64,000 nucleotides of DNA from Peromyscus leucopus (taxonomy: Eukaryota; Chordata; Mammalia; Rodentia; Cricetidae), in assembly GCF_004664715.2 (NCBI RefSeq), contig NC_051075.1:30028504-30092503 (forward strand). Reading direction: 5' to 3'. Both the position numbers and the translations under genes were made by a program. The notes under the pieces are model-generated. The model was not told the origin of the DNA. It ran no database searches and saw only the letters and a program-made list of their open reading frames with translations. Position 1 is the stretch's first letter. Each line of letters opens with the position of its first letter. Of this stretch, positions 1 to 64,000 are shown piece by piece.

Positions 1-89
1 ACAGGTAAACTTACAAGGAAGTAGTATCATTTATAAGACTTTCATTTTAATTTTGTGTCAATATTCTTTATTTTCTTAAAATTTTTTGA

Positions 90-600
90 GTATTTCATAC
101 CTGAATACTATATTTTAATTTTTTCTATTCCTCATTTTCCCCTCTTGAACTCCTTATATACCCCCAACTCACTCTCAAAGTCATAGCCTTTTCTTTAATT
201 ATCGTTGTATACACATACCCATGGTTGACTAAAGTCTGTTGAGTCCATTTAATGTTGCTCACTTGTGTATGTGTTTAGGGGTGACCACTTGTCATTAACC
301 TATTAGGGGACCAATTTTTAGAGAAGATTGAATTTCTCTCTTTCATCAGTTGCCTAGAGCTCTAAATATAGGTATTTTAATATTGTGAAATTTTTCCCCA
401 TTCACATTGCATATCAACTGGAGTTGTCATTGTGTAGGTCATCCTTAGGAAGCCATATTGTTGATATTTCATGAGTATGGATTCCCTGTCATATATAGCA
501 GACACTAACTAGCAGCAGAAATCCTGGTCCCCTGGCTCTTACAATGTATCTGACCTGTCTTCCATGATGATCCCTAAGTTTTAGGATTGCTGTGCTGAAA
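90..600 (-). repeat. L1 3'-end remnant (Lx-like), antisense
   Basis: Pyrimidine-rich, AT-rich sequence resembling the 3' untranslated region of old rodent L1 elements read on the opposite strand. The same sequence type recurs at 23700-24480, including the phrase 'agg(g)agtgaccactt' and its surroundings, which supports a dispersed repeat. No open frame of note. Edges are approximate and the subfamily is a guess. Confidence 0.5.
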
Positions 601-1190
601 AACAAAATAATATCCGGTGACTATGCAGTTTCTCCTACATAGTATCTAGTGTTAAATTAAATACCTGTTCATAATAACAGTATGTAATAATAGTTAATTG
701 TTATTCCTTTTGCTGTGCATTCGACAGAAAAAAGTAAATTCAGTCTGATGGTTAGGTATAACAAGTCTACATCTACTGTCTTTGTTCTAGAATTCAAGAT
801 AAAGGATCTTTATCTACTGAGAATTATCAGAGGACATAGAAAACCTAAGGCACATTCAGAAACTTGGATGGAAATACTACAAATACATGTCCTTCTATAT
901 TATATTTGCAGAGAAAATCACATAAAATGACACATCTCAAATGTTTCAAAATCTCAGTTCCAATCCCAAAGTTTCAAAGTGTCATTCAATCGCTGCACAC
1001 CATGTCAAGTCCACAATATACATTGTTTTGAGTTTTCTCATTCTGAACATTTAATTTTCTGCTGCATTCCTATCATATGGCTATGATATCCACAATAGAT
1101 ACTCTCATTTCAGTGACAGAAGAAACGGATGTGTTTGGCATCAATAAAGTGGTAATGACTCTTCAATCATTCTAGGAAGATATTTCCTGG
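600..1190. other. No recognisable feature
   Basis: AT-rich sequence. The 71-codon plus-strand frame at 715-930 has no recognisable domain and looks like chance. I see no repeat or gene that I can name. Confidence 0.5.
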
Positions 1191-1620
1191 TCTTCAATCT
1201 TTGTTTTTATTTGATTAATTTCAGTTCTGATTCTTATTATTAATTGCCATCTACTAGGATTGAGTTTGGTTTGTTATTGTCTTTCCAAATGTTTGAGTTA
1301 CATTATTATATCATTTTCACTCTTTTTGACTTTTTAATGTAGATGCTTAGAGTTATAAATTTTCCTCATATGACTGCTCTTAATATGTCCCAGAAGTTTT
1401 GTTGTATTATATCTTCATTTTCGTTTAGCTCCAACATTTTAAATAAATTCCTTTTTAAATGTCTTCTTTGACCCATTCATCTTTGAGTAGTGAATTGTTT
1501 AACCTCTGTGACTTTGTAGACACTCTCGAGACTTTTTGCAGTAGATTTTAGGTTTTATTACATTATGGTGAGAGATGATTTCATATAAGGTTTTTCTGCT
1601 TATGTTTTGTCTAGATGTCA
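1190..1620 (-). repeat. Old L1 ORF2 fragment, antisense
   Basis: The plus strand reads like the complement of the middle of L1 ORF2: a 'cccagaagttttg' stretch, a 'gacccattcatctttgagtag' stretch and an 'acattatggtgagagatgat' stretch occur in the order found in L1. The frame is broken. This is an ancient, strongly diverged copy. Confidence 0.65.
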
Positions 1621-1789
1621 TGTCCATATCAAATATAAAAGAGAAATCCACATGCCCAGATCTCAATGCATAATGCAAACAGTATGAGAGATGAAGGGAG
1701 AATATCCTCATCAAAAATCTACTTACCTATAGAAATGTTTATTAGTTAGAATTACCTAGATGAATCCCAGCACAGAGAATTTAAAAGAA

Positions 1790-2000
1790 TAGTTATACAC
1801 ATCACCAAATAATTCAAGAAACTTAAAGAAGACACTAAGAAACATCTCAATGAGCTTAAAGAGAATGAACTTGAAGAGACTAAAAGGCTTAATAGTGTCC
1901 AAGAAAAACAAACATAAGGCTGAAGGAAAGTATTAAAATCCAGAATTTGAAAATGGAATTCAATAAAAAGATAGAAACATTGATAAGAATTTGAGCTGAC
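1790..2000 (+). repeat. L1 ORF1-like coiled-coil remnant
   Basis: In one plus-strand frame the sequence from about 1816 reads as a lysine/glutamate/leucine-rich coiled coil (FKKLKEDTKKHLNELKEN, then more charged heptads) before stops appear. This resembles the coiled-coil part of rodent L1 ORF1. It lies between two antisense L1 ORF2 pieces, so it is a separate or inverted fragment. Alternative: a chance lysine-rich frame in A-rich DNA. Confidence 0.5.
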
Positions 2001-2189
2001 TGTAAGACCCAGGCTAGATTTGGGAGGTGGACAAGGTTACATGGTGGGAAAAACCAGCTAAACTCACTAGACTAGACCTGACAAAGCGTGTGCAGAATCT
2101 GGCCGGATGGGGAGGTCCTTTGTTGAATATTCTGAGTAAGGCTACAGATTTTTTGATTGGATCATAAATATATCTACAATATAAAGAGT

Positions 2190-2770
2190 TCATTTTCTTT
2201 GGCTCTATAGACAGAAGTAGGATTGTTGAGTCTAGCCTTATAGCTATTCTATTAAAATTTTTGAGAAATTTTGGTGTAGTTTTTAATATTTTTGTTACTA
2301 TTTTACTATCTAAAATAATGTGTAACTTCTTTTTCTGAACATGCTTTGCAATACTTTTAAGTTGTTTTGGTAACAGCCATTTTAACTGGAGGAAAGTGAC
2401 ACCACATTGTGATTGACATATATTTCTCTAATAATATGAGATATTTACTATTTTTATACAGACTTTGACCATGTATATTTATTTATTTTATAAACATAAA
2501 GTCTTTTGCATAATCTTTAAATGGATTACACTATGTTTGATATTGAGTTGAACTGCTTATATCATTCTGCATATTAATATCTTACCCAAAAAGAACTTGA
2601 CTTCTTGTTGTTTTCTATAGGTTGTCTTTTCATTTTATAGATATTTTTTCATTTGCCTGAAAGAAATTTTTGGGTTTTATATGATCGTATTTGTCTTTTT
2701 ATTGTACTCCATGTGTTTTGGAGGGTTTCTTTTTAATATCTTTATTCATACTAACAACATGAAGATTATC
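2190..2770 (-). repeat. Old L1 ORF2 C-terminal fragment, antisense
   Basis: Complement of the L1 ORF2 3' part: 'agtaggattgttgagtc', 'aacagccattttaactgga' and 'cattgtgattgacatatatttctc' occur in the usual L1 order, followed by 'gtcttttgcataatc' and 'aaatggatta'. Many stops and indels. No function. Confidence 0.65.
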
Positions 2771-3054
2771 CTTTGTTTCCCTCTATTACCAGAAGTTTAA
2801 AATCTTCCACATAATACTTTCTTACTTAAAGCTTATTTTTGTGTTATGAGAGCTTGGCATCTATTATATTTATCTGAATCTTTGTGATAACAGGCTCTCT
2901 ATCAAATTAACAGTGATGTTTTATTGTGATTTTAATTTTCACGTTCCCATTTGATCAATAAATCAAGCATTTTTTTAAATTTAATGTTTATTTTTAGTTG
3001 TGTATGTGTGTGGATGTGGGTGTGTACATGCAAGTACAGCCATCCATGGAAGCC

Positions 3055-3055
<1 letters not shown>

Positions 3056-3104
<49 letters not shown>
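3056..3104. repeat. (GT)n microsatellite
   Basis: Uninterrupted GT dinucleotide run of about 48 bases within a looser GT-rich stretch that starts near 3000. It causes the spurious Cys-Val and Thr-His frames on the two strands here. Confidence 0.98.
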
Positions 3105-3106
<2 letters not shown>

Positions 3107-3266
3107 ATGTAAGGACAGCTATCCATGGAAACCAAGAAAAAACTTTCATCCCCTGTTACTGTAAGCTATCCAGCATGGTGTTCAGAAATGTACTCACATC
3201 CTCAGGCTGATCATATGTATGTCTTTACTTATTGAAATCATTTGTATTATTTTCCTTTTATGTGTG

Positions 3267-3270
<4 letters not shown>

Positions 3271-3317
<47 letters not shown>
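3271..3317. repeat. (GT)n microsatellite
   Basis: Second uninterrupted GT run of about 47 bases, just downstream of the first. A SINE-like stretch follows directly. Confidence 0.98.
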
Positions 3318-3320
<3 letters not shown>

Positions 3321-3420
3321 AAAGGGGATTCTACTAAATTGTCCAACTGGCTTTAAATTCATGATCCTCCTGATTTACCTTCCAAATACCTGGGATTATA
3401 GGAAACTGAGCACATGATAT
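3318..3420 (-). repeat. SINE remnant (B1/B4-like), antisense
   Basis: Contains 'aaattcatgatcctcctg' and 'tacctgggattatagg', the complement of the usual rodent SINE body, next to a GT run as is common for SINE tails. Diverged and partial. Confidence 0.5.
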
Positions 3421-3689
3421 ATATCATCTTTCTATCACCTTGTGTGTATGGCAAGATGTATGTGTTTACATTTGTATACATATGTGTTTGCTCATGTATA
3501 CACATATTGTGAATTTCAGAAATCATACTTAGATGTCTTTCTGCTCCATGTTCCTTCTAACTTATGTATTTGTATTTAAACAGGTTCTTTTACTAAACTT
3601 TTTGATTCAGCTGTGTAATTAGGAACTGGGATATGGGTTCTGTGTCTTTACTCTCCTAATACTGATATTACAGTTTTGAACTATCATCC

Positions 3690-3785
3690 TTCCCTTTTAC
3701 ATTGGTGCTGTGAATCTGCACCTAAGTTCTCATGCCTTTTGGGCAAACACTTCACTGATAGAGCTACCTCTCTGCTGATGTATCA
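3690..3785 (-). repeat. SINE end (B4-like), antisense
   Basis: Contains 'cctaagttctcatgcctt', 'caaacacttcactgatagag' and 'ctacctctctgctg', the complement of the tRNA-like head typical of rodent B4/B2-class SINEs. Only this part is recognisable. Confidence 0.5.
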
Positions 3786-3789
3786 TCTT

Positions 3790-4690
3790 GTGACAAATAT
3801 ACACTATTACATTTGCCATAATTCAATGTTTTATTTGTAGATTACTATATCCCACCACATTATGAAAAGTTAGATTACTGTATCAGAAATAAGATGAATA
3901 GTTAGTTACTTTGAGTAGTACTATGATACTTTTAGGTGTGAAGTAAATTGTTGAAGATACATGCCAGCTAAATATTCTGCAGAGACTTACTTACCATTGG
4001 CAGAATAGAGAAATATCAATACTAAATTTATGCAGTGGTGTTCATACTTCCTCTACTACCTTAGGTAAAAAGGAAACAGACCTCAGCTGTCTGAGGTAAT
4101 CAGACTGTCTGGAAGAAGGGAGAACACAGTAATTATAGAGACTTTGGGATGTTCCAGACCCAAATTACAATTTATCTTGGCTATCTTTGAGCCTCAAATA
4201 GCAATATGTTGCTCACATCTGCATCAGCTCTAATGATCTGTGTCTAAGAGTTAAGCATCCTTGGAATGCATTAACTGAACAGAACCCAGTGATTAGAACC
4301 CTCACTGAGAATGCTGTCACAGAGTTTAAGCCTATAGCAGAGTTCTGCCCATTTTGCTATAACCATCTCTCTGAAGTTCCCATCAATACATTTGACAAAT
4401 GTCTTAACTTTAATGTTACTATAAAAATTTTATGAAACTGATTCTACATGGAATTTGAGGTAACCTAAATCTGTGTTCCCATACTATGGTCACAAATCCA
4501 TGACTCCTGAATAAATTATTTCTTAACCCCTCTGGAATAAGAGTTGTGGCTTTGTGTTGATACCATGTAGAAAAGTGAAAATATTCATATACTAAATGTT
4601 CTATTTTATAGAGTCATAAAAGTATTCCTTCCTCACTTGTCTTGATGATATACTAGAGATATAATGGATAGACATACTAAGAAATTTATA
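3790..4690. other. No recognisable feature
   Basis: AT-rich sequence without a convincing open frame or nameable repeat. Confidence 0.5.
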
Positions 4691-4694
4691 TTGA

Positions 4695-4822
4695 ATTTAA
4701 ATGACAGCTGGTCTAGTGTCACATGTCTGTAATGCCAGTATGCAAGAGGTAGAGGCAAGATGATCTTGACATTAAGAAAAATCTTCACTGCACAGTGAAA
4801 TCTATATAAAAAATGGTCAACC
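4695..4822 (+). repeat. Old B1-like SINE
   Basis: 'gtgtcacatgtctgtaatg', 'aagaggtagaggcaagatga' and 'aatctatataaaaaatgg' follow the order of a 7SL-derived B1 or proto-B1 monomer, with many substitutions. No target duplication is visible, so the copy is old. Confidence 0.6.
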
Positions 4823-4824
4823 AT

Positions 4825-5430
4825 CTATCACTACCAAGATGAAGGAGAGAAAACTGGAAAAAATATGTATACTTTAAGTGCAAAGCATTTCATGTAAGAA
4901 AGGAAACATGAAAACTTACTAAATGAAATTCATAATTAAATCATTTGGACGTTTTCTTAATATAAGTTTATGATCCACACTTCTACAAAATTCAGAAAAT
5001 ATTCATTGCATAGGCAGTATAATTTTAACAATAAAATCAATCCACATAATTTTATTCAAGCAATTGTTAATGTGAAATAAATTCTTTCTCTGTGAATGAC
5101 ACTGTGTATCTATCATCTGCCTTAGAGAAGTACATTTGCTCAGCACTGTTTTTGAAGTTTTGAAAAAAAAGCAAAGATTTTTGAAGTAAGTCTGTGTATT
5201 ATATTTGAAACATGCCTCAAATAACAGTAACTGAAAAAGGTCAGCCTTAGGGAAGCAGATTTCCAAAACCCCAGTGATATGAATCATAACTTCTACCTTC
5301 CACAAATGCAGGGATGGCTCCTTCAATATTGGAAAACATGTGCCTTGAAGTTTTCAATTATTTTCAAGAAACAGAACATGTCTTCTTAAAAATATCTTAT
5401 AAATTTCCTGAAAAAAAAATGTGACTCCAC
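4825..5430. other. No recognisable feature
   Basis: AT-rich. The 107-codon minus-strand frame at 5003-5326 shows no known motif and lies among repeats. I treat it as chance. Confidence 0.5.
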
Positions 5431-5436
5431 AGAAAG

Positions 5437-5833
5437 TGTGGGGGTCTGCCAGAGTTCATCTCTGACCTGCTCCCACCTTTTGAAGGATTCTTAGCTGGAG
5501 GAGAGAGGAATGAGGAAATATTAGGTAGAAATATAGAAAGAGACAATAAGAAAGACAGAGATACAAGATAGCTTCGGGAGGGTCCTGGGTTAATTCCCAG
5601 TCACCTAGATCTTTATTCAAATGGGCTTTTTATACCATGCCAAGGGGAGAGGCAAAAGAACTAACCCTTACAAAATCAAAGTACACCATACAGCCAAGTG
5701 TAGACACTTTCTAACACCTGGTAACCACACCTGTGGTCAAATCATCTCCTAATGAAGTACTGCTGGGTAAAGTAAGCTCAGATACTCTGACCTTGAATAA
5801 GGTTTCACTAGGAAGCCTCTATGGGCCACCACA
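5437..5833 (-). mobile_element. Solo LTR, class II ERV (IAP/RLTR10-like), with perfect 6-bp TSD
   Basis: 397 bp, starting TGTG and ending CACA, flanked by the perfect 6-bp duplication AGAAAG (5431-5436 and 5834-5839). Read on the minus strand it has the parts of an LTR: a U3 region, a TATA box (TATAAAAAG, complement near 5625-5633), an AATAAAG polyadenylation signal about 20 bases further on, and a U5 region with 'ccaggaccctcccgaagc'. A related LTR is at 44128-44496. A 6-bp TSD is what betaretrovirus-like integrases make. The family name is by resemblance; the LTR identity rests on the termini and the duplication. Confidence 0.9.
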
Positions 5834-5844
5834 AGAAAGAAATA

Positions 5845-6328
5845 TGTGGTGATATTGTGTTCCCTAATATATTGTGTACCCTAATAAACTTATCTGGGGT
5901 CAGAGAACAGAACAGCCACTAGATATAGAGGCCAGAAAATGGTAGCACACACATCTTTAATCCTAGTATTCCAAAGGCAGAGATCCGTCTGGATCTCTAT
6001 GAGTTCAAAGCCACACTGGAAACAGCCAGGCATGGTGACACATGCCTTTAATCCCGGGAAGTGATAGCAGGAATCAGAAAGATATATAAGGCATGAGAAC
6101 CAGGAACTAGAGCCTCTTTTAAGCTTTTAGGCTTTTGAGCAGCAGTTTAGCTGAGATCCTTCGGATGAGGACTCAGAGGCTTTTAGTCTGAGAAACAAGA
6201 TCGGCTGAGGAATTGGCAAGGTGAGGTCAGCTGTGGCCTGTTCTTTTTCTCTGATATTTCAGCATTCACCCCAATACCTGGCTCCACGTTTGTTTTTATT
6301 AATAAGACCATTTAAGCTTCATGTTACA
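5845..6328 (+). mobile_element. Solo LTR, ERV family 1 (mys/MYSERV-like)
   Basis: 484 bp from TGTGGTGATATTG to GTTACA, flanked by GAAATA (5839-5844) and GAAGTA (6329-6334), a 6-bp TSD with one mismatch. It is the same family as the LTRs of the composite ERV (13714-14247, 22443-23007) and the copies at 32299-32745 and 52274-52792. The U3 contains B1-like sequence ('cacatctttaatcctag', 'tggatctctatgagttcaa'), then a 'atatataagg' TATA-like box, then R-U5. The downstream flank (about 6338-6355) faintly resembles a lysine-tRNA primer site, so a little internal sequence might remain. The family name is a guess. Confidence 0.88.
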
Positions 6329-6334
6329 GAAGTA

Positions 6335-7660
6335 TCATTGCATCCAAAAGTGTGGCAGAAAAGAAAAGAAAAATCCAAGGTCCTGGCTCTGAGCAAAAGA
6401 AAATCTACCTCACCTTGAATCAAGTTCCCTGGAGAGGTTTTCCTGCTGTCACAGCCTGAACTCCAGTCACATTTAGAACAGGAGAAAGAGATAGAAGGTT
6501 TCACTCATAATTTACAGAAATGAAAGCCTTGCATAATGTTACACATTTCTACTCAATGTACTATTTGTATTTTATATGAAATTACCCAATGAAAGGTTGA
6601 AATAAACAGAAAGAAGAGGAATTACATGGCAACAAAGACAGAGATAAACAAGTTGAGAAGAAACAGCAAAAGGAGAAATATGGGCAACCAAACAAAAGCG
6701 ATTGATAATTTACACTTACAGCCACAAGGCATCACTGCAAGAATGCTACTTCCTATCATTCTCAAGAGCTAGAATGCAAACTCTGCATCTTGCAATTTCT
6801 GCATAGTCTCCCAAATCGTGAATCATAAGTTAAATATTAACAAAGTATTAATGGCAATAAAGAAAAAATAAAATACTTTATTTTGGTTCCACCTTTTTTA
6901 TAAAGAGATAATACTGCCAATGTATTGTTTATCTAATTACCAAAATGATTTTTTCATTTTTTTCATATTTTAATTTCATTGTCTGTCTACCAAAAGCTTC
7001 CACTTTACTGAAAATAGTAATTTACACATTCTAATGATGGGTTATTCATAAGATTTACTAAGAATGCTGCTCAAAAGAACAAAAATAATGTAAACAAAAT
7101 TTTTCAAAGTCACCTTTTATCTATGGGGAGTATTTTGAATTTTACAATGCAGCTTAAATATATATTAAAACAAAAATCCATTATTTTGTATAATTAAATA
7201 CGAACTGGGATTTTCATTGAAATGCATAATGCAGGATTTTATTTGTGTGTTATTAAAAATGGACTCTGAGGTACCTATGGAACTTGGAGCACAATTTCAC
7301 TTTTTCCTAAGAAATGAGTGACCACCTGGTATATTCACAATTATCTTTGAAAATTACATAAAAGTGTATGTATTTTTCTTTTTTGAGAGAAAAAGAAAGG
7401 GCAAACTTCTATATTATTTCATAATTTTTCCCCTTTGGTCAACAAGGACTTCTTGCAACAGTTAAAAAAAAATGTAGGTTGAATATCCTCATCAAATTTT
7501 TTTGAATGAAAAAAATTAGTATTTCAATAAAATGTTCATAGAAAGAAAGTACTCTTGAATACAAGGATTGAGGGATAAAAGTATCCATGTATTGTGCCTG
7601 TTTTAAAAAAAATTATTTTATTTTATTTTTTGTAATCTAGTATACCAAGTCTTCACTTAA
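6335..7660. other. No recognisable feature
   Basis: AT-rich sequence. Short frames on both strands at 6221-6504 arise mostly from the LTR next door. No repeat or gene that I can name. Confidence 0.5.
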
Positions 7661-8879
7661 ATTATTAAAGGTTAACTTTTGTTTTCCTTTTAATATTTTT
7701 TATTCTTTTCTCATACATTATATTCTAACTACAGTTTCTCCTCCCTCCTCTCCTCCTAGTCCCTCCTCCTACCTCCCCTCTCCCCCAGATCCACTTTTCT
7801 TTGATTTCCCTTCAGGAAAGGGCAGGCCATCCAGAGATCTCAACCAAACAAGGCATATCAAGTTATAAGACTAGGCATATTCCTCATATTAAGACTGAAC
7901 AAGGCATCCAAGTAGGAGGAAAGGGTCCCAAAAGGTAGGCAAAAGTGCCAGACAGCACCTGTTCTCACTGTTACTAGTTCCACAAGAACACCCAGCAACA
8001 CAACCATGACATATATGCAGAGGGCCTAGGTTAGACTCTAGGTTCCCTGATTGTCAGTTCAGTCTCTGTGAGCCCTTATGATGCCCAGTTACTTAATTCT
8101 GTAAGTCGTTTTCTTGTGGTATCTTTGACTCCTCTAGATCCTACAATCCTTCCTTGTCCTCTTCCTAAGGATTCCCTGAGCTCTGCCTAATGTTTAGCCG
8201 TGTATCACTGCATCTGCTCCCACCAGCTGCTGGATGAAGCCTCTCTGATGATGAATGAGCTAAGTTCCAGTGTATGAGTATAGTATATCATTAGGAATCA
8301 TTTCATTGACTTTTTTTTTAAGACATTATGTTTGGTTCTCTCATAGGCGTCTGGGCTATCTAAGCTTTGCTTCTTGACCTCCAGACACTTTCAGCTGCAG
8401 GCATCCTCTCTGGGGCATGGGTCTCAAGTTGAACCAGTCATTGTTGGCCATTCCTAAAAGTTCTGTGTCACCTTTACCCCAGCACATCTTGCAGGCAGGA
8501 CAAATTGTAGCTCAAAACTTATGCAACTGCGTTGGTGTCCCAGTCCCTCCACTGGAAGTCTTGTCTAGTTGCAGGAGCCAGTTCAGGCTCCATATCACCC
8601 ATTACTAAGAGTCCTAGGAGTTTCCATACAATAGGTTTTTATCTCATCTCTCAAATGACCCCCAATTTCAGGTATCTCTCCAAATACTCTCTTACTCCAT
8701 ACACCCTAACCTGATCCCTCCTGTTCTCATCCCCACCAGCTCCCAGTTCACTTCCCTACCCACTTCCCAGGGAGATTCATTTGTCTCCTCTTGAACCCTC
8801 CTTGTTACTTAGCTTTTCTGGGTTTGTGAATTGTAGCATGATTATTTTTTAATTAAGAGCTAACATCCACTTAAAAGAC

Positions 8880-8882
<3 letters not shown>

Positions 8883-8912
<30 letters not shown>
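8883..8912. repeat. A30 run
   Basis: Uninterrupted A run inside the L1 3' region. On the L1 strand it is a T run, so it is not the L1 tail. It may mark a lost small insertion or be simple expansion. Confidence 0.95.
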
Positions 8913-8914
<2 letters not shown>

Positions 8915-8915
<1 letters not shown>

Positions 8916-10945
8916 TACATACCATATTTGTCTTTCTGAGACTGGGTCACTTCACTCAGAATGATCTTTTTCTAGTTCCATGAACTCTTTGCCTGAAAAT
9001 TTCATGACATTTTTTCAAAAGCTGGGTAATACTCCATTGCGCAAATGTACCACATTAAAAAAAAATTCAGTTGAGAGGCATCTAGGTTGTTTCCAATATC
9101 TTGTTATTAGGAATAAAGCTGCTATAAATATAGTTGAGCAAGTGTCCTTGTGGTAGAATGAATCATCCCTTGGGTATATGCCCAAGATTAGTGTACCTGG
9201 GTCTTGAGGTAGACTGAGTCCCAATTTTCTGAGAAAGTGCCATATTGATTTCCAAATGGGCTGTACAAGTTTGGGCTCCCACCCCCACGGAGGGGTGTTC
9301 CCCTTGCTCCACCACCTCATCAGCATAAACTCTCATTTGTGTGTTTGATCTTAGCCATTCTAACAGTTGTAAATGGAATCTCAGAGTCATTTTGATTTGC
9401 ATTTCCATGCCAGCAAAGGATGCCAAACATTTCTTCAAGTGTTTCTCAGCTATTTGGGATTCTTTCTTTGCTAATCCTCTGATTATATGTGTATCCCATT
9501 TTTTAATTGAATTACTTGGTTTTGTAGATCTAGGTTTTCTTTATATACTAGTTTTATATATAGTTTTCTTTATATATTTTGGATATTAGCCTTCACTCAG
9601 ATGTGTGATTTCTAAAATATTTTCACATTCTGTAGGCTATCATTTTGTCCTGTTGACAATGTCCTTTGCTTTATGAAAGTTTTTCAGTTCTTTGAGGTCC
9701 ATTTATTAGTTGTCAATCTAGTACCTGCATTTTGGTGTTCTATTCAGGAAACTGTGTCCTGTGTCAAAGCATCCAAGGCTATTCTTCTCTTTTTCTTCTA
9801 TTAATGTCAGTATATCTGGTTTTATATTGAGATCTTTGATTCACTTGAACTTGAGTTTTGTACAGGGTGATAGATATGGATCTATTTGCATTCTTCTACA
9901 TGCTGACATCCAGTTAGTCCAGCCTCATTTGTTGAAAATGCTGTCATTTTTCCATTGTATATTTCTGACTTCTTTCTCAAAAATCAAGGGTCCATAAATG
10001 TGTAGTTTTGCATCTGGGTCTTTGATTCAAACCCATTAATCAACCTGTCATGTTTTATGCCAATATCAAGTGATTTTTATTACAATAGCTCTATAGTACA
10101 GCTTGAAATCAGGGATGGTGATACCTCCAGAAGTTCTTTTATTGTACAGATTGTTTTAGCTATCCTGGCCTTTTGTTTTTCCATATGAAGTTGAATATTC
10201 TCTTCAAAAAAAGAATTTCACTGGAATCTTGGTAGGGATTGCATTGACTCTGTAGATTGTTTTTGGCAAGATGGTCATTTTTACTATTTAATCTTTCTTG
10301 TTCATAAGCATGGAAGATATTTCCATCTTCCTATATCTTCTTCAAAGGCTTGAAGTACGGTCAGACAGGTCTTTCACTTACTTGGTTTGAATTATCCCCA
10401 AATATTTTATATTATTTGTGGTTTTTGTGAAGGGTATTGCTGCCCTGATTTCCTTCTCAGCCCGTTTGTCATTTCTACACTGATTTTTTTTTTTAGTTAA
10501 TCTTGTATCCAAACATGTTGCTAAAGATATTTATCAACTAGGAGTTCCCTGCATTGAATTTTTGGGGACACATCTGTATACTATCATATCATTTGTAAAT
10601 GGTGATACTTTGACTTCTTCCTTTCCAATTTGTACCCCCTTGATCTCCTTTAGTTGTCTAATTTTTCCAGGTAGATCCTCCAGTACTATATTGGTTAGGT
10701 ACAGAGAGAGTAGACAGGCTTGTCATGTTCCTGATTTTAGGGGGATTGCTTTGAGTTTCTCTCCATAAAATTGTTGTTGGCTGTCAGCTTGCTGTATATT
10801 GCTTTTTATTATGTTTAGATATATTACTTGTACCCCTGATAAATACCTTTATCATGAAGGGGTGTTGGATTTGTCACAGGCTTTCCCAGTATCTAATATG
10901 ATTATCGTGGTTTTTTTTTTTTTTTCTTTCAGTTTGTTTATATGG
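8915..10945 (-). pseudogene. L1 ORF2 (endonuclease-reverse transcriptase) 3' half, decayed
   Basis: Translated on the minus strand, pieces match the ORF2 C-terminal region in order. One frame (9163-9438) gives 'MKKCLASFAGMEMQIKMTLR' and the other (9015-9326) gives 'PQDPGTLILGIYPRDDSFYH' and 'CSTIFIAALFLITRYWKQP', split by a frameshift. Upstream at 9761-10450 the plus strand shows complement phrases of the region before it, and around 10560-10780 the complement of the reverse-transcriptase core. Several frameshifts and stops. No product is expected. Confidence 0.8.
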
Positions 10946-10949
10946 TGGG

Positions 10950-11280
10950 TACTCTAGCAGCCTGTGTGGGCTCTGGTCTAGCTGTGGGTCCTCTGTGGTT
11001 CTAGGCACCAGTGTGGCCTCTTTTTGAACTCAGGTCCTTCTGTGGTTCTGAACATTGGCAAGGCCTCTGCTGGAGCAGGAGGCTTCTGAAGTAGATGTGA
11101 GCCTGGATAGCTTGATAAGGATGGGAGGGGCTATTGAGTTTAGGTTTGATAGGTTCTTGGAGAGTCTTGGTCTGAGAGGAGGGCTCTAGCCTGAGCATAT
11201 GGGTGCTGTGTGGCCTCTGATGGAGCAGAGGGTACAGAGGAGAGGGCATGTTCTGGGTGAGTGTTGTGGTCCACCAGCAG
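10950..11280 (-). repeat. GC-rich repeated segment, possible L1 5'UTR-like or 5'-inverted L1 piece
   Basis: Abruptly more G-rich than its surroundings and internally repetitive: 'ggcctctgctggagcagg' at about 11061 recurs as 'ggcctctgatggagcag' at about 11211, and 'tggcctctttttgaactc' is related. It abuts the truncated end of the L1. G-rich repeated units suggest L1 promoter monomers, but I cannot match it to a known one. Confidence 0.35.
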
Positions 11281-11284
11281 GATG

Positions 11285-12740
11285 CATGTTACCTAGGGAT
11301 ATGGATATAGGTTAAATTTATTAGCAATTTTGTATATTGTTTAATCATACATATCACTCTGGTTATTACATATGTGATCCTATCCCTTTTGTAATCTAAC
11401 TGTATTGTGCCAATATGTAAAATATTATGTATTTATGTAGCTAGTCACAATTCAATGCACTCAATAGACTGCATGATACAATGATATAAAAGCTATTTAA
11501 GAATTTACTATGGACATGAGGAAATGGACATTTTTTCTCTTCTCCTAATGCCTTCATCCAGAATTAATATTAGTGAAGGTTGATTTGAGGACACGTTGGT
11601 TATCTTTTTAGTAATATATAAATTATTTCACTAAAGAGGATTAAAGTACATTATTTTTCAGCCATAATATATTGTATCACATATGGGTTTATGTTTCTGA
11701 CATTAAAACACACACACACACACACACACATACACAAACAACTTTAAACTTAAATAAAAACTTTGCAAATGTACCATTCTGTTTTATTTCTTCCTGCATA
11801 CTATTTTAGTAACTAATACTTCATGTGACCTACTTTCTCCTTGAGATTGTAGACTGAGTGTGGAGCCTCTGCATATGTTAATATGGTTGTTCTGAACTTT
11901 TAAAAATTAGGATGAATTTTCTACTCACGATTTAGGTTGATTTCCCTCAGGTAGAATAGATAAGCTATCATCAGTACTCTGTATAAAATGAAACAGAGCA
12001 GTGACCAACTGCAATAACATTTCAGTAAGGTAGTACACTTTTGCGTTAACATGACCAGCATGTGAAATTCCTTTTTACACATTCATATGTCTATAGCACT
12101 CTAAGATATTATCTGTCATGGTATTTCTTCTCATTCTTTTCAGTTTCTCGGTTCCTGAATTTTTTTTCTTGCTTATCATATTGTATTAGGCTGTCTATAT
12201 AACACATGGTAGAGGCAGAGGTGGTGACATCATTCTTCTATCTCTAGTACTTAAAAACAATGTTTGTTTTATAAATATAAATATCTTCACCATGCATGTA
12301 CACTGAAAGTTATTATTTTATATTTAATAGAGTAACTTGATTAGATACATTGTTTTTTCTTCCTACTTTAATAAAATATAAAAATTAAAACCAACTAGAT
12401 CAAATTTATTAGGATCTTATATTATGTTGCCTCAAGTTATTTTTATGTACTGAGACAATTATACAATACTTTTGTAAGATATCTTTAAGCATTAAGTTGA
12501 AAAACATGGTATTCGGATATTAAATTGTCAGTCACTGTGATGTCAATGCCTTCAGGACCCAAAGTATCATGGCATCATTGACATTTTAATATTTGATTCT
12601 TCACTTATGTAATGGTCAATGCTCACCAAGTAGAGCTGCAGCCTCTTGATGACAAGACAGAAAGAACTGATACTTGAGGACCCCAGGTGAATGTCAATGT
12701 CTTTCAAGAGAAAATTGTAAATGGATGTGGAGTCCTAAGT
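11285..12740. other. Unassigned AT-rich DNA with a short (CA)n run
   Basis: No gene or nameable repeat. A CA run of about 24 bases lies at 11707-11730. The region between two repeat clusters may be old unique sequence. Confidence 0.5.
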
Positions 12741-12744
12741 AAAC

Positions 12745-13067
12745 ACACGATTGCTTATATTAATTACAAAATGCTCACCCAATAGCAGAGGCTTATTATT
12801 AGGTAGGTCTTATGTTTAAATTAATCCATTTCTATTAATGTATGTATTGCCACATGGCCCATGGCTTTACTGGTCCCCTGGCATCTTGCTTCTTAGGCAA
12901 CTTGCTCACGTCTCTAAAATTCTGCCTTTTTGCATTCCAGTCCTCAGTTTGATCATCCTGCCTAACTGTATCCTGCCTTGCTATAGGCCAAACAGCTTTA
13001 TTATTAACCAATGAGAGTAATACATATTCACAACATACAGAACATACAGAAGGATCATCCCACAGCA
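12745..13067 (-). mobile_element. ERV LTR fragment, family 2
   Basis: Shares sequence and layout with the LTR nested in gag at 19423-19817: 'cagaggcttat', 'taaattaa(t/c)cca', a 'ccacatggc' versus 'ccatgtggc' block, 'catcttgc', 'gccaaacag'/'gccaatcag', and an ending with 'attcacaacatacag' versus 'attcacagcatatag'. Orientation is taken from that copy. The low-coordinate end is not clean and I see no target duplication, so it may be incomplete. Confidence 0.6.
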
Positions 13068-13314
13068 GTAAAGGGCATTTGTTTATCTGTCTTCAGGATG
13101 CTCAGATCGCTTCAGGATTTGTACAAAATTGTTCTTGGATATTTTATTAATCATATTTGTGGATTGACTGAAATGATTTTTGCTATTGTGTGGTCTTTGA
13201 CTTTATATTCAGGAAATCAGCTCTCGTAAGCAGTTATTTTATTCTGTAACCTATATCAACTTCATTTGTAATTTTATTTTTCCTGTAGACATTTTTAACT
13301 TTTCATCCTGTGGT

Positions 13315-13315
<1 letters not shown>

Positions 13316-13362
<47 letters not shown>
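13316..13362. repeat. (GT)n microsatellite
   Basis: GT run of about 46 bases in otherwise unassigned DNA. Confidence 0.97.
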
Positions 13363-13364
<2 letters not shown>

Positions 13365-13707
13365 GATGTACATTGTTAGCATACAGTTTCATTCTTGCAT
13401 CTAAATGCATTTCAGTAGAACAATTTGTTCAAGACACCATCCTTTTCACTGGTGAATATTATCATTGCTGTTTAGAGTTTTGGGGTTTAAAATGGCTTTC
13501 ACTGTGCCTATCATTGGACTGGGGTTGAGTAGAATGGAAATCTTGAAACCTGTTATGGAATGGAAATATATGGAAGTCTACTAATTTCCAGGGAATTGGC
13601 TGTAGGTGAATATGTTTCAATTTATCAGGAATAACAATTATAATTTTTTATCTTCAAAACTAAACTTAGATTAATAATAACAGCAAGATAAATATATATC
13701 ATCACTT
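13363..13707. other. Left flank of the composite ERV, no recognisable feature
   Basis: AT-rich host DNA up to the putative duplication CAAAGT at 13708-13713. No gene seen. Confidence 0.5.
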
Positions 13708-13713
13708 CAAAGT
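13708..13713. other. Putative left TSD of the composite ERV (CAAAGT)
   Basis: The six bases directly outside LTR A. The six bases outside LTR B are CAAAGA, matching at 5 of 6 positions. Perfect 6-bp duplications flank family-1 solo LTRs elsewhere in the window. Confidence 0.5.
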
Positions 13714-14247
13714 TGTGACATGAATTGCAAAGCAGTCTTATTAATAAAAAGCCAGGATCCAGATATTGGGGTGAACATTGAAAGATCATAAAAAAATAGA
13801 ACAAGCCACAGCCAATTTCACCTCACCAACTCCTCAGGCAATCCTGTTTCCACAAATCCTCAGACTGAAAGCCTCTGAGTCCTCACTCCTGAGTGTCGCA
13901 GTTGAACTGCTTAAAAGGTCTATAGTTCCTGGTCCTGACACCTTATATTCCTTTCTGCTTCCTGCTATCCCATTCTGGGATTAACGGCACGTGTCCTTCC
14001 CAAGCAAAGACATGAGATCTCAAGTGCTGGATTAAAGGTATATACCACCACACCTGCCTCTGTTCCCAGTGTGGCCTTGAACTCACAGAGATCCAGATAG
14101 ATCTCTGCCTCCTGAGTGATAGGATTAAAGGTGTGTGCCACCGGTGTCTGACCTCTATGTCTCATTTAGTCGCTGGCTCTGTTTTCTGATTCCCAGACGA
14201 GTTTATTAGGGTGCACAATATATTGGGGGATACAATATATCACCACA
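13714..14247 (-). mobile_element. 3'LTR of arm A, family 1
   Basis: 534 bp. In minus orientation it begins TGTGGTGATATATTG next to a polypurine tract and ends GTCACA. U3 holds B1-like units; 'ggaatataagg' is the TATA-like box; R-U5 follows. A stretch of 79 bases (13819-13897) is identical to the inverted copy in LTR B (22821-22899), although the flanking LTR sequence differs between the two. Confidence 0.9.
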
Positions 14248-14260
14248 TTTCCCTTATTTG
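14248..14260 (-). promoter_or_regulatory. Polypurine tract of arm A
   Basis: On the minus strand, AAATAAGGGAAA lies immediately before the LTR start. This is the expected plus-strand primer of a retrovirus and it fixes which LTR edge is the U3 edge. Confidence 0.75.
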
Positions 14261-14494
14261 CCTAAAATTAAAAAGTTATAACTTATAAAAGAAAAACAAT
14301 ATATAATATGTACAAAAGTATATACAATATATACAGTCAAGAATTATATTAACAATGTCCAGTCCATTAATATTTGAAAATTCAGACAAAAAATTAATCA
14401 TTTATCAAATCTTAGTGAGCCTAATACAAAATTTGCATACAATGTAAAAAAAAAACCATTTCAATGTAAAGTATTTAAAACAAGTAGTTCTACT

Positions 14495-14660
14495 GCCGGG
14501 CGTTGGTGGCGCACGCCTTTAATCCCAGCACTCGGGAGGCAGAGCCAGGCGGATCTCTGTGAGTTCGAGGCCAGCCTGGGCTACCAAGTGAGCTCCAGGA
14601 AAGGCGCAAAGCTACACAGAGAAACCCTGTCTCGAAAAACCAAAAAAAAAAAAAAAAAAA
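14495..14660 (+). repeat. B1 SINE, young, with TSD
   Basis: Full-length B1 beginning GCCGGGCG, with 'ggaaaggcgcaaagctac' in the 3' half and ending in an A-rich tail. It is flanked by (A)AGTAGTTCT on both sides (about 14482-14491 and 14660-14669). The 'aaggcgcaaagc' 3' half is what I associate with cricetid B1. It is inserted in the non-coding 3' region of arm A, so it postdates the provirus. Confidence 0.95.
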
Positions 14661-14669
14661 AGTAGTTCT

Positions 14670-15533
14670 TTTTAAAAGTTGATTCAATATTCTACCATTT
14701 TATTTTATCATATCCATATTCTCTCTTTTGTCTTTTCAGAGTAGATTCAATAATCTACCCTTTATCTTATCATTTCTCTATCTTTTTTTCAGAGCAGATT
14801 CAATAACCTACCTTTTATCTAAATCCCCTTTACTTTTTTTTTTCAAACAATAACCTTGAATTTAATCTCGTTTGTTTAGCCTTTTTCCTGACTGTTAACA
14901 ATAATAACTTGTAACCAACCATCCTAAACAATGACAATTTTTCCAAAACCCACTGAATGATCAAAAACCACTCACCATACCTCTTGGGAATGTGGGTGTC
15001 GTGGTTTTAAAATAACTTCCTGCTGTCTGGGGGCAAAGTTGTCTTTAGGGGATCCTGAGAAGAAAAAATTGGGGTTAATTGTCAATTCCTGGGAAAGATA
15101 GCCATATTATTTGTTGTCCAGTCTTTGAATAATGTAAAAGTACAGGGTTTATCTCAATTCATTGCTCCAATAGTTTGTGAGGCTGGATCATCTCAGCTAG
15201 CCATCTCAAAATTATCCTGAGCAGTTTGTAGTCCAAAGCCAATCTTTGGGTGGTGTTTGTCATCCTAGTAGTATTATCATTGTCCTGATGGAATCATTGT
15301 TGTGGGGCCCCATAATCTTTTGGGAGACTTCAAATTTGCCATTAGGCCTGGTCATGATTCCCTGCAGAAAAATAATAGAGACTCAAACACAAAAACATGT
15401 ACAGGCTTCTAGATGAAGCCTTTTTTCTAGAATTAGTTAGTACTCTATATGACCATTAATATCATGACAAAAGTTTAATATGCACATTACATTATAAATT
15501 TTGATATAAAATTTATACCTTAAGGAAAGTTTT
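14670..15533 (-). other. Non-coding 3' region of arm A
   Basis: Homologous, in inverted orientation, to 21541-22430 of arm B. For example, the complement of 15180-15275 corresponds to 21660-21750 ('gacaaacaccacccaaag', 'gagatggctaactgagatg'). It carries a repeated hairpin unit at 14690-14815. No env gene is recognisable, so this family may lack env or carry a badly decayed one. Confidence 0.75.
14690..14815 (-). repeat. Three tandem hairpin units, arm A
   Basis: Complement copies of the arm B unit: about 14690-14707 (two stem mismatches), 14741-14758 (perfect) and 14794-14811. In the third, two stem bases differ, but both changes leave G-U pairs possible in RNA. Position relative to the polypurine tract is the same as in arm B. 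Confidence 0.8.
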
Positions 15534-16048
15534 CATTCATCATGGTATCTCCCTCCTGGTTCTCCCATGAGAGAGAGAAGGGATTGTATGAGGAGAGATT
15601 TTGAGATCATGATTGGAAAAAGCACAAGGACAAATAGCCAAACTAGTGGAATAGATGAACTGTGAACCAATGGCTGAGGAGCCTCATGGAACTGGACCAG
15701 GTTCTCTGGATAAGTGAGACAGTTGATTAGCTTGAACTGTTTGGGAGGCCTCCAGGGAGTGGAGCCGGGACCTGTCCTTGGTGCATGGGCTGGCTTTTTG
15801 GAGCCTGGGGCCTATACTGAGACACTTTGCTCAGCCTTGGTGTAGGAAGGAGGGGATTAGACCTGCCTTGGCTGAGTCTACCAGGCTGAGCTAATTCCCC
15901 AGGGGAGACCTTGCCTTGGAGGAGGTGGGAATGGGGGGTGGGTTGGGGGTAGGGAGGCTGGGGGTAGGAGGAGGGAGGATGGGTAAATCCATGGCTGATA
16001 TGTGAAATTAAGTTAATTATAAAATAAAATTTAAAAAAAACAAAAAAA
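15534..16048 (+). mobile_element. 5'-truncated L1 3' end
   Basis: L1 3'UTR sharing long stretches with the copy at 33295-33760: 'gtgagacagttgattagctt', 'ggacctgtccttggtgcatg', 'ggctgatatgtgaaatta' and a terminal A-rich tail after 'aattataaaataaaat'. Probable target duplication GAAAGTTTT (15525-15533) and GAAAAGTTTT (16049-16058). It is inserted in arm A between integrase and the 3' region. Confidence 0.9.
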
Positions 16049-16059
16049 GAAAAGTTTTA

Positions 16060-16790
16060 AGGAATCAAAATAGAACTAAATAATTATGAGATTAGTGGCA
16101 ATAGAATAGTCCCTTAATTTTGCTTTTCTTCTGTCCCATATCAGATGGCTCTTCTGATATGATACAGAGAGTTTGCATTTTCTTTTTGACAAACATGCCT
16201 GGGTTTAGAGAAGGAAAGAGGCATTCTCCAACTCTAAAGCCAACTTTAATATTAGTTGAAGTGGGACTACATAAAGACCATTTGTGTTAAGTGTCTGTAG
16301 AGAATGGCAGAAACAAATATTTATGAAGAACTATGAAAATTTATATGTGATATATCAATAGGTCAATTTACTCTTATTTTTGGAACATTTTTTTTTCTGG
16401 ATGATTCGTCCTTTTTCTTCAGATGTCTCATTTGTCCAGTATTATTCAGATTCCTTAGCCTTCATTTTCCTGAAAGATGAAAACAAAAACCCTTCCTTAA
16501 CTCTAACTTTGGAGGTTCCCTTTTGGCAAGTTATATCTGATTAAATGAAAAGCATTTGTTAGTTGTATAAATTAATTTAAATTGAATGTTCATTCTGGTT
16601 CACGAACTATCATCTCTTCTAAATAAGAGGTCTCTCTTGTTCAAATCAAACCTTTATCAATTTTGATGTTATCCATACCTTTTTTTTTCTCTTGTAGAAA
16701 CAAAAGCAAACCCCATCCCCAACATAACACATATCCTGGTTTCCATTATGAGATCAGCACATCTTTAAAGTATATAGGCTGATTTAATTC
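16060..16790 (-). other. Arm A sequence between integrase and L1, no recognisable gene
   Basis: Continuation of the provirus beyond the integrase frame. It would hold the integrase C-terminus and any env start, but stops are dense and I cannot identify a domain. Confidence 0.45.
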
Positions 16791-16794
16791 TATA

Positions 16795-17490
16795 GTTTTA
16801 TTCTATTATCCAATGTCTCTCTGCAGCTGTTGTTGTTTTCTCATTAGCATTGGGAAAATTAAAAGTTAATAGAGCATTATATAATCTATTTCTCAGGGGA
16901 TTTGTTATCCCTTTCTGTTTATTTAACATATCCTTTAGAGTTTGATTTGATCTTTCTATGACTGCTTGGCTTGTACAATTGTGAGATATACCTGTAATGT
17001 GTTTTATATTATAATAAGCAAAAAAAAAAAGTTTCATTTTACCAGAGACATATGCTAGAGCATTGTCAGTTTCAATTTGTGCAGTTATACCCATGATGGC
17101 CATAACTTCAAGCAAATGCATGATGACAGAATCAGCCTTTTCAGAACTCAGAGCAGTTGCCCATTGAAATCATGAAAAGGTATCAATACTGTGGTGTACA
17201 TATTTTAGTTTTCCAAATTCTGCAAAATGAAACATATCCATATGCCAGATTTCATTCCTCTGAGTACCCTTTGGTTCACATCCTCCTGGTAGTAGAGTCT
17301 GATTGTAAAAGAACAAATAGGACATTTACTTATAATTTTCTTGGCTTGTTGACAGGTTAAACCCTTACTATTGACATGATGTTTTTGTATGAAATTCTGA
17401 GGCCTCCAAAATATTCCCATCAATAGTTTACTGATCTCATCATTACCTTGTGTGCTTTTAGGATATTTGTTGTTAATCTCTCCCAAATAA
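16795..17490 (-). pseudogene. pol: ERV integrase (pol), decayed
   Basis: Class II (betaretrovirus-like) integrase in two frames. The N-terminal part (17205-17486) shows the zinc-binding region with 'KHHVNSKGL' and the Cys pair 'CPIC'. The core (16798-17121) shows the second catalytic aspartate in 'IETDNALAYV', then 'NIKHITGI', and the catalytic glutamate in 'AVIERSNQTLK', followed by 'ALLTFNFPNANE'. I count 36 residues between D and E, one more than the usual 35, at a short Phe run coded by an A-rich tract. The frame shifts between the two parts, and the first catalytic aspartate falls in the broken stretch. Inactive. Confidence 0.9.
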
Positions 17491-18170
17491 TTACTGCAAG
17501 CTCTTTGCCAAGATTCACTTTCTGCCCATTATTTGTCAATTTCATCCTTAGTTAAAGGTGCTACAATTTCTGCTGCTTGTATTTCTGCTAATTGATGAAG
17601 TCCCAATTTTCCTCTTAAAATCAACTCAGAGATCTTTTCTGCATAAGTTTTCAATTTTTTTACTCTGTTTATTTGGTAAAAATACCCATTCCAATATAGT
17701 ATCTTCCCTCTGCATTAAAATTCCTGTAGGTAAATTCTTAGAGGGTAAAAAAAAAGAAATTTAATCAAGCTTTGGATCCACATGATCCATATATGCATCC
17801 CATATTTTCTTTTCCATCAAAGCCAATTTTCTCTCAGCTTCAGCTGATAATTCTCTAGGACAATTTAAGTTATTGTCATCCTCTAAGGTTTTGAACAAAT
17901 TACTCAGTTCATTATTTTTTACCCCAACAGAAGTCTGTAGATAAAAAATGTTTTCAAATAAATATTGAAAGTTATTAGTAGTACATAATTGATCTCTCCT
18001 AATTTGTACCTTTTGGGGTCTAATTTTTGTAGACTTATTTTATATCCTAAATAATTAATAGAATCTTAGAATCTCCTTTTTGTCTCTTTTCAGGAGCAAA
18101 TTGTAATTCTCAACAAGGCATTTTTTTTTAACTTCTTCAAATATTTTTTCTTAAGGTAACTATATTTGAA
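17490..18170 (-). pseudogene. ERV pol connection/RNase H region, heavily decayed
   Basis: Lies between reverse transcriptase and integrase on the minus strand, where RNase H belongs. No long frame remains and I cannot point to its catalytic residues. The assignment is by position only. Confidence 0.5.
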
Positions 18171-18174
18171 TAAG

Positions 18175-18560
18175 CTAGTAAAATATTGTCCACGTAATGA
18201 TAAATTATATATTCAAAAATTGTCTACCAATTACTTCCAATGGCTGTCATACATATTGGTACAGGGTTGTACTCTTTAACATTCACTGTGGGAGAACCCT
18301 CCATTGATATCTCTTAACTAGCTGAGAATTATTACAAGTAGGCACCATGAAGGCAATTTTTCTCTGTCTTTTTTTTTTTTTTTTTTTTGTAAGGGTATTG
18401 AGCAGAAACAGTTTTTTTAAATCAATAACTATAATAGGCCATCCTTTAGATAACAGAGTAGGCAAAGGAATTCCAGATTGTAGAGAACCCATTGGCTGAA
18501 TCACCTTATTAATTGCTCTTACATCTGTTACCATTCTCCACTTACCAGATTTCTTTTTAA
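18175..18560 (-). pseudogene. pol: ERV reverse transcriptase, decayed
   Basis: The minus frame 18283-18534 begins 'MVTDVRAINKVIQPMGSLQ', then 'PLPTLLSKGWPIIVIDLK' (the first catalytic aspartate in a VIDLK context), and ends 'KRYQWRVLPQ' before a stop. About 90 bases further, in another frame, the YXDD box reads YVDN at 18185-18196, so the last catalytic aspartate is lost. An A-run insertion (T21 on the plus strand, 18369-18389) sits inside the domain. Typical class II ERV reverse transcriptase. No activity is expected. Confidence 0.9.
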
Positions 18561-18859
18561 TAACAAATGAAGGAGAATTCTAAGGGCTGGTTGATTCTTC
18601 AATATGCTGAGCATTTGACTGATCTTGTACCAGCTCTTCCAAGACCTGCAGTTTCTGAACCCATACAGGCTTGTCTGTTAATCATTTTAAAGGTAGAGCT
18701 GTTGATATCTTTGAAAGATCAGCAGCTGTTGTGCCAGGTTCTTGTATAATATGGATGTCTGGTGACTCTTCTCTATAGTATCTTCTAATATTTCTCTCAG
18801 AAACATGTGCTAGTTTATGGTTTGTTTCTCAGGTTGGAGAAATGTTAATCTGGCTATTC

Positions 18860-19140
18860 CATTGTTGTCATAGATCACAGCACCATAAATTCATAGCTAT
18901 ATTAGCCACATATGGCTTTAATTTTCCACTCTGTCCTTTTGGCCCTATACATTCATGCCATCTTGTTCTCTGTTTCACTTGAGATAATTCTACAATCCCT
19001 AACAGCTCAACATTGACCTCCCTGAAGAAGCCAATTTGGATACCCTGGTTCTGATGCAATTATTATTACATCCACACATGTGTCTACAAGACCCTCCATG
19101 AGAATGCCATTTATTTGTATTTTTAATTTTAATCTTTGCT
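18860..19140 (-). pseudogene. pro: ERV protease, decayed
   Basis: In one minus-strand reading the active-site triplet is DTC in the context 'GLVDTCVDVIIIAS' (19076-19084), where aspartic proteases have DTG. After a stop, the frame at 18868-19059 reads 'IVELSQVKQRTRWHECIGP', then 'KLKPYVANIAMNLW', the usual protease C-terminal half leading to reverse transcriptase. No dUTPase domain is seen between nucleocapsid and protease. Confidence 0.85.
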
Positions 19141-19182
19141 CATTTATAGAAGTTTGCCATTGTTCCTTGAAGAAACATTGTT

Positions 19183-19422
19183 TCAAGGAATGCCCTGCTT
19201 ATAGTCCCTTTTTAGGTGGCCTTGTTTACCACAATTAAAGCATCTGACATTATTATTTTTCTTCAAATCTCTTGAAATCACCTCTCCTATCCACATGTCA
19301 TTATGGTCTTGAAACTCAATGTTAATTGTGTCCCCAATCCAATCCTCCAAGGATGTTGATCTTGCCTTTAATGGCCTAATTACCCTTTTGCATGATGCAT
19401 TAGCATTCTCAAAAGCCAGAGA
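19183..19422 (-). pseudogene. gag: ERV gag: capsid C-terminus and nucleocapsid
   Basis: Minus frame with 'LAFENANASCKRVIRPLKAR', the end of capsid, followed by a zinc knuckle 'CFNCGKQGHLKRDYKQG'. The knuckle should be C-x2-C-x4-H-x4-C, but the last cysteine is tyrosine. The longer open frame running to 19569 extends into a later LTR insertion and its first part is not viral coding sequence. Protease follows directly. Confidence 0.9.
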
Positions 19423-19817
19423 TGTAGCTTGAAGTTTTCCTGTGTCCCAGCCTGCTGGCTGTTGGGAAAAATCTCTCTCAATCACATCCCCCAAGTAAAT
19501 ACAGAGGCTTATATTACTTATGAACTGTATGACCATTAGCTCAGCCTTATTACTGACTACTTCTTGCACTTAAATTAACCCATATTTCTTATTTTTGTTT
19601 AACCATGTGGCTTGGTACCTTTTCTCAGTTCTGTCTTGTCATCTTGCCTCCTCTGTGTCTGGCTGGCAACTTCTGATTTAGCCTTTATCTTCCCAGCATT
19701 CTCCTTGTCTGTTTATCCCACCTGTACTTTCTTCCTGGATACTGGCCAATCAGTATTTTATTTATCAACTGCTTAGAGCAACACACATTCACAGCATATA
19801 GAAAGATATCTCCATCA
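19423..19817 (-). mobile_element. Solo LTR (family 2) inserted in gag, perfect TSD
   Basis: 395 bp. On the plus strand it begins TGTAGCTTG and ends CCATCA, so both strands show TG...CA termini. It is flanked by the perfect 6-bp duplication CAGAGA (19417-19422 and 19818-19823). It splits capsid: 'NSEAR' is coded on one side and 'LAFENAN' on the other. Same family as 12745-13067. It must be younger than arm A. Confidence 0.93.
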
Positions 19818-20450
19818 CAGAGATTCTAGCTTCTGAATTTGTTATTACTCTGTTTATTGCTGAAGACATCCTTTGTAAGAAATCAGTGAAAGTTTCTTTT
19901 AGACCTTGTGTAACTTTTTTAAATGACCCAATTTTGTTCCCTATTTCTTCAGTTCTGTTCCACACATTCATGGCTGCCATGTAGCATAGTATTAGGGTGT
20001 GGTCATCATATAAAGATTGTCTTTGTATATCAGCATAATTGACTTCTCCAAGAAGTTAATCCTGGGAAATTTCCATAATCTAGCCCTACATCATTGTTCT
20101 ATAGTCTTATCATCCTCTTTCCGCCAGGTTCTCCACTGTAATTGTGGTCTGGCCTCTAGAATAGCTGTAACCAAATCTTTCCAGTCCTGAGGGATAATTC
20201 TGCTACAAGTTGACCATGAGTTTAACATCTGCTTTATAAATGGAGAATGCATACCATATGAGACTTGCAGCTTCTTCAAATCTCTTCAAATCTAATATTC
20301 CCACTGGAACCCAGTTAGCTTGTACACAGCCTTGAGCATTTGGCAGTTCCTATAATGTTATCAGATAGATGAAGTTTGGTTGTTTGACAATAACCTGTTT
20401 CTCTGTACCCATAATATTCAAGGCTGAGATAGGTTCACCTTTAAGTTTTT
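19818..20450 (-). pseudogene. gag: ERV gag: capsid, decayed
   Basis: Two minus frames cover capsid. 20091-20279 reads 'SYGMHSPFIKQMLNSWSTC' and 'RIIPQDWKDLVTAILEARPQ'. 19789-19980 reads 'GSFKKVTQGLKETFTDFLQR', which includes the major homology region, and ends 'NSEAR' at the LTR insertion. Upstream, about 20280-20345 still reads as capsid ('NWVPVGILDLKRF') with a frame change. The sequence stops being gag-like near 20450, where plus-strand LTR begins; matrix, leader and 5'LTR of arm A are missing. Confidence 0.9.
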
Positions 20451-20474
20451 CTGTCTATGTTTGAATATCTCTAT

Positions 20475-20641
20475 AGGACTCGGAGGCTTTCATTCTGAGG
20501 ATTCATAGAAACAGAATAGGCTGAAGAGTTGATGTTGTGAGGTTGGCTATGGCTTGTTCCATTTCTCTGATCTCTCAGCATCCACCACAATATCTGGCTT
20601 CAGACTTTTTATTAATAAGACTCTTTAGCATTCATGTTACA
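20475..20641 (+). mobile_element. Partial 5'LTR (R-U5) of arm B, family 1
   Basis: Matches the right-hand part of the family-1 LTR: 'ggactcggaggctttcattc', 'ttggctatggcttgttcc', 'ttattaataagactc' and the end 'ttcatgttaca'. All of U3 is absent. The first matching base lies about where R should begin, roughly 40 bases downstream of the TATA-like box in the full LTRs. It is more diverged from LTR A and LTR B than those are from each other in this part. Confidence 0.85.
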
Positions 20642-20643
20642 TC

Positions 20644-20661
20644 TGACACCCAACATTTGTG
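20644..20661 (+). promoter_or_regulatory. Primer-binding site, lysine-tRNA type
   Basis: Two bases after the LTR end comes TGACACCCAAC..., which matches the start of a lysine-tRNA primer site (TGGCGCCCAAC) at 9 of 11 positions; both differences are G-to-A changes. It marks the 5' end of a plus-strand retroviral genome and shows that arm B points right. Confidence 0.8.
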
Positions 20662-20734
20662 GCACAAATTCATGAAAAACCACTTACCCATTGCCTTGAA
20701 GTGCCCAGCTGAGGCCTGAGCTGCATGAAGCCAG

Positions 20735-20812
20735 TTGTAGTGACTCATGCCAGTAGGATTTGCTGAAGGAGGTGGAGGCAGAAGGATCCTGAGTTTGAGG
20801 CCAGCCTTACAG
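20735..20812 (+). repeat. B1-like fragment in the arm B leader
   Basis: 'gtagtgactcatgccagtag', 'ggaggtggaggcagaagga' and 'tgagtttgaggccagcc' follow a B1 body with a deletion. It sits between the primer-binding site and the TGFBR1 5'UTR. It may have been captured with the host mRNA or inserted separately. Confidence 0.6.
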
Positions 20813-20814
20813 GC

Positions 20815-21495
20815 TTGCTGAGGAGAAGCTCCAGCTGAGGCCAAGCAGGGCCACAAATGGTGGCAGCAGGACAAAGAGGCCAAGGCTGCTGCTCCAAGTT
20901 GTTGGTTGCTTCTCATCCTGTTGATGTTGGTGACACTGCTACCAGGGATAAAGGGTTTACAGCTGTTTGTTCAGAGAACACTTGCCAGGATCATCATGTT
21001 AGAAGAGAGTATTGGCAAAAGTCATTTTGGAGAAGTTTGTCAAGGCAGGTGTTGGGGAGAAGTTGCTGTGAAGATATTCTCTTCTAAAGGAGAATGTCCA
21101 TGGTTCTGAGAGGCAGGGACTTATCAGACTGTGATGTTATGCCATGAAAACATCCTAGGGTTTATACCAGCAGACAACAAAGACAATGGCACAATGACTC
21201 AGCTGTGGTTGGTGTTGGATTACCATGAACATGGATCCCTTTTTTATTACTTGAATAGATGCACTGTTACAGTGGAGGGGATGATCAAACTCACTCTATC
21301 TTGGGCAAGTGATCTTGCCCATCTTCTCATGGATATTTTTGGTACCCAAGGAAAGCCATCAATTGCTCAGAGAGATTTGAATTGAAAAAATATCTTGGTG
21401 AAGAAGAATGGAACCTGTTGTATCGCAAAATTGGGACTGGCTGTGAAACACAATTCTACCACAAATACAATTGATGTTGCTCCAAACCACAGAGT
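20815..21495 (+). pseudogene. TGFBR1: Processed TGF-beta receptor type I (TGFBR1/ALK5) sequence, ectodomain deleted, inside ERV arm B
   Basis: Intronless copy of TGFBR1, a membrane serine/threonine kinase that phosphorylates SMAD2/3. A CpG-decayed 5'UTR (to 20872) precedes the start-codon position, now AAA (20873-20875). The signal-peptide region follows ('[13 protein letters not shown]', ending 'LQ', 20960), then directly '[19 protein letters not shown]' of the GS/kinase boundary. Ectodomain, membrane segment and the TTSGSGSG motif are missing. The kinase continues without frameshift: glycine loop 'GKSHFGEV', 'VAVK' lysine (21071-21073), '[13 protein letters not shown]', '[14 protein letters not shown]' (HRDLK changed to QRDLN), and DLG changed to KLG (21428-21436). 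It stops at 'APNHRV' (21495), so the kinase C-lobe is missing. In-frame stops are at 21107 and 21383. No poly(A) tail at the 3' break. No active product is expected. Confidence 0.93.
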
Positions 21496-21505
21496 AGACA
21501 CACAT

Positions 21506-21540
<35 letters not shown>
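21496..21540. repeat. (CA)n microsatellite at the TGFBR1/viral junction
   Basis: CA run of about 34 bases, preceded by looser 'acacacatgcacac', exactly between the last TGFBR1 base and the first base matching the viral 3' region. It probably grew from a short CA run at the recombination junction. Confidence 0.95.
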
Positions 21541-21542
<2 letters not shown>

Positions 21543-22430
21543 TTCTGCAGTGAACCATGACTGCCTAATAGCATCTTTGAAGTCTCCAAAGAGATGATGG
21601 GACTCCACAACAAGGATTGACAATTTCACATAGATTATGATAATACCAATAATCTGACAAACACCACCCAAAGATCAGTTTTGGACTACAAACTGACCAG
21701 GGTTATTTGAGATGGCTAACTGAGATGATCCAGCCTCACAGACTACTCAACCAAGGACTTGAGACAAGCCCTGTACTTCTGAATTATGCAATACCCATAT
21801 TCACAAAGAAGTGGGCTGGGTGGTTTTTAGTCATTCAGTGGGTTATGGATACTGTCATTGTTTAGGATGGGTGGTTATAAGTTGTTAACTGATAATGGTC
21901 AGGAAAAAAAAGCTACATAAAGAGATTAGATTCAGGGTTTTTGTTTGAAAAAAAGAAGAAAAAAGAAAACAAAGAGAATATAGATAAGAAGTAGATTATT
22001 GAATCTACTCTGAAAAAAAAGAAGAGATATAGAAACAAGATAAAAGGGTAGATTATTGAATTTACTCTGAAAAGAAAAAAGGGAAAGATATAAAAATGAT
22101 AAGATAAAAGGTATATTATTGCACTACTCTGAAAAGAAAAAAGAGATAATATAGATATGATAAGTTTAAAGAAAGGTAGATTATTGAATCTACTTTGAAA
22201 AGGTAACAACTAGTTTTAAATATTTTACATTGGAATGGATTTTTGTATATTGTATACAAATTTTGTATTGAACTCACCAAAATAGGATAAACAATGAAAA
22301 TTTTGTTTGAATTTGTCAAATGTTAATGGACTGGACATTGTTAATGTAATTCTTGACTGTATATAGTATATATATTGTACTTATTGTATATAGTTTTCTT
22401 ATGTTAGTTATAACTTTTTTATTTTACACA
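21541..22430 (+). other. Non-coding 3' region of arm B
   Basis: Begins 'atttctgcagtgaaccatga' and is collinear with the complement of arm A from about 15370 down to 14260, which proves it is viral rather than TGFBR1 3'UTR. It contains four repeated hairpin units (21991-22205) and AT-rich sequence up to the polypurine tract. No env-like frame is seen. Confidence 0.85.
21991..22205 (+). repeat. Four tandem units with a conserved hairpin, arm B
   Basis: Units of about 57-65 bases, each centred on GTAGATTATTGAATCTAC, which folds into a 7-bp stem with a 4-base loop. Copies: 21991-22008 (perfect), 22048-22065 (one stem change), 22111-22127 (degenerate), 22176-22193 (perfect). An A/G-rich stretch follows each. 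Arm A has three such units in complement (14690-14815). Confidence 0.85.
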
Positions 22431-22442
22431 AAAAAGGGGAAA
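22430..22442 (+). promoter_or_regulatory. Polypurine tract of arm B
   Basis: AAAAAAGGGGAAA ends immediately before the LTR start TGTGGTG. Expected plus-strand primer. Confidence 0.85.
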
Positions 22443-23007
22443 TGTGGTGATATATTGTGCACCTCAATATGCTGTTTATCCATGTGCCCTAACAGTGTAC
22501 CCTAATAATCTTATCTGGAGATCAGAGGACAGAGCCAGCAACTAGATTAGACATAGAGGCCAGACATTGGTGGCACACATGCCTTTAATTCTATCACTCA
22601 GGAGGCAAAGATCCATCTGGATCTCTGTTAGTTCAAGGCCATTCTGGGAATAGAGCCAGGCATGGGGACATACACCTTTAATTCCAGCACTTGAGATCTC
22701 ATGTCTTTGCTTGTGAAAGACACACACCTTTAATCCCAGGAAGTGATGGCAGGAAGAAGAAAGGTATATAAGGCATGAAGACTTATAAAAACTAGAGCTT
22801 TTTAGCAGCAGTTCAACTGAGACACTCAGGAGTGAGGACTCAGAGGCTTTCAGTCTGAGGATTTGTGGAAACAGGATTGCCTGAGGAGTTGGTGAGGTGT
22901 GGTTGGCTGTGGCTTGTTCTGTCTTTCTGATCTTTCAGTGTTCACCCCAATGTCTGGCTCCAGGATTTTTTTTTTATTAATAAGACCGGTTAGCAATTTG
23001 TCTCACA
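22443..23007 (+). mobile_element. 3'LTR of arm B, family 1
   Basis: 565 bp from TGTGGTGATATATTGTG to CTCACA. U3 contains three B1-like segments, each with a 'ctttaat' motif (near 22582, 22674 and 22728). A TATA-like 'tatataagg' lies at about 22765 and 'tataaaaac' at about 22787. R-U5 follows. It is longer than LTR A because of an extra segment near the U3 start. It ends at the putative duplication CAAAGA. Confidence 0.92.
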
Positions 23008-23013
23008 CAAAGA
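23008..23013. other. Putative right TSD of the composite ERV (CAAAGA)
   Basis: The six bases outside LTR B; five of six match CAAAGT outside LTR A. The LTR edge is set by aligning the last 15 bases of both LTRs, which have equal length and end CACA. Confidence 0.5.
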
Positions 23014-23061
23014 CACTTGCTTTCCATTCTCTAATAGAGGATGTTGCTGGTAACCTTTTTA

Positions 23062-23140
23062 CTAAAAAAAAAAAAAAAAAAAAAAAACAAACAAACAAAC
23101 AACAAAAAATAAAAATAAAAAAAAAACAAGGTCATGAAAT
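23062..23140. repeat. A-rich low-complexity tract
   Basis: An A run of more than 20 bases followed by (AAAC)n-like and A-rich sequence. It could be the tail of a lost retroposon, but no body is recognisable in front of it. Confidence 0.8.
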
Positions 23141-23149
23141 AAATCAGTT

Positions 23150-23690
23150 GTAACAGACAAGATGGAAATCACACCCCTGTGATAAACCAGTCTGACTCAA
23201 TTTTAGGTCTGAAAGCCATCTAATTATAAAAACAAACTAGATTTATTCATGTTTATGATTAAATCTGTTTGTTGTCTTTGTTTCAAAAAGTTGTTATGAC
23301 CAACTTGTTATGCTTATGATCTGCTTCTGTAACCCTCCCTATTTGCCTGCTAAATCCCCTATTTGGAGGTCCCATGGGTATATAAACCCATGTCCAAGGT
23401 TGATCCTTTGAACTGTACCTTTAGGAAGACACAGTCTGTGAACTTGAATTTTAAAAAGCTTGATTTAGTTAATTTGGCCATGATGATTGGGATTGGTGGT
23501 CTTACTCCTTGCATCTATGGGATTAACACCTTCACAAAAGATAATTGGCTATAATCTGGTAAATGTCTAATGAAGATGATCCATTATAACAAGGTCAGTT
23601 TTATGACTGGAGTATTGCACTCTGGTTATGCAGAATGTTGCCAGCAGAGGAAACAAATGAATGATTGTGGGCCTTCTGGGTTATTATAAG
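23150..23690 (+). other. Unclassified LTR-like segment
   Basis: Contains 'tgtaaccctccctatttgcc', 'gtcccatgggtatataaacc' (a TATA box in a GC-richer setting at about 23378) and a downstream C/T-rich stretch, resembling the promoter part of an LTR. No clean termini or duplication found. Could be a decayed class I or III LTR, or unrelated. Confidence 0.25.
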
Positions 23691-23699
23691 ATTTTTAAA

Positions 23700-24480
23700 A
23701 TTTATTTCATTTATTTTTGAAATTATAATGTAATTGTATCATTTCTCTCTTCTTTTTCCTACCTCTAAACTCTCCCATATATCAATCCTTGTTCTCTTTC
23801 AAACTCATGGCCTCTCCTTTACATTGCTATTACATTCATATTTGTATTTGCGTATACTTGTATATTCCTAAATATAACCTGTTTAATGTGTATAATAGTG
23901 TTACTTGTGTATATAGTATCAGGAGTGACCATTTGGCATTGGATCACTAATAGGTGTGCTCTTCCCTAGGGAAACTGTTTCTCTTACTGTCAGCTTTCCT
24001 TAGTTTCCTATGGTTCTTTGTGTAGGGTTGAGGTCTAGTTGTCTTTTCTCTGTTCACTTGGTCAATGTCTATTCCTCTGTGTCTTTCTTTTTTTTTCTTT
24101 TCTTTTTTTTTTGTTTTGTTTTTTGTTTGTTTTTCAAGACAGGATTTCTCTGTGTAGTTTCGGTTTCTGTCCTGGATCTCGCTCTGTAGACCAGGCTAGC
24201 CTTGAAGTCACAGAGATCTGCCTGGCTCTGCCTCCATAGTGCTGGAATTAAAGGCATGCACCACCATCTCCTGGTGATCTTCTATTTCTTATAATCTCCT
24301 GACACCTCATCAGGAATGTTCATTGAGCCTTAAGTACAGAGTGTTTTGTTGATTTATCTATTTGGACTGGGCTCCACAGCTTGGTATTTTGATTGGTTGT
24401 GATTTTCTTTATTATGATCTCTGTCTGTTGGAAAGAGAAATTTCCTTGGTGGGAGGTGAAGATTTTTTGGTATTATTTCT
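23700..24480 (-). repeat. L1 3'-end remnant (Lx-like), antisense, with B1 insertion
   Basis: Same repeat type as 90-600: 'cctacctctaaactctccca', 'aggagtgaccatttgg', 'ggttgaggtctagttg', interrupted by a B1 at 24084-24278 and resuming with 'gggctccacagcttgg'. No coding potential. Confidence 0.55.
24084..24278 (-). repeat. B1 SINE, minus strand
   Basis: T-rich tail first, then 'caagacaggatttctctgtg', 'gtagaccaggctagcc', 'gcctggctctgcctcc', 'ggaattaaaggcatgcacc': a full B1 in complement. Moderately diverged. Confidence 0.92.
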
Positions 24481-24769
24481 TCCAAATACATGAGACAAAC
24501 TTTGCTCAGACATTTATTTCAACATTTTTTCAGACATAGCAGCTGAAATGAGGCAACTCAGGCATGTAAAAACTAAGAATATAAAGTGCTTGGGTTCACA
24601 CCATGGTGGCCAATGTTAAAGTTAGAATATTTTTATTTATTTTCTTCCTATTTTGAATGAAATTTTACCATGAAAATATTTCACTATTCTTAAAATATGG
24701 TTAGAAAATTTGAAATAGTTCCTAGACTCTGCACATGAAAGTAAACTGGCAATATTTGTTATTCTGAAG

Positions 24770-24879
24770 ATAATCATTTCTTTTAACATGATGTTCTGTC
24801 TATTGGCTTTCTTGCAAAATATGTTTTCTTTTCTGTGGCTAAATAGTATTCAGCTGAATGTGTATGTACAAACAAAGAA

Positions 24880-24919
<40 letters not shown>

Positions 24920-25270
24920 CAAACACATTGTATGTGTACACTTAGTCAAAGTTTAGAATCTGGGATGGTTCAACCACTTTTTTCTTATAAGTAGTGCTGA
25001 GCTTTCAGATATGACATTTATAGCTGATTTTGTATCTTTGAATTTATTCCCAGTACTGATCCAGTCTATACATCTACTTTGAGAATTTAATGAAAGCCTA
25101 TACTGATTCTCATAGTGTCTTAAATAATCAATATCTCAAAAATGGGTTAAAAATTACTCTTCCTCCCTCTCTGCATCCATAGCAACATTTAGAGTATTTA
25201 TTTGTTTTTCTTTTTCTTTTTCTGTTTCTTGATGATAGCCATTCTGCTTTGGGTGAGTTGGGATATTAAC
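24770..25270 (-). repeat. Old L1 ORF2 fragment, antisense, with (CA)n
   Basis: 'tctgtggctaaatagtattc' and following phrases are the complement of the L1 ORF2 end; a CA run (24883-24917) interrupts it. The rest to 25270 is weaker. Confidence 0.45.
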
Positions 25271-25274
25271 ACTC

Positions 25275-25685
25275 ATTTTATTTTATTTTTATTTGGTAAT
25301 AAAATTTATTTTTCTGATTAACAGGTAGGAATTTGAGTCATTTCAGTTATAATAGTACAGAAATGTAAAATATTAGTTAACATCAGGCTCCCACAAAGTA
25401 TGTATGAGTTATTAGGATGAGAATTATGTTGAGACCAAAAAATAGTTGACAGAAAGTTTATGTGAATATATGAACACGTGTATCTGTCTGTACTAAATTG
25501 TGTATGCTATTTGTGATTAAGAGATAGAGGGTACTGTATGGTATTTTGAAAATAACTTCATTCATTTCTGCATATTATCTTAACAAGTGTGATTGCTCAT
25601 TATGAAAAGGAACAAAAACAATGACATAGAAGTTTGGTGGATAGCAATAAAGTGTGATTTCATATGAGGAATCTGGAAATAACCA
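25275..25685. other. No recognisable feature
   Basis: AT-rich, no gene or nameable repeat. Confidence 0.5.
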
Positions 25686-25689
25686 TTCT

Positions 25690-26450
25690 ACCATATGAAA
25701 CTACAGACTCAATTCATCCCAGGAAAAATCCCCATTCTATTCTTCACAGAAATAGAAAACAAACAAACAAATAAAAAACAACCTTGTACTTCATGTGGAA
25801 AAATAACAACACCACAAAAACTATGGACTGGCATTTCAGAGAAAAACAATAATGCTGAAAATCCCACTCTCAGGTTAAATTGCAAGGCCATAGCAACAAA
25901 ATCTGTATGACATTTGTTAGACTGTTAGGGGTGGGTTAAAGGAGGCAGAAAACACAGAAAGAAGAGGCAAGTCTCTCCTTTAGTCAGTACTGGGTCTATT
26001 GGTGGAAACGCTGTGAAGGGGTCATCTCATATGTCACCCACATGAAAGGATGGGCCATATGTTCCAGGCCCACATCATGCAGGTAGATGAAAGAAAATTC
26101 CCACAGGAAAAGGCTGTTTAAAATCTTTACAGGCACAGAAATGAATCAAGGGATGTGCAGGGGAAGCTAAGAAGTACAGTGTTATTATCAGTAGTGACAT
26201 AATAAGATAGAACGAAATAGATGGCCCAGGTTTAAGTCTCCATAATTAAAAGCACCAGTTTTCTTTCTTTCTTTTTCTTTTTCTTTTTTTTTTTTCAAAA
26301 ATGCCCAAAACACACACTGGTGGAAAAACAGCATCTTCAACAGCTTGTGTTGGGAAAATGGACGTTGACATGTAGAAAAATGAAACTAGATCCTCATCTC
26401 TAACCTTACATAAAAAAACAGCTGCAAATGGACTGAGCTTACAGTTCATG
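25690..26450 (+). repeat. Old L1 ORF2 fragments, plus strand
   Basis: 25725-25910 resembles L1 ORF2 ('attcttcacagaaatagaaa', 'acttcatgtggaaaaataa', 'ggccatagcaacaaaatctg'). 26300-26450 resembles the next ORF2 part ('gtgttgggaaaatggac', 'catgtagaaaaatgaaacta', 'gctgcaaatggactgag'). The middle (25920-26250) is different sequence, so the L1 is interrupted. Decayed. Confidence 0.6.
26258..26296. repeat. Pyrimidine tract (TTTCT)n
   Basis: Imperfect TTTC/TTTTTC repeat ending in a T run, next to the L1 ORF2 fragment. Confidence 0.85.
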
Positions 26451-26459
26451 CTCATGTCT

Positions 26460-27480
26460 GAAAGCCTCCCATTAGCTTGCTGTTTTGTCAGTATCACTGA
26501 TGGAGCAGAGCAGGACTGCTTTTTGTGACTCTCTTTGTTTTTAAGAAATTTGTCTAGCAGCTATGACTCAGTTCATCTAAATTTTGTTTATGGTGAAAGC
26601 TGGATATTTTGGAAAGAAATAGCTTTTGTTGTGTAAGATTGGCAGTCCACTCTCGAGGGAGAGGAAAACTGAAGTAACTCCTATGTGACACTGAGCAATT
26701 GCTTGCTCCAAGTTCCTGGTGATTCACATTCTGCAGTAGGTTTTGCTTGGCTGGACACATTCACTCAGTGAGAATGAGTGACCATCAGCTAAGCTTTTTA
26801 TTCAAACAGCAGCTCCAATGTCATCAGGAAATGCTTTAGAAAAAGAAATACCTTCTCTGGGGTCAGGGGAGAGAGGGTTTAGCCCTCTTTCAGAAACAAA
26901 GAGGGCAAGAGCAGTGCTTTAGCTCACACTGAATGAAAGTAGCAGGGAAGAGTTATAAGAGCTGAAACATTACCAGATAGATAATGAGATTCCTGCTGAG
27001 AGTGTAAGTTCCCTGTGTTGAGAAGGAACTGGGGAGAGAGTTCTTCCAGACAGGAAGATTGCTTCTGAGATTCTCCATCAGCACTGTAAGCTGACAGCCA
27101 GCCGCATTTGCTTCTGTAAAAGCATTAGCACAGCATTACAGGTCATTTCATTAGGACACTCACATATGTGCATCCATCAATGCCTCATACCCAGGAAACT
27201 GATTACCCAACACCTTGTGTTTTTCTTATCTGTATAGGGAATTAGGCAGCCAGTATGAATCTGATTGCACTTAGGAAACCTAAATGATTTCTAATTTGTA
27301 AATTATGCACCCAAAAAGGAAAGATCTATGAAGTAATTGTGCTTGTCTATTTCTGAAATCAGAGTTGACACCCTTGCTGAAGAAGAAAATATTGCTTTGG
27401 ATAAAAAAGGAAGAGTAAATGCACAGTTCTGTATTTCAATCTTGTTAATGGATCAAACAGAACTATGTAAACCCATGACA
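26460..27480. other. No recognisable feature
   Basis: About 1 kb of near-average composition without a convincing open frame or nameable repeat. One of the better candidates for unique DNA in the window. Confidence 0.45.
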
Positions 27481-28060
27481 TGAAGGGGGAGGTTTTTATT
27501 GTAGATGTGAAAGGGAGAACATCCAAGGTATCTGGAAGACTCCGCAGGAGAGAGAGAAAGTAGTAGACTAAACATGGCCAGAAAAAGTCTGAACTTGGCC
27601 ATGAGAAAAGTAGGAACAGAATAAAGAGAGAGAGGTGTGAGAGAGTCTGTCAGAGGTGGGGAGCAGGGGCAAAAAGTTGAGAGAGTGTGGGGAAAAGAGA
27701 GGACAGACAGGGGAGGAGCATACCTGAAGGAGCAGGATTATAAAGAACAATGAATAGCTAGAGGCAGGAAGCTCCTAACCTGGGGGAAATTTAGGATAGT
27801 GGAAGGACAGAAGAACCCGGATGCCGTCATGGACACTGAAGAGTGTAACAGGTACCTGTGGGAGCCTGGAGGTGAGCATGCCCTTTGGCATCCTAATAGG
27901 CACCACAGATAGCCATTCATCCCTTCTGCCAGTGATAAGGGAAATGGCTCCTTTGGGAGAGAGAAACGGAACCAGCATCACAAGTTCCTAATGAATGGTG
28001 GCTTTTGTCTTACTGACTAAATTTGGGGATATGGAGTTTCATTTGGACCTGACAATAATC
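27480..28060. repeat. Unclassified purine-rich segment, possibly LTR-derived
   Basis: G/A-rich with many 'gagag' and 'aggagg' motifs (27545-27720), an 'ggattataaagaac' stretch and GC content above its neighbours. The layout resembles some rodent LTRs, but I find no clean termini, duplication or second copy here. Confidence 0.3.
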
Positions 28061-28157
28061 ACCTTTGCTGAAAGCTCAATTAGAAATATAAACTATGTAG
28101 CTATGTGGTAAAAATTAGTGATATAAAATCAATGTCTCAAGATGGTCTTCTTATTTT

Positions 28158-28161
28158 CTTT

Positions 28162-28195
<34 letters not shown>

Positions 28196-28262
28196 GTGTT
28201 TTTGAGATCAAATCCAGGACCATGCACATGTTGGCAAGCTTTCCCCTGACATAATTACTCAA
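28158..28262 (-). repeat. SINE (B4-like) head with long T run, antisense
   Basis: A T run of more than 30 bases (about 28162-28194), then 'gtttttgagatcaaatccag', 'accatgcacatgttggcaag' and 'taattactcaacc', the complement of a tRNA-like SINE head. Confidence 0.55.
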
Positions 28263-28269
28263 CCATTAC

Positions 28270-28550
28270 CATTTGCTCTTCATACTGGTTCTTGGCTACA
28301 TTCTCATTAAACATGTAATTAAGGTGTTTCTAAGTGATTTGGTGATTTATAGCTTTTATTATTTACTTATAGTAAGGAAAAGAAAGTTTCAGGTAAAAGT
28401 TATGATATTTGATGTTACAACATTCTTAGTAAATATGTTCTTGCATAATTTCCTGTTAATATGATTTAAAAATACTTATTTCAATATACCATGAAGTTAA
28501 ATCTACATTATTTCTTTGACAAGATTATTTACGTGTCTGTGTGTGTGTTA
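28270..28550. other. No recognisable feature
   Basis: AT-rich, no nameable repeat. Confidence 0.5.
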
Positions 28551-28862
28551 TGTGTGTGAGGTGTACATATGTGCATTCTGTGTGGAAGCGAGTGGAGGCA
28601 AGAAGTAAATGGCCAGGTTTCTTAAGTCACTCTCCACCGTATTTTTTAGGCGACAGAGTCCATCACTGAAGACAAGGATTGACGATTACCTAGACTCGAG
28701 AGTTCATAAGTCTTATAGATCCTCTTGTATCAGCCTCTTCACTCTTAGGATTACAAGTGCACATTGTCATATCTGGGTTTTTAGATGGGTACAGTAGATC
28801 CAAATACAGATGTTCCTGATTGTGTGGCAAGCGCTTTACCCATGAACCATTTTCTCAGCCCC
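28550..28862 (-). repeat. SINE (B4/B2-like), antisense
   Basis: GT-rich start ('gtgtgaggtgtacatatgtg'), a diverged middle, and an end 'gcaagcgctttacccatg', 'ccattttctcagcccc', the complement of a rodent tRNA-derived SINE 5' end. Confidence 0.6.
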
Positions 28863-28864
28863 AA

Positions 28865-30140
28865 TAAGAACAAATTACTATTCATTTAAATTTTCATGTT
28901 TTCTAATCAAGTGAATACATATTTTCTGAAATAAGTAGCTGGAGTTCATTTTCTCTGTGTTAAAATTTATCTTCAAGGAAGTATATCCACTTCTCAGAGG
29001 ATTAACCCAATCTTCCATAACAACTATAACACTTGTTTCTATAATACATTGTTAATACTTTTATAAACTACATGTTATTTCTTAATGAAATTTTTAGGGA
29101 TTCATCTAGCTGATGAATTTAGGGATTGATCTAGCTGCCTTGAGAGGCATATGTCACAGGTTTCCTCGCTAGAGTCCATGGCTCCTGGGGCACAAGGTGC
29201 CTTTTAGTGTACCTTGTATAGCCTGCAATCACCATTGCATCCTGTCATTGTACAACTACCACTGTATTGATTCTGCCAACCTCCATTATATTCTGTTTCT
29301 GATAAGGATATGAAAAGTCTGATTGCTTAAGAGTAAACTTGTCACAACCTAAGTCTTGCTGTGACCCCTCCAGTCCATGCCTGGTTAAGATTCGTTTCTC
29401 ATCAGCTGTATCAGGTAACCTTAGCCCAGTAAGTAAGTATGGGCACTTACAGAAATGTATTGATATTTTCTTTTTTTTTTTTTTAAACAGCATCATTTCT
29501 AGACTTCATCTTTCATTTTTCTTTTTGCAGCAGTTACAAACAAATAAATGGAAATATAGAAAATTTAAAAAGCAGAGAGATTATAAATACTTAAATACAA
29601 ATATTTAAGCAGACACTTAAAACTAAGAAAATTTCATTTTAATGTTGACTTTAGCACCCTACCCTTTCTTCCTGTATAAAATTATAATTATATCCACTTA
29701 TTATCTTGATATAAGCATTTTATGTGATCTTAAATGTTTATGACAATCATGATTTTGTAGTTGTTTGTAAAATGTTTCTTCTAGTTAATTTACATAAAAA
29801 TTATAAACATTAATTAAAAATGTAACTACCATGTTTCAAATAGTGAATGCATTTTGGGTTTTAAACTCACAGCTTCTGTTACATAATATTGGTATAATGC
29901 TATCACCATGTTGGACAACTTGACACCACTTTTAAAAATGGGAGTACCAATTTCTTTCCATTGGATATAGAAGTTTTGTTTTTTCACTTCTTTTGCATGA
30001 AAGTATATTGCTTTTATAAGGTATGGAGAGCTATAAATTTCTTGTTTGGGGTGGTTATTTATAATTTGAGCCCTTACATTTTCCAATTTAATTTATAAGA
30101 AACATGTATTTGCTTAGTATGATAACGTTTTAGATTTTTG
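28865..30140. other. No recognisable feature
   Basis: AT-rich DNA with a T run at about 29471-29484. Frames at 29245-29608 and 29826-30086 show no domain and I take them as chance. Confidence 0.5.
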
Positions 30141-30159
30141 GTTTTGTTTTTGTATCTTC

Positions 30160-30305
30160 TTTTCAAGACAGGATTTCTCTGTGTAGTTTGGTACCTGTCC
30201 TTGATTTTGCTCTGTAGACCAGGCTGGCCTCGAACTCATAGAGATCTGCCTTGCTCTGCCTCCCAAGTGCTGGGATTAAAGGCATGTGCCACCACCACCC
30301 GGCAT
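30160..30305 (-). repeat. B1 SINE, minus strand
   Basis: 'caagacaggatttctctgtg', 'gtagaccaggctggcctcg', 'tgggattaaaggcatgtgcc', ending 'accaccacccggc': full B1 complement. Confidence 0.95.
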
Positions 30306-30309
30306 CAGA

Positions 30310-31710
30310 TGTTCTTACTTTATACTATTTATCATCATTTTTGAGCTTTGTATATTATTGTAGAGGATTTAACAGCCTTGGAGGCCATTGAGGATAGATC
30401 CCTTTCACCCCACTTCTTGTTGTTGGTAACATTGAAAATGAAGCCTCTTTTCAGGATTTAAATCACTGTATGCACTGGTACTGGTGTCTTAGCTTTGTTG
30501 AGGCTCATTAAGACAAAGCTACTTTTTCCTGATCCAATGAATAAAAGCAAGCTTCTACCTTACTTCCTGGGTAGTGCAACAGCACATTACATATTATTGT
30601 CCGCACTTTTTAAGAGGTAATATCTGGGTCTGACAATCATCTTGACACTCACCCAAACCTACTCACCCAAGAGTAAATCACATCTGTGTGAAGTCCTTCT
30701 AAGGAGAAGGAAAGCCTAATTGTCTCCTTAATAAGATAACATACTTAGGTTTTTCTGAAGCTCATCCCTCATGGAAGATATTTGAAAAACCTCTACCAGG
30801 CAGCATTGCTAAACATGTATACTATAATAAAATAAATAAGATTCATTATAATAAATATAATAAAAATTATTATAAAATTTTATTTATAAAAATGTCATAC
30901 CCAAAATGAACCAGATGCAGAATTTGTATAACTTGATGAATTTTTTACAGTTAGAATGGGAATTCAGAACTGGAGCCATGGAGCATCACATTATGTTTTA
31001 CACTTTTAGTATCAAATAAATGCTACATGTGAGAAAGAACATATATACATTTGTGTGCTTGTTTTTTCTGAGACTACGACTTTTCTTCTTCATATTATAC
31101 ATTCTATGTCTCCCCATTTTACAGCAAAGATTTTACCTTCAAGTTTTCTTTAAGATTGAGGGTCATTCCAGTTTATTTTAAAGTGTCATTTTCTTTCTTT
31201 CTTCATTTTCTCAATCTCTTTCCCTTTTGTGTACTGGCCCAATGCATCCTTTCCTTGGCACCCTAGCTTTCTCAGTGGTTTTCCAGAAACTATTTATTGT
31301 ATTGCCTTCTGTGAGGCCGGTGCTTGCTGACATCCAAAAGGCCTGGCTTTCCCTTTCTCTCTTCTCCATCCCCTTTGTCTTTGCACCTGGCAAGAATTAC
31401 AGATCTCCTGGCTTGTAAGTTTTCTCTCAAACTCATAGTAGAATGACCCTAGCGTTTCTTTCTGAATCTGCATTTAAATTACTTTCTTAATGAGATGAAG
31501 AACTCAGGAGACTTGGTTTTCCCACAACTTTCTATTACATATATTAAGTTATAACGTTTGGTTTTACCATAAAACTGAATTTTTTTCTTATACCATATTT
31601 GGAATAGTTGTCCTTTGACATGCCTTATTAATAGTCATCAATTCTCAAGTTTGATTTTGTTCTACCTGTTAAGCTATCTAGAAATAAAATTTCAGTTCAT
31701 GCTATTGTCC
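30310..31710. other. No recognisable feature
   Basis: Mixed AT-rich DNA. Opposing short frames at 31211-31418 have no recognisable domain. No nameable repeat. Confidence 0.45.
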
Positions 31711-31717
31711 TGATCAC

Positions 31718-32780
31718 CAATAGTTGTCAACTTGACATAGCCAAGAATCACCAGGTTGATGAAATCTGGCCAGGTCCATTTCTGGGTTCCCAGGAAATGG
31801 GCATGAGTCACATTTTGCAGAGGTTTAAAAAGTCAAAGTCCATATTTCATGGCATTTCCCATCAGGCTCAATCAGGGACAAGCATATATCCTGATGTATT
31901 TCCTATGTATGCTCCTCCCACCTACATTCAGTCAGAGAAGGAGTACATCCTCATCTATTTCCTGCCCATGGACTTCTCATGCACATATGATCACATCAAG
32001 TGCAGATGGGTCTAAGAAACACAGAAAAAACAGGAACTTATTCTTAACTGTCTTAACTGCAAATAGAACACTTACAGGTTAAGGGTTTTTCCTCTTTTGG
32101 TCTCAGATTAACACCACTTGGATTATATAATAAAGCTACATGGGCTTGGGAATAGTCAGGAAGCAGTATTCCTCCATGATTTCGCATCCTTTGACTTCCC
32201 TCAGTGATCTATAGTGACTTGGAAGTAAAAGTCAAATAACCCATAACCTCTTATTAACTAAATTGCTTTTGGCTCAGGGGGTTTTATCATAGCAACAGTG
32301 TAGACAAATTTCTAAGCAGTATTATTAAATAAAAAACATGGAGCCAGAAATAGGGGTGAAAATCTTACAGAGATCAAAGGAATCAGAACAGCCGCCAGCT
32401 AACCTTAACTCACTATGCAGCAGCTTCCAAAAAGTGAGCGACTTCCTGTCTAAAAAGACATATATCTTTCTATTCTGCTAACTCATTTCCTCTCTCCACT
32501 GAGCTACATCATTTCCTATCTGTCTGCACAGACCTCCAGAGCTCTATGGTTGATACTGGGATTAAGGGCATGTGTCACCACACTTGGCTCTCTTCCCTAG
32601 TGTGACCTTGAACTCCCAGAGATACAGATAGATTAAGGGCATGTGCTAACATTGCATGACTTCTGTTTTTACTAAGAGTGGCTGACCTTTATCCTCTGAT
32701 CCTCAAATAAGTTTTATTGGGGGACACAAATAAATTATCACCACACAACAGAAATAAAACCAGAACAACTATCAAATAAT
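31718..32780 (+). mobile_element. MaLR-type LTR (ORR1-like), interrupted
   Basis: Starts 'agttgtcaacttgacatagc' and, after an unusual middle part, ends like a MaLR-type LTR ('attgcttttggctcagg', 'ttttatcatagcaacag'). It is interrupted at 32299-32745 by a family-1 solo LTR and resumes at about 32752 for a few tens of bases. Related copies are at 57415-57520 and 58360-58750. The subfamily name is uncertain. Confidence 0.6.
32299..32745 (-). mobile_element. Solo LTR, family 1, perfect TSD
   Basis: 447 bp, TGTAGAC... to ...ATCACCACA on the plus strand, flanked by the perfect 6-bp duplication CAACAG (32293-32298 and 32746-32751). Same family as the composite ERV LTRs: 'ggagccagaaataggggtga' is the complement of the U5 end, and 'gggattaagggcatgtgtc' is one of the B1-like U3 units. 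Confidence 0.93.
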
Positions 32781-32799
32781 AAATGTATGTTTATTTAAC

Positions 32800-32965
32800 C
32801 ACATGCCTTAGTACCACTCTCTGGATAGTTTACTATTCTGCTAATAAATATGAATCATTCATCTATGTTGCATTACTATGGCTCCTCATCAGTGGTCAGA
32901 TGCTCAATCCAAGCAATAATGAGTTTCTGTATCCAAGTGATTAGACAGTGCTCAAATTGAAGGAT
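32800..32965. other. No recognisable feature
   Basis: Short AT-rich stretch between the LTR and the L1. Confidence 0.5.
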
Positions 32966-32969
32966 TACT

Positions 32970-33760
32970 TGGCAACTTGACTGGAAGATGGATTTTTAAG
33001 GAGTCATGCAAACAAAACAGACTTCAAAGGAAAAAAAATCCATGTAAAATAGACCACATGAGAATAGGAAGAAGCAAAGTGCTAGAGAGGCCCACAGAAA
33101 TCCACAAAGATACCCCGACACTAGACTACTGGCAATGGTCGAGAGACAGCCCAAACTGATCCACTCTGGTGATAGGATGGCCAAACACCCTAATTGTCAT
33201 GCTTGAAACCCCATCCAATGACTGAGGGAACCGGATGCAGAGACCCATGGTCAGACCCCAGGTGGAGCTCCAGGAGTCCAATTGGCAAGAAAGAGGGGGG
33301 TTTGTATGAGCGAGAATTGTTGAGACCAGGGTTGGAAAATCACAGGGACAAATAGCCAAATGAATGGAAACACATGAACTATGAACCAATAGCTGAGGAG
33401 CCCCCAACTGGATCAGGCCTTCTGGATAAGTGAGACAGTTGATTAGCTTGATCTGTTTGGGAGGCATCCAGGCAGTAGGACCCGGACCTGTCCTCAGTGC
33501 ATGTGCTGGCTGTTTGGAACCTGGGGCTCATACAGGGACACTTTGCTCAGCCTGGGAGGAGGGGACGGGATGTGCCTGGACTGAATCTACCAGGTTGAAC
33601 TCAATCCACAGGGGAGTCTTTGCCTTGGAGGAGATGGGAATGAGGGGTGGGCTAGGGGGAAGGAGGGGGGTGGCAGGAGAAGGGACAACAAGGGAATCCG
33701 TGGCTGATATGTAAAATTAAATTAAATTATAAAATAAAATTAAAAAAATAAAAAATGTGG
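32970..33760 (+). mobile_element. 5'-truncated L1 3' end
   Basis: L1 3' end: 'agataccccgacactagac', 'actggcaatggtcgagaga', 'aattgtcatgcttgaaaccc', 'gtgagacagttgattagctt', 'ggctgatatgtaaaatta', ending in an A-rich tail after 'aattataaaataaaatt'. Longer relative of the copy at 15534-16048. Frames at 33126-33714 are chance frames in the GC-richer 3'UTR. Confidence 0.92.
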
Positions 33761-33764
33761 TTTT

Positions 33765-35035
33765 TGTTTGTTTTTTGTTTGTTTGTTTGTTTTATCTAAT
33801 CAACTTCCATAATGATGGCATGGAGAACAGATTTTGAAAACCATTCACAGATGACCCACATTGTCCAATGTGGTGCTGAGGAAGCAAGCATTTGGTGGCA
33901 GAGAAAGTTCCCAGGCTTAAAATGCCACAGGCACTAATATGTCTTTCTCTTTTTTGCCTGAGATTATATTTATTCTTATATTAGTTTAGTAGAGAAAGAG
34001 ACAATATCACAATAGTTCCAACCAGCATTTCCTCTCATTTTGTGGTACTTATCAGCACGCGGATAGCTATTATTAAGTTAAGTTTTTTTTTATTCATAAA
34101 AAGATGTTCACATTCACCAAAGTATCTTTTTACATATTTTATGATAATATTTCTCTGATTAATTATTAAATAGTAACATCTAAACTTATTAATAGTTCTG
34201 AAGCTCTTTTTTTCTTCTGATTAACCAACCTGATTGTCATTTATTATTCATTGATTTCTGCAAGAGTATCCTCGGTTGAAATCTATTAGTCTGCATCTCA
34301 TCATTCTCCACATTAAGTTTAGAATTACAATGATCTCTTCCCCTTTGTTCTCCCTCTGTATTTGTGAGCCTTACCTTGCTTTCTTCACCATTACTCAAAG
34401 AGTATGTAATTCTTTGTGAAGCTCTCAAACACATGAGCATGAGGACCTGTATATTGTGTACTTAGCTATGTGTATTGGGTTACCTACTTATGTGTAAAAT
34501 AAAATGAGAAAGAATTATCAAAATATGACCTGAAGTCTATCTCAACATAAAAGATAAAGACATATTATAAAGCTATAATCAAACTACAATTCCCTGACTC
34601 CTAGCCACTTCCTCAACTATTACCCAAACAGCAACCATTGTACCCAGCTGTGTTTCTCCACGCCATAGTCTCTTCCTAAGTTTAGGCTTTTTCTTACTGG
34701 CTTATACTCATTGTTCTGCCTGAATTCAGGTATTCTTTTTAGTTTACTGTGTGTTGAATAATAAATATCATTGTAGTCTCCTCCCAGCCAACCTCAATCC
34801 CTTTAAAAATGTGTCTTTTAAGCTGAAACAGAATCCTCCTAGCTCCTCCTATCTGCCACTTTCACCCTTTCCTTCTACACCATGTCTATTCCTTTTTTGG
34901 CTCCCACTGACCTATAGAATCTCTCTCCCTGCTGGATACAAACAACTACCCACCAATGTGAGATTCAGTAGGTGCCGGTATCTTCATTCCAGACTTCCTT
35001 TCTGGTCTCTCCACACTTACTCTTAGTCCTGTTAC
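33765..35035. other. No recognisable feature
   Basis: (TTTG)n-like start, then AT-rich DNA. Short frames at 34237-34440 and 34751-35026 show no domain. Confidence 0.45.
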
Positions 35036-35467
35036 AGAAAGTAATAGGTTGATGTCTATCAATCTGCACAAAACTCAGCTCCAACTGAATAAAGGACCTT
35101 AACATAAGAGCAGACACTCTGAATCTGATAGAAAAGAAAGTAGTGAATAGTTTGGAACTCATTCGTACTGGAAAGGACTTTCTAATACCAAAAGCATAGG
35201 CATTAAGACATAGTCAATAAATGGAGCCTCATCAAACTAAGAACCTGTACAGCAAAGGGTAATTTCATTTGGCCAAATTGGCAGCCAAGAGAATGGGAAA
35301 ATAAATCTTTACCAAATATAAATAGAATAAAGTTTTAATATCTAATATCTAGGATCTATAAAGAACTAAATAAAATTAAACATCAAGAACACACACAAAA
35401 AAAACAAAAACAAACAAACAAACAAACAAAAAACAAAGATGAGGTGAGGAATTTTGCAGAGTTCTCA

Positions 35468-35660
35468 AACAATGAAACAGATGCCCACACCTTTAATCCC
35501 AGCACTACGGAGGCAGAGCCAGGTAGATAGATCTCTGAGAATTTGGGGCACCCTGGCCTACAGAGCGAGATCCAGGACAAGCACCAAAACTACACTGAGA
35601 AACCCTGTCTCAAAAAAAACAAAAAACAAAAACAAAAACAAAACAAACAAAAAAAAAAGG
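35468..35660 (+). repeat. B1 SINE with long A-rich tail
   Basis: 'cctttaatcccagcactacg', 'gaggcagagccaggtaga', 'cctacagagcgagatccagg', 'gagaaaccctgtctc', then an AAAC-rich tail. Inserted in the old L1. Confidence 0.9.
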
Positions 35661-36011
35661 TGAAACACAAATGGCTGAGACTCTTAAAAATGTTTAACAT
35701 CCTTAGTAATCAGAGAAATCCAAATTAAAACTACAACAGAATTATAACTTCCCCCAACCAAAGCGGAAAAGATCAATAAAACAAATGACAGCTCATGCTA
35801 GTGAAAATGTGGAGAGAGCAGAACACTTATCCATTGCTGGGGGAGGTACGAATGGGTGCAGACTCATCCATCAGTGTGGAAATCTTGTAAAAAGCTGAAA
35901 AATCTATCTACCAGAAGATCCAGCTATTCCACTCTTGGGTATATACTCAGATATCTCTGTGCCTTACAACAGGGATGTTTGGTAATTTATGTTCACTGCT
36001 GCTCTCTATTT

Positions 36012-36165
36012 ATTTATTTACTTATTTTTTGATACTGGGTCTCTCTTTGTAGACCTGACTTTCCTGGAACTCTCTCTGTTGATCAGACTGGCCTTAAGCT
36101 CACATAGATCCACCTGCCAATGCTAGCTAAATTCTGGGATTTAAGGCATGTACCTGGATTATAGC
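36012..36165 (-). repeat. B1 SINE, diverged, minus strand
   Basis: TTTA-rich tail, 'atactgggtctctctttgta', 'ctggaactctctctgttgat', 'actggccttaagctcacata', 'gggatttaaggcatgtac': B1 complement with many changes. Confidence 0.75.
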
Positions 36166-36424
36166 TTTAGTTTTAATGGTCAAAAATTTGAAACAGCATC
36201 GATGTCCATAAACTGATAAGTGGGTAGTAAAAATGTAATACATTTATACAATGAAAAATTATTCAGCTGTTAAGAAAATAAAATGAGGAGTTCTCAAGTA
36301 AATCCGAGTGAAATTACTCAGAACCAATGAAACAAATATGGTGTGCATTCTTTATTTGTATTCTTTATATGTTAGACTTTAAGCCTTCAACAGGTATGTG
36401 TATGAGGATCGTTCAAGGAAGTGA

Positions 36425-38200
36425 AATAGAGTATTGGCACAGGCATATCTGGTGGGAATGGCTAAAGTCATAAGACCAGAAGAGTTGCTTGACAAAGATC
36501 CAGCAAAGTTGAGCCACATGATGGCTGCCATGCCATTTTTGGTTTTCATCTTCACCTATTGCATACTTGGGAGACTTTTTAATATTTGTACAATTTGGGG
36601 ATATTGGATTAATGGAAAATTTCTTATGAATCATCTATGCCTTCTCTCAGGAGTACTGCTTCTAAGCTTCCCTAGGAAAGTCCTGAACATATTACCTGTC
36701 CTGTGATTTTAGGGAGATATCCTTATCTACTTGAAGGTCTTCCTTACACCTTGGAGGTTGTGACACACATAAAGAAACCAGAGGTCTCTTTATGAGGCCA
36801 TGAGATAATCAAAAGCTTTGGCCATTTTCCCCTGAAATCACACCCATGTATTTATATTCACAGTTCATAGCACTATGATATGAGCTGCCAAACTACTACC
36901 ATCTGAGGCCATATGCATTAAGTAAAAGAACTGATCCCACCTTCAGGACACATGAGGTGAGTATCAATGTTTACCTGAATAGGAAATATTAAGTCATTTT
37001 AATGAGCATAATTATTTGAGCATAATGTCTCAGTTTTCTAAATTTATGTCATCAAGATAAAGTTCTAGAATGTTATTTTTAGCAGTTGGTTCTTTAAATT
37101 CAGTGTACTTCAGTGAGATTTATGTTTATCGAACTGCCACACCAATTTAACATTTGCATTTGCAAAAAACTTTACTGTAGTTCCCCTTGACAGTGTACAT
37201 ATTTGAGATAATAATTGTTTTCACAAAAGCAGATGCTAAGTACTTCTCAGGACTATTAATTCTGAGTTTTATCTAAAGATCAGATGAATGTGCATGTATT
37301 AATCTCCAGCCCTCTCACCTCTACAGTTTCCACACATTCTCACTGAAAGACACATTTCTATAGATAGTATTGATGCCATTATGCCACTTGGAGTATAGAG
37401 TGACAGTGCAAGAACATTTATGGAATTGTTCTTTCTAAGAAACCTTCATACTTTTCAGAAAGACAATTGTTAATCGTTCCATGCACACAGAAGACATCTT
37501 ATGTGAACCCAAAAAAATCTCACTTTGACTTCTGCCCAGCATCACCATCAGGATTATCCCTTTTTTAACTAAAAGTTCAAAAAGCAAATTATGCTATTAA
37601 TAGATAATACTGATCCTGCATATTACTTATTTTGGATCTTTGGATTGTTTGAGCTGAAGACTCTTGTATTTATGTTGTTTCCTATTGTTGACATTTCTAT
37701 GTGTGAACCTGTGCTTTCCATTATAATGGTTGATGGCCAGCCCAGTAGACAGTATACATATGAGCAGTGGCTATTATTATAACTGCAATGCTGAATTTAT
37801 GCATTTTTTTTTTTTAGTTTTTAAACTCACATTTGACTCTTAGAAGATTTTCAAATATATGAGAGTCAATTTGCATAAGAGCAAAAAAGTGTGCAGTTAA
37901 ACACAGGAACTGATGACAAACCATAGTCTTGAAACTGAACATAACTATAATAGGTAACATTTTTTTCAGATTTAGTAGCATAAACATACAGTAAAATGTG
38001 TTCAGAACCAAGAATGCAGTGTTACTGTGAGGAGTAACACAGGGATGTGCTTTCAGAACCATCTAGGATCCACTGCATGTTTGATTTTGAATGAATTTTG
38101 GAAACAAATCTAGAACTCATTCACTATTTCTGATATTTTCCTTATGTGGCACAAAACATTTTGAGTACTCTAAGGTTTTTACAAATACACTTAAATAAAC
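36425..38200. other. No recognisable feature
   Basis: A 90-codon plus frame at 36434-36706 has a hydrophobic stretch but no recognisable family and an opposing frame of similar length. No nameable repeat through 38200. Confidence 0.45.
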
Positions 38201-38215
38201 ACAAATACAACTTTT

Positions 38216-38372
38216 TTTTTTTTGGTTTTTCGAGACAGGGTTTCTCTGTGTAGCTTTGAGCCTTTCCTGGAGCTCACTTGGTAGCCCAGGCTGGCCTCGA
38301 ACTCACAGAGATCCGCCTGGCTCTGCCTCCCGAGTGCTGGGATTAAAGGCGTGCGCCACCACCACCCGGCTC
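38216..38372 (-). repeat. B1 SINE, young, with TSD
   Basis: Full B1 complement ('tttcgagacagggtttctct', 'ggctggcctcgaactcaca', 'ccgagtgctgggattaaagg') with the 'gcctttcctggagctcactt' variant also seen in the copies at 14495 and 56822. Flanking duplication CAAATACAACTTTT on both sides. Confidence 0.95.
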
Positions 38373-38374
38373 AA

Positions 38375-39120
38375 ATACAACTTTTAAGTATAGGTTTTTC
38401 AAAGATGTTCATTTGAAAACATATAGAAATAATGTGTTTACCAATAGAATATACAAGTAAATCATTTGGCCAAGATAAATAAAATAGTTACTAATGTGTT
38501 TCCAAATAAATAGCTTACTTGATTGTAATGCATACTTGGACACACAAACATATCATGAGAAAAAGCACTCCAGAGCAACTGATGTGTTGTTAACATAGGA
38601 TCAAGACAACATTCATAATTTTATTCCACTGTAAAGTTTCTTTATTCTTGTGTGAGACTAGTTGCTACTTAAGTTTGAGGTTAATTGTCCATATGTACTT
38701 CAAACTTCCTCATAAATTATTACCATGTATTGCTTACTAAAATAGATAACTCTTGTCTTTCATAAGCCTACTTTCTTTATCTTTATTACTATGCAGCAGG
38801 GTCTTATGTTTCTTTCACTTATTTTATTACAGTGTTTTAGTTTCTAGGTTGTTCTCACATTAGTGATGAATCACCCCTGAGCTTTTGTATTTCTATTCTG
38901 TGTTATAAGAAAAAAAGATAATAGATCAAAAAAGTCACATTGACAATTTTTATCAAGATACCCAAGTTACAGCTTAAAATATTTCACCTTCATGTCTCTG
39001 GCTAAAATGAAAGAATTTCATATTTATAAAATGAATTATTACAAATGGATCTTATCTATCTTTCAATTAATTGTAAAGTCAATGAATCACAATGTAATAA
39101 TTAAAAATGTGTTCCTGAAC
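38375..39120. other. No recognisable feature
   Basis: AT-rich, no nameable repeat or gene. Confidence 0.5.
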
Positions 39121-39126
39121 TAAACT

Positions 39127-39352
39127 CATGTGCTGCGAGATGGCTCAGCTGCTAATGGTGTAGGCTCTCAAGCATGATGAGCTGAGTTCCATCCCCAGGA
39201 CCTGCATGGTAGGAGTGAACTGACATGTTAAAGCTATTCTCTAACATCAACACATGCACTGTGTAATGGAAGCTTGTACACATGGCTGCATACATTGACA
39301 CTCACACAAGCACATGTGCACAATACAACATAAATAAATGCTAAAAAAAACA
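39127..39352 (+). repeat. B2-family SINE
   Basis: Starts 'gcgagatggctcagctgcta', a tRNA-like head, then 'tgagttccatccccaggacc', a CA-rich part, and 'cataaataaatgctaaaaaa' at the tail. Orientation is clear from head and tail. Confidence 0.88.
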
Positions 39353-39619
39353 CATCAATGTATATGCTGATACATTTCAGAAGTTTTAACCCAATTTCTA
39401 TTGTCTTTTTGAATATATCCTTCATCTACTTTTCCTTAGAGAAGAAGAAAATCTGAATTTGTATTTGACTGAGAAGGAAAATTAAAATACTGTATCTACA
39501 TTTCTCAGGAAGTAGAATTAGGGCATGATGAGGTCAAGTGTTGACTAGCTAATGGTTATTTTTGTTGACCATTAATATGATTAATATTCTGCATATGAAA
39601 ATATTTCTTAAAATTATTT

Positions 39620-40440
39620 TAATAAAGGATTTCCACCTCACTAAGCATCAAGGATGTGTAAATCAAAGTCTGATGAGATATTTCATGGCTATTATGATGG
39701 CCACTACCCAGAAAATATAAAATAACAAATTTTGGCAATAGTGGGGAGAATAGGGAACCCTTGTACCCTATTGGAAAATATTAGAAAAATAAGGAAGAAT
39801 GATAGAGAGGTCCTTTAAAACTTAGAAATAAACTATCTGAATTAGGATTGCCTCCTTGGTTTATCTATCTGAACAAACTACATCAGAACCCCATAGAGAT
39901 ATGTGTTCATTGCACCATTTTTTTTTATAGTAACTGAGCTGTGGAAGTGATCCAGGAGCAGCTCAACAGTAGATTGTACTTGGCCCCGCCTTGTAGGAGT
40001 GACAGTTACTGAAGCCTCAATGGAGGTTGGAACTTCCAGATCAAAGCTGGAATGGCTACAGTAGATGAACAAATGAGGAAGTAAAAAAGCTTAGAAGCAC
40101 ATACATTAGCAGAATATGTTTCAGTCTTCAAAAGATCTTGTTAATTTTAACAGCATCAACAAAACTAGAGGATATGATGTTAAGTGAAAGAAGCCAGAAA
40201 GAATGAAAAACACCGTATGAACTCAGTAATACAGAAATCAAATAAAACATACAAAACGATAACATCAACCAGAAGCAAAAAATAAGTAGTATCTACCAGG
40301 ATGAGGATTTCAACGAGGATGGAGTTCTCAGCCAGAGTAAATGAGATTAGAGTTGCTGTGTACAATATGAGATCTACAGATAATTATATTAAATCATAAA
40401 CTTGGAAATTGTTTAAGTACAGATTCTGTTTGATCTTATA
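39620..40440 (+). repeat. Old L1 3' end, plus strand
   Basis: 'cctcactaagcatcaaggat', 'aaatcaaagtctgatgagat', 'ggctattatgatggcc', 'ggaacccttgtacccta', then 'gaggatatgatgttaagtga' and 'aagaagccagaaagaatga' in L1 ORF2/3'UTR order. Very diverged mammalian-wide type, with an internal rearrangement around 39950-40060. Confidence 0.65.
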
Positions 40441-40444
40441 CACA

Positions 40445-42600
40445 TAGGAAGAGTCATGTTAAGTGTTTGGTATGTTAATTGCCTAAACTTTAAGTATTCT
40501 ATGACTATGGAAACCACATTTTACATCTTTATTCTTTTCAGATTCTCTAGGTTTATAGTAGGTTTATGTCCTAATAAGTCTGCATACTGAATAACACAGC
40601 TTCATGAATCAGCACAATGCAGAGCACTACCTGTTCACTACATGCTCCCCTGACTATCAGTGGAAATTCTTGCTACCTTCCACCTCTGAGAAAGAGTTGA
40701 ACTGCATATCATAAACTCCACAATGATAACAGATTCAATGTATAATATCTACTGCCCTGACGTATATTGCTTTTATAACAAAGGAAGTGGGAAAATATTT
40801 TTCTGTATTTTTTCCAATTACAGATTCTATAGTATATCTAACAATCTTCTTGAAGTAATAAATGAATGATATAATTATACACCAAGTAGCTATCTTGGAA
40901 GCAAAATGCTAGGTGTCATAAGAACAAGGAATTTCACTCTCTCTGGTGTTAGTGGTGAGGGATTACCATTGATTCTCATGATGTAACAATTCCATTTCAA
41001 ATCTGCTTTTCAGTGCACATACTTGGCAATTTCAACTGCCATTAGTAACACAAATTTAACTCCATGTTAAATAAAAAGAAGTCTTAGCAATATTTGCCTT
41101 TCACTTCGTATTTATTGGCAGAACTTTCATTTGGATGAATTAAAGTAGGAATATATCAAATATATACTTTTGCCATTACAGATTAGGAAAGGCCAGAGTA
41201 AATGTTATTTATTATACATTTTCATCTTATTTTGAACTTAATTAGGACAACTTTATTCAGGCCCAGGGATCTGACATAAATCTTGTTTCTGAATATAGAT
41301 GAAATATGAGCTTAATAAAAAATTGTGTTAGCCATCATCTTTAATTCAAACAAGATTTCTTACTGCTTGAAACATTACTTTTCCTCAGCAGCATGGAAAT
41401 GTCAGTTATCATTTGCTTATATAAGAACTTTGAGGTCTTAAAAATCATATTTTCATCTATTTCTATCTAGTCTGGAGAGCTTCATTTAACATGCTACATA
41501 TGAGATTAGAAATGTATTATTTATGCAGATGAAGAAAGATGTTGAATAGTTTAATTTTGTGAGGAAAGCAGATATATACCAAATGAAGAATGTGATCTTG
41601 GACTTTATTTTTTTAATTATATTAAACTGATAGTCTAAATTATTAGGCATTAACTTATTTTGTACACTTCTCAGTGTTCTTAACTATTTACATAAAAGAT
41701 TCTGGGTATGGAACGTTTATGCAAGTTCTCCAAATTCTAATTCTTAGGTTAAAATGCTGAGGTGGATTCAAACTTAGAGTTTGAAGAGAAGCTTAAGGTC
41801 AAGCAGATAAATTCAACTTCCTCATAAATTCCACACTGGAACATTGGATTCCTACTACTTGCCAGCCACTCTGGATTGAATGTATGATTGCCCACATAGA
41901 ATATCACTCTGATTTTATAGGTTTTAGAAATTATAGATTTTAAAATCACTTCATTGTAGGAAACTCACAGGTAAGAACATGACCCAGCTAGATCAAACTT
42001 AATCTCCATGTAAAGCTAAACAGCTGGAATGGACATTCATAAAGCATGGATTGTCTCTCAGGACTTAGAATAGCCATTTATATGTCATGGATTCTTGCTT
42101 AGGATTCTATGATTTCATTATTAACTACACTCTTATGTACTCACAACCAGAACAAAATAAAATATTGTGATAAAGTTGAAACTAAGAAATAAATTAGGTT
42201 TGTATCTTCTTTCGTGATCTATGTGTACTTTTGCCTGAATTCTGTCCTTGTCTCCTAATATTACACTTCTGTGGTCTCCTTTCTCCCCATTTTATTGAAA
42301 ATAGCTTTTGTTCTTCACGTAATATATCGTGATTACAGTTTTCCCCCTCTCTACTCCTCACAGACTGGTCCTAAATTGGAACCATCCCTTTTCTCTCTCT
42401 TATTAGAAAACAAACAGGTTTCTAAAGGATAATAATAATAAAAAAAGAGAAAAATAAGGTAAAGCAAACACTCACTCATCAGATTAGGCCAAAACAAAGA
42501 GAAGGAAAAGAGCAACAGAAAAGGAACAGGAAACAAAGGCCCACTCATTCATATACTCAGGACTCCCATAGAAACAATAAATGGGAAGCCATAATTTATA
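40445..42600. other. No recognisable feature
   Basis: AT-rich. Several short frames without domains. One of the longest stretches without a repeat I can name. Confidence 0.45.
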
Positions 42601-42607
42601 GAGAAAG

Positions 42608-42672
42608 GGTAAAAAAAAAAACAAGAAGAGGAAGGAGGGAGGAAGGGAGGGAGGAGAGGGGAAGAAAGAGGA
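42608..42672. repeat. Purine-rich (GGAA)n-like tract
   Basis: A run then GGAA/GGGAGG repeats. It produces the spurious Pro/Ser/Phe-rich minus frames here. Confidence 0.85.
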
Positions 42673-44127
42673 AAACAATAAAAAATTAAAAGTAAGATAA
42701 TTTTTTTAAAAGCCTTGAGACATGACATTATGAGACAAGCTCCAAAGATGCCATTAAGTTTGGTTTTTATGGCCACCAACCACTGGGAATAAAGTCTACC
42801 CTTAAGAGCAGTTTATATCCTCAGCTACAGTCCCTTGCAGGCAACAAAACATTACATTTCAAGTGGTTACCGCTTGGATATAGCTTCTGGTTTAGGAGTT
42901 GGAGCATGGGACCACCTCTTCTAGTTCTTCATCTGTTGCAGACTCCCACAGGCCTTGTGCCCATTGCCTCCATGTCTGTGACTTCATCTATGAAAAATCC
43001 AGTTGGTTTTGAGAACCGTCTTTTCCCAGTGTCCTCCATCCACTTTGTGTCTGACACTTCCTGACTCCTCTTCGACAGTGTTTCCTAAGCTATGAGGGGA
43101 AGGATTTGATGGAGACATCCTGTTTAGGAGTGAGTCTTCCAAGGTCTCACACTCTCAGGATAGTGTCTTGTCTCTATATCTGTTCCTATATACTGCAGGG
43201 GGACACATCTCTGATAGTGATTGATCAAGGTACTGATCTATAAGTATAGCAGAATGTCATTAGGTGTCATTTTATTGCTATGTTTATTTAGTAGAACAGT
43301 AGTTTTTTGTTTTGCCTAGGTCCCTGGAATAGTCTCATGTTCTTGGTCACCCAAGAAGTGTCAGGTATGGCATGGACTGGGCCATCCGACAAATCAAATA
43401 CTAGCTAGTTACTCACAAAAGTTGTATGCCATCCTTATACTAGTATAACTTGCAGGTAGGACACCATTATAGAATGGTTTTCAGCTGAGTGGGTATTTAC
43501 ATTTCTCATTCAGCAGTATACAGAGTACTTTTCTCAACCAAAGATGAAAGCACGTAGGGATGAAGGCTCTATAAAGACACCACCTTGACTTCTCCATGTT
43601 CAATACGTTGTGTAACTTGTCTTCAGCAATATAGCCTTGCTGTAAGTGTGTGGAAAGTAACATATAACTTTAGCAACAGCCTGGGCTATTTGGGGGATCT
43701 GATAGGATGCATTTGGCCAATAACTCAACTAGATGTAACCAATCTCAGCCCTGGAAGCTTCATTTGGTGACAAGAGATGTCTGGTTGAAATCCTCTCTTC
43801 CCCATTATTTGGTGATTTCAATTAGATTACCCTCCTATATGTATATCTTATGAAGATTTTACTGTATTAGGAATTCCCACTACTCTCAAATATCCATTAC
43901 TTTTATCTTTATCTCCCCTTTACTCCCCATTTTGTCCTCTTTTACTCCAGTTTCAGTCTCCCTTAGCCATTCATAACTATATATTATATTTCCCTTTCTT
44001 AGGATGATTCTCTCTGCCACTCTCCACCTAGTCCCTTAATCCATAACTAACCTCCGAGACTCTACAGGTTGTGTCTTGAATATAATTGACCTAACAGCTA
44101 ATATCCACAGTCCTTGGTATAGGGGAG

Positions 44128-44496
44128 TGTGGATTGATAAATAATAGATATGAAAATTAGAGATGTAGGTGTAAAAGAAAAAGACAGAGCCACAGAAGAA
44201 CATTGGGAGAGCTCTGGGTCAATATTGTAGTTGCCCTGAATTTATTATTCACAACCTTTTTATACCCAAAGCAAAGGGGGCAAAAGACCTCCTGCTTTCA
44301 AGGACATTATCTTTCAAAGTACAAACAAGTTATACTAAACACCTCCTTAATACTCAAGATACCTGGTAACCACACCTTTGGAAAAAATCCTGTTATGCAG
44401 CCTCGAGGGGCAAAAGCAAAACAAGCTGGTACACTCTGACCTTGAGTCAAGATGGAATAAGGCCTCACTATGAAGTCTCTGTGCCCCCACCCCCAG
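44128..44496 (-). mobile_element. ERV LTR, same family as 5437-5833
   Basis: Shares 'acacctggtaaccacacct'-type sequence (here 'acctggtaaccacacctttg'), 'actctgaccttga', 'aaggcctcactatgaagtct' and 'ctttttatacc' with the LTR at 5437-5833. Inserted in L1. Exact ends are unsure and I see no clear duplication. Confidence 0.75.
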
Positions 44497-45834
44497 TTAC
44501 CTCACCCTAGATGAAATGTTCTAGTTCCATTCATGTTAAGAATTGCAATGTCTTCTTAGAAAATTTTTCCTTTGATGAGTATATAGTGTACTTTTTTATC
44601 CTGATTATTTTTTAAATCTTTTTCCAAATATTAAAATGGCTACATTGATGCTCATCTTAGGTCTATTTGCTTGGAATATCTTTTTCTGTCCTTTTACCTT
44701 GAGGTAATGTCTATCATTTATTTTAAGGTGTGTTTCTTTGATACAACAAAAGGATAGATCCTGTTTTTTCCATCCAATCTGTTAGTCTGTGTCTTTTTAT
44801 TGGAAAATTGAGAGTCCATATATGTTGAGAGATATCAATGAGCCTTGTTTGTTGATTTCACTTATTTTGTTGTTGTTGTTTATTGTGATGATGGTGGTTG
44901 GTTTGTATGTATGTGATTCTTTCTCCTCTTTTGATTTGCTTGTCTGGGATTATTTAGTTTTTGTGTTCTCTTAGATGTGTTTAACCATTTTTACGGTAGA
45001 GTTTTCCTGCTATTGACTTTATTTGTAGATGGATATTGCTTAAATTTGGTTTTATGATGGAAAGTCTTAATTTGTCCAACTAATGTGATTGAAAGTTTTG
45101 CTCATATACTAGTATGGCAGACATTTGTGGTCTTTTAAAACCTGTTGTACATCTCTCCAGGCCTTTCTGAACATCTGCTCAGACCTTTGAGTTTTATAAA
45201 GTCTTTATCGATAAGTCAGGTGTTAGTATAATGTACCTGCCTTTATATTTATTCGGTCTTTTGTCCTTGCAGATCTTAATATTCTTTCTTTGTTCTGCAT
45301 GTTTAGTGTTTTGATTATTATGTGCTAAGGGAAATTCTCTTTCTGGCCTAGTTTATTTGATGTTCTTTATGTTTCTCGTTCTATGATTGGCAGTTCCTTC
45401 TTTAGGTTAGGGGGATTTTCTTCTTGATTTTGTTGGAAATGTCTGAGCCTTTGATCTGAGTTTCTTCTATTCCTATTTTTCCTAAATTTGGTCATTTCGT
45501 AGTTTCCCAGATTTCCTGGGTGTTTTGTGCCAAGATTACTTTAGATTTAACGGTTTCTTAGACCAAGAAATCCATTTCTTCTAATTGTGATTTCAATCTA
45601 CAAAGTTCTCTTTTCCATCTCTTGCTGAGGTTTTATTTTTTTTTTCCACTGAGGTTCCTCTTTGAGTTCCAAAATTTTTCATTTCCAGTTTTCCCTTGAT
45701 TTAGACCTTCTTTATTCACTCTATTTCCATTTTCAGGTTTGAATTATTTTATTCATTTGCTTCATCTATTTGCTTTTATTTTGGTTGATTTCTTTTGTTG
45801 CTGTTTAATTTATTTAAATTTATTTAATGTGTGT

Positions 45835-45958
45835 CGGTGTGAAGGTGTCAGATCTCCTGGAACTGGAATTACAGGCAGTTGTGACCTGCCATGTGGGTAC
45901 TGGGAATTGAAACCCGGGTCCTCTGGAAGAGCAGCCAATCATCTCTCCAGCTCCTTCA
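45835..45958 (-). repeat. B2-family SINE head, antisense
   Basis: 'tcctggaactggaattacag', 'gacctgccatgtgggtactg', 'gggtcctctggaagagcag', 'atctctccagctcc': complement of a B2 5' part. Inserted in L1 ORF1 sequence. Confidence 0.9.
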
Positions 45959-46204
45959 TAGATTTCTTTAAGAGATTCATTCATTCCCTCTTCAGCACTC
46001 CTGTCATATTCATAATGACTATTTTAATGTCTTTCTTTTGTGTGTCAGCTCTATTGAAATACTCACTGCCCACTGTAATAGGGTTGCTTGGCTGTAGTGG
46101 AGATATATTGGCCTGACTCTTATTGATGATTGTATTTTTATGCTGTTGTTTAGGCATCTGAGATGGGAAATTGTACAATTATAGGTGCAGATATCTGCTC
46201 TTGT

Positions 46205-46206
<2 letters not shown>

Positions 46207-46238
<32 letters not shown>
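46207..46238. repeat. T32 run
   Basis: Uninterrupted T run between ORF1-like and 5'UTR-like L1 sequence. It could be a site where a small retroposon tail inserted, or the join of two L1 pieces. Confidence 0.97.
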
Positions 46239-46239
<1 letters not shown>

Positions 46240-46389
46240 TTGTTGTTCTTTGGTTTCTGTTGCCCTCTCTGGATCTTAGGAGAGTGTGGCAGTTGTATGT
46301 TGCCCAATTTGGAACACATAATTTAGAAATTCTTCTTGGATCCTGATAAGTGTGGCCACTGGGGTTTCCAGGAAAAATGTGCTTCAAGG

Positions 46390-47150
46390 TAATGAGAGCT
46401 GACACTTGAGGAATGAGGGTGGGCTGGGAATGAGAGGATGAGCTGGTCTACAGGAAGAAGGAAAGCAGGGTGTTGCACCAGGATCTGCTTCGTGCCTCAT
46501 GGTTGGTGTCAGAATGTAAGGAGAGGCCAACCAGTGGTAGTATGCTATAGAGCTGGGAATGAGACTGGGTGACTGGATATGGATGAGAAGACAGAGAGGG
46601 AAGATATGAAGCCAGCTTACCTGCTTTGCTGTCCTACTTGTTTTTATGTCAGGCTTGGCTGGCTCATTCCCAGGAAAAGCCTACTGGAAGTTGGGGGTTG
46701 GGATTGGAGGATGAGTTGGAGGAATGCTGGAGGAGAAGATCTGTGGATATGCTGTTGGTGGAGCCAGAGAGGAGAAGGAGGCCACAGAAGGTGGTTTCTA
46801 CAGATATGGGGATAATGCTATGCTGGTGGATTGATTTGGAAGAAAAGAGGTAAAAGTGATGATTCCCAGTGAGGTTCCCGGTTTCCCTGGCCAGAATGAC
46901 CTGTAGGGAAAGCCTGATGGATTTGGCAACTAGAATAAAGAGATGGTTCTGGGGAAGAAAGGTTGAAGGGGAGATCTGTGTGATCCACTGGAGATTGGGG
47001 CATGGAGGAAGGGAAAACCTTAGCAGGTGGTCTGCTACAGAGCTATGGATGAGACTGTGGGATTGGATTTAAAGTAGATGAGGGAGAGACATAAAGATCT
47101 GCATTGTTAACCAACCTGCTTCCCTTGTCAGAATGGCCTCCAATGTAGAG
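46390..47150 (-). repeat. L1 5'UTR-like G-rich block with internal repeats
   Basis: GC-richer than surroundings with recurring motifs about 240-260 bases apart: 'gctatagagctgggaatgag' (about 46546) and 'gctacagagctatggatgag' (about 47034), and 'ctggccagaatgacctgtag' versus 'cttgtcagaatggcctcc'. Tandem, CpG-poor monomer remnants are typical of rodent L1 promoters. Frames at 46579-47072 are chance. Confidence 0.5.
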
Positions 47151-47209
47151 TTTCTATAGCTTATTTTTAAATTTATTCCTTAGTATCTTGTGGTCTTGAT
47201 AGTGCAATT

Positions 47210-47565
47210 TATATTTTTTATTAAGAAATTTTATTATTCATTTTATATACCAATCACAGATCCCCCTCTTCCCTCCTCCCAGCCCTCCAGCCTTCCTCCA
47301 ACCATTCACTCTCCATTCCCTCATACAAAAAGGTATGACCTCCCATGGGGAGTCAGCAGAGCCTGGTACATTCAATACAGGCAGGTCCAAGCCCCTCCCC
47401 CTGCCTCAAGGCTGTGCAATCTGTCCCACCAGAGGTAGTGGGCTCCAAAATGCTAGCTCCTGCATCAGGTATGGATGCTGATCCTACTGCCAGGGGGGCC
47501 CTTAAGTAGATCAAGCAACATAACTGTCTTGCTTATGCAGAGGGCCTAGTCCAGTTTTATACATT
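47210..47565 (-). mobile_element. L1 3'UTR fragment, minus strand
   Basis: 'ctcttccctcctcccagcc', 'gacctcccatggggagtcag', 'gtacattcaatacaggcagg', 'gcttatgcagagggcctag': complement of a rodent L1 3'UTR. Confidence 0.8.
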
Positions 47566-47634
47566 TTAAATTCAGTTTTTCTTTATAGGTATATTGTAAT
47601 GCAAGTAAATCTTGCAGGTTACCTTCTCAGTCTG

Positions 47635-47779
47635 ACTAAATTCATTTATTGATGTTTTTATTAGAGCATTTCACACATGAATACATTGTATTTGCTTCAC
47701 TTCCAGGCTCCTCCAACTTCTTCTTTTTCACTCTATTCACCACGTGAAGAATTCAATCCTCATCTTCTATTTTCCGTTT

Positions 47780-47835
<56 letters not shown>

Positions 47836-48420
47836 ATTAAAAACACACCTTTCAATCATTTTCAATATATTTTCACTGGTAGGATAGTTGGATTGTATCA
47901 TAAATCTATTTTTAAGTTTTTTTCTTTTCTGAGAAGCTCTTTTGTTGTTTTTCATGATATATGTACTAAATTACATTCACATCCACAAACTGCAAGACCT
48001 TCCTTTCCCCCACAAGAGTAGCATTTGCTGTTTTTGTTCTCACCGTGGTATGATCTTAATTTCCCTGGTAGTTAGGCACACTGCACATTTTCCACTTACC
48101 TGCTGATCATCTGTGTCTTCCCTTGAGAGATGTATCTTTCCAGGTCCACTACATACTTTAATGTTATTTATGTCTATACAGTTAGGCTTCATGAGTTTCT
48201 CGCAAGATTCTGGATATTAAGCCTTATCAGTTACATAGTTTCCAGCATTTCTCCCATTCTATAGTTGTCCAATTACACTGTGGACTATTTTTCTGGGTAG
48301 AAATATTTTTCTTTGTTACAATTTCATGTCTCCAGATTTGCATGTTATTTCTTGTGATACTGGGAATGTCTCATCATGTTTTAAAAATCTCTTTAATTGC
48401 TACTTGACTACTATACATGC
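47635..48420 (-). repeat. Old L1 ORF2 fragment, antisense, with (GT)n
   Basis: 'ggtaggatagttggattgta', 'tctggatattaagccttatc', 'atttctcccattctatagtt' and 'atgtctccagatttgcatg' follow the complement of L1 ORF2. A GT run of about 48 bases lies at 47785-47832. Confidence 0.7.
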
Positions 48421-48461
48421 TTCATGCCAAATGTTGTTATAGAGGAAATATAGTATTGAAC

Positions 48462-48612
48462 TTTTTTTTTTTCTGAGATAGAGTTTCTCTGTGTAACTTT
48501 GGTGTCTTTCTTGTATCTTGCTCTGTAGACCAGGCTGGCCTGGAACTCACAGAAATTCGTTTGGCTCTGCCTCCCAAGTTCTGGGATTAAAGGCGTACAT
48601 CACTACCACCTG
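48462..48612 (-). repeat. B1 SINE, minus strand, with TSD
   Basis: T run, 'gagatagagtttctctgtgt', 'gtagaccaggctggcctgg', 'ctgggattaaaggcgtacat'. Duplication TATTGAACT on both sides. Confidence 0.93.
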
Positions 48613-48614
48613 GC

Positions 48615-48888
48615 AATATTGAACTCTTAAAGTGACATAATGTATAAAGATAATTCAAAAAATGAATGAAAACCTAAATGTATGTTCAAATGCCTATATG
48701 CTAATTTAACAAGGAGAACATTATCTTTCTGTTAGAAGATTGACAACCTTCAGAAAATAATTCACTTAGGACTTGAGAATCATTAAGTAAATATTACTTA
48801 GTTTTTACTAGTTTATTTACTTAGTGCTTATGATTATTGAGTCATCACAAAATAGTTGAGTTTAAAAATCCAATCAATTCTGAGGATT
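48615..48888. other. No recognisable feature
   Basis: AT-rich, nothing nameable. Confidence 0.5.
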
Positions 48889-48890
48889 AG

Positions 48891-49428
48891 TGTGATGGGT
48901 ATTCTTGGTTGTCTACTTGACTATACCTGGAATAAACTATAATCCACAAATGGAAGATACACTTGTGATCTTGATCTTCAGGCAAGAAGACAACTTGCTT
49001 TTGATCTGGATCTTGAGACTGGAAGACACACACCTTTAATCCTGACCTCAGGACTGGAGAGTACGCCTTTATTCTGGGACACACCTTCTGCTGTAAACCT
49101 TTATAAGGACAATGAAGAAGGAAGGATTTCTTCTTTGCCTGCTTGCCCTCACCTTGTCAGCACATCCATTCCTTCGCTGGCAACAGAGCCTCCTTCTTCA
49201 GAATTCCAGCATATATAGAAGATCACCTGAGGCACAGCCTCCTGAGACTGAGGAGCTACTAGATCCTTGGAATTTCCATTCACACTGGCCATTGTTGGAC
49301 TGCAGCCTATAGGTCATTTCAATAAATACCCATGTATATTGTACCATATGGTAGATAGATGGAGACAAAGATAGAAAAAGAGATTTATTCCATAAGTTCT
49401 GTGACTCTAAAGAATCCTGACTAATACA
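48891..49428 (+). mobile_element. MaLR-type LTR
   Basis: Starts 'tgtgatgggtattcttggtt', has 'ggacacaccttctgctgta', 'tttataaggacaatgaagaa', 'tttgcctgcttgccctcacc', 'ccattgttggactgcag', and ends 'gaatcctgactaataca', the usual 3' end of MaLR LTRs. The 66-codon frame inside is chance. No duplication seen. Confidence 0.7.
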
Positions 49429-49429
49429 G

Positions 49430-50840
49430 GTATGAAAATGAAAGATAGGAAAACCAAAAATTTAAAATATAATCTTCATTACAGAGTTAATTGTTTCAAG
49501 AAAGAAATTATTTATATGTTGAAAATTTTTGTTGGCTAAGTTGTCACATAGATTTTTCTGTCTACTCATTTACTTCTTTGATTAATTGTTTTGATGGCAA
49601 ATAAGTGACCTATATAACAGTCACCCCTCATTAGGAAAACTCAAATGTTCTACAAAGGAAATAGGAATTCTTGCACATAATTAATCTTACAATATAATCA
49701 TCTAAACTCTGAGAAGATGAACAATTACTTCATGTGAAAGAGCAGAGCAAACCAGAACAAGGATATACAATTATCAATTCAACTATAACTGAAGCTCATG
49801 AGAAAAAAAGACTGTATGATTAATATGCACCATTGAGATGACACTTTTATAATAATGATAAGTTTCCCAACAACAATAAAATTGGCCTTTGTGCTTGAAC
49901 TTATTGAAAAGAAAGGGTAAAGTATAGAGTCAGAGGCAATGGCTTTTGAAGTTTCCTGTAATAGTTATTAGGCAGATGAAACTCAAATCTCACCTGTAAA
50001 ACTTCTCAGGCTAGAAAAAATACAAGGCAGACAATGCAGGGTCTTTACTTATTCAAAGGGTAGTTATTGATTACATATTCATTGTCACACACCATGCAAG
50101 CATTCACGGGATGAAGATTAATGATACCCTTTCTTTCCTGAAACAGATTAATTCAAAATGTAGAATTACAATCCACAATTATGAATGCCTCCCTAAGACA
50201 ATGACAAAAAGCTTTTTAATTAGTCAAACTGATGGTTAGACTGGGAAGAGTTTTGAGAGGATGTTTTTTGATCAAGAATGGAGAAATGTGCAAATTGGAA
50301 GAAACAAAATAGAAAATAGCATTTGTAGCACTGGGTGTTAATAAGAAAAGGCAAACACAGGAACACCAGCAGACTGTAAAATATCCACAGTACATGTTTG
50401 GAGGCCTTAATATAAAATGTCTTTCTCAGTTGATCATGGAAGTGAATGATTATAGGAAGCAAATGGCACATGCGTGTTCTGAGGTGAGCATATGATTACT
50501 TTCTTTTTTACTAATTTGTCAAATAATACCAAGAACCTTCCAAAGATCACTTTGTGCTATATGATGCATGTCAGTCCCAAGGTGTGAACTGTAAAGAATG
50601 GAAATACTTTGCAAACACACTTACCTATGTTCTTTTTTTTTCCTTAAAATAATTAAGCACTTGTGTGTGTTTGTGTTGTTTCACATGGGGCAAGTTCTGT
50701 GTCTGTGATATGTTGTATTTGTGTGTTACATGTACTTATGGATATTACACATGTGCATACGCACCCTTTGAATCCATATTTTCCCTTTTTTATTATGTCA
50801 AACAGCCTCTCTCATTCAACCTGAAATTCATCAAATTAGC
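49430..50840. other. No recognisable feature
   Basis: AT-rich, no gene or nameable repeat. Confidence 0.45.
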
Positions 50841-50844
50841 CATG

Positions 50845-51000
50845 TTGGCTCAACCATGAGCTTTGGGCACCTGTCTACCTTCTCTCGGTGTTAAACACAG
50901 GACCCTCCATTGCTGCTGGCTTTTGAGTTGGTTCTGGGGATCCATATCCAGGTCCTCAGACTCACTTTATCAACTGTACCTTCTCCAAAGCCCCCATGTG
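50845..51000 (-). repeat. SINE (B4-like), antisense
   Basis: 'gctggcttttgagttggttc', 'ggatccatatccaggtcctc' and 'tttatcaactgtacc' follow the complement of a tRNA-derived SINE head. Confidence 0.5.
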
Positions 51001-51004
51001 TGCA

Positions 51005-51325
51005 TTTTACAGAATCTGTTCTCTTGCTGTTCAGTGTCATTGAACACTGCCTGAAACACTATTGAGCTCAACTTCCACACTATTGTAGTCTAGGAACTGC
51101 AATGCTTTAGCTGAGTACAGGTACTCCTCAACGTTACAGAAACATAATGATCTAACTGTGGAAAACAGATGTTAATGATCTTCTAAAGTCGTCCCTCACC
51201 ATATATCAAGTATTTCACATTATATTTTGTTATAATGCTTGATTTTAAAATACAATGCTTACGAGGGTGTGTTGGTAAAATACCCCCAAGCACAACAGGC
51301 ATAAAGAGCAATTTGTATCTGCAGC
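51005..51325. other. No recognisable feature
   Basis: Nothing nameable. Confidence 0.45.
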
Positions 51326-51329
51326 AACC

Positions 51330-51560
51330 AAGCGAAATTGAGGTATAGCAACGCCCATCTGTAATCCCAATCTGCTAGTTGAACCAGAGACCTGGAACTT
51401 TGATGCCACCAAGCCTAGACTAATAGTTGAGATTCAGGCTAGGTGATAGAGTCTGTATAAAAAAAAAGGTAGAGAGATCAAGAATGACATGTGGTGTTGA
51501 CTTCTGAACTCCACATACACATGCACCCAGGAGCACACATGAACATATACAAACATATAT
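51330..51560 (+). repeat. SINE (B4-like), plus strand
   Basis: 'gcccatctgtaatcccaatc', 'tagacta...gattcaggc', 'gtgttgacttctgaactcca' and a CA/ATA-rich end follow a rodent B4-type element. Confidence 0.55.
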
Positions 51561-51849
51561 ACATAAAATTGCTGCTTGAATTGTTTAGTTGAGTTTCATT
51601 TAGAACATCATTAAATACATTTAAAATTTGGATTAGTGCAAAATTTCCAACAATTTACATTAAAATGTACCAAAAATATTTCAAATAAACTCTTAAATGA
51701 TTTATCATTTACATGATATATAAATGTATTTCTTCCTGTTATTGTACAACCAGATCTATATCATGTACTTTGTGTACTAAATTAGTAAGTAACTAGCAGG
51801 GTAGATATGCTTTACTGTGAACTTTATGCACCCTTGTGTGGACACACAC

Positions 51850-51852
<3 letters not shown>

Positions 51853-51898
<46 letters not shown>
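51853..51898. repeat. (CA)n microsatellite
   Basis: CA run of about 44 bases bordered by the short repeated phrase 'accaaacacac' on both sides. Confidence 0.97.
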
Positions 51899-51899
<1 letters not shown>

Positions 51900-52265
51900 A
51901 AACACACACAATTTAATTCAAATATAAAACAAGGCTTGAGCATGTTGATATAAGCATTTCTATGGAAAATACTGGAAGCTTATTAAAAATTAAAAACAAG
52001 TCTACCAAAGGTTAATTTAAATCAGATTGAAATCACACCTTGGAGAGGTCACGGACTTCTGTGTTTACTGCAGCACTATTCACACAGCCTGGCCTTAAAA
52101 CAAGACAAGTAAGTGTGTCAAATAACTGAAGAAGATGGTGAATACCCAAAGTACACCAAGTTTTACTTGGCCTTGTAAAACACGGACATCTTGGGGTTTG
52201 TGACAACACTAATGAAGTTACAGATTAAATCCAAGTAAAGTGATTCAGCCATCTTTGGCAATATG
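51900..52265. other. No clear feature
   Basis: AT-rich. A short stretch near 52050-52150 ('gtttactgcagcactattca') resembles L1 ORF2 plus strand, but too little remains to delimit. Confidence 0.4.
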
Positions 52266-52273
52266 GTATTGTG

Positions 52274-52792
52274 TTTAGCAGGAATCTTAAAAGTTCTTAC
52301 TAATAAAATCAAACCCAGGTCAGTTATTGGGGTCCATGCTGGTAGATCAGAGACAGAACAAGCCACAGCTATCTCACCTTGCCGGATCCTCAGCTGGTCT
52401 TGTCTCCTCAGACTGGAGGCCTCTGAGTCCTCATCCGGAATGGGTCTCAGCTGAATTACTGCTCAAAAGCCTGAATGCTTAATCAGCCATATGCTTAACC
52501 AGCCAAATGCTTAACCAGCCAAATGCCTCTAGTTTCTGGTTCTCACGCCTTATATATCTTTCAGTTTTCTACCACCACTCCCTGGGATTAAAGGCTGGCT
52601 TTCTGGGATTAAATAGTCACCATGCTTGGCTATTTCCAATGTGGCCTTGAACTCACAGAGATCCAGAGGGATTTCTATCTCTGGAATGCTAGGATTAAAG
52701 GTGTGAGTGCCACCATTTTCTAGCCTTTGTATCTAGTGGCTGTCTGTTCTCTGACCCCAGATAAATTTATTAGAATACACAATACCACCACA
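52274..52792 (-). mobile_element. Solo LTR, family 1, perfect TSD
   Basis: 519 bp ending CACCACA on the plus strand, flanked by the perfect 6-bp duplication ATTGTG (52268-52273 and 52793-52798). The first base pair is TT rather than TG, a mutated terminus. 'gacctctatg'-type, 'gatctcag'-type and B1-like 'gggattaaa' units match the other family-1 LTRs. It has an extra short direct repeat ('aaccagccaaatgctt', 52488-52525). Confidence 0.92.
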
Positions 52793-52879
52793 ATTGTGCA
52801 CATCATTTTTTAAAGATCTGTATATCTTCTGTTAAGTGTCTCACAAAATCATCAAAAATAATTCAGGGAAACTCTGCAA

Positions 52880-53110
52880 AGTGACACACACACATCTCTA
52901 TATACTTACTCCCAAATAAGTATACACATGACTGGTAGAAACCATGTAGTGTTTGTCTTTCTGAGCCAAGGTTACCTTATTTAATATATTTTTTTCTCAG
53001 CTCCCACTGTTTTCCTGCAAACTGCCTAAATTCATTTTTCTTTAGAGCTGAATAAAATTCTGTTGTTTATATATGCCACATTTTCATTGTGTTTTAATAA
53101 AAATATAGGT
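52880..53110 (-). repeat. Old L1 ORF2 fragment, antisense
   Basis: 'tgtttgtctttctgagcca', 'gagctgaataaaattctgtt' and 'tatatgccacattttcattg' are the complement of the L1 ORF2 C-terminal region. Confidence 0.6.
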
Positions 53111-53114
53111 TGAT

Positions 53115-55005
53115 GTTTTTAGTGTGTATATTCTAAAGAATTTAACACAAAGTAGGTGGTTAGGAAAACTTTCCATGAAACCCATTTGTAAAATTATATG
53201 TACTCAACTCAGTGCTTTTAGCTTTACTGTCACACCTGAGTCTAGTCCCTTACTTTAAGACAAGTAATTTATAAAAAAGAATAGTTTTTTTGGAGAGAAG
53301 GAAGGTGACTTTCTTTGAAAGGCCAGTGACTAAGATGAAAGACTTGTTCACTCCATTTGCAGGAAGCTAGCTTAGCACGTTTTATGGAAACTGGTGTGGG
53401 AGTTTTCACACTTGTGGACATTCTCACTGCGGTAGAAGACTTAGTGATAAATAAATATCTTCTCTGAAAGTGTTGCCTAGCTCATGCAATGTTATCTAAA
53501 TCACCCAGTGCCATTTTTCAATTCTGTCAGTCTATAGGCTCAGGTGGTTACTTTTGTGCACTGAACAGTTTGCCTGTAGCACTTCCCAACATATCACAAA
53601 TGGACAAGAGAGAGGGCAAAGAGGCCTAGGGAAGAAATCAAATGTCAAGTGCAGTTAAACAGGGAGTTTTAATGTTCAGTCTCAACCTCACACAAACAAC
53701 ACACCAGATAGGCAGACTAGGCAAATTGTATCTTAAAACACTTGATATTGATTTTATTTCTTTGCTTTTACATGGGAAGCTTTCTTTTTCTATACTGTTT
53801 ACCTACAGAGCTTCTGGATCCACTGAGATATTAAATTATAGAGAACTAGTGGTACATGCTTTTACTGTTATTCAAAAAGAATGAAAATACATTTAATAAA
53901 TTATTTTATGTAAGTGATAAAACTAATTCAGACCTTATCATGCTTTTGATTTAGTTTTTGTAATGGGAATTTATTGTAATTCAGACCCAATGAATCTAGA
54001 CAGTGTGTCAGAATTCCACAATTGACATATAATCAAACCATTACATGTATTATACTTTATTTCTGTAGAGAGTACACAAAGACCTATCTACCCTATGCAT
54101 GCATTTTGAATCATTAAAAACAATCTATAAAACAAAGAGTAGTAAATATTCAGTTAGTTTATTTATAATTTCAAAATTTATTATACTCAGAATATTGCGG
54201 TTGAATTTATATTATGAAATATTGTTTTTAGCAGTCACTTTATTTAGTACAAATCTTTTGGTAAAGGGTAGATGCTATTTGGTGGATTGAATAAGATTAT
54301 TATCTAGTATGTATTTAACAAGATTGATATTGCACATCTATTAAAAACAGTCAAGAAATGTGCTATAAAAGACTGCTAAATCAATATAAAAACATATTTT
54401 TACATGGCCAAAGAACTAATTTGTTATATAACACCTGATTGAACAATAACTTTGTCTCTAGCTTCTTTATAAAATATTCTAAGGATTTTTTTAGTAAGGT
54501 ATGAAAATTACATTCAGGTTTCTATGTACAATATAGCTCTGTCACTGTGTACTTCAATGGTTACTTCTCACCCTGGACCCTTCATTCCCACATCCTACTT
54601 TTAGGCATGATAATAACTTCCTTAAGGCATATTAGGAATGCATAGTAGCAACTCATAAGTGGGGCAACCTCATTACATTAAAATCTATATTTAAGGTGGG
54701 CCTGTAATGAGACCAGAAAATCAGGTCATTTGTAAATGAAGAATAAGGCATTGGGAACCCTGCTTCGATGTACATTAACTAATGGCACATTTTATTTTTT
54801 TATGTGGCAAAATTCTTGAATGCTTAGAATATCAATTAAAGATATCACTTAGTTACCCAAAGTCTCTTTTCCCTTTCCTCCTACCTCATATTTCAGTTTC
54901 CAAGACTTCTTAGACACAGCCCATTGGGCAAAATAAAAGTAATCATCTGACAAATTCATTCATACAACAGTGGCACAGGCCTGAAATCATCCAAGTAATG
55001 TATTT
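53115..55005. other. No recognisable feature
   Basis: AT-rich, 1.9 kb. Short frames at 53642-53884 and 54099-54290 show no domain. Confidence 0.45.
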
Positions 55006-55020
55006 CAAAATGTAGAAGAG

Positions 55021-55160
55021 AATCAGGCAGTGGTGGTGCACACCTTTCATCCCAGCACTCGGGAGGCAGAGCCAGGCAGATTTCTGTGAGTTTGAGGCCA
55101 GCCTGGTCTACAGAACAAGATCCAGGACAGGCACCAAAACTACACAGAAAAACCAAAAGA
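55021..55160 (+). repeat. B1 SINE with TSD
   Basis: 'cagtggtggtgcacaccttt', 'gcactcgggaggcagagcca', 'gaggccagcctggtctacag', short A-rich tail. Flanked by AAAATGTAGAAGA on both sides (about 55006-55018 and 55163-55175). Confidence 0.95.
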
Positions 55161-55179
55161 AAAAAATGTAGAAGACAGA

Positions 55180-56815
55180 ATGTTCATAATTAGAAAGTTA
55201 ATTCCTTCAATGAAAGGCAGATATGTCTCAGGAACATTTAACACATAGACACGCAATAAATTATTTTACAATCTGATTAAATATCCACAATATATACTGA
55301 AGCTATGGTGGTATTTATTAAATTATCTCTGAAACTTAACACATATCAGGAGTAATCATGAATTCAATATATTATTTCTGGGCTACATCTACATGAATGA
55401 TCTCTAATATTCTAATGAAATAGAGTAGATCTTTTGTTTGGGTCACTAGCAGATGAGAATGCTTTACTAAAAAATATGAACTTAGAGACTTAATTATTTA
55501 ATCTTGCTTTTGTGAGCACAGACACAATCTTAAGCAGACTCATTCACATGTTTTACACATTCCCATTCATGTTATAATTGGCTTATGGACTCTAATAATT
55601 TGAACTACTGGTGTCATGTGCATTCTGACAAGACTGTACTATTATTTTAGCCAGGGCAGAAGTTCAGCTGTTTGCTTGGATAAACAAATAAACTTACACA
55701 CACATAGTTCACATTGGTACACACACACAACACTTACACACTCATCCTAATCTGAAATGTGTGGATTTTTTAAATGTTTTAAATTTCTATTGAATTTTAA
55801 ACTTACTCCTAAAAATATAGCTAGCCAGAATGAGTTTACCAATGAGACTGAGTTAGAAAAAAATGAGATAGAGGGTGAATGCTACCTTTGTTTCTGTTTA
55901 TTTTTTAGATTCTGGACTTTATAACATCTCATGTCACATTAATCCACTTATTATTCTGTGAAGTGTAGTTATGGCTTTAAAGCTTAGTCTTCAACATCTG
56001 TGACAGTTATCATAGATAACTGATAGTCCTACCCTGCTGGAGGTTATTATTTCTAGAATGCCATGGTAGCCAGAAGTGCAGGTGTGCAAAGGTATCTGAT
56101 AGCACTTCAAATTAACGACTAATATGCATTAACCTTCACAGCAACTGGGAGTCATTCATTTAGTTTTATTTTATTTTAATAATTTTATTGTGTCTACAGA
56201 GAGTAAAAACATGGTACAATGACATATTGTAAATGACAAAGTAGTCACTGCAGTGGTGCAAATTAGTATGTCCCTCACCTCTTATAGGAAGCCTTGTTGT
56301 GTGCTGTGAGAATAGTCACAATCTACCCACTTGACTCACTTGGAGGATTATCTAATCAGAAAATATAAAAAATTAAGACCATAGCTAATAATAATGGGTT
56401 GTATTTGGGACATAAACCTGAAAACTTCTGACACAGAATTTTGTACTGCATATTAGCCTTCTCTTTCCACCAATTCCCTATTTGAGATCATTATATTGTA
56501 AAGTCACTGGTCACTGTGATGCATAGTGCTAGAAGTTTTAATACAGGATAGATTGACTTCATTTCTCTGAACAAGTAGATCTGTAGTGGTGAGGGGCAGC
56601 ATGAAGCAAAACTACTCACCTCATGTAAACACAAGCTGAGAGAAAAGGAGAGTAGTTGCTCAATCCCCATCCAGGACACACATTCAGTGACCTAATTTAC
56701 TCCCACTTGGACTTGTCCCTTGAAAATAATACCATACGCCAATAGCAACATGCTGGAAATGTGGCTTTGAACAAAGTGCAATTGAGAAATATTTAACATC
56801 CAATTACAGTACAAT
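55180..56815. other. No recognisable feature
   Basis: AT-rich with loose CA-rich bits near 55690-55740. No gene or nameable repeat. Confidence 0.45.
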
Positions 56816-56824
56816 CTTGTCTTG

Positions 56825-56826
<2 letters not shown>

Positions 56827-56864
<38 letters not shown>

Positions 56865-56950
56865 GTTTTTCGAGACAGGGTTTCTCTGTGTAGCTTTGCG
56901 CCTTTCCTGGAACTCACTTGGTAGCCCAGGCTGGCCTCGAACTCACAAAG
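56827..56950 (-). repeat. B1 SINE, 5'-truncated, very long tail, with TSD
   Basis: T37 run (56827-56863), then 'ggtttttcgagacagggttt', 'gcctttcctggaactcactt', 'caggctggcctcgaactcac', ending inside the B1 body. Duplication AATCTTGTCTT near 56814 and 56953. The long tail and good match indicate a recent insertion. Confidence 0.95.
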
Positions 56951-56959
56951 ATAATCTTG

Positions 56960-57410
56960 TCTTTTTAAAATGGCTGTCTTAAACACCATAGTCAATGATT
57001 CTAAATTAGAAGATATCATGGCCAAATATTTATTTAAAAAGTACTATGATTCTTTGGTCTGTAGTTAAAGCCTTTCTCTTTTTTAAGAAACGACAGAGAC
57101 TCACTTGACTAAAAGTGATTCAATAATTTGATTAATTGTGTAAGGTCAGCATTCTTAACTATAGCCATAAAAAAAATGTTACCTTTAAAACATAAAGTGT
57201 TGGCTTTTTTTTTTTTTTTTTTTTTTTAATTGTTGTTAGTTAGTACTGAAAAGTCAATATTGGAAAAGAAACAAAATTCATTAACAAATTTTTTTGCTGA
57301 AACAAAATAATCCAGTTTATATCAGTTTGCAAGTAGAATGAAGAGAATCAGAAAGAAATCTCTCCTGGGCTATACCCTCAACATAGCCTCACACTATCAA
57401 CCCGAGAGAT
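56960..57410. other. Unassigned DNA with T23 run
   Basis: T run at 57205-57227. Otherwise no nameable feature. Confidence 0.5.
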
Positions 57411-57414
57411 GTAA

Positions 57415-57520
57415 AATATAAGAAACCCTTTCCTCCCCAGGGTGCTTTGGGTCATGGTATTTTATCAGAGCAGTGGGAAACCCTAATTAAACCTCAAATT
57501 TATACCAGTTCATGGGGTAT
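57415..57520 (+). repeat. MaLR-type LTR 3' end (ORR1-like)
   Basis: 'gaaaccctttcctccccagg', 'gggtcatggtattttatcag', 'gcagtgggaaaccctaatta': the 3' end of the same LTR type as 58360-58750. Confidence 0.6.
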
Positions 57521-57524
57521 TGTT

Positions 57525-58355
57525 GTGACAGACCTAACCAGGTTGATTTGTGGATGATGGAGAAAGGACTTTATAACTCTGGTCCAAGGAAACCATTGAG
57601 TGCTCAGAGCTGACAAGTTTGTTGTGAGAGATGGAAAGTTAAGAATGCTGCAGGGGAGAGAGATGACTGAAGTCTGTCTTTTAAGTATCAGAGGGAAGTA
57701 AAGACTCTATCAGGGATATTTATGTGATATTTTCAATAAATAATCTATGGCTTTGGTCATCTGGAGCCAAAGAACTGACTGTAATGAGCAAAAGACCATG
57801 ATTACTAAAGTGGTAATGTTGCTTTGCTGGGACAATCAATTCTGATCAGCTGTAGCTGAAGATGCATCTGTTTATTAAGTGCTTGGAAGATAGATCTAGA
57901 GGGATGGTGCTGGCTAGGAAATTTGGAGCCCAAAAGATTATGAGTAAGGCCCAGATGATAAGGAAATAATTTTCTATACTGTTGAATTTTGGGTTTGCTT
58001 TGATCTGATTGTGAATGTGCCCTGGTTCATTCTTTTTGGAAGAGGAACACTTAACTTGTTTTTCGGTTTTATAGAAGCTCATAGGTGAGAAACAGTGGAT
58101 ACTTTAGGGAAACTGTAATTTTAGAGAGACTGGAGATTTTCAAGTACCTTTGAACTTTGAAAGAGATATTACATATTTTAAAGAACTAAATTTTTAAGAG
58201 TTTGGATTTTAAAGACTAGGACTTTTAATGAAACACTGTGTTTTATATTGTGGCATTGATATTACTATGACATTTGAGAAAAAATAAATAAGAAAAGGAT
58301 ATTTTTGAACAGTGGGTTTTTTTTTTTTGTATTTTAATTTAACAAGAGACCAATT
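57525..58355. other. No recognisable feature
   Basis: Nothing nameable. A 78-codon minus frame (57846-58082) shows no domain. Confidence 0.45.
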
Positions 58356-58359
58356 GTGT

Positions 58360-58750
58360 TGCTAATCTTTTGTCAACATGACACATGGTAGAGTTTTGTG
58401 GGGAAAACTCAAAATTGAGGTAACGTCTCCATAGGCTCTGCCTACAGTCAAGTTTGTAATGTATTTTCTTGAGTGAAGATTAATGTGGAAATTCCAGGCA
58501 GTGCCACTCCAGCGCGAGGCAGTAAAAGAAAGCAAGCTAAACAAGCCAGAAAGACAAAGCCAGTAAAATATTTTATTCCACAGCTTGTTCTTCAGTCTCT
58601 GCTTCTAGATTCCTTCCCTGAGTTCCGAAATGACTTCTCACAGAGACAGATTGTGACCTGACATTTACACAATGAAATAAACCCTTTCTTCCTTGGGTTG
58701 GTTTTGGCCATGGTGTTTTGCAACAGGAATAGAAAGGATAATTAATACAA
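58360..58750 (+). mobile_element. MaLR-type LTR (ORR1-like)
   Basis: 'ttttgtcaacatgacacat', 'taacgtctccataggctctg', 'gtaatgtattttcttgagtg', 'gaaataaaccctttcttcc', 'ggccatggtgttttgcaaca', 'aggaatagaaaggata'. The order matches a rodent MaLR-class LTR. Confidence 0.65.
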
Positions 58751-58919
58751 AAGAGAAAACATAACAGTATAAGCTAGCCATTGGAAGGTCTTAGTAAGTT
58801 TGGATTAGTGTATTTTTGTTTAATCTTTATTAGAATAAGTAATGTGTTCAGTGTCTTCATTTCAACAGATAAGCATATCACATAGAACAATATGAACTTG
58901 TTTTAATTATTATAAAACA

Positions 58920-59300
58920 CTTGGTAACAATGATGATGGAATATTATTCAGTTAAAATATAAGTACACAAATATAACAAAAATGATGGAATATTATTCAG
59001 TTAAAATATAAGTAATTCTGTGATTTTCAAAAATATGGAATAAACTGGAAGTCATAAAATCAGGTGAAGTTACCTTACTCATGCAGATAATAAAATAGTT
59101 AATTGCAAAGAGTTGGAAAGTCAATTGGTAGTTACTAGAAGCTGGGGAGAGTAGTAGATATAGAGGAAAAGGAAAAGGCTTATTAATGAGTAAGATTATA
59201 ATTAGACAAATATTTTTGTATAGAACATTACTGTGGATAAATAATACATTTATATATTCTGAGAAACTAAAAAAGAGATTTTGAAAATATTTTATAATTA
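58920..59300 (+). repeat. Old L1 3' end with a short tandem duplication
   Basis: 'ggaatattattcagttaaaa', 'agttggaaagtcaattggta', 'ggtagttactagaagctggg' follow the mammalian L1 3' end. A 33-base segment is repeated at 58933-58965 and 58982-59014 (period 49). Confidence 0.65.
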
Positions 59301-59304
59301 AAAA

Positions 59305-60195
59305 TGAAAAGTTTGATAGTTAATGACTACACGAGGTTGGCTTTACTATAAATTCTACATTAAAACCTCAAATTTAATACATACTTTTGCAAACTGAGAT
59401 ATGGACACTGCAGTTTCACAATGGTAGGAATAAGCTTCAAGATGAGAATAGTGACTTCCTAATTTCAACAAATTTCAAATATTCATTTTCCTCAAGGACA
59501 TTTTGAGAAGGGTGATTTCAAGAATTCTCACAGCAAAGTTAGAATGAAGTATCACAATCTATAGAGCTGAATTTATGTCTTCATACATAATTGTTTTCCT
59601 CACTGCTTCTGACACCTCCAAGGCTTTCTACATCTGTTATGTTGTGCACAGTAAAATATTTTGACTTCTAGGTCTCTTTGAAGAATGAGGCATATAAAAT
59701 TCTACAAAACATCATTTTCTTTTTCTATCAAGTGTGACAGGTCATGAAAGTTAACACTTTGATGAGGATTGTATAATATCATGTGTTGAGTCACAAAGCA
59801 TCGCCATATGTTAAGATAAAAAAGATCAAATAACAGTGATCTCATATAGTTCAATGTCTTCCTTTTTCAAATTCTTTTCATCTGTCATGTATAAAAATTA
59901 AGGAACTAAAAAACAAAACCAAACATTGACATCACCTCATGTCCATTTCAATGAAACAATCATACTCGGATTTTCGAGGCTAAAACAGATTTTATTTTCT
60001 TTACTTGTCTTGGTAGACATGAAGCATTAACAGCATAATTGAATCTTATATATATATGCAGAAACCAGTGAAAAAGACATTAGCTGTTTTTCCTCACAGA
60101 TCAATAGCATATATTACAGTTGAGTAAGAAAAGAAATCAGTCTCTAAACATTTGCATTCTAATCTCATGCTCAATTTGCTCAATTAGCACTCATC
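59305..60195. other. No recognisable feature
   Basis: AT-rich, nothing nameable. Confidence 0.45.
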
Positions 60196-60198
60196 CAG

Positions 60199-60200
60199 GA

Positions 60201-60231
<31 letters not shown>

Positions 60232-60288
60232 GTATACATATTTATACATATATATAAATGTGTGTGTGTATGTGTGTGTGTGTGTGCA

Positions 60289-60336
<48 letters not shown>
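60199..60336. repeat. Compound (TA)n / (GT)n microsatellite
   Basis: TA repeats, an ATATTTATA stretch, then GT repeats with a 'gcatgcgt' interruption and a pure GT run to 60336. Confidence 0.95.
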
Positions 60337-60338
<2 letters not shown>

Positions 60339-60624
60339 AGGATCTCCAACAGGCTACATTTCTACATTTATCAGGTTTTTCCTCAGTAAAGTAAAATTGA
60401 AATATTGTTATGATTTTCTGACTGTCTAGTTGCATTTGTATGTAGTAATTTTGTCCATTAAAAATTTAAAAAAATGTTATCTCCTTGGTATTACTGTCCT
60501 GATTAAAATGGGCTTTGTCTTGACAGCAATATAAGGAACAAATAATTGTTCTTACTTAAATAAAGGGGTTAAGGGCACATTGTTTTTACATCTTACTCTA
60601 TGGAGAAAGAAAGTCTTGTTCCTG

Positions 60625-60945
60625 CTGTCCTAGTTTCATCTCCATTTCTATGATAACATACCATTTACTAAAGCAATTTAATGGAGGGAGGGCTTACTTT
60701 AACTGAAATTGCAGATTACAGTCCATCACCAGGGGAGGGACAGCAGCAGGAGTGGGTCCTGTCACACCCACAGTCAGGGGGCAGAAAGATCAGTGTGCAC
60801 ATGCTCAATCCCTTCCTTACTCATGCTCAACCCAATTTTTACACCTTTGTCCCGTCTGTGCAGGACTTTTCCTTAGGAAATATTATGCCCATAGTGCATT
60901 GAGTCCTCACACAACAGTTAAATTAATCAAGACAATCAACTACAA
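60625..60945 (-). repeat. MaLR-like LTR remnant, antisense
   Basis: 'tctatgataacataccattt', 'ggagggagggcttactttaa', 'gattacagtccatcaccagg', 'cacccacagtcagggggcag' resemble the complement of a MaLR-type LTR. Frames at 60681-61045 are chance. Confidence 0.45.
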
Positions 60946-61059
60946 ACATATGCACAGGCCAACCCAATGTAGTCAATACCTCACTGAGATTTTCTTCTCA
61001 AGTAAGACTGCCAACTTGGAAATCATAGCTAGCTATTACTGTTAACAGGGGAAATGTTT

Positions 61060-61900
61060 TAACAATGGTTTTAAATGGCAATCTTACCAAAAACAATTTA
61101 CAGATTCAATGCAATCCCCATCAAAATACCAACACAATTCTTCACAGACTTGGAAAGAATAATACTCATCTCCATATGGAAAAACAAAAAACCATGGATA
61201 ACCAAAAGAATCCTGTACAATAAAACAACCTCTGGAGGCATCACGATCCCTGACTTCAAGCTCTACTATAGAGCTACAATAATAAAAACAGCTTGGTACT
61301 GGCATAAAAACCGTCATGTGGACCAATGGAATCGAATTGAAGACCCTGACGTTAATCTGAACACCAATGAAAATAAAATTTTTGACAAAGAAGCCAAAAG
61401 TGTACAATGGAAAAAAGAAAGCATCTTCAACAAATGGTGCTGGTATAACTGGATATCAATGTGTAGAAGGCTGCAAATAGATTCATATCTGTCATCGTGC
61501 ACAAAATGTAAGTCCAAGTGGATCAAAGACCTCAACATAAATCCAGCTACTCTGAAGCTGCTAGAAGAGAAAGTAGGAAGTATTCTTGAACGCATTTGCA
61601 TAGGAGATCCCTTCCTAAATATAACACCAGTAGCACAGACACTGAGAGAAACAATCAATCAATGGGACAAGGCAAAGCGACAGCCTACAGAATGGGAAAA
61701 CTCCACATCTGACAGAAGGCTGATACCCAGAGTATATAAAAAGTGAAGAAATTAGACATCAAAATGTCCAACAGTCCAATTAAGAAATGGGTTATAGAAC
61801 TAAACAGAGAATTCTCAACTGGGGTTTTAATAATACTCAAAGAAACTAAAGAGACTTCAGGAAACTCTCATGTGAACAGTCACTCATCAAGTTTTTAAAA
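61060..61900 (+). mobile_element. L1 ORF2 fragment, plus strand
   Basis: A piece of L1 without a 5' end and without a recognisable 3'UTR tail. Coding similarity starts near 61063 and fades after 61870 ('caggaaactctcatgtgaac'). Confidence 0.9.
61075..61746 (+). pseudogene. L1 ORF2 C-terminal region, 223-codon open frame
   Basis: The longest open frame in the window. In order: 'AILPKTIYRFNAIPIKIPTQ', 'FTDLERIILISIWKNKKP', 'SGGITIPDFKLYYRATIIKT', 'WYWHKNRHVDQWNRIEDP', 'KESIFNKWCWYNWISMCRR', 'KWIKDLNINPATLKLLEEKV', 'RETINQWDKAKRQPTEWE'. This is the part of ORF2 after the reverse-transcriptase core; the catalytic domains lie upstream and are absent. A small deletion is likely between 'NQWD' and 'KRQPTEWE'. 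It is a fragment of a transposon gene, not a host gene. Confidence 0.92.
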
Positions 61901-61904
61901 TATA

Positions 61905-62520
61905 ACTATAGATCTAAAACCAGACAATTCCTACCGTGTCACACTTTGTAAATAAAGTTTTGTCATTCATTGCCACATCAATTTGTTGCATTTTTGTCTA
62001 TACTGCTTTCATACAATGACCAAGGTTCACAGTTTTGACATCAAGATTTAGTATAGGCTATACAATGCCAAAAATTTCTACTAATTTGTTGCTGAAGTTT
62101 TCAAACATTCCCCCTGATTTATGAGTTGAGCATAAAAGGTCAAGAAGTCCAAACAGATAATAGTAAGAATTTTTTAAGAAATCTCATTGAAAAATAGATT
62201 ATACTCACAATTTTTACTCAGATTTTGAAAAGTAAAAATGCAAAAGCCAAATTTACTATGGACAATTTCATATTGTTCTGAATCATTTTAGATCAAATAT
62301 ATTATTTTATAGAATTCATAGTACCTTGAATATGTTTTATTAATTTTCATTCTTGATTTCTGATTTATAGCTATAACATTAACAAAATATTTAGATGAAA
62401 AAACACAAACACTCATATATCTCTATTCCACAAATGGTCAATGAAGTTTTAGAAAAAATAAATAACATTTTAATCTGTAATGAGAAATTACAATATGCAT
62501 TGTTTCAAATGCTATATTCA
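61905..62520. other. No recognisable feature
   Basis: AT-rich, nothing nameable. Confidence 0.45.
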
Positions 62521-62523
62521 TAT

Positions 62524-62646
62524 AACATATATATATATATAAATGATATATATACATACTATCTATCTGTCTTTCTGTCTGTTGATCTATGTATATGTAT
62601 GTATATCTATATACATATAGATAGATATAGATATAGATATAGATAT
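62524..62646. repeat. Compound (TA)n / (GATA)n-like microsatellite
   Basis: TA repeats, ATAC/TCTG-rich part, then 'agatat' hexamer repeats to 62646. Source of Tyr/Ile/Arg-rich spurious frames. Confidence 0.93.
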
Positions 62647-62649
62647 GCA

Positions 62650-63425
62650 AAAAAAATTTTTCATGATCTCACAAGGAAATGTCTTGTCTCTCTGCCTGAA
62701 TCTTCTGGAACATAGGCGCCTGTTCTTCATGACTGTACAGTTCTGTCATTTGGATCTGAACTGAGAATTTTTCCCTGTAGAATTTGTACTTGATAGCTTC
62801 TAGAACTTTATGGAGAAAGAGCTTACATTTTTCCCTTTTTGGGTGGTTGAACAGATTGTGAATCATAAATGTGCTGAGGAAAAGAAGAGGAAATTGTGAC
62901 TATACTTAATTTAAAACATTGCCCTCTATAGAAAAAAATCTCAAAAGTAACTACATGGCTATAATCCTGTCTTCAAAATGTTCATGAGAAACACAAATAG
63001 AGAAGGTCTGGCTGTAACTGACTGCTTCAATTAGTGTTGCAAAATGTGTGAAAAAATTGACAGTGTTCAAAATACTTTAAGAAAATAATTTTGCATACAT
63101 TGTACAATATTCCAAATTTGCTGATTTTTTAATCACTGAGTATTATCATAACCTAAAATGTGAGGTAATTCAGATGATAATATGTGCAATTTACCATGGT
63201 ATAAATGTTATGCTTTTCACATTATATATTACATTGACAGTTAGAGTAGATTGTTACTAATTAAATGCTTGATAGCATTCTTAGTTCTTTAAACATATAA
63301 TACGATGTTTAAAATATAGAAATACATTTTTAGCACAAGTCTACATTGGTGTAACATAGGCTATGTCTGACTACAAACAGTATTATCTACTGCCTTTTAA
63401 TAGATACTAAGGATTTTAGCAATCA
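62650..63425. other. No recognisable feature
   Basis: AT-rich, nothing nameable. Confidence 0.45.
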
Positions 63426-63427
63426 TG

Positions 63428-63640
63428 GCTGGAGAAATGACTCAGTGGTTAAGAGCATGTCATGCTTTTGCGGATTACCTGAATTAAATTTCCATAACTT
63501 ACAATAAGTATGTCACAACCACTTGAAACACCAACTTTGGAGGGTTATGATGCCTCTGGCCTCCACAGGCACCTGCACTCAAGTGCACATAGTCCAGCAC
63601 AGCTCCACAAAGACACACACACACACACACACAATTAAAA
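63428..63640 (+). repeat. B2-family SINE with (CA)n
   Basis: 'ggctggagaaatgactcagt', 'ggttaagagcatgtcatgct', 'cctctggcctccacaggcac', CA run (63613-63632), 'aattaaaaataa' tail. Confidence 0.9.
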
Positions 63641-63644
63641 ATAA

Positions 63645-64000
63645 TTTCATTAACTAGTATAACAGCAAAAATAGCAAATAACAGATATTCAATCATTTGC
63701 AATATTTATTTTATCTTAACAATGTGTAACCCGTGAATAATTAAATACCTTTTGATGCATTGAGTTTACTTGGTTAGTGTTACGTAATTAATGACAAATT
63801 TTTAGACTTTTGGTTCTTTCTTATATGGCTGTTTGCACTTTGTGGCGTATTGCACAGTGCTTACCAAATACCTGGGTTTTGTTCCTTTTGCAACAATTAC
63901 ACAATTACACCTAAGTTCTCTAGTTTTGCCTTGAAGTAATGACATTTGTGACACAATGGCAACAATACAAATATTGCTTCAAGTATCTGTAGGTGAAAAT
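63645..64000. other. No recognisable feature
   Basis: AT-rich, nothing nameable up to the window end. Confidence 0.5.

What the first reader, a model, noticed from the sequence alone, without database searches (positions are those of the whole stretch)
20475..23007. An endogenous retrovirus arm that appears to have captured a host TGF-beta receptor kinase mRNA
Seen: R-U5, primer-binding site, leader, TGFBR1 5'UTR plus coding sequence in sense orientation, then viral 3' region, polypurine tract and LTR. The TGFBR1 part keeps its 5' end, loses its 3' end and has no poly(A), the reverse of an L1-made processed pseudogene, which is normally 5'-truncated with a tail. Exon-exon junctions are spliced. 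Known: acutely transforming retroviruses carry spliced host kinase cDNAs in this place. Inference: this is a fossil host-gene transduction. I know of no described retroviral capture of TGFBR1.
Basis: partly seen in the sequence, partly recalled or inferred. Interest (0 to 1): 0.88.

Follow-up and report, generated by a model that had tools for sequence, protein, structure and literature searches.

The report
Endogenous retrovirus carrying TGFBR1 pieces
An old virus-like element in this genome swallowed a piece of a host growth-factor receptor mRNA, lost its own genes, and was then copied over a thousand times, at least one copy quite recently.

Summary
Leader, TGFBR1 and viral 3' region follow in that order in 19 of 20 fetched loci, 9 of them with a sense LTR on both sides. 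A 27-base pattern over the exon 1/exon 4 joint hits 1,188 places, reversed control 0. The parent gene was found and read. The captured mRNA has about 62 nt of 5'UTR, exon 1 joined to exon 4 (exons 2 and 3 absent, frame kept), exons 4 to 6, and stops at the end of exon 6. Ahead of it lies what looks like rodent 4.5S(H) small RNA from its first base (sequence recalled). No gag-pro-pol was found in the element; a betaretrovirus-like relative with the same LTR and 3' region lies beside it. 49 places match the long form; the 49 other copies read carry a shorter TGFBR1 part, and one has two 527-bp LTRs that are 100% identical. Substitutions show no third-position excess, so no protein selection was detected. 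Best reading: one capture by reverse-transcriptase template switching, then amplification in trans as passenger sequence. The listed rows of ten paper searches show no report of it.

The parts
20475..20641 (+). R-U5 of the 5' LTR; U3 missing
   Evidence: 79% to window LTR positions 393-553
20644..20661 (+). primer-binding-site-like stretch (tRNA-Lys1,2 type by recall)
   Evidence: read; same site in L033 TGGCACCCAACGTTCGTG; PBS identity is recalled
20662..20729 (+). short leader
   Evidence: shared with other family copies
20730..20808 (+). 4.5S(H) RNA-like segment, nt 1 to about 78
   Evidence: 65/78 identical to the recalled 4.5SH sequence; recalled B1 matches only nt 40-80, 34/41; found in 28 of the 30 copies fetched with enough upstream sequence
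20811..20954 (+). TGFBR1 5'UTR (from about -62) and exon 1; start codon lost here
   Evidence: alignment to parent exon 1, L097
20955..21182 (+). TGFBR1 exon 4, joined directly to exon 1
   Evidence: parent exon 4 = L029
21183..21350 (+). TGFBR1 exon 5
   Evidence: parent exon 5 in L030
21351..21498 (+). TGFBR1 exon 6 to within its last bases
   Evidence: parent exon 6 in L030
21499..21541 (+). (CA)n microsatellite at the 3' joint
   Evidence: other copies have A-rich, (AAAT)n or no tract here
21542..22429 (+). viral 3' region, shared with the autonomous relative
   Evidence: matches within 14248-15370 on the - strand, 78-82%
22430..22442 (+). polypurine tract
22443..23007 (+). 3' LTR
   Evidence: TG...CA ends; matches LTRs of other copies
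13714..20474 (-). autonomous betaretrovirus-like relative: LTR, 3' region, decayed pol/pro/gag, head to head with the element
   Evidence: above Pfam cut-off: RVT_1 E 3.8e-10, Gag_p24_C E 4.7e-7, zinc knuckle; below it: integrase core, integrase zinc domain, protease; one of 7 pieces without a match; integrase piece closest to chains 5cz1/3jca, which I know as MMTV
23008..23013 (+). CAAAGA, candidate duplication of CAAAGT at 13708-13713 bounding the whole composite
   Evidence: 5 of 6 bases, by eye

Best explanation
A betaretrovirus-like ERV lineage captured host RNA once. During reverse transcription, minus-strand synthesis left the viral 3' region just above TTTTCTGCAGGG, continued on an exon-2/3-skipped TGFBR1 mRNA from the end of exon 6 to near its 5' end, then on a 4.5S(H)-like small RNA to its first base, then returned to the viral leader. 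This replaced gag, pro and pol but kept the LTRs, PBS, leader, 3' region and PPT, the sites needed in cis. The element then moved in trans on proteins of autonomous relatives. It split into a long form and a short form with 342 nt of TGFBR1 removed, and the short form has been active recently. Shown: the parts, shared junctions, copy number, duplications at some insertions, and no detectable codon-level constraint. Inferred: a single capture, the order of template switches, the trans mobilisation, and the passenger status of the TGFBR1 piece.
For: Leader-TGFBR1-3' region in 19 of 20 fetched loci, the exception (L022) having no TGFBR1 hit; a sense LTR on the 5' side in 12, on the 3' side in 15, on both in 9 (these 20 were among the best matches to the window, 40 of 21,730 candidates being scored). 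1,188 junction places, reversed control 0; 49 places with the exon 4/5 joint, control 0. Exon 1 ends at the parent's donor (GGAGG|GTGAGC) and exon 4 follows. In copies without a tract the 3' end lies at the last 0-2 bases of exon 6. 4.5SH-like segment in 28 of 30 testable copies, starting at nt 1-5 in 26. Short duplications flank whole elements: L011 and L012 6/6, L015 5/6, L036 5/6. L036 LTRs 100% identical over 527 bp. The neighbour encodes RT, integrase, capsid and zinc-knuckle pieces and shares the 3' region and LTR.
Against: The 3' break coincides with an exon end, which template switching alone does not predict. The A-rich tract at that joint in many copies could be a vestige of an A-tail. 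Duplications match 4/6 in L014 and not at all in L021. The 5' leader of an autonomous relative was never seen, so it is unknown whether the 4.5SH-like segment came with TGFBR1 or was already viral. [quoted passage not shown] No expression data.
Confidence: 0.72

Rival explanations
1. L1 made the insert: a 4.5SH-TGFBR1 chimeric retrogene with an A-tail landed in a provirus, and gag-pol was deleted later.
For: A-rich or (AAAT)n tract at the 3' joint in many copies; the small-RNA part starts at nt 1-5 in 26 of 28 copies, as in L1-made U6 chimeras (recalled).
Against: No TGFBR1 3' end: 1 of 130 listed matches, the parent's own exon 8, lies beyond query residue 200 (127 of 1,851 candidates scored). 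In 4 young copies the two flanks of the insert share no word longer than 4 bases, no more than shuffled ones. It needs a separate deletion of gag-pol.
Confidence: 0.15
2. Classical route: a provirus sat in TGFBR1 intron 6, and a TGFBR1-viral readthrough RNA spliced from exon 6 into a viral acceptor was packaged and recombined.
For: The capture ends at the end of exon 6; TTTTCTGCAG|GG looks like a 3' splice site.
Against: That site is kept unspliced after exon 6, and the one autonomous copy read has no AG directly ahead of it. The first 636 bases of the parent's intron 6, all that was read, hold no match to the LTRs, 3' region or autonomous relative. The pattern search for more autonomous copies did not complete.
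Confidence: 0.12
3. The captured piece works as a protein, for example a signal peptide plus kinase N-lobe that disturbs TGF-beta signalling.
For: 24 of 43 young copies have a frame of 105 or more codons from TGFBR1's own start codon, 8 of these running off the fetched piece, and the 342-nt deletion keeps the frame. Shared variants are fewer per site in the frame (0.219) than in the two flanks (0.440, 0.434), though the flank alignment is uneven.
Against: 19 of 43 have shorter frames. Variants do not favour third positions: long form 100/104/101 singletons and 53/54/51 shared; young copies 35/34/40 singletons and 27/18/18 shared, shared ones 15 synonymous, 45 nonsynonymous, 3 stops, near the neutral expectation; young branch 8 N, 5 S, 0 stops. 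No catalytic lobe.
Confidence: 0.06

Closest known systems
Crocodilian ERVs with captured KIT-ligand and nectin3 mRNA (PMC4299795; passages seen, some of them from its abstract)
   Same: Multi-copy ERVs carrying a host mRNA inside the provirus
   Different: KIT-ligand was captured without loss of an ERV domain and shows purifying selection, nectin3 stands in place of env; here gag-pro-pol is gone, the gene is cut short and no selection was detected
Non-autonomous mysTR-related ERVKs of the deer mouse (PMC10089650; abstract, section 7 and passages seen)
   Same: Abundant ERVK-like elements without coding genes whose interior was replaced, keeping homology between pol and the 3' LTR
   Different: Its main text has 0 hits for tgf, captur, kinase and chimer; whether one of its subfamilies is this one could not be tested
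ETn/MusD of the house mouse (as told in PMC10089650, section 7)
   Same: Non-autonomous class II element moved by a related autonomous one
   Different: Not described there as carrying a host mRNA
Acutely transforming retroviruses with v-onc kinases (recalled)
   Same: Spliced host kinase mRNA replacing viral genes
   Different: No complete kinase domain, a germline family of over a thousand copies, no sign of protein selection

Membership tests
class II (betaretrovirus-like, ERVK) LTR element | related RT, integrase and capsid in the autonomous partner | tested here: met
   RVT_1 E 3.8e-10; integrase piece to 5cz1 E 2e-21, its Pfam matches below cut-off; capsid piece to HERV-K capsid E 3.8e-6. 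Tested on the neighbour, since the element has none
class II (betaretrovirus-like, ERVK) LTR element | six-base target duplication | tested here: met
   by eye: 6/6 in L011 and L012, 5/6 in L015, 4/6 in L014, none in L021; 5/6 in L036
non-autonomous ERV | LTRs, PBS and PPT but no gag-pro-pol | tested here: met
   no match to the neighbour's gag-pol between leader and start of the 3' region in the 19 loci; both LTRs seen in 9 of 19
mysTR family | pro-pol close to mysTR | not testable with these tools
   no mysTR sequence at hand; Cantrell 2005 not held
acutely transforming retrovirus | intact host kinase or other coding domain | tested here: not met
   TGFBR1 exons 2 and 3 absent, nothing beyond exon 6 in listed matches
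L1 processed pseudogene | 3' end of the mRNA with poly(A) | tested here: not met
   ends at exon 6; an A-rich tract is present in many copies but not the mRNA's 3' end
L1 processed pseudogene | target duplications around the insert alone | tested here: not met
   4 young copies only: longest shared flank word 3-4 bases, shuffled mean 4.6-5.0

The most novel reading that the evidence does not exclude
One reverse-transcription event stitched a pol III small RNA (4.5S(H)) and an exon-skipped TGFBR1 mRNA between a viral leader and 3' end, making a three-way chimera that became a recently active mammalian family of over a thousand copies, many of which could still make a short TGFBR1-derived protein.
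Probability: 0.4. Interest if true: 0.75.

Novelty: new variant of a known kind. Interest (0 to 1): 0.62.

Why it matters
The nearest cases found are crocodilian. Here the junctions, the parent gene, an old long form and a young short form sit in one genome, so a capture can be traced base by base. It would also explain the origin of an abundant repeat, and suggests that a captured kinase piece can ride along without detectable selection.

Tried and rejected
Chance or tandem neighbours: rejected by the shared junctions. Separate later insertion of TGFBR1 into this one ERV: rejected for the same reason. Plain B1 in the leader: weaker than 4.5SH, both sequences recalled; a relative of the B1-like SINE from which 4.5SH arose is not excluded. 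Rfam search of the leader: no match at E up to 1 in the window and in L033. Protein selection: no signal. Dating: 8 of 23 loci gave a repeat pair, K2P 0.116-0.243; the L018 pair lies outside the expected LTR places and is doubtful, and the window pair rests on 156 bp. My notebook says 9 pairs and a 339-nt deletion; 8 and 342 are right. The pattern was meant for parent exon 1 but ran over the exon 1/2 joint and so hit only family copies among the places listed. Not done: other species, and the 5' leader of an autonomous copy.

Full report
What is in the window. From 20475 to 23007 the + strand holds R-U5, a PBS-like site, a short leader, a 4.5S(H)-like segment, TGFBR1 5'UTR with exons 1, 4, 5 and 6, a (CA)n tract, a viral 3' region, a PPT and a full LTR. 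Translated pieces match TGFBR1 in the PDB at E 2.4e-42, with the next receptor at 6.6e-27. Coordinates of the parts were read.

The parent gene. TGFBR1 lies at C2:58433660 (start codon) to at least C2:58487770 in the same genome; its exons 4, 5, 6 and 8 match the human protein at 95-98%. Exon 1 ends ..GGGGACGGAGG|GTGAGC. Exon 4 follows an acceptor AG. Exon 6 ends ..GGCACTAAAAG|GTACAC. In the 20 long-form copies read (19 loci and the window) exon 1 sequence runs straight into exon 4 (by eye). A stricter score passes 63 of 69 copies of all forms, but 43 of these 69 were chosen by an exact match to that joint; the six failures are five long-form copies, the window among them, and L031. Exons 2 and 3 are therefore absent; by recall they are multiples of three in length, and the joint is in frame.

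The 3' joint. Copies without a tract read ..CACTAAAA(G) then (A)TTTTCTGCAGGGAACCATGACC; others have (CA)n, (AAAT)n or runs of A between. 68 of 69 copies have the exon 6 tail and 67 of 69 have the viral sequence after it. Of 130 matches listed (127 of 1,851 candidates scored), one lies beyond query residue 200, and it is the parent's own exon.

The 5' joint. TGFBR1 homology starts about 62 bases before the start codon. Before it lies a segment 86% identical (70 of 81) to 4.5S(H) RNA nt 1-81 in L033. The 4.5SH sequence is recalled, and Rfam gave nothing. Passages of PMC7279448 give its length (94 nt), origin from a B1-like SINE and presence in four rodent families. It was found in 28 of the 30 copies fetched with enough upstream sequence; the misses are L031 and L032, and the other 39 of 69 were cut too short to tell.

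Copy number. Pattern hits, all with reversed control 0: exon 1/exon 4 in the family's form 1,188; a parent-like version of that joint 422; exon 4/exon 5 49, two of which share a variant and may be another gene; start-codon region 125, one of them the parent. Patterns with at most 2 or 3 mismatches undercount diverged copies.

Two forms. The long form keeps exons 4 to 6. The other 49 of 69 copies read lack exon 5, and 48 of them keep the exon 6 tail. Where the deletion was measured (L032, L033, L036) it is 342 nt, in frame. L036 has two 527-bp LTRs that are 100% identical. Long-form copies differ by K2P 0.144 on average (0.091-0.194). I convert none of these to years, because no rate was tested here.

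Selection. In 20 long copies, singleton differences from the parent fall 100/104/101 on codon positions and shared ones below 60% fall 53/54/51; those shared by 60% or more are 9 synonymous and 3 not, but include changes of the parent. In 43 young copies, chosen for an exact 27-base match, singletons fall 35/34/40 and shared ones 27/18/18; shared variants are fewer per site in the frame (0.219) than in the flanks (0.440 and 0.434), singletons less so (0.378 against 0.476 and 0.408), and the flank alignment is uneven. 24 of 43 have a frame of 105 or more codons from TGFBR1's start codon, which could be youth alone.

Partner and mobilisation. The neighbour at 13714-20474 on the - strand shares the LTR and 3' region and keeps RT, integrase, capsid and zinc-knuckle pieces. 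Whole elements are flanked by short duplications: 6/6 in L011 and L012, 5/6 in L015, 4/6 in L014, none in L021, 5/6 in L036, all by eye. Only 9 of the 19 TGFBR1-bearing loci still show a sense LTR on both sides; the rest are broken or rearranged.

What is new. Host-mRNA capture by ERVs is known (PMC4299795, passages), and so are non-autonomous ERVKs with a replaced interior (PMC10089650, section 7). PMC5086612 (passages) reports small non-coding RNAs such as 7SL and U6 enriched in virions, which fits a packaged small RNA, but no specific cellular mRNA enriched. Ten paper searches showed no paper on capture of TGFBR1 by an ERV among the 8 to 20 rows each listed; the library lacks most subscription papers, and no repeat database was at hand, so the repeat itself may well be catalogued.

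Noticed in passing
window 13708-23013: The autonomous relative and the TGFBR1 element lie head to head, gag directly against R, with candidate duplications CAAAGT/CAAAGA outside both LTR ends (5 of 6); this looks like one inverted composite integration.
   Followed up: partly
L009, L035, L028 (antisense pol/gag), L037, L023 (inverted U5 or R-U5), L016, L020 (sense gag), upstream of the leader: Odd 5' ends recur among the copies, with different break points; unexplained.
   Followed up: partly
window 23064-23130: An A-rich run starts about 57 bases after the LTR end; its origin is unclear.
   Followed up: no
L098-L100 and the pattern GGACCATGGAGGCAGCGG: A further set of copies shares a different start-codon region (125 hits with the parent); its structure was not read in full.
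   Followed up: partly
window 5858-6309 (+) and 52295-52780 (-): Two more LTR-like stretches at 68-69% to the window LTR.
   Followed up: no
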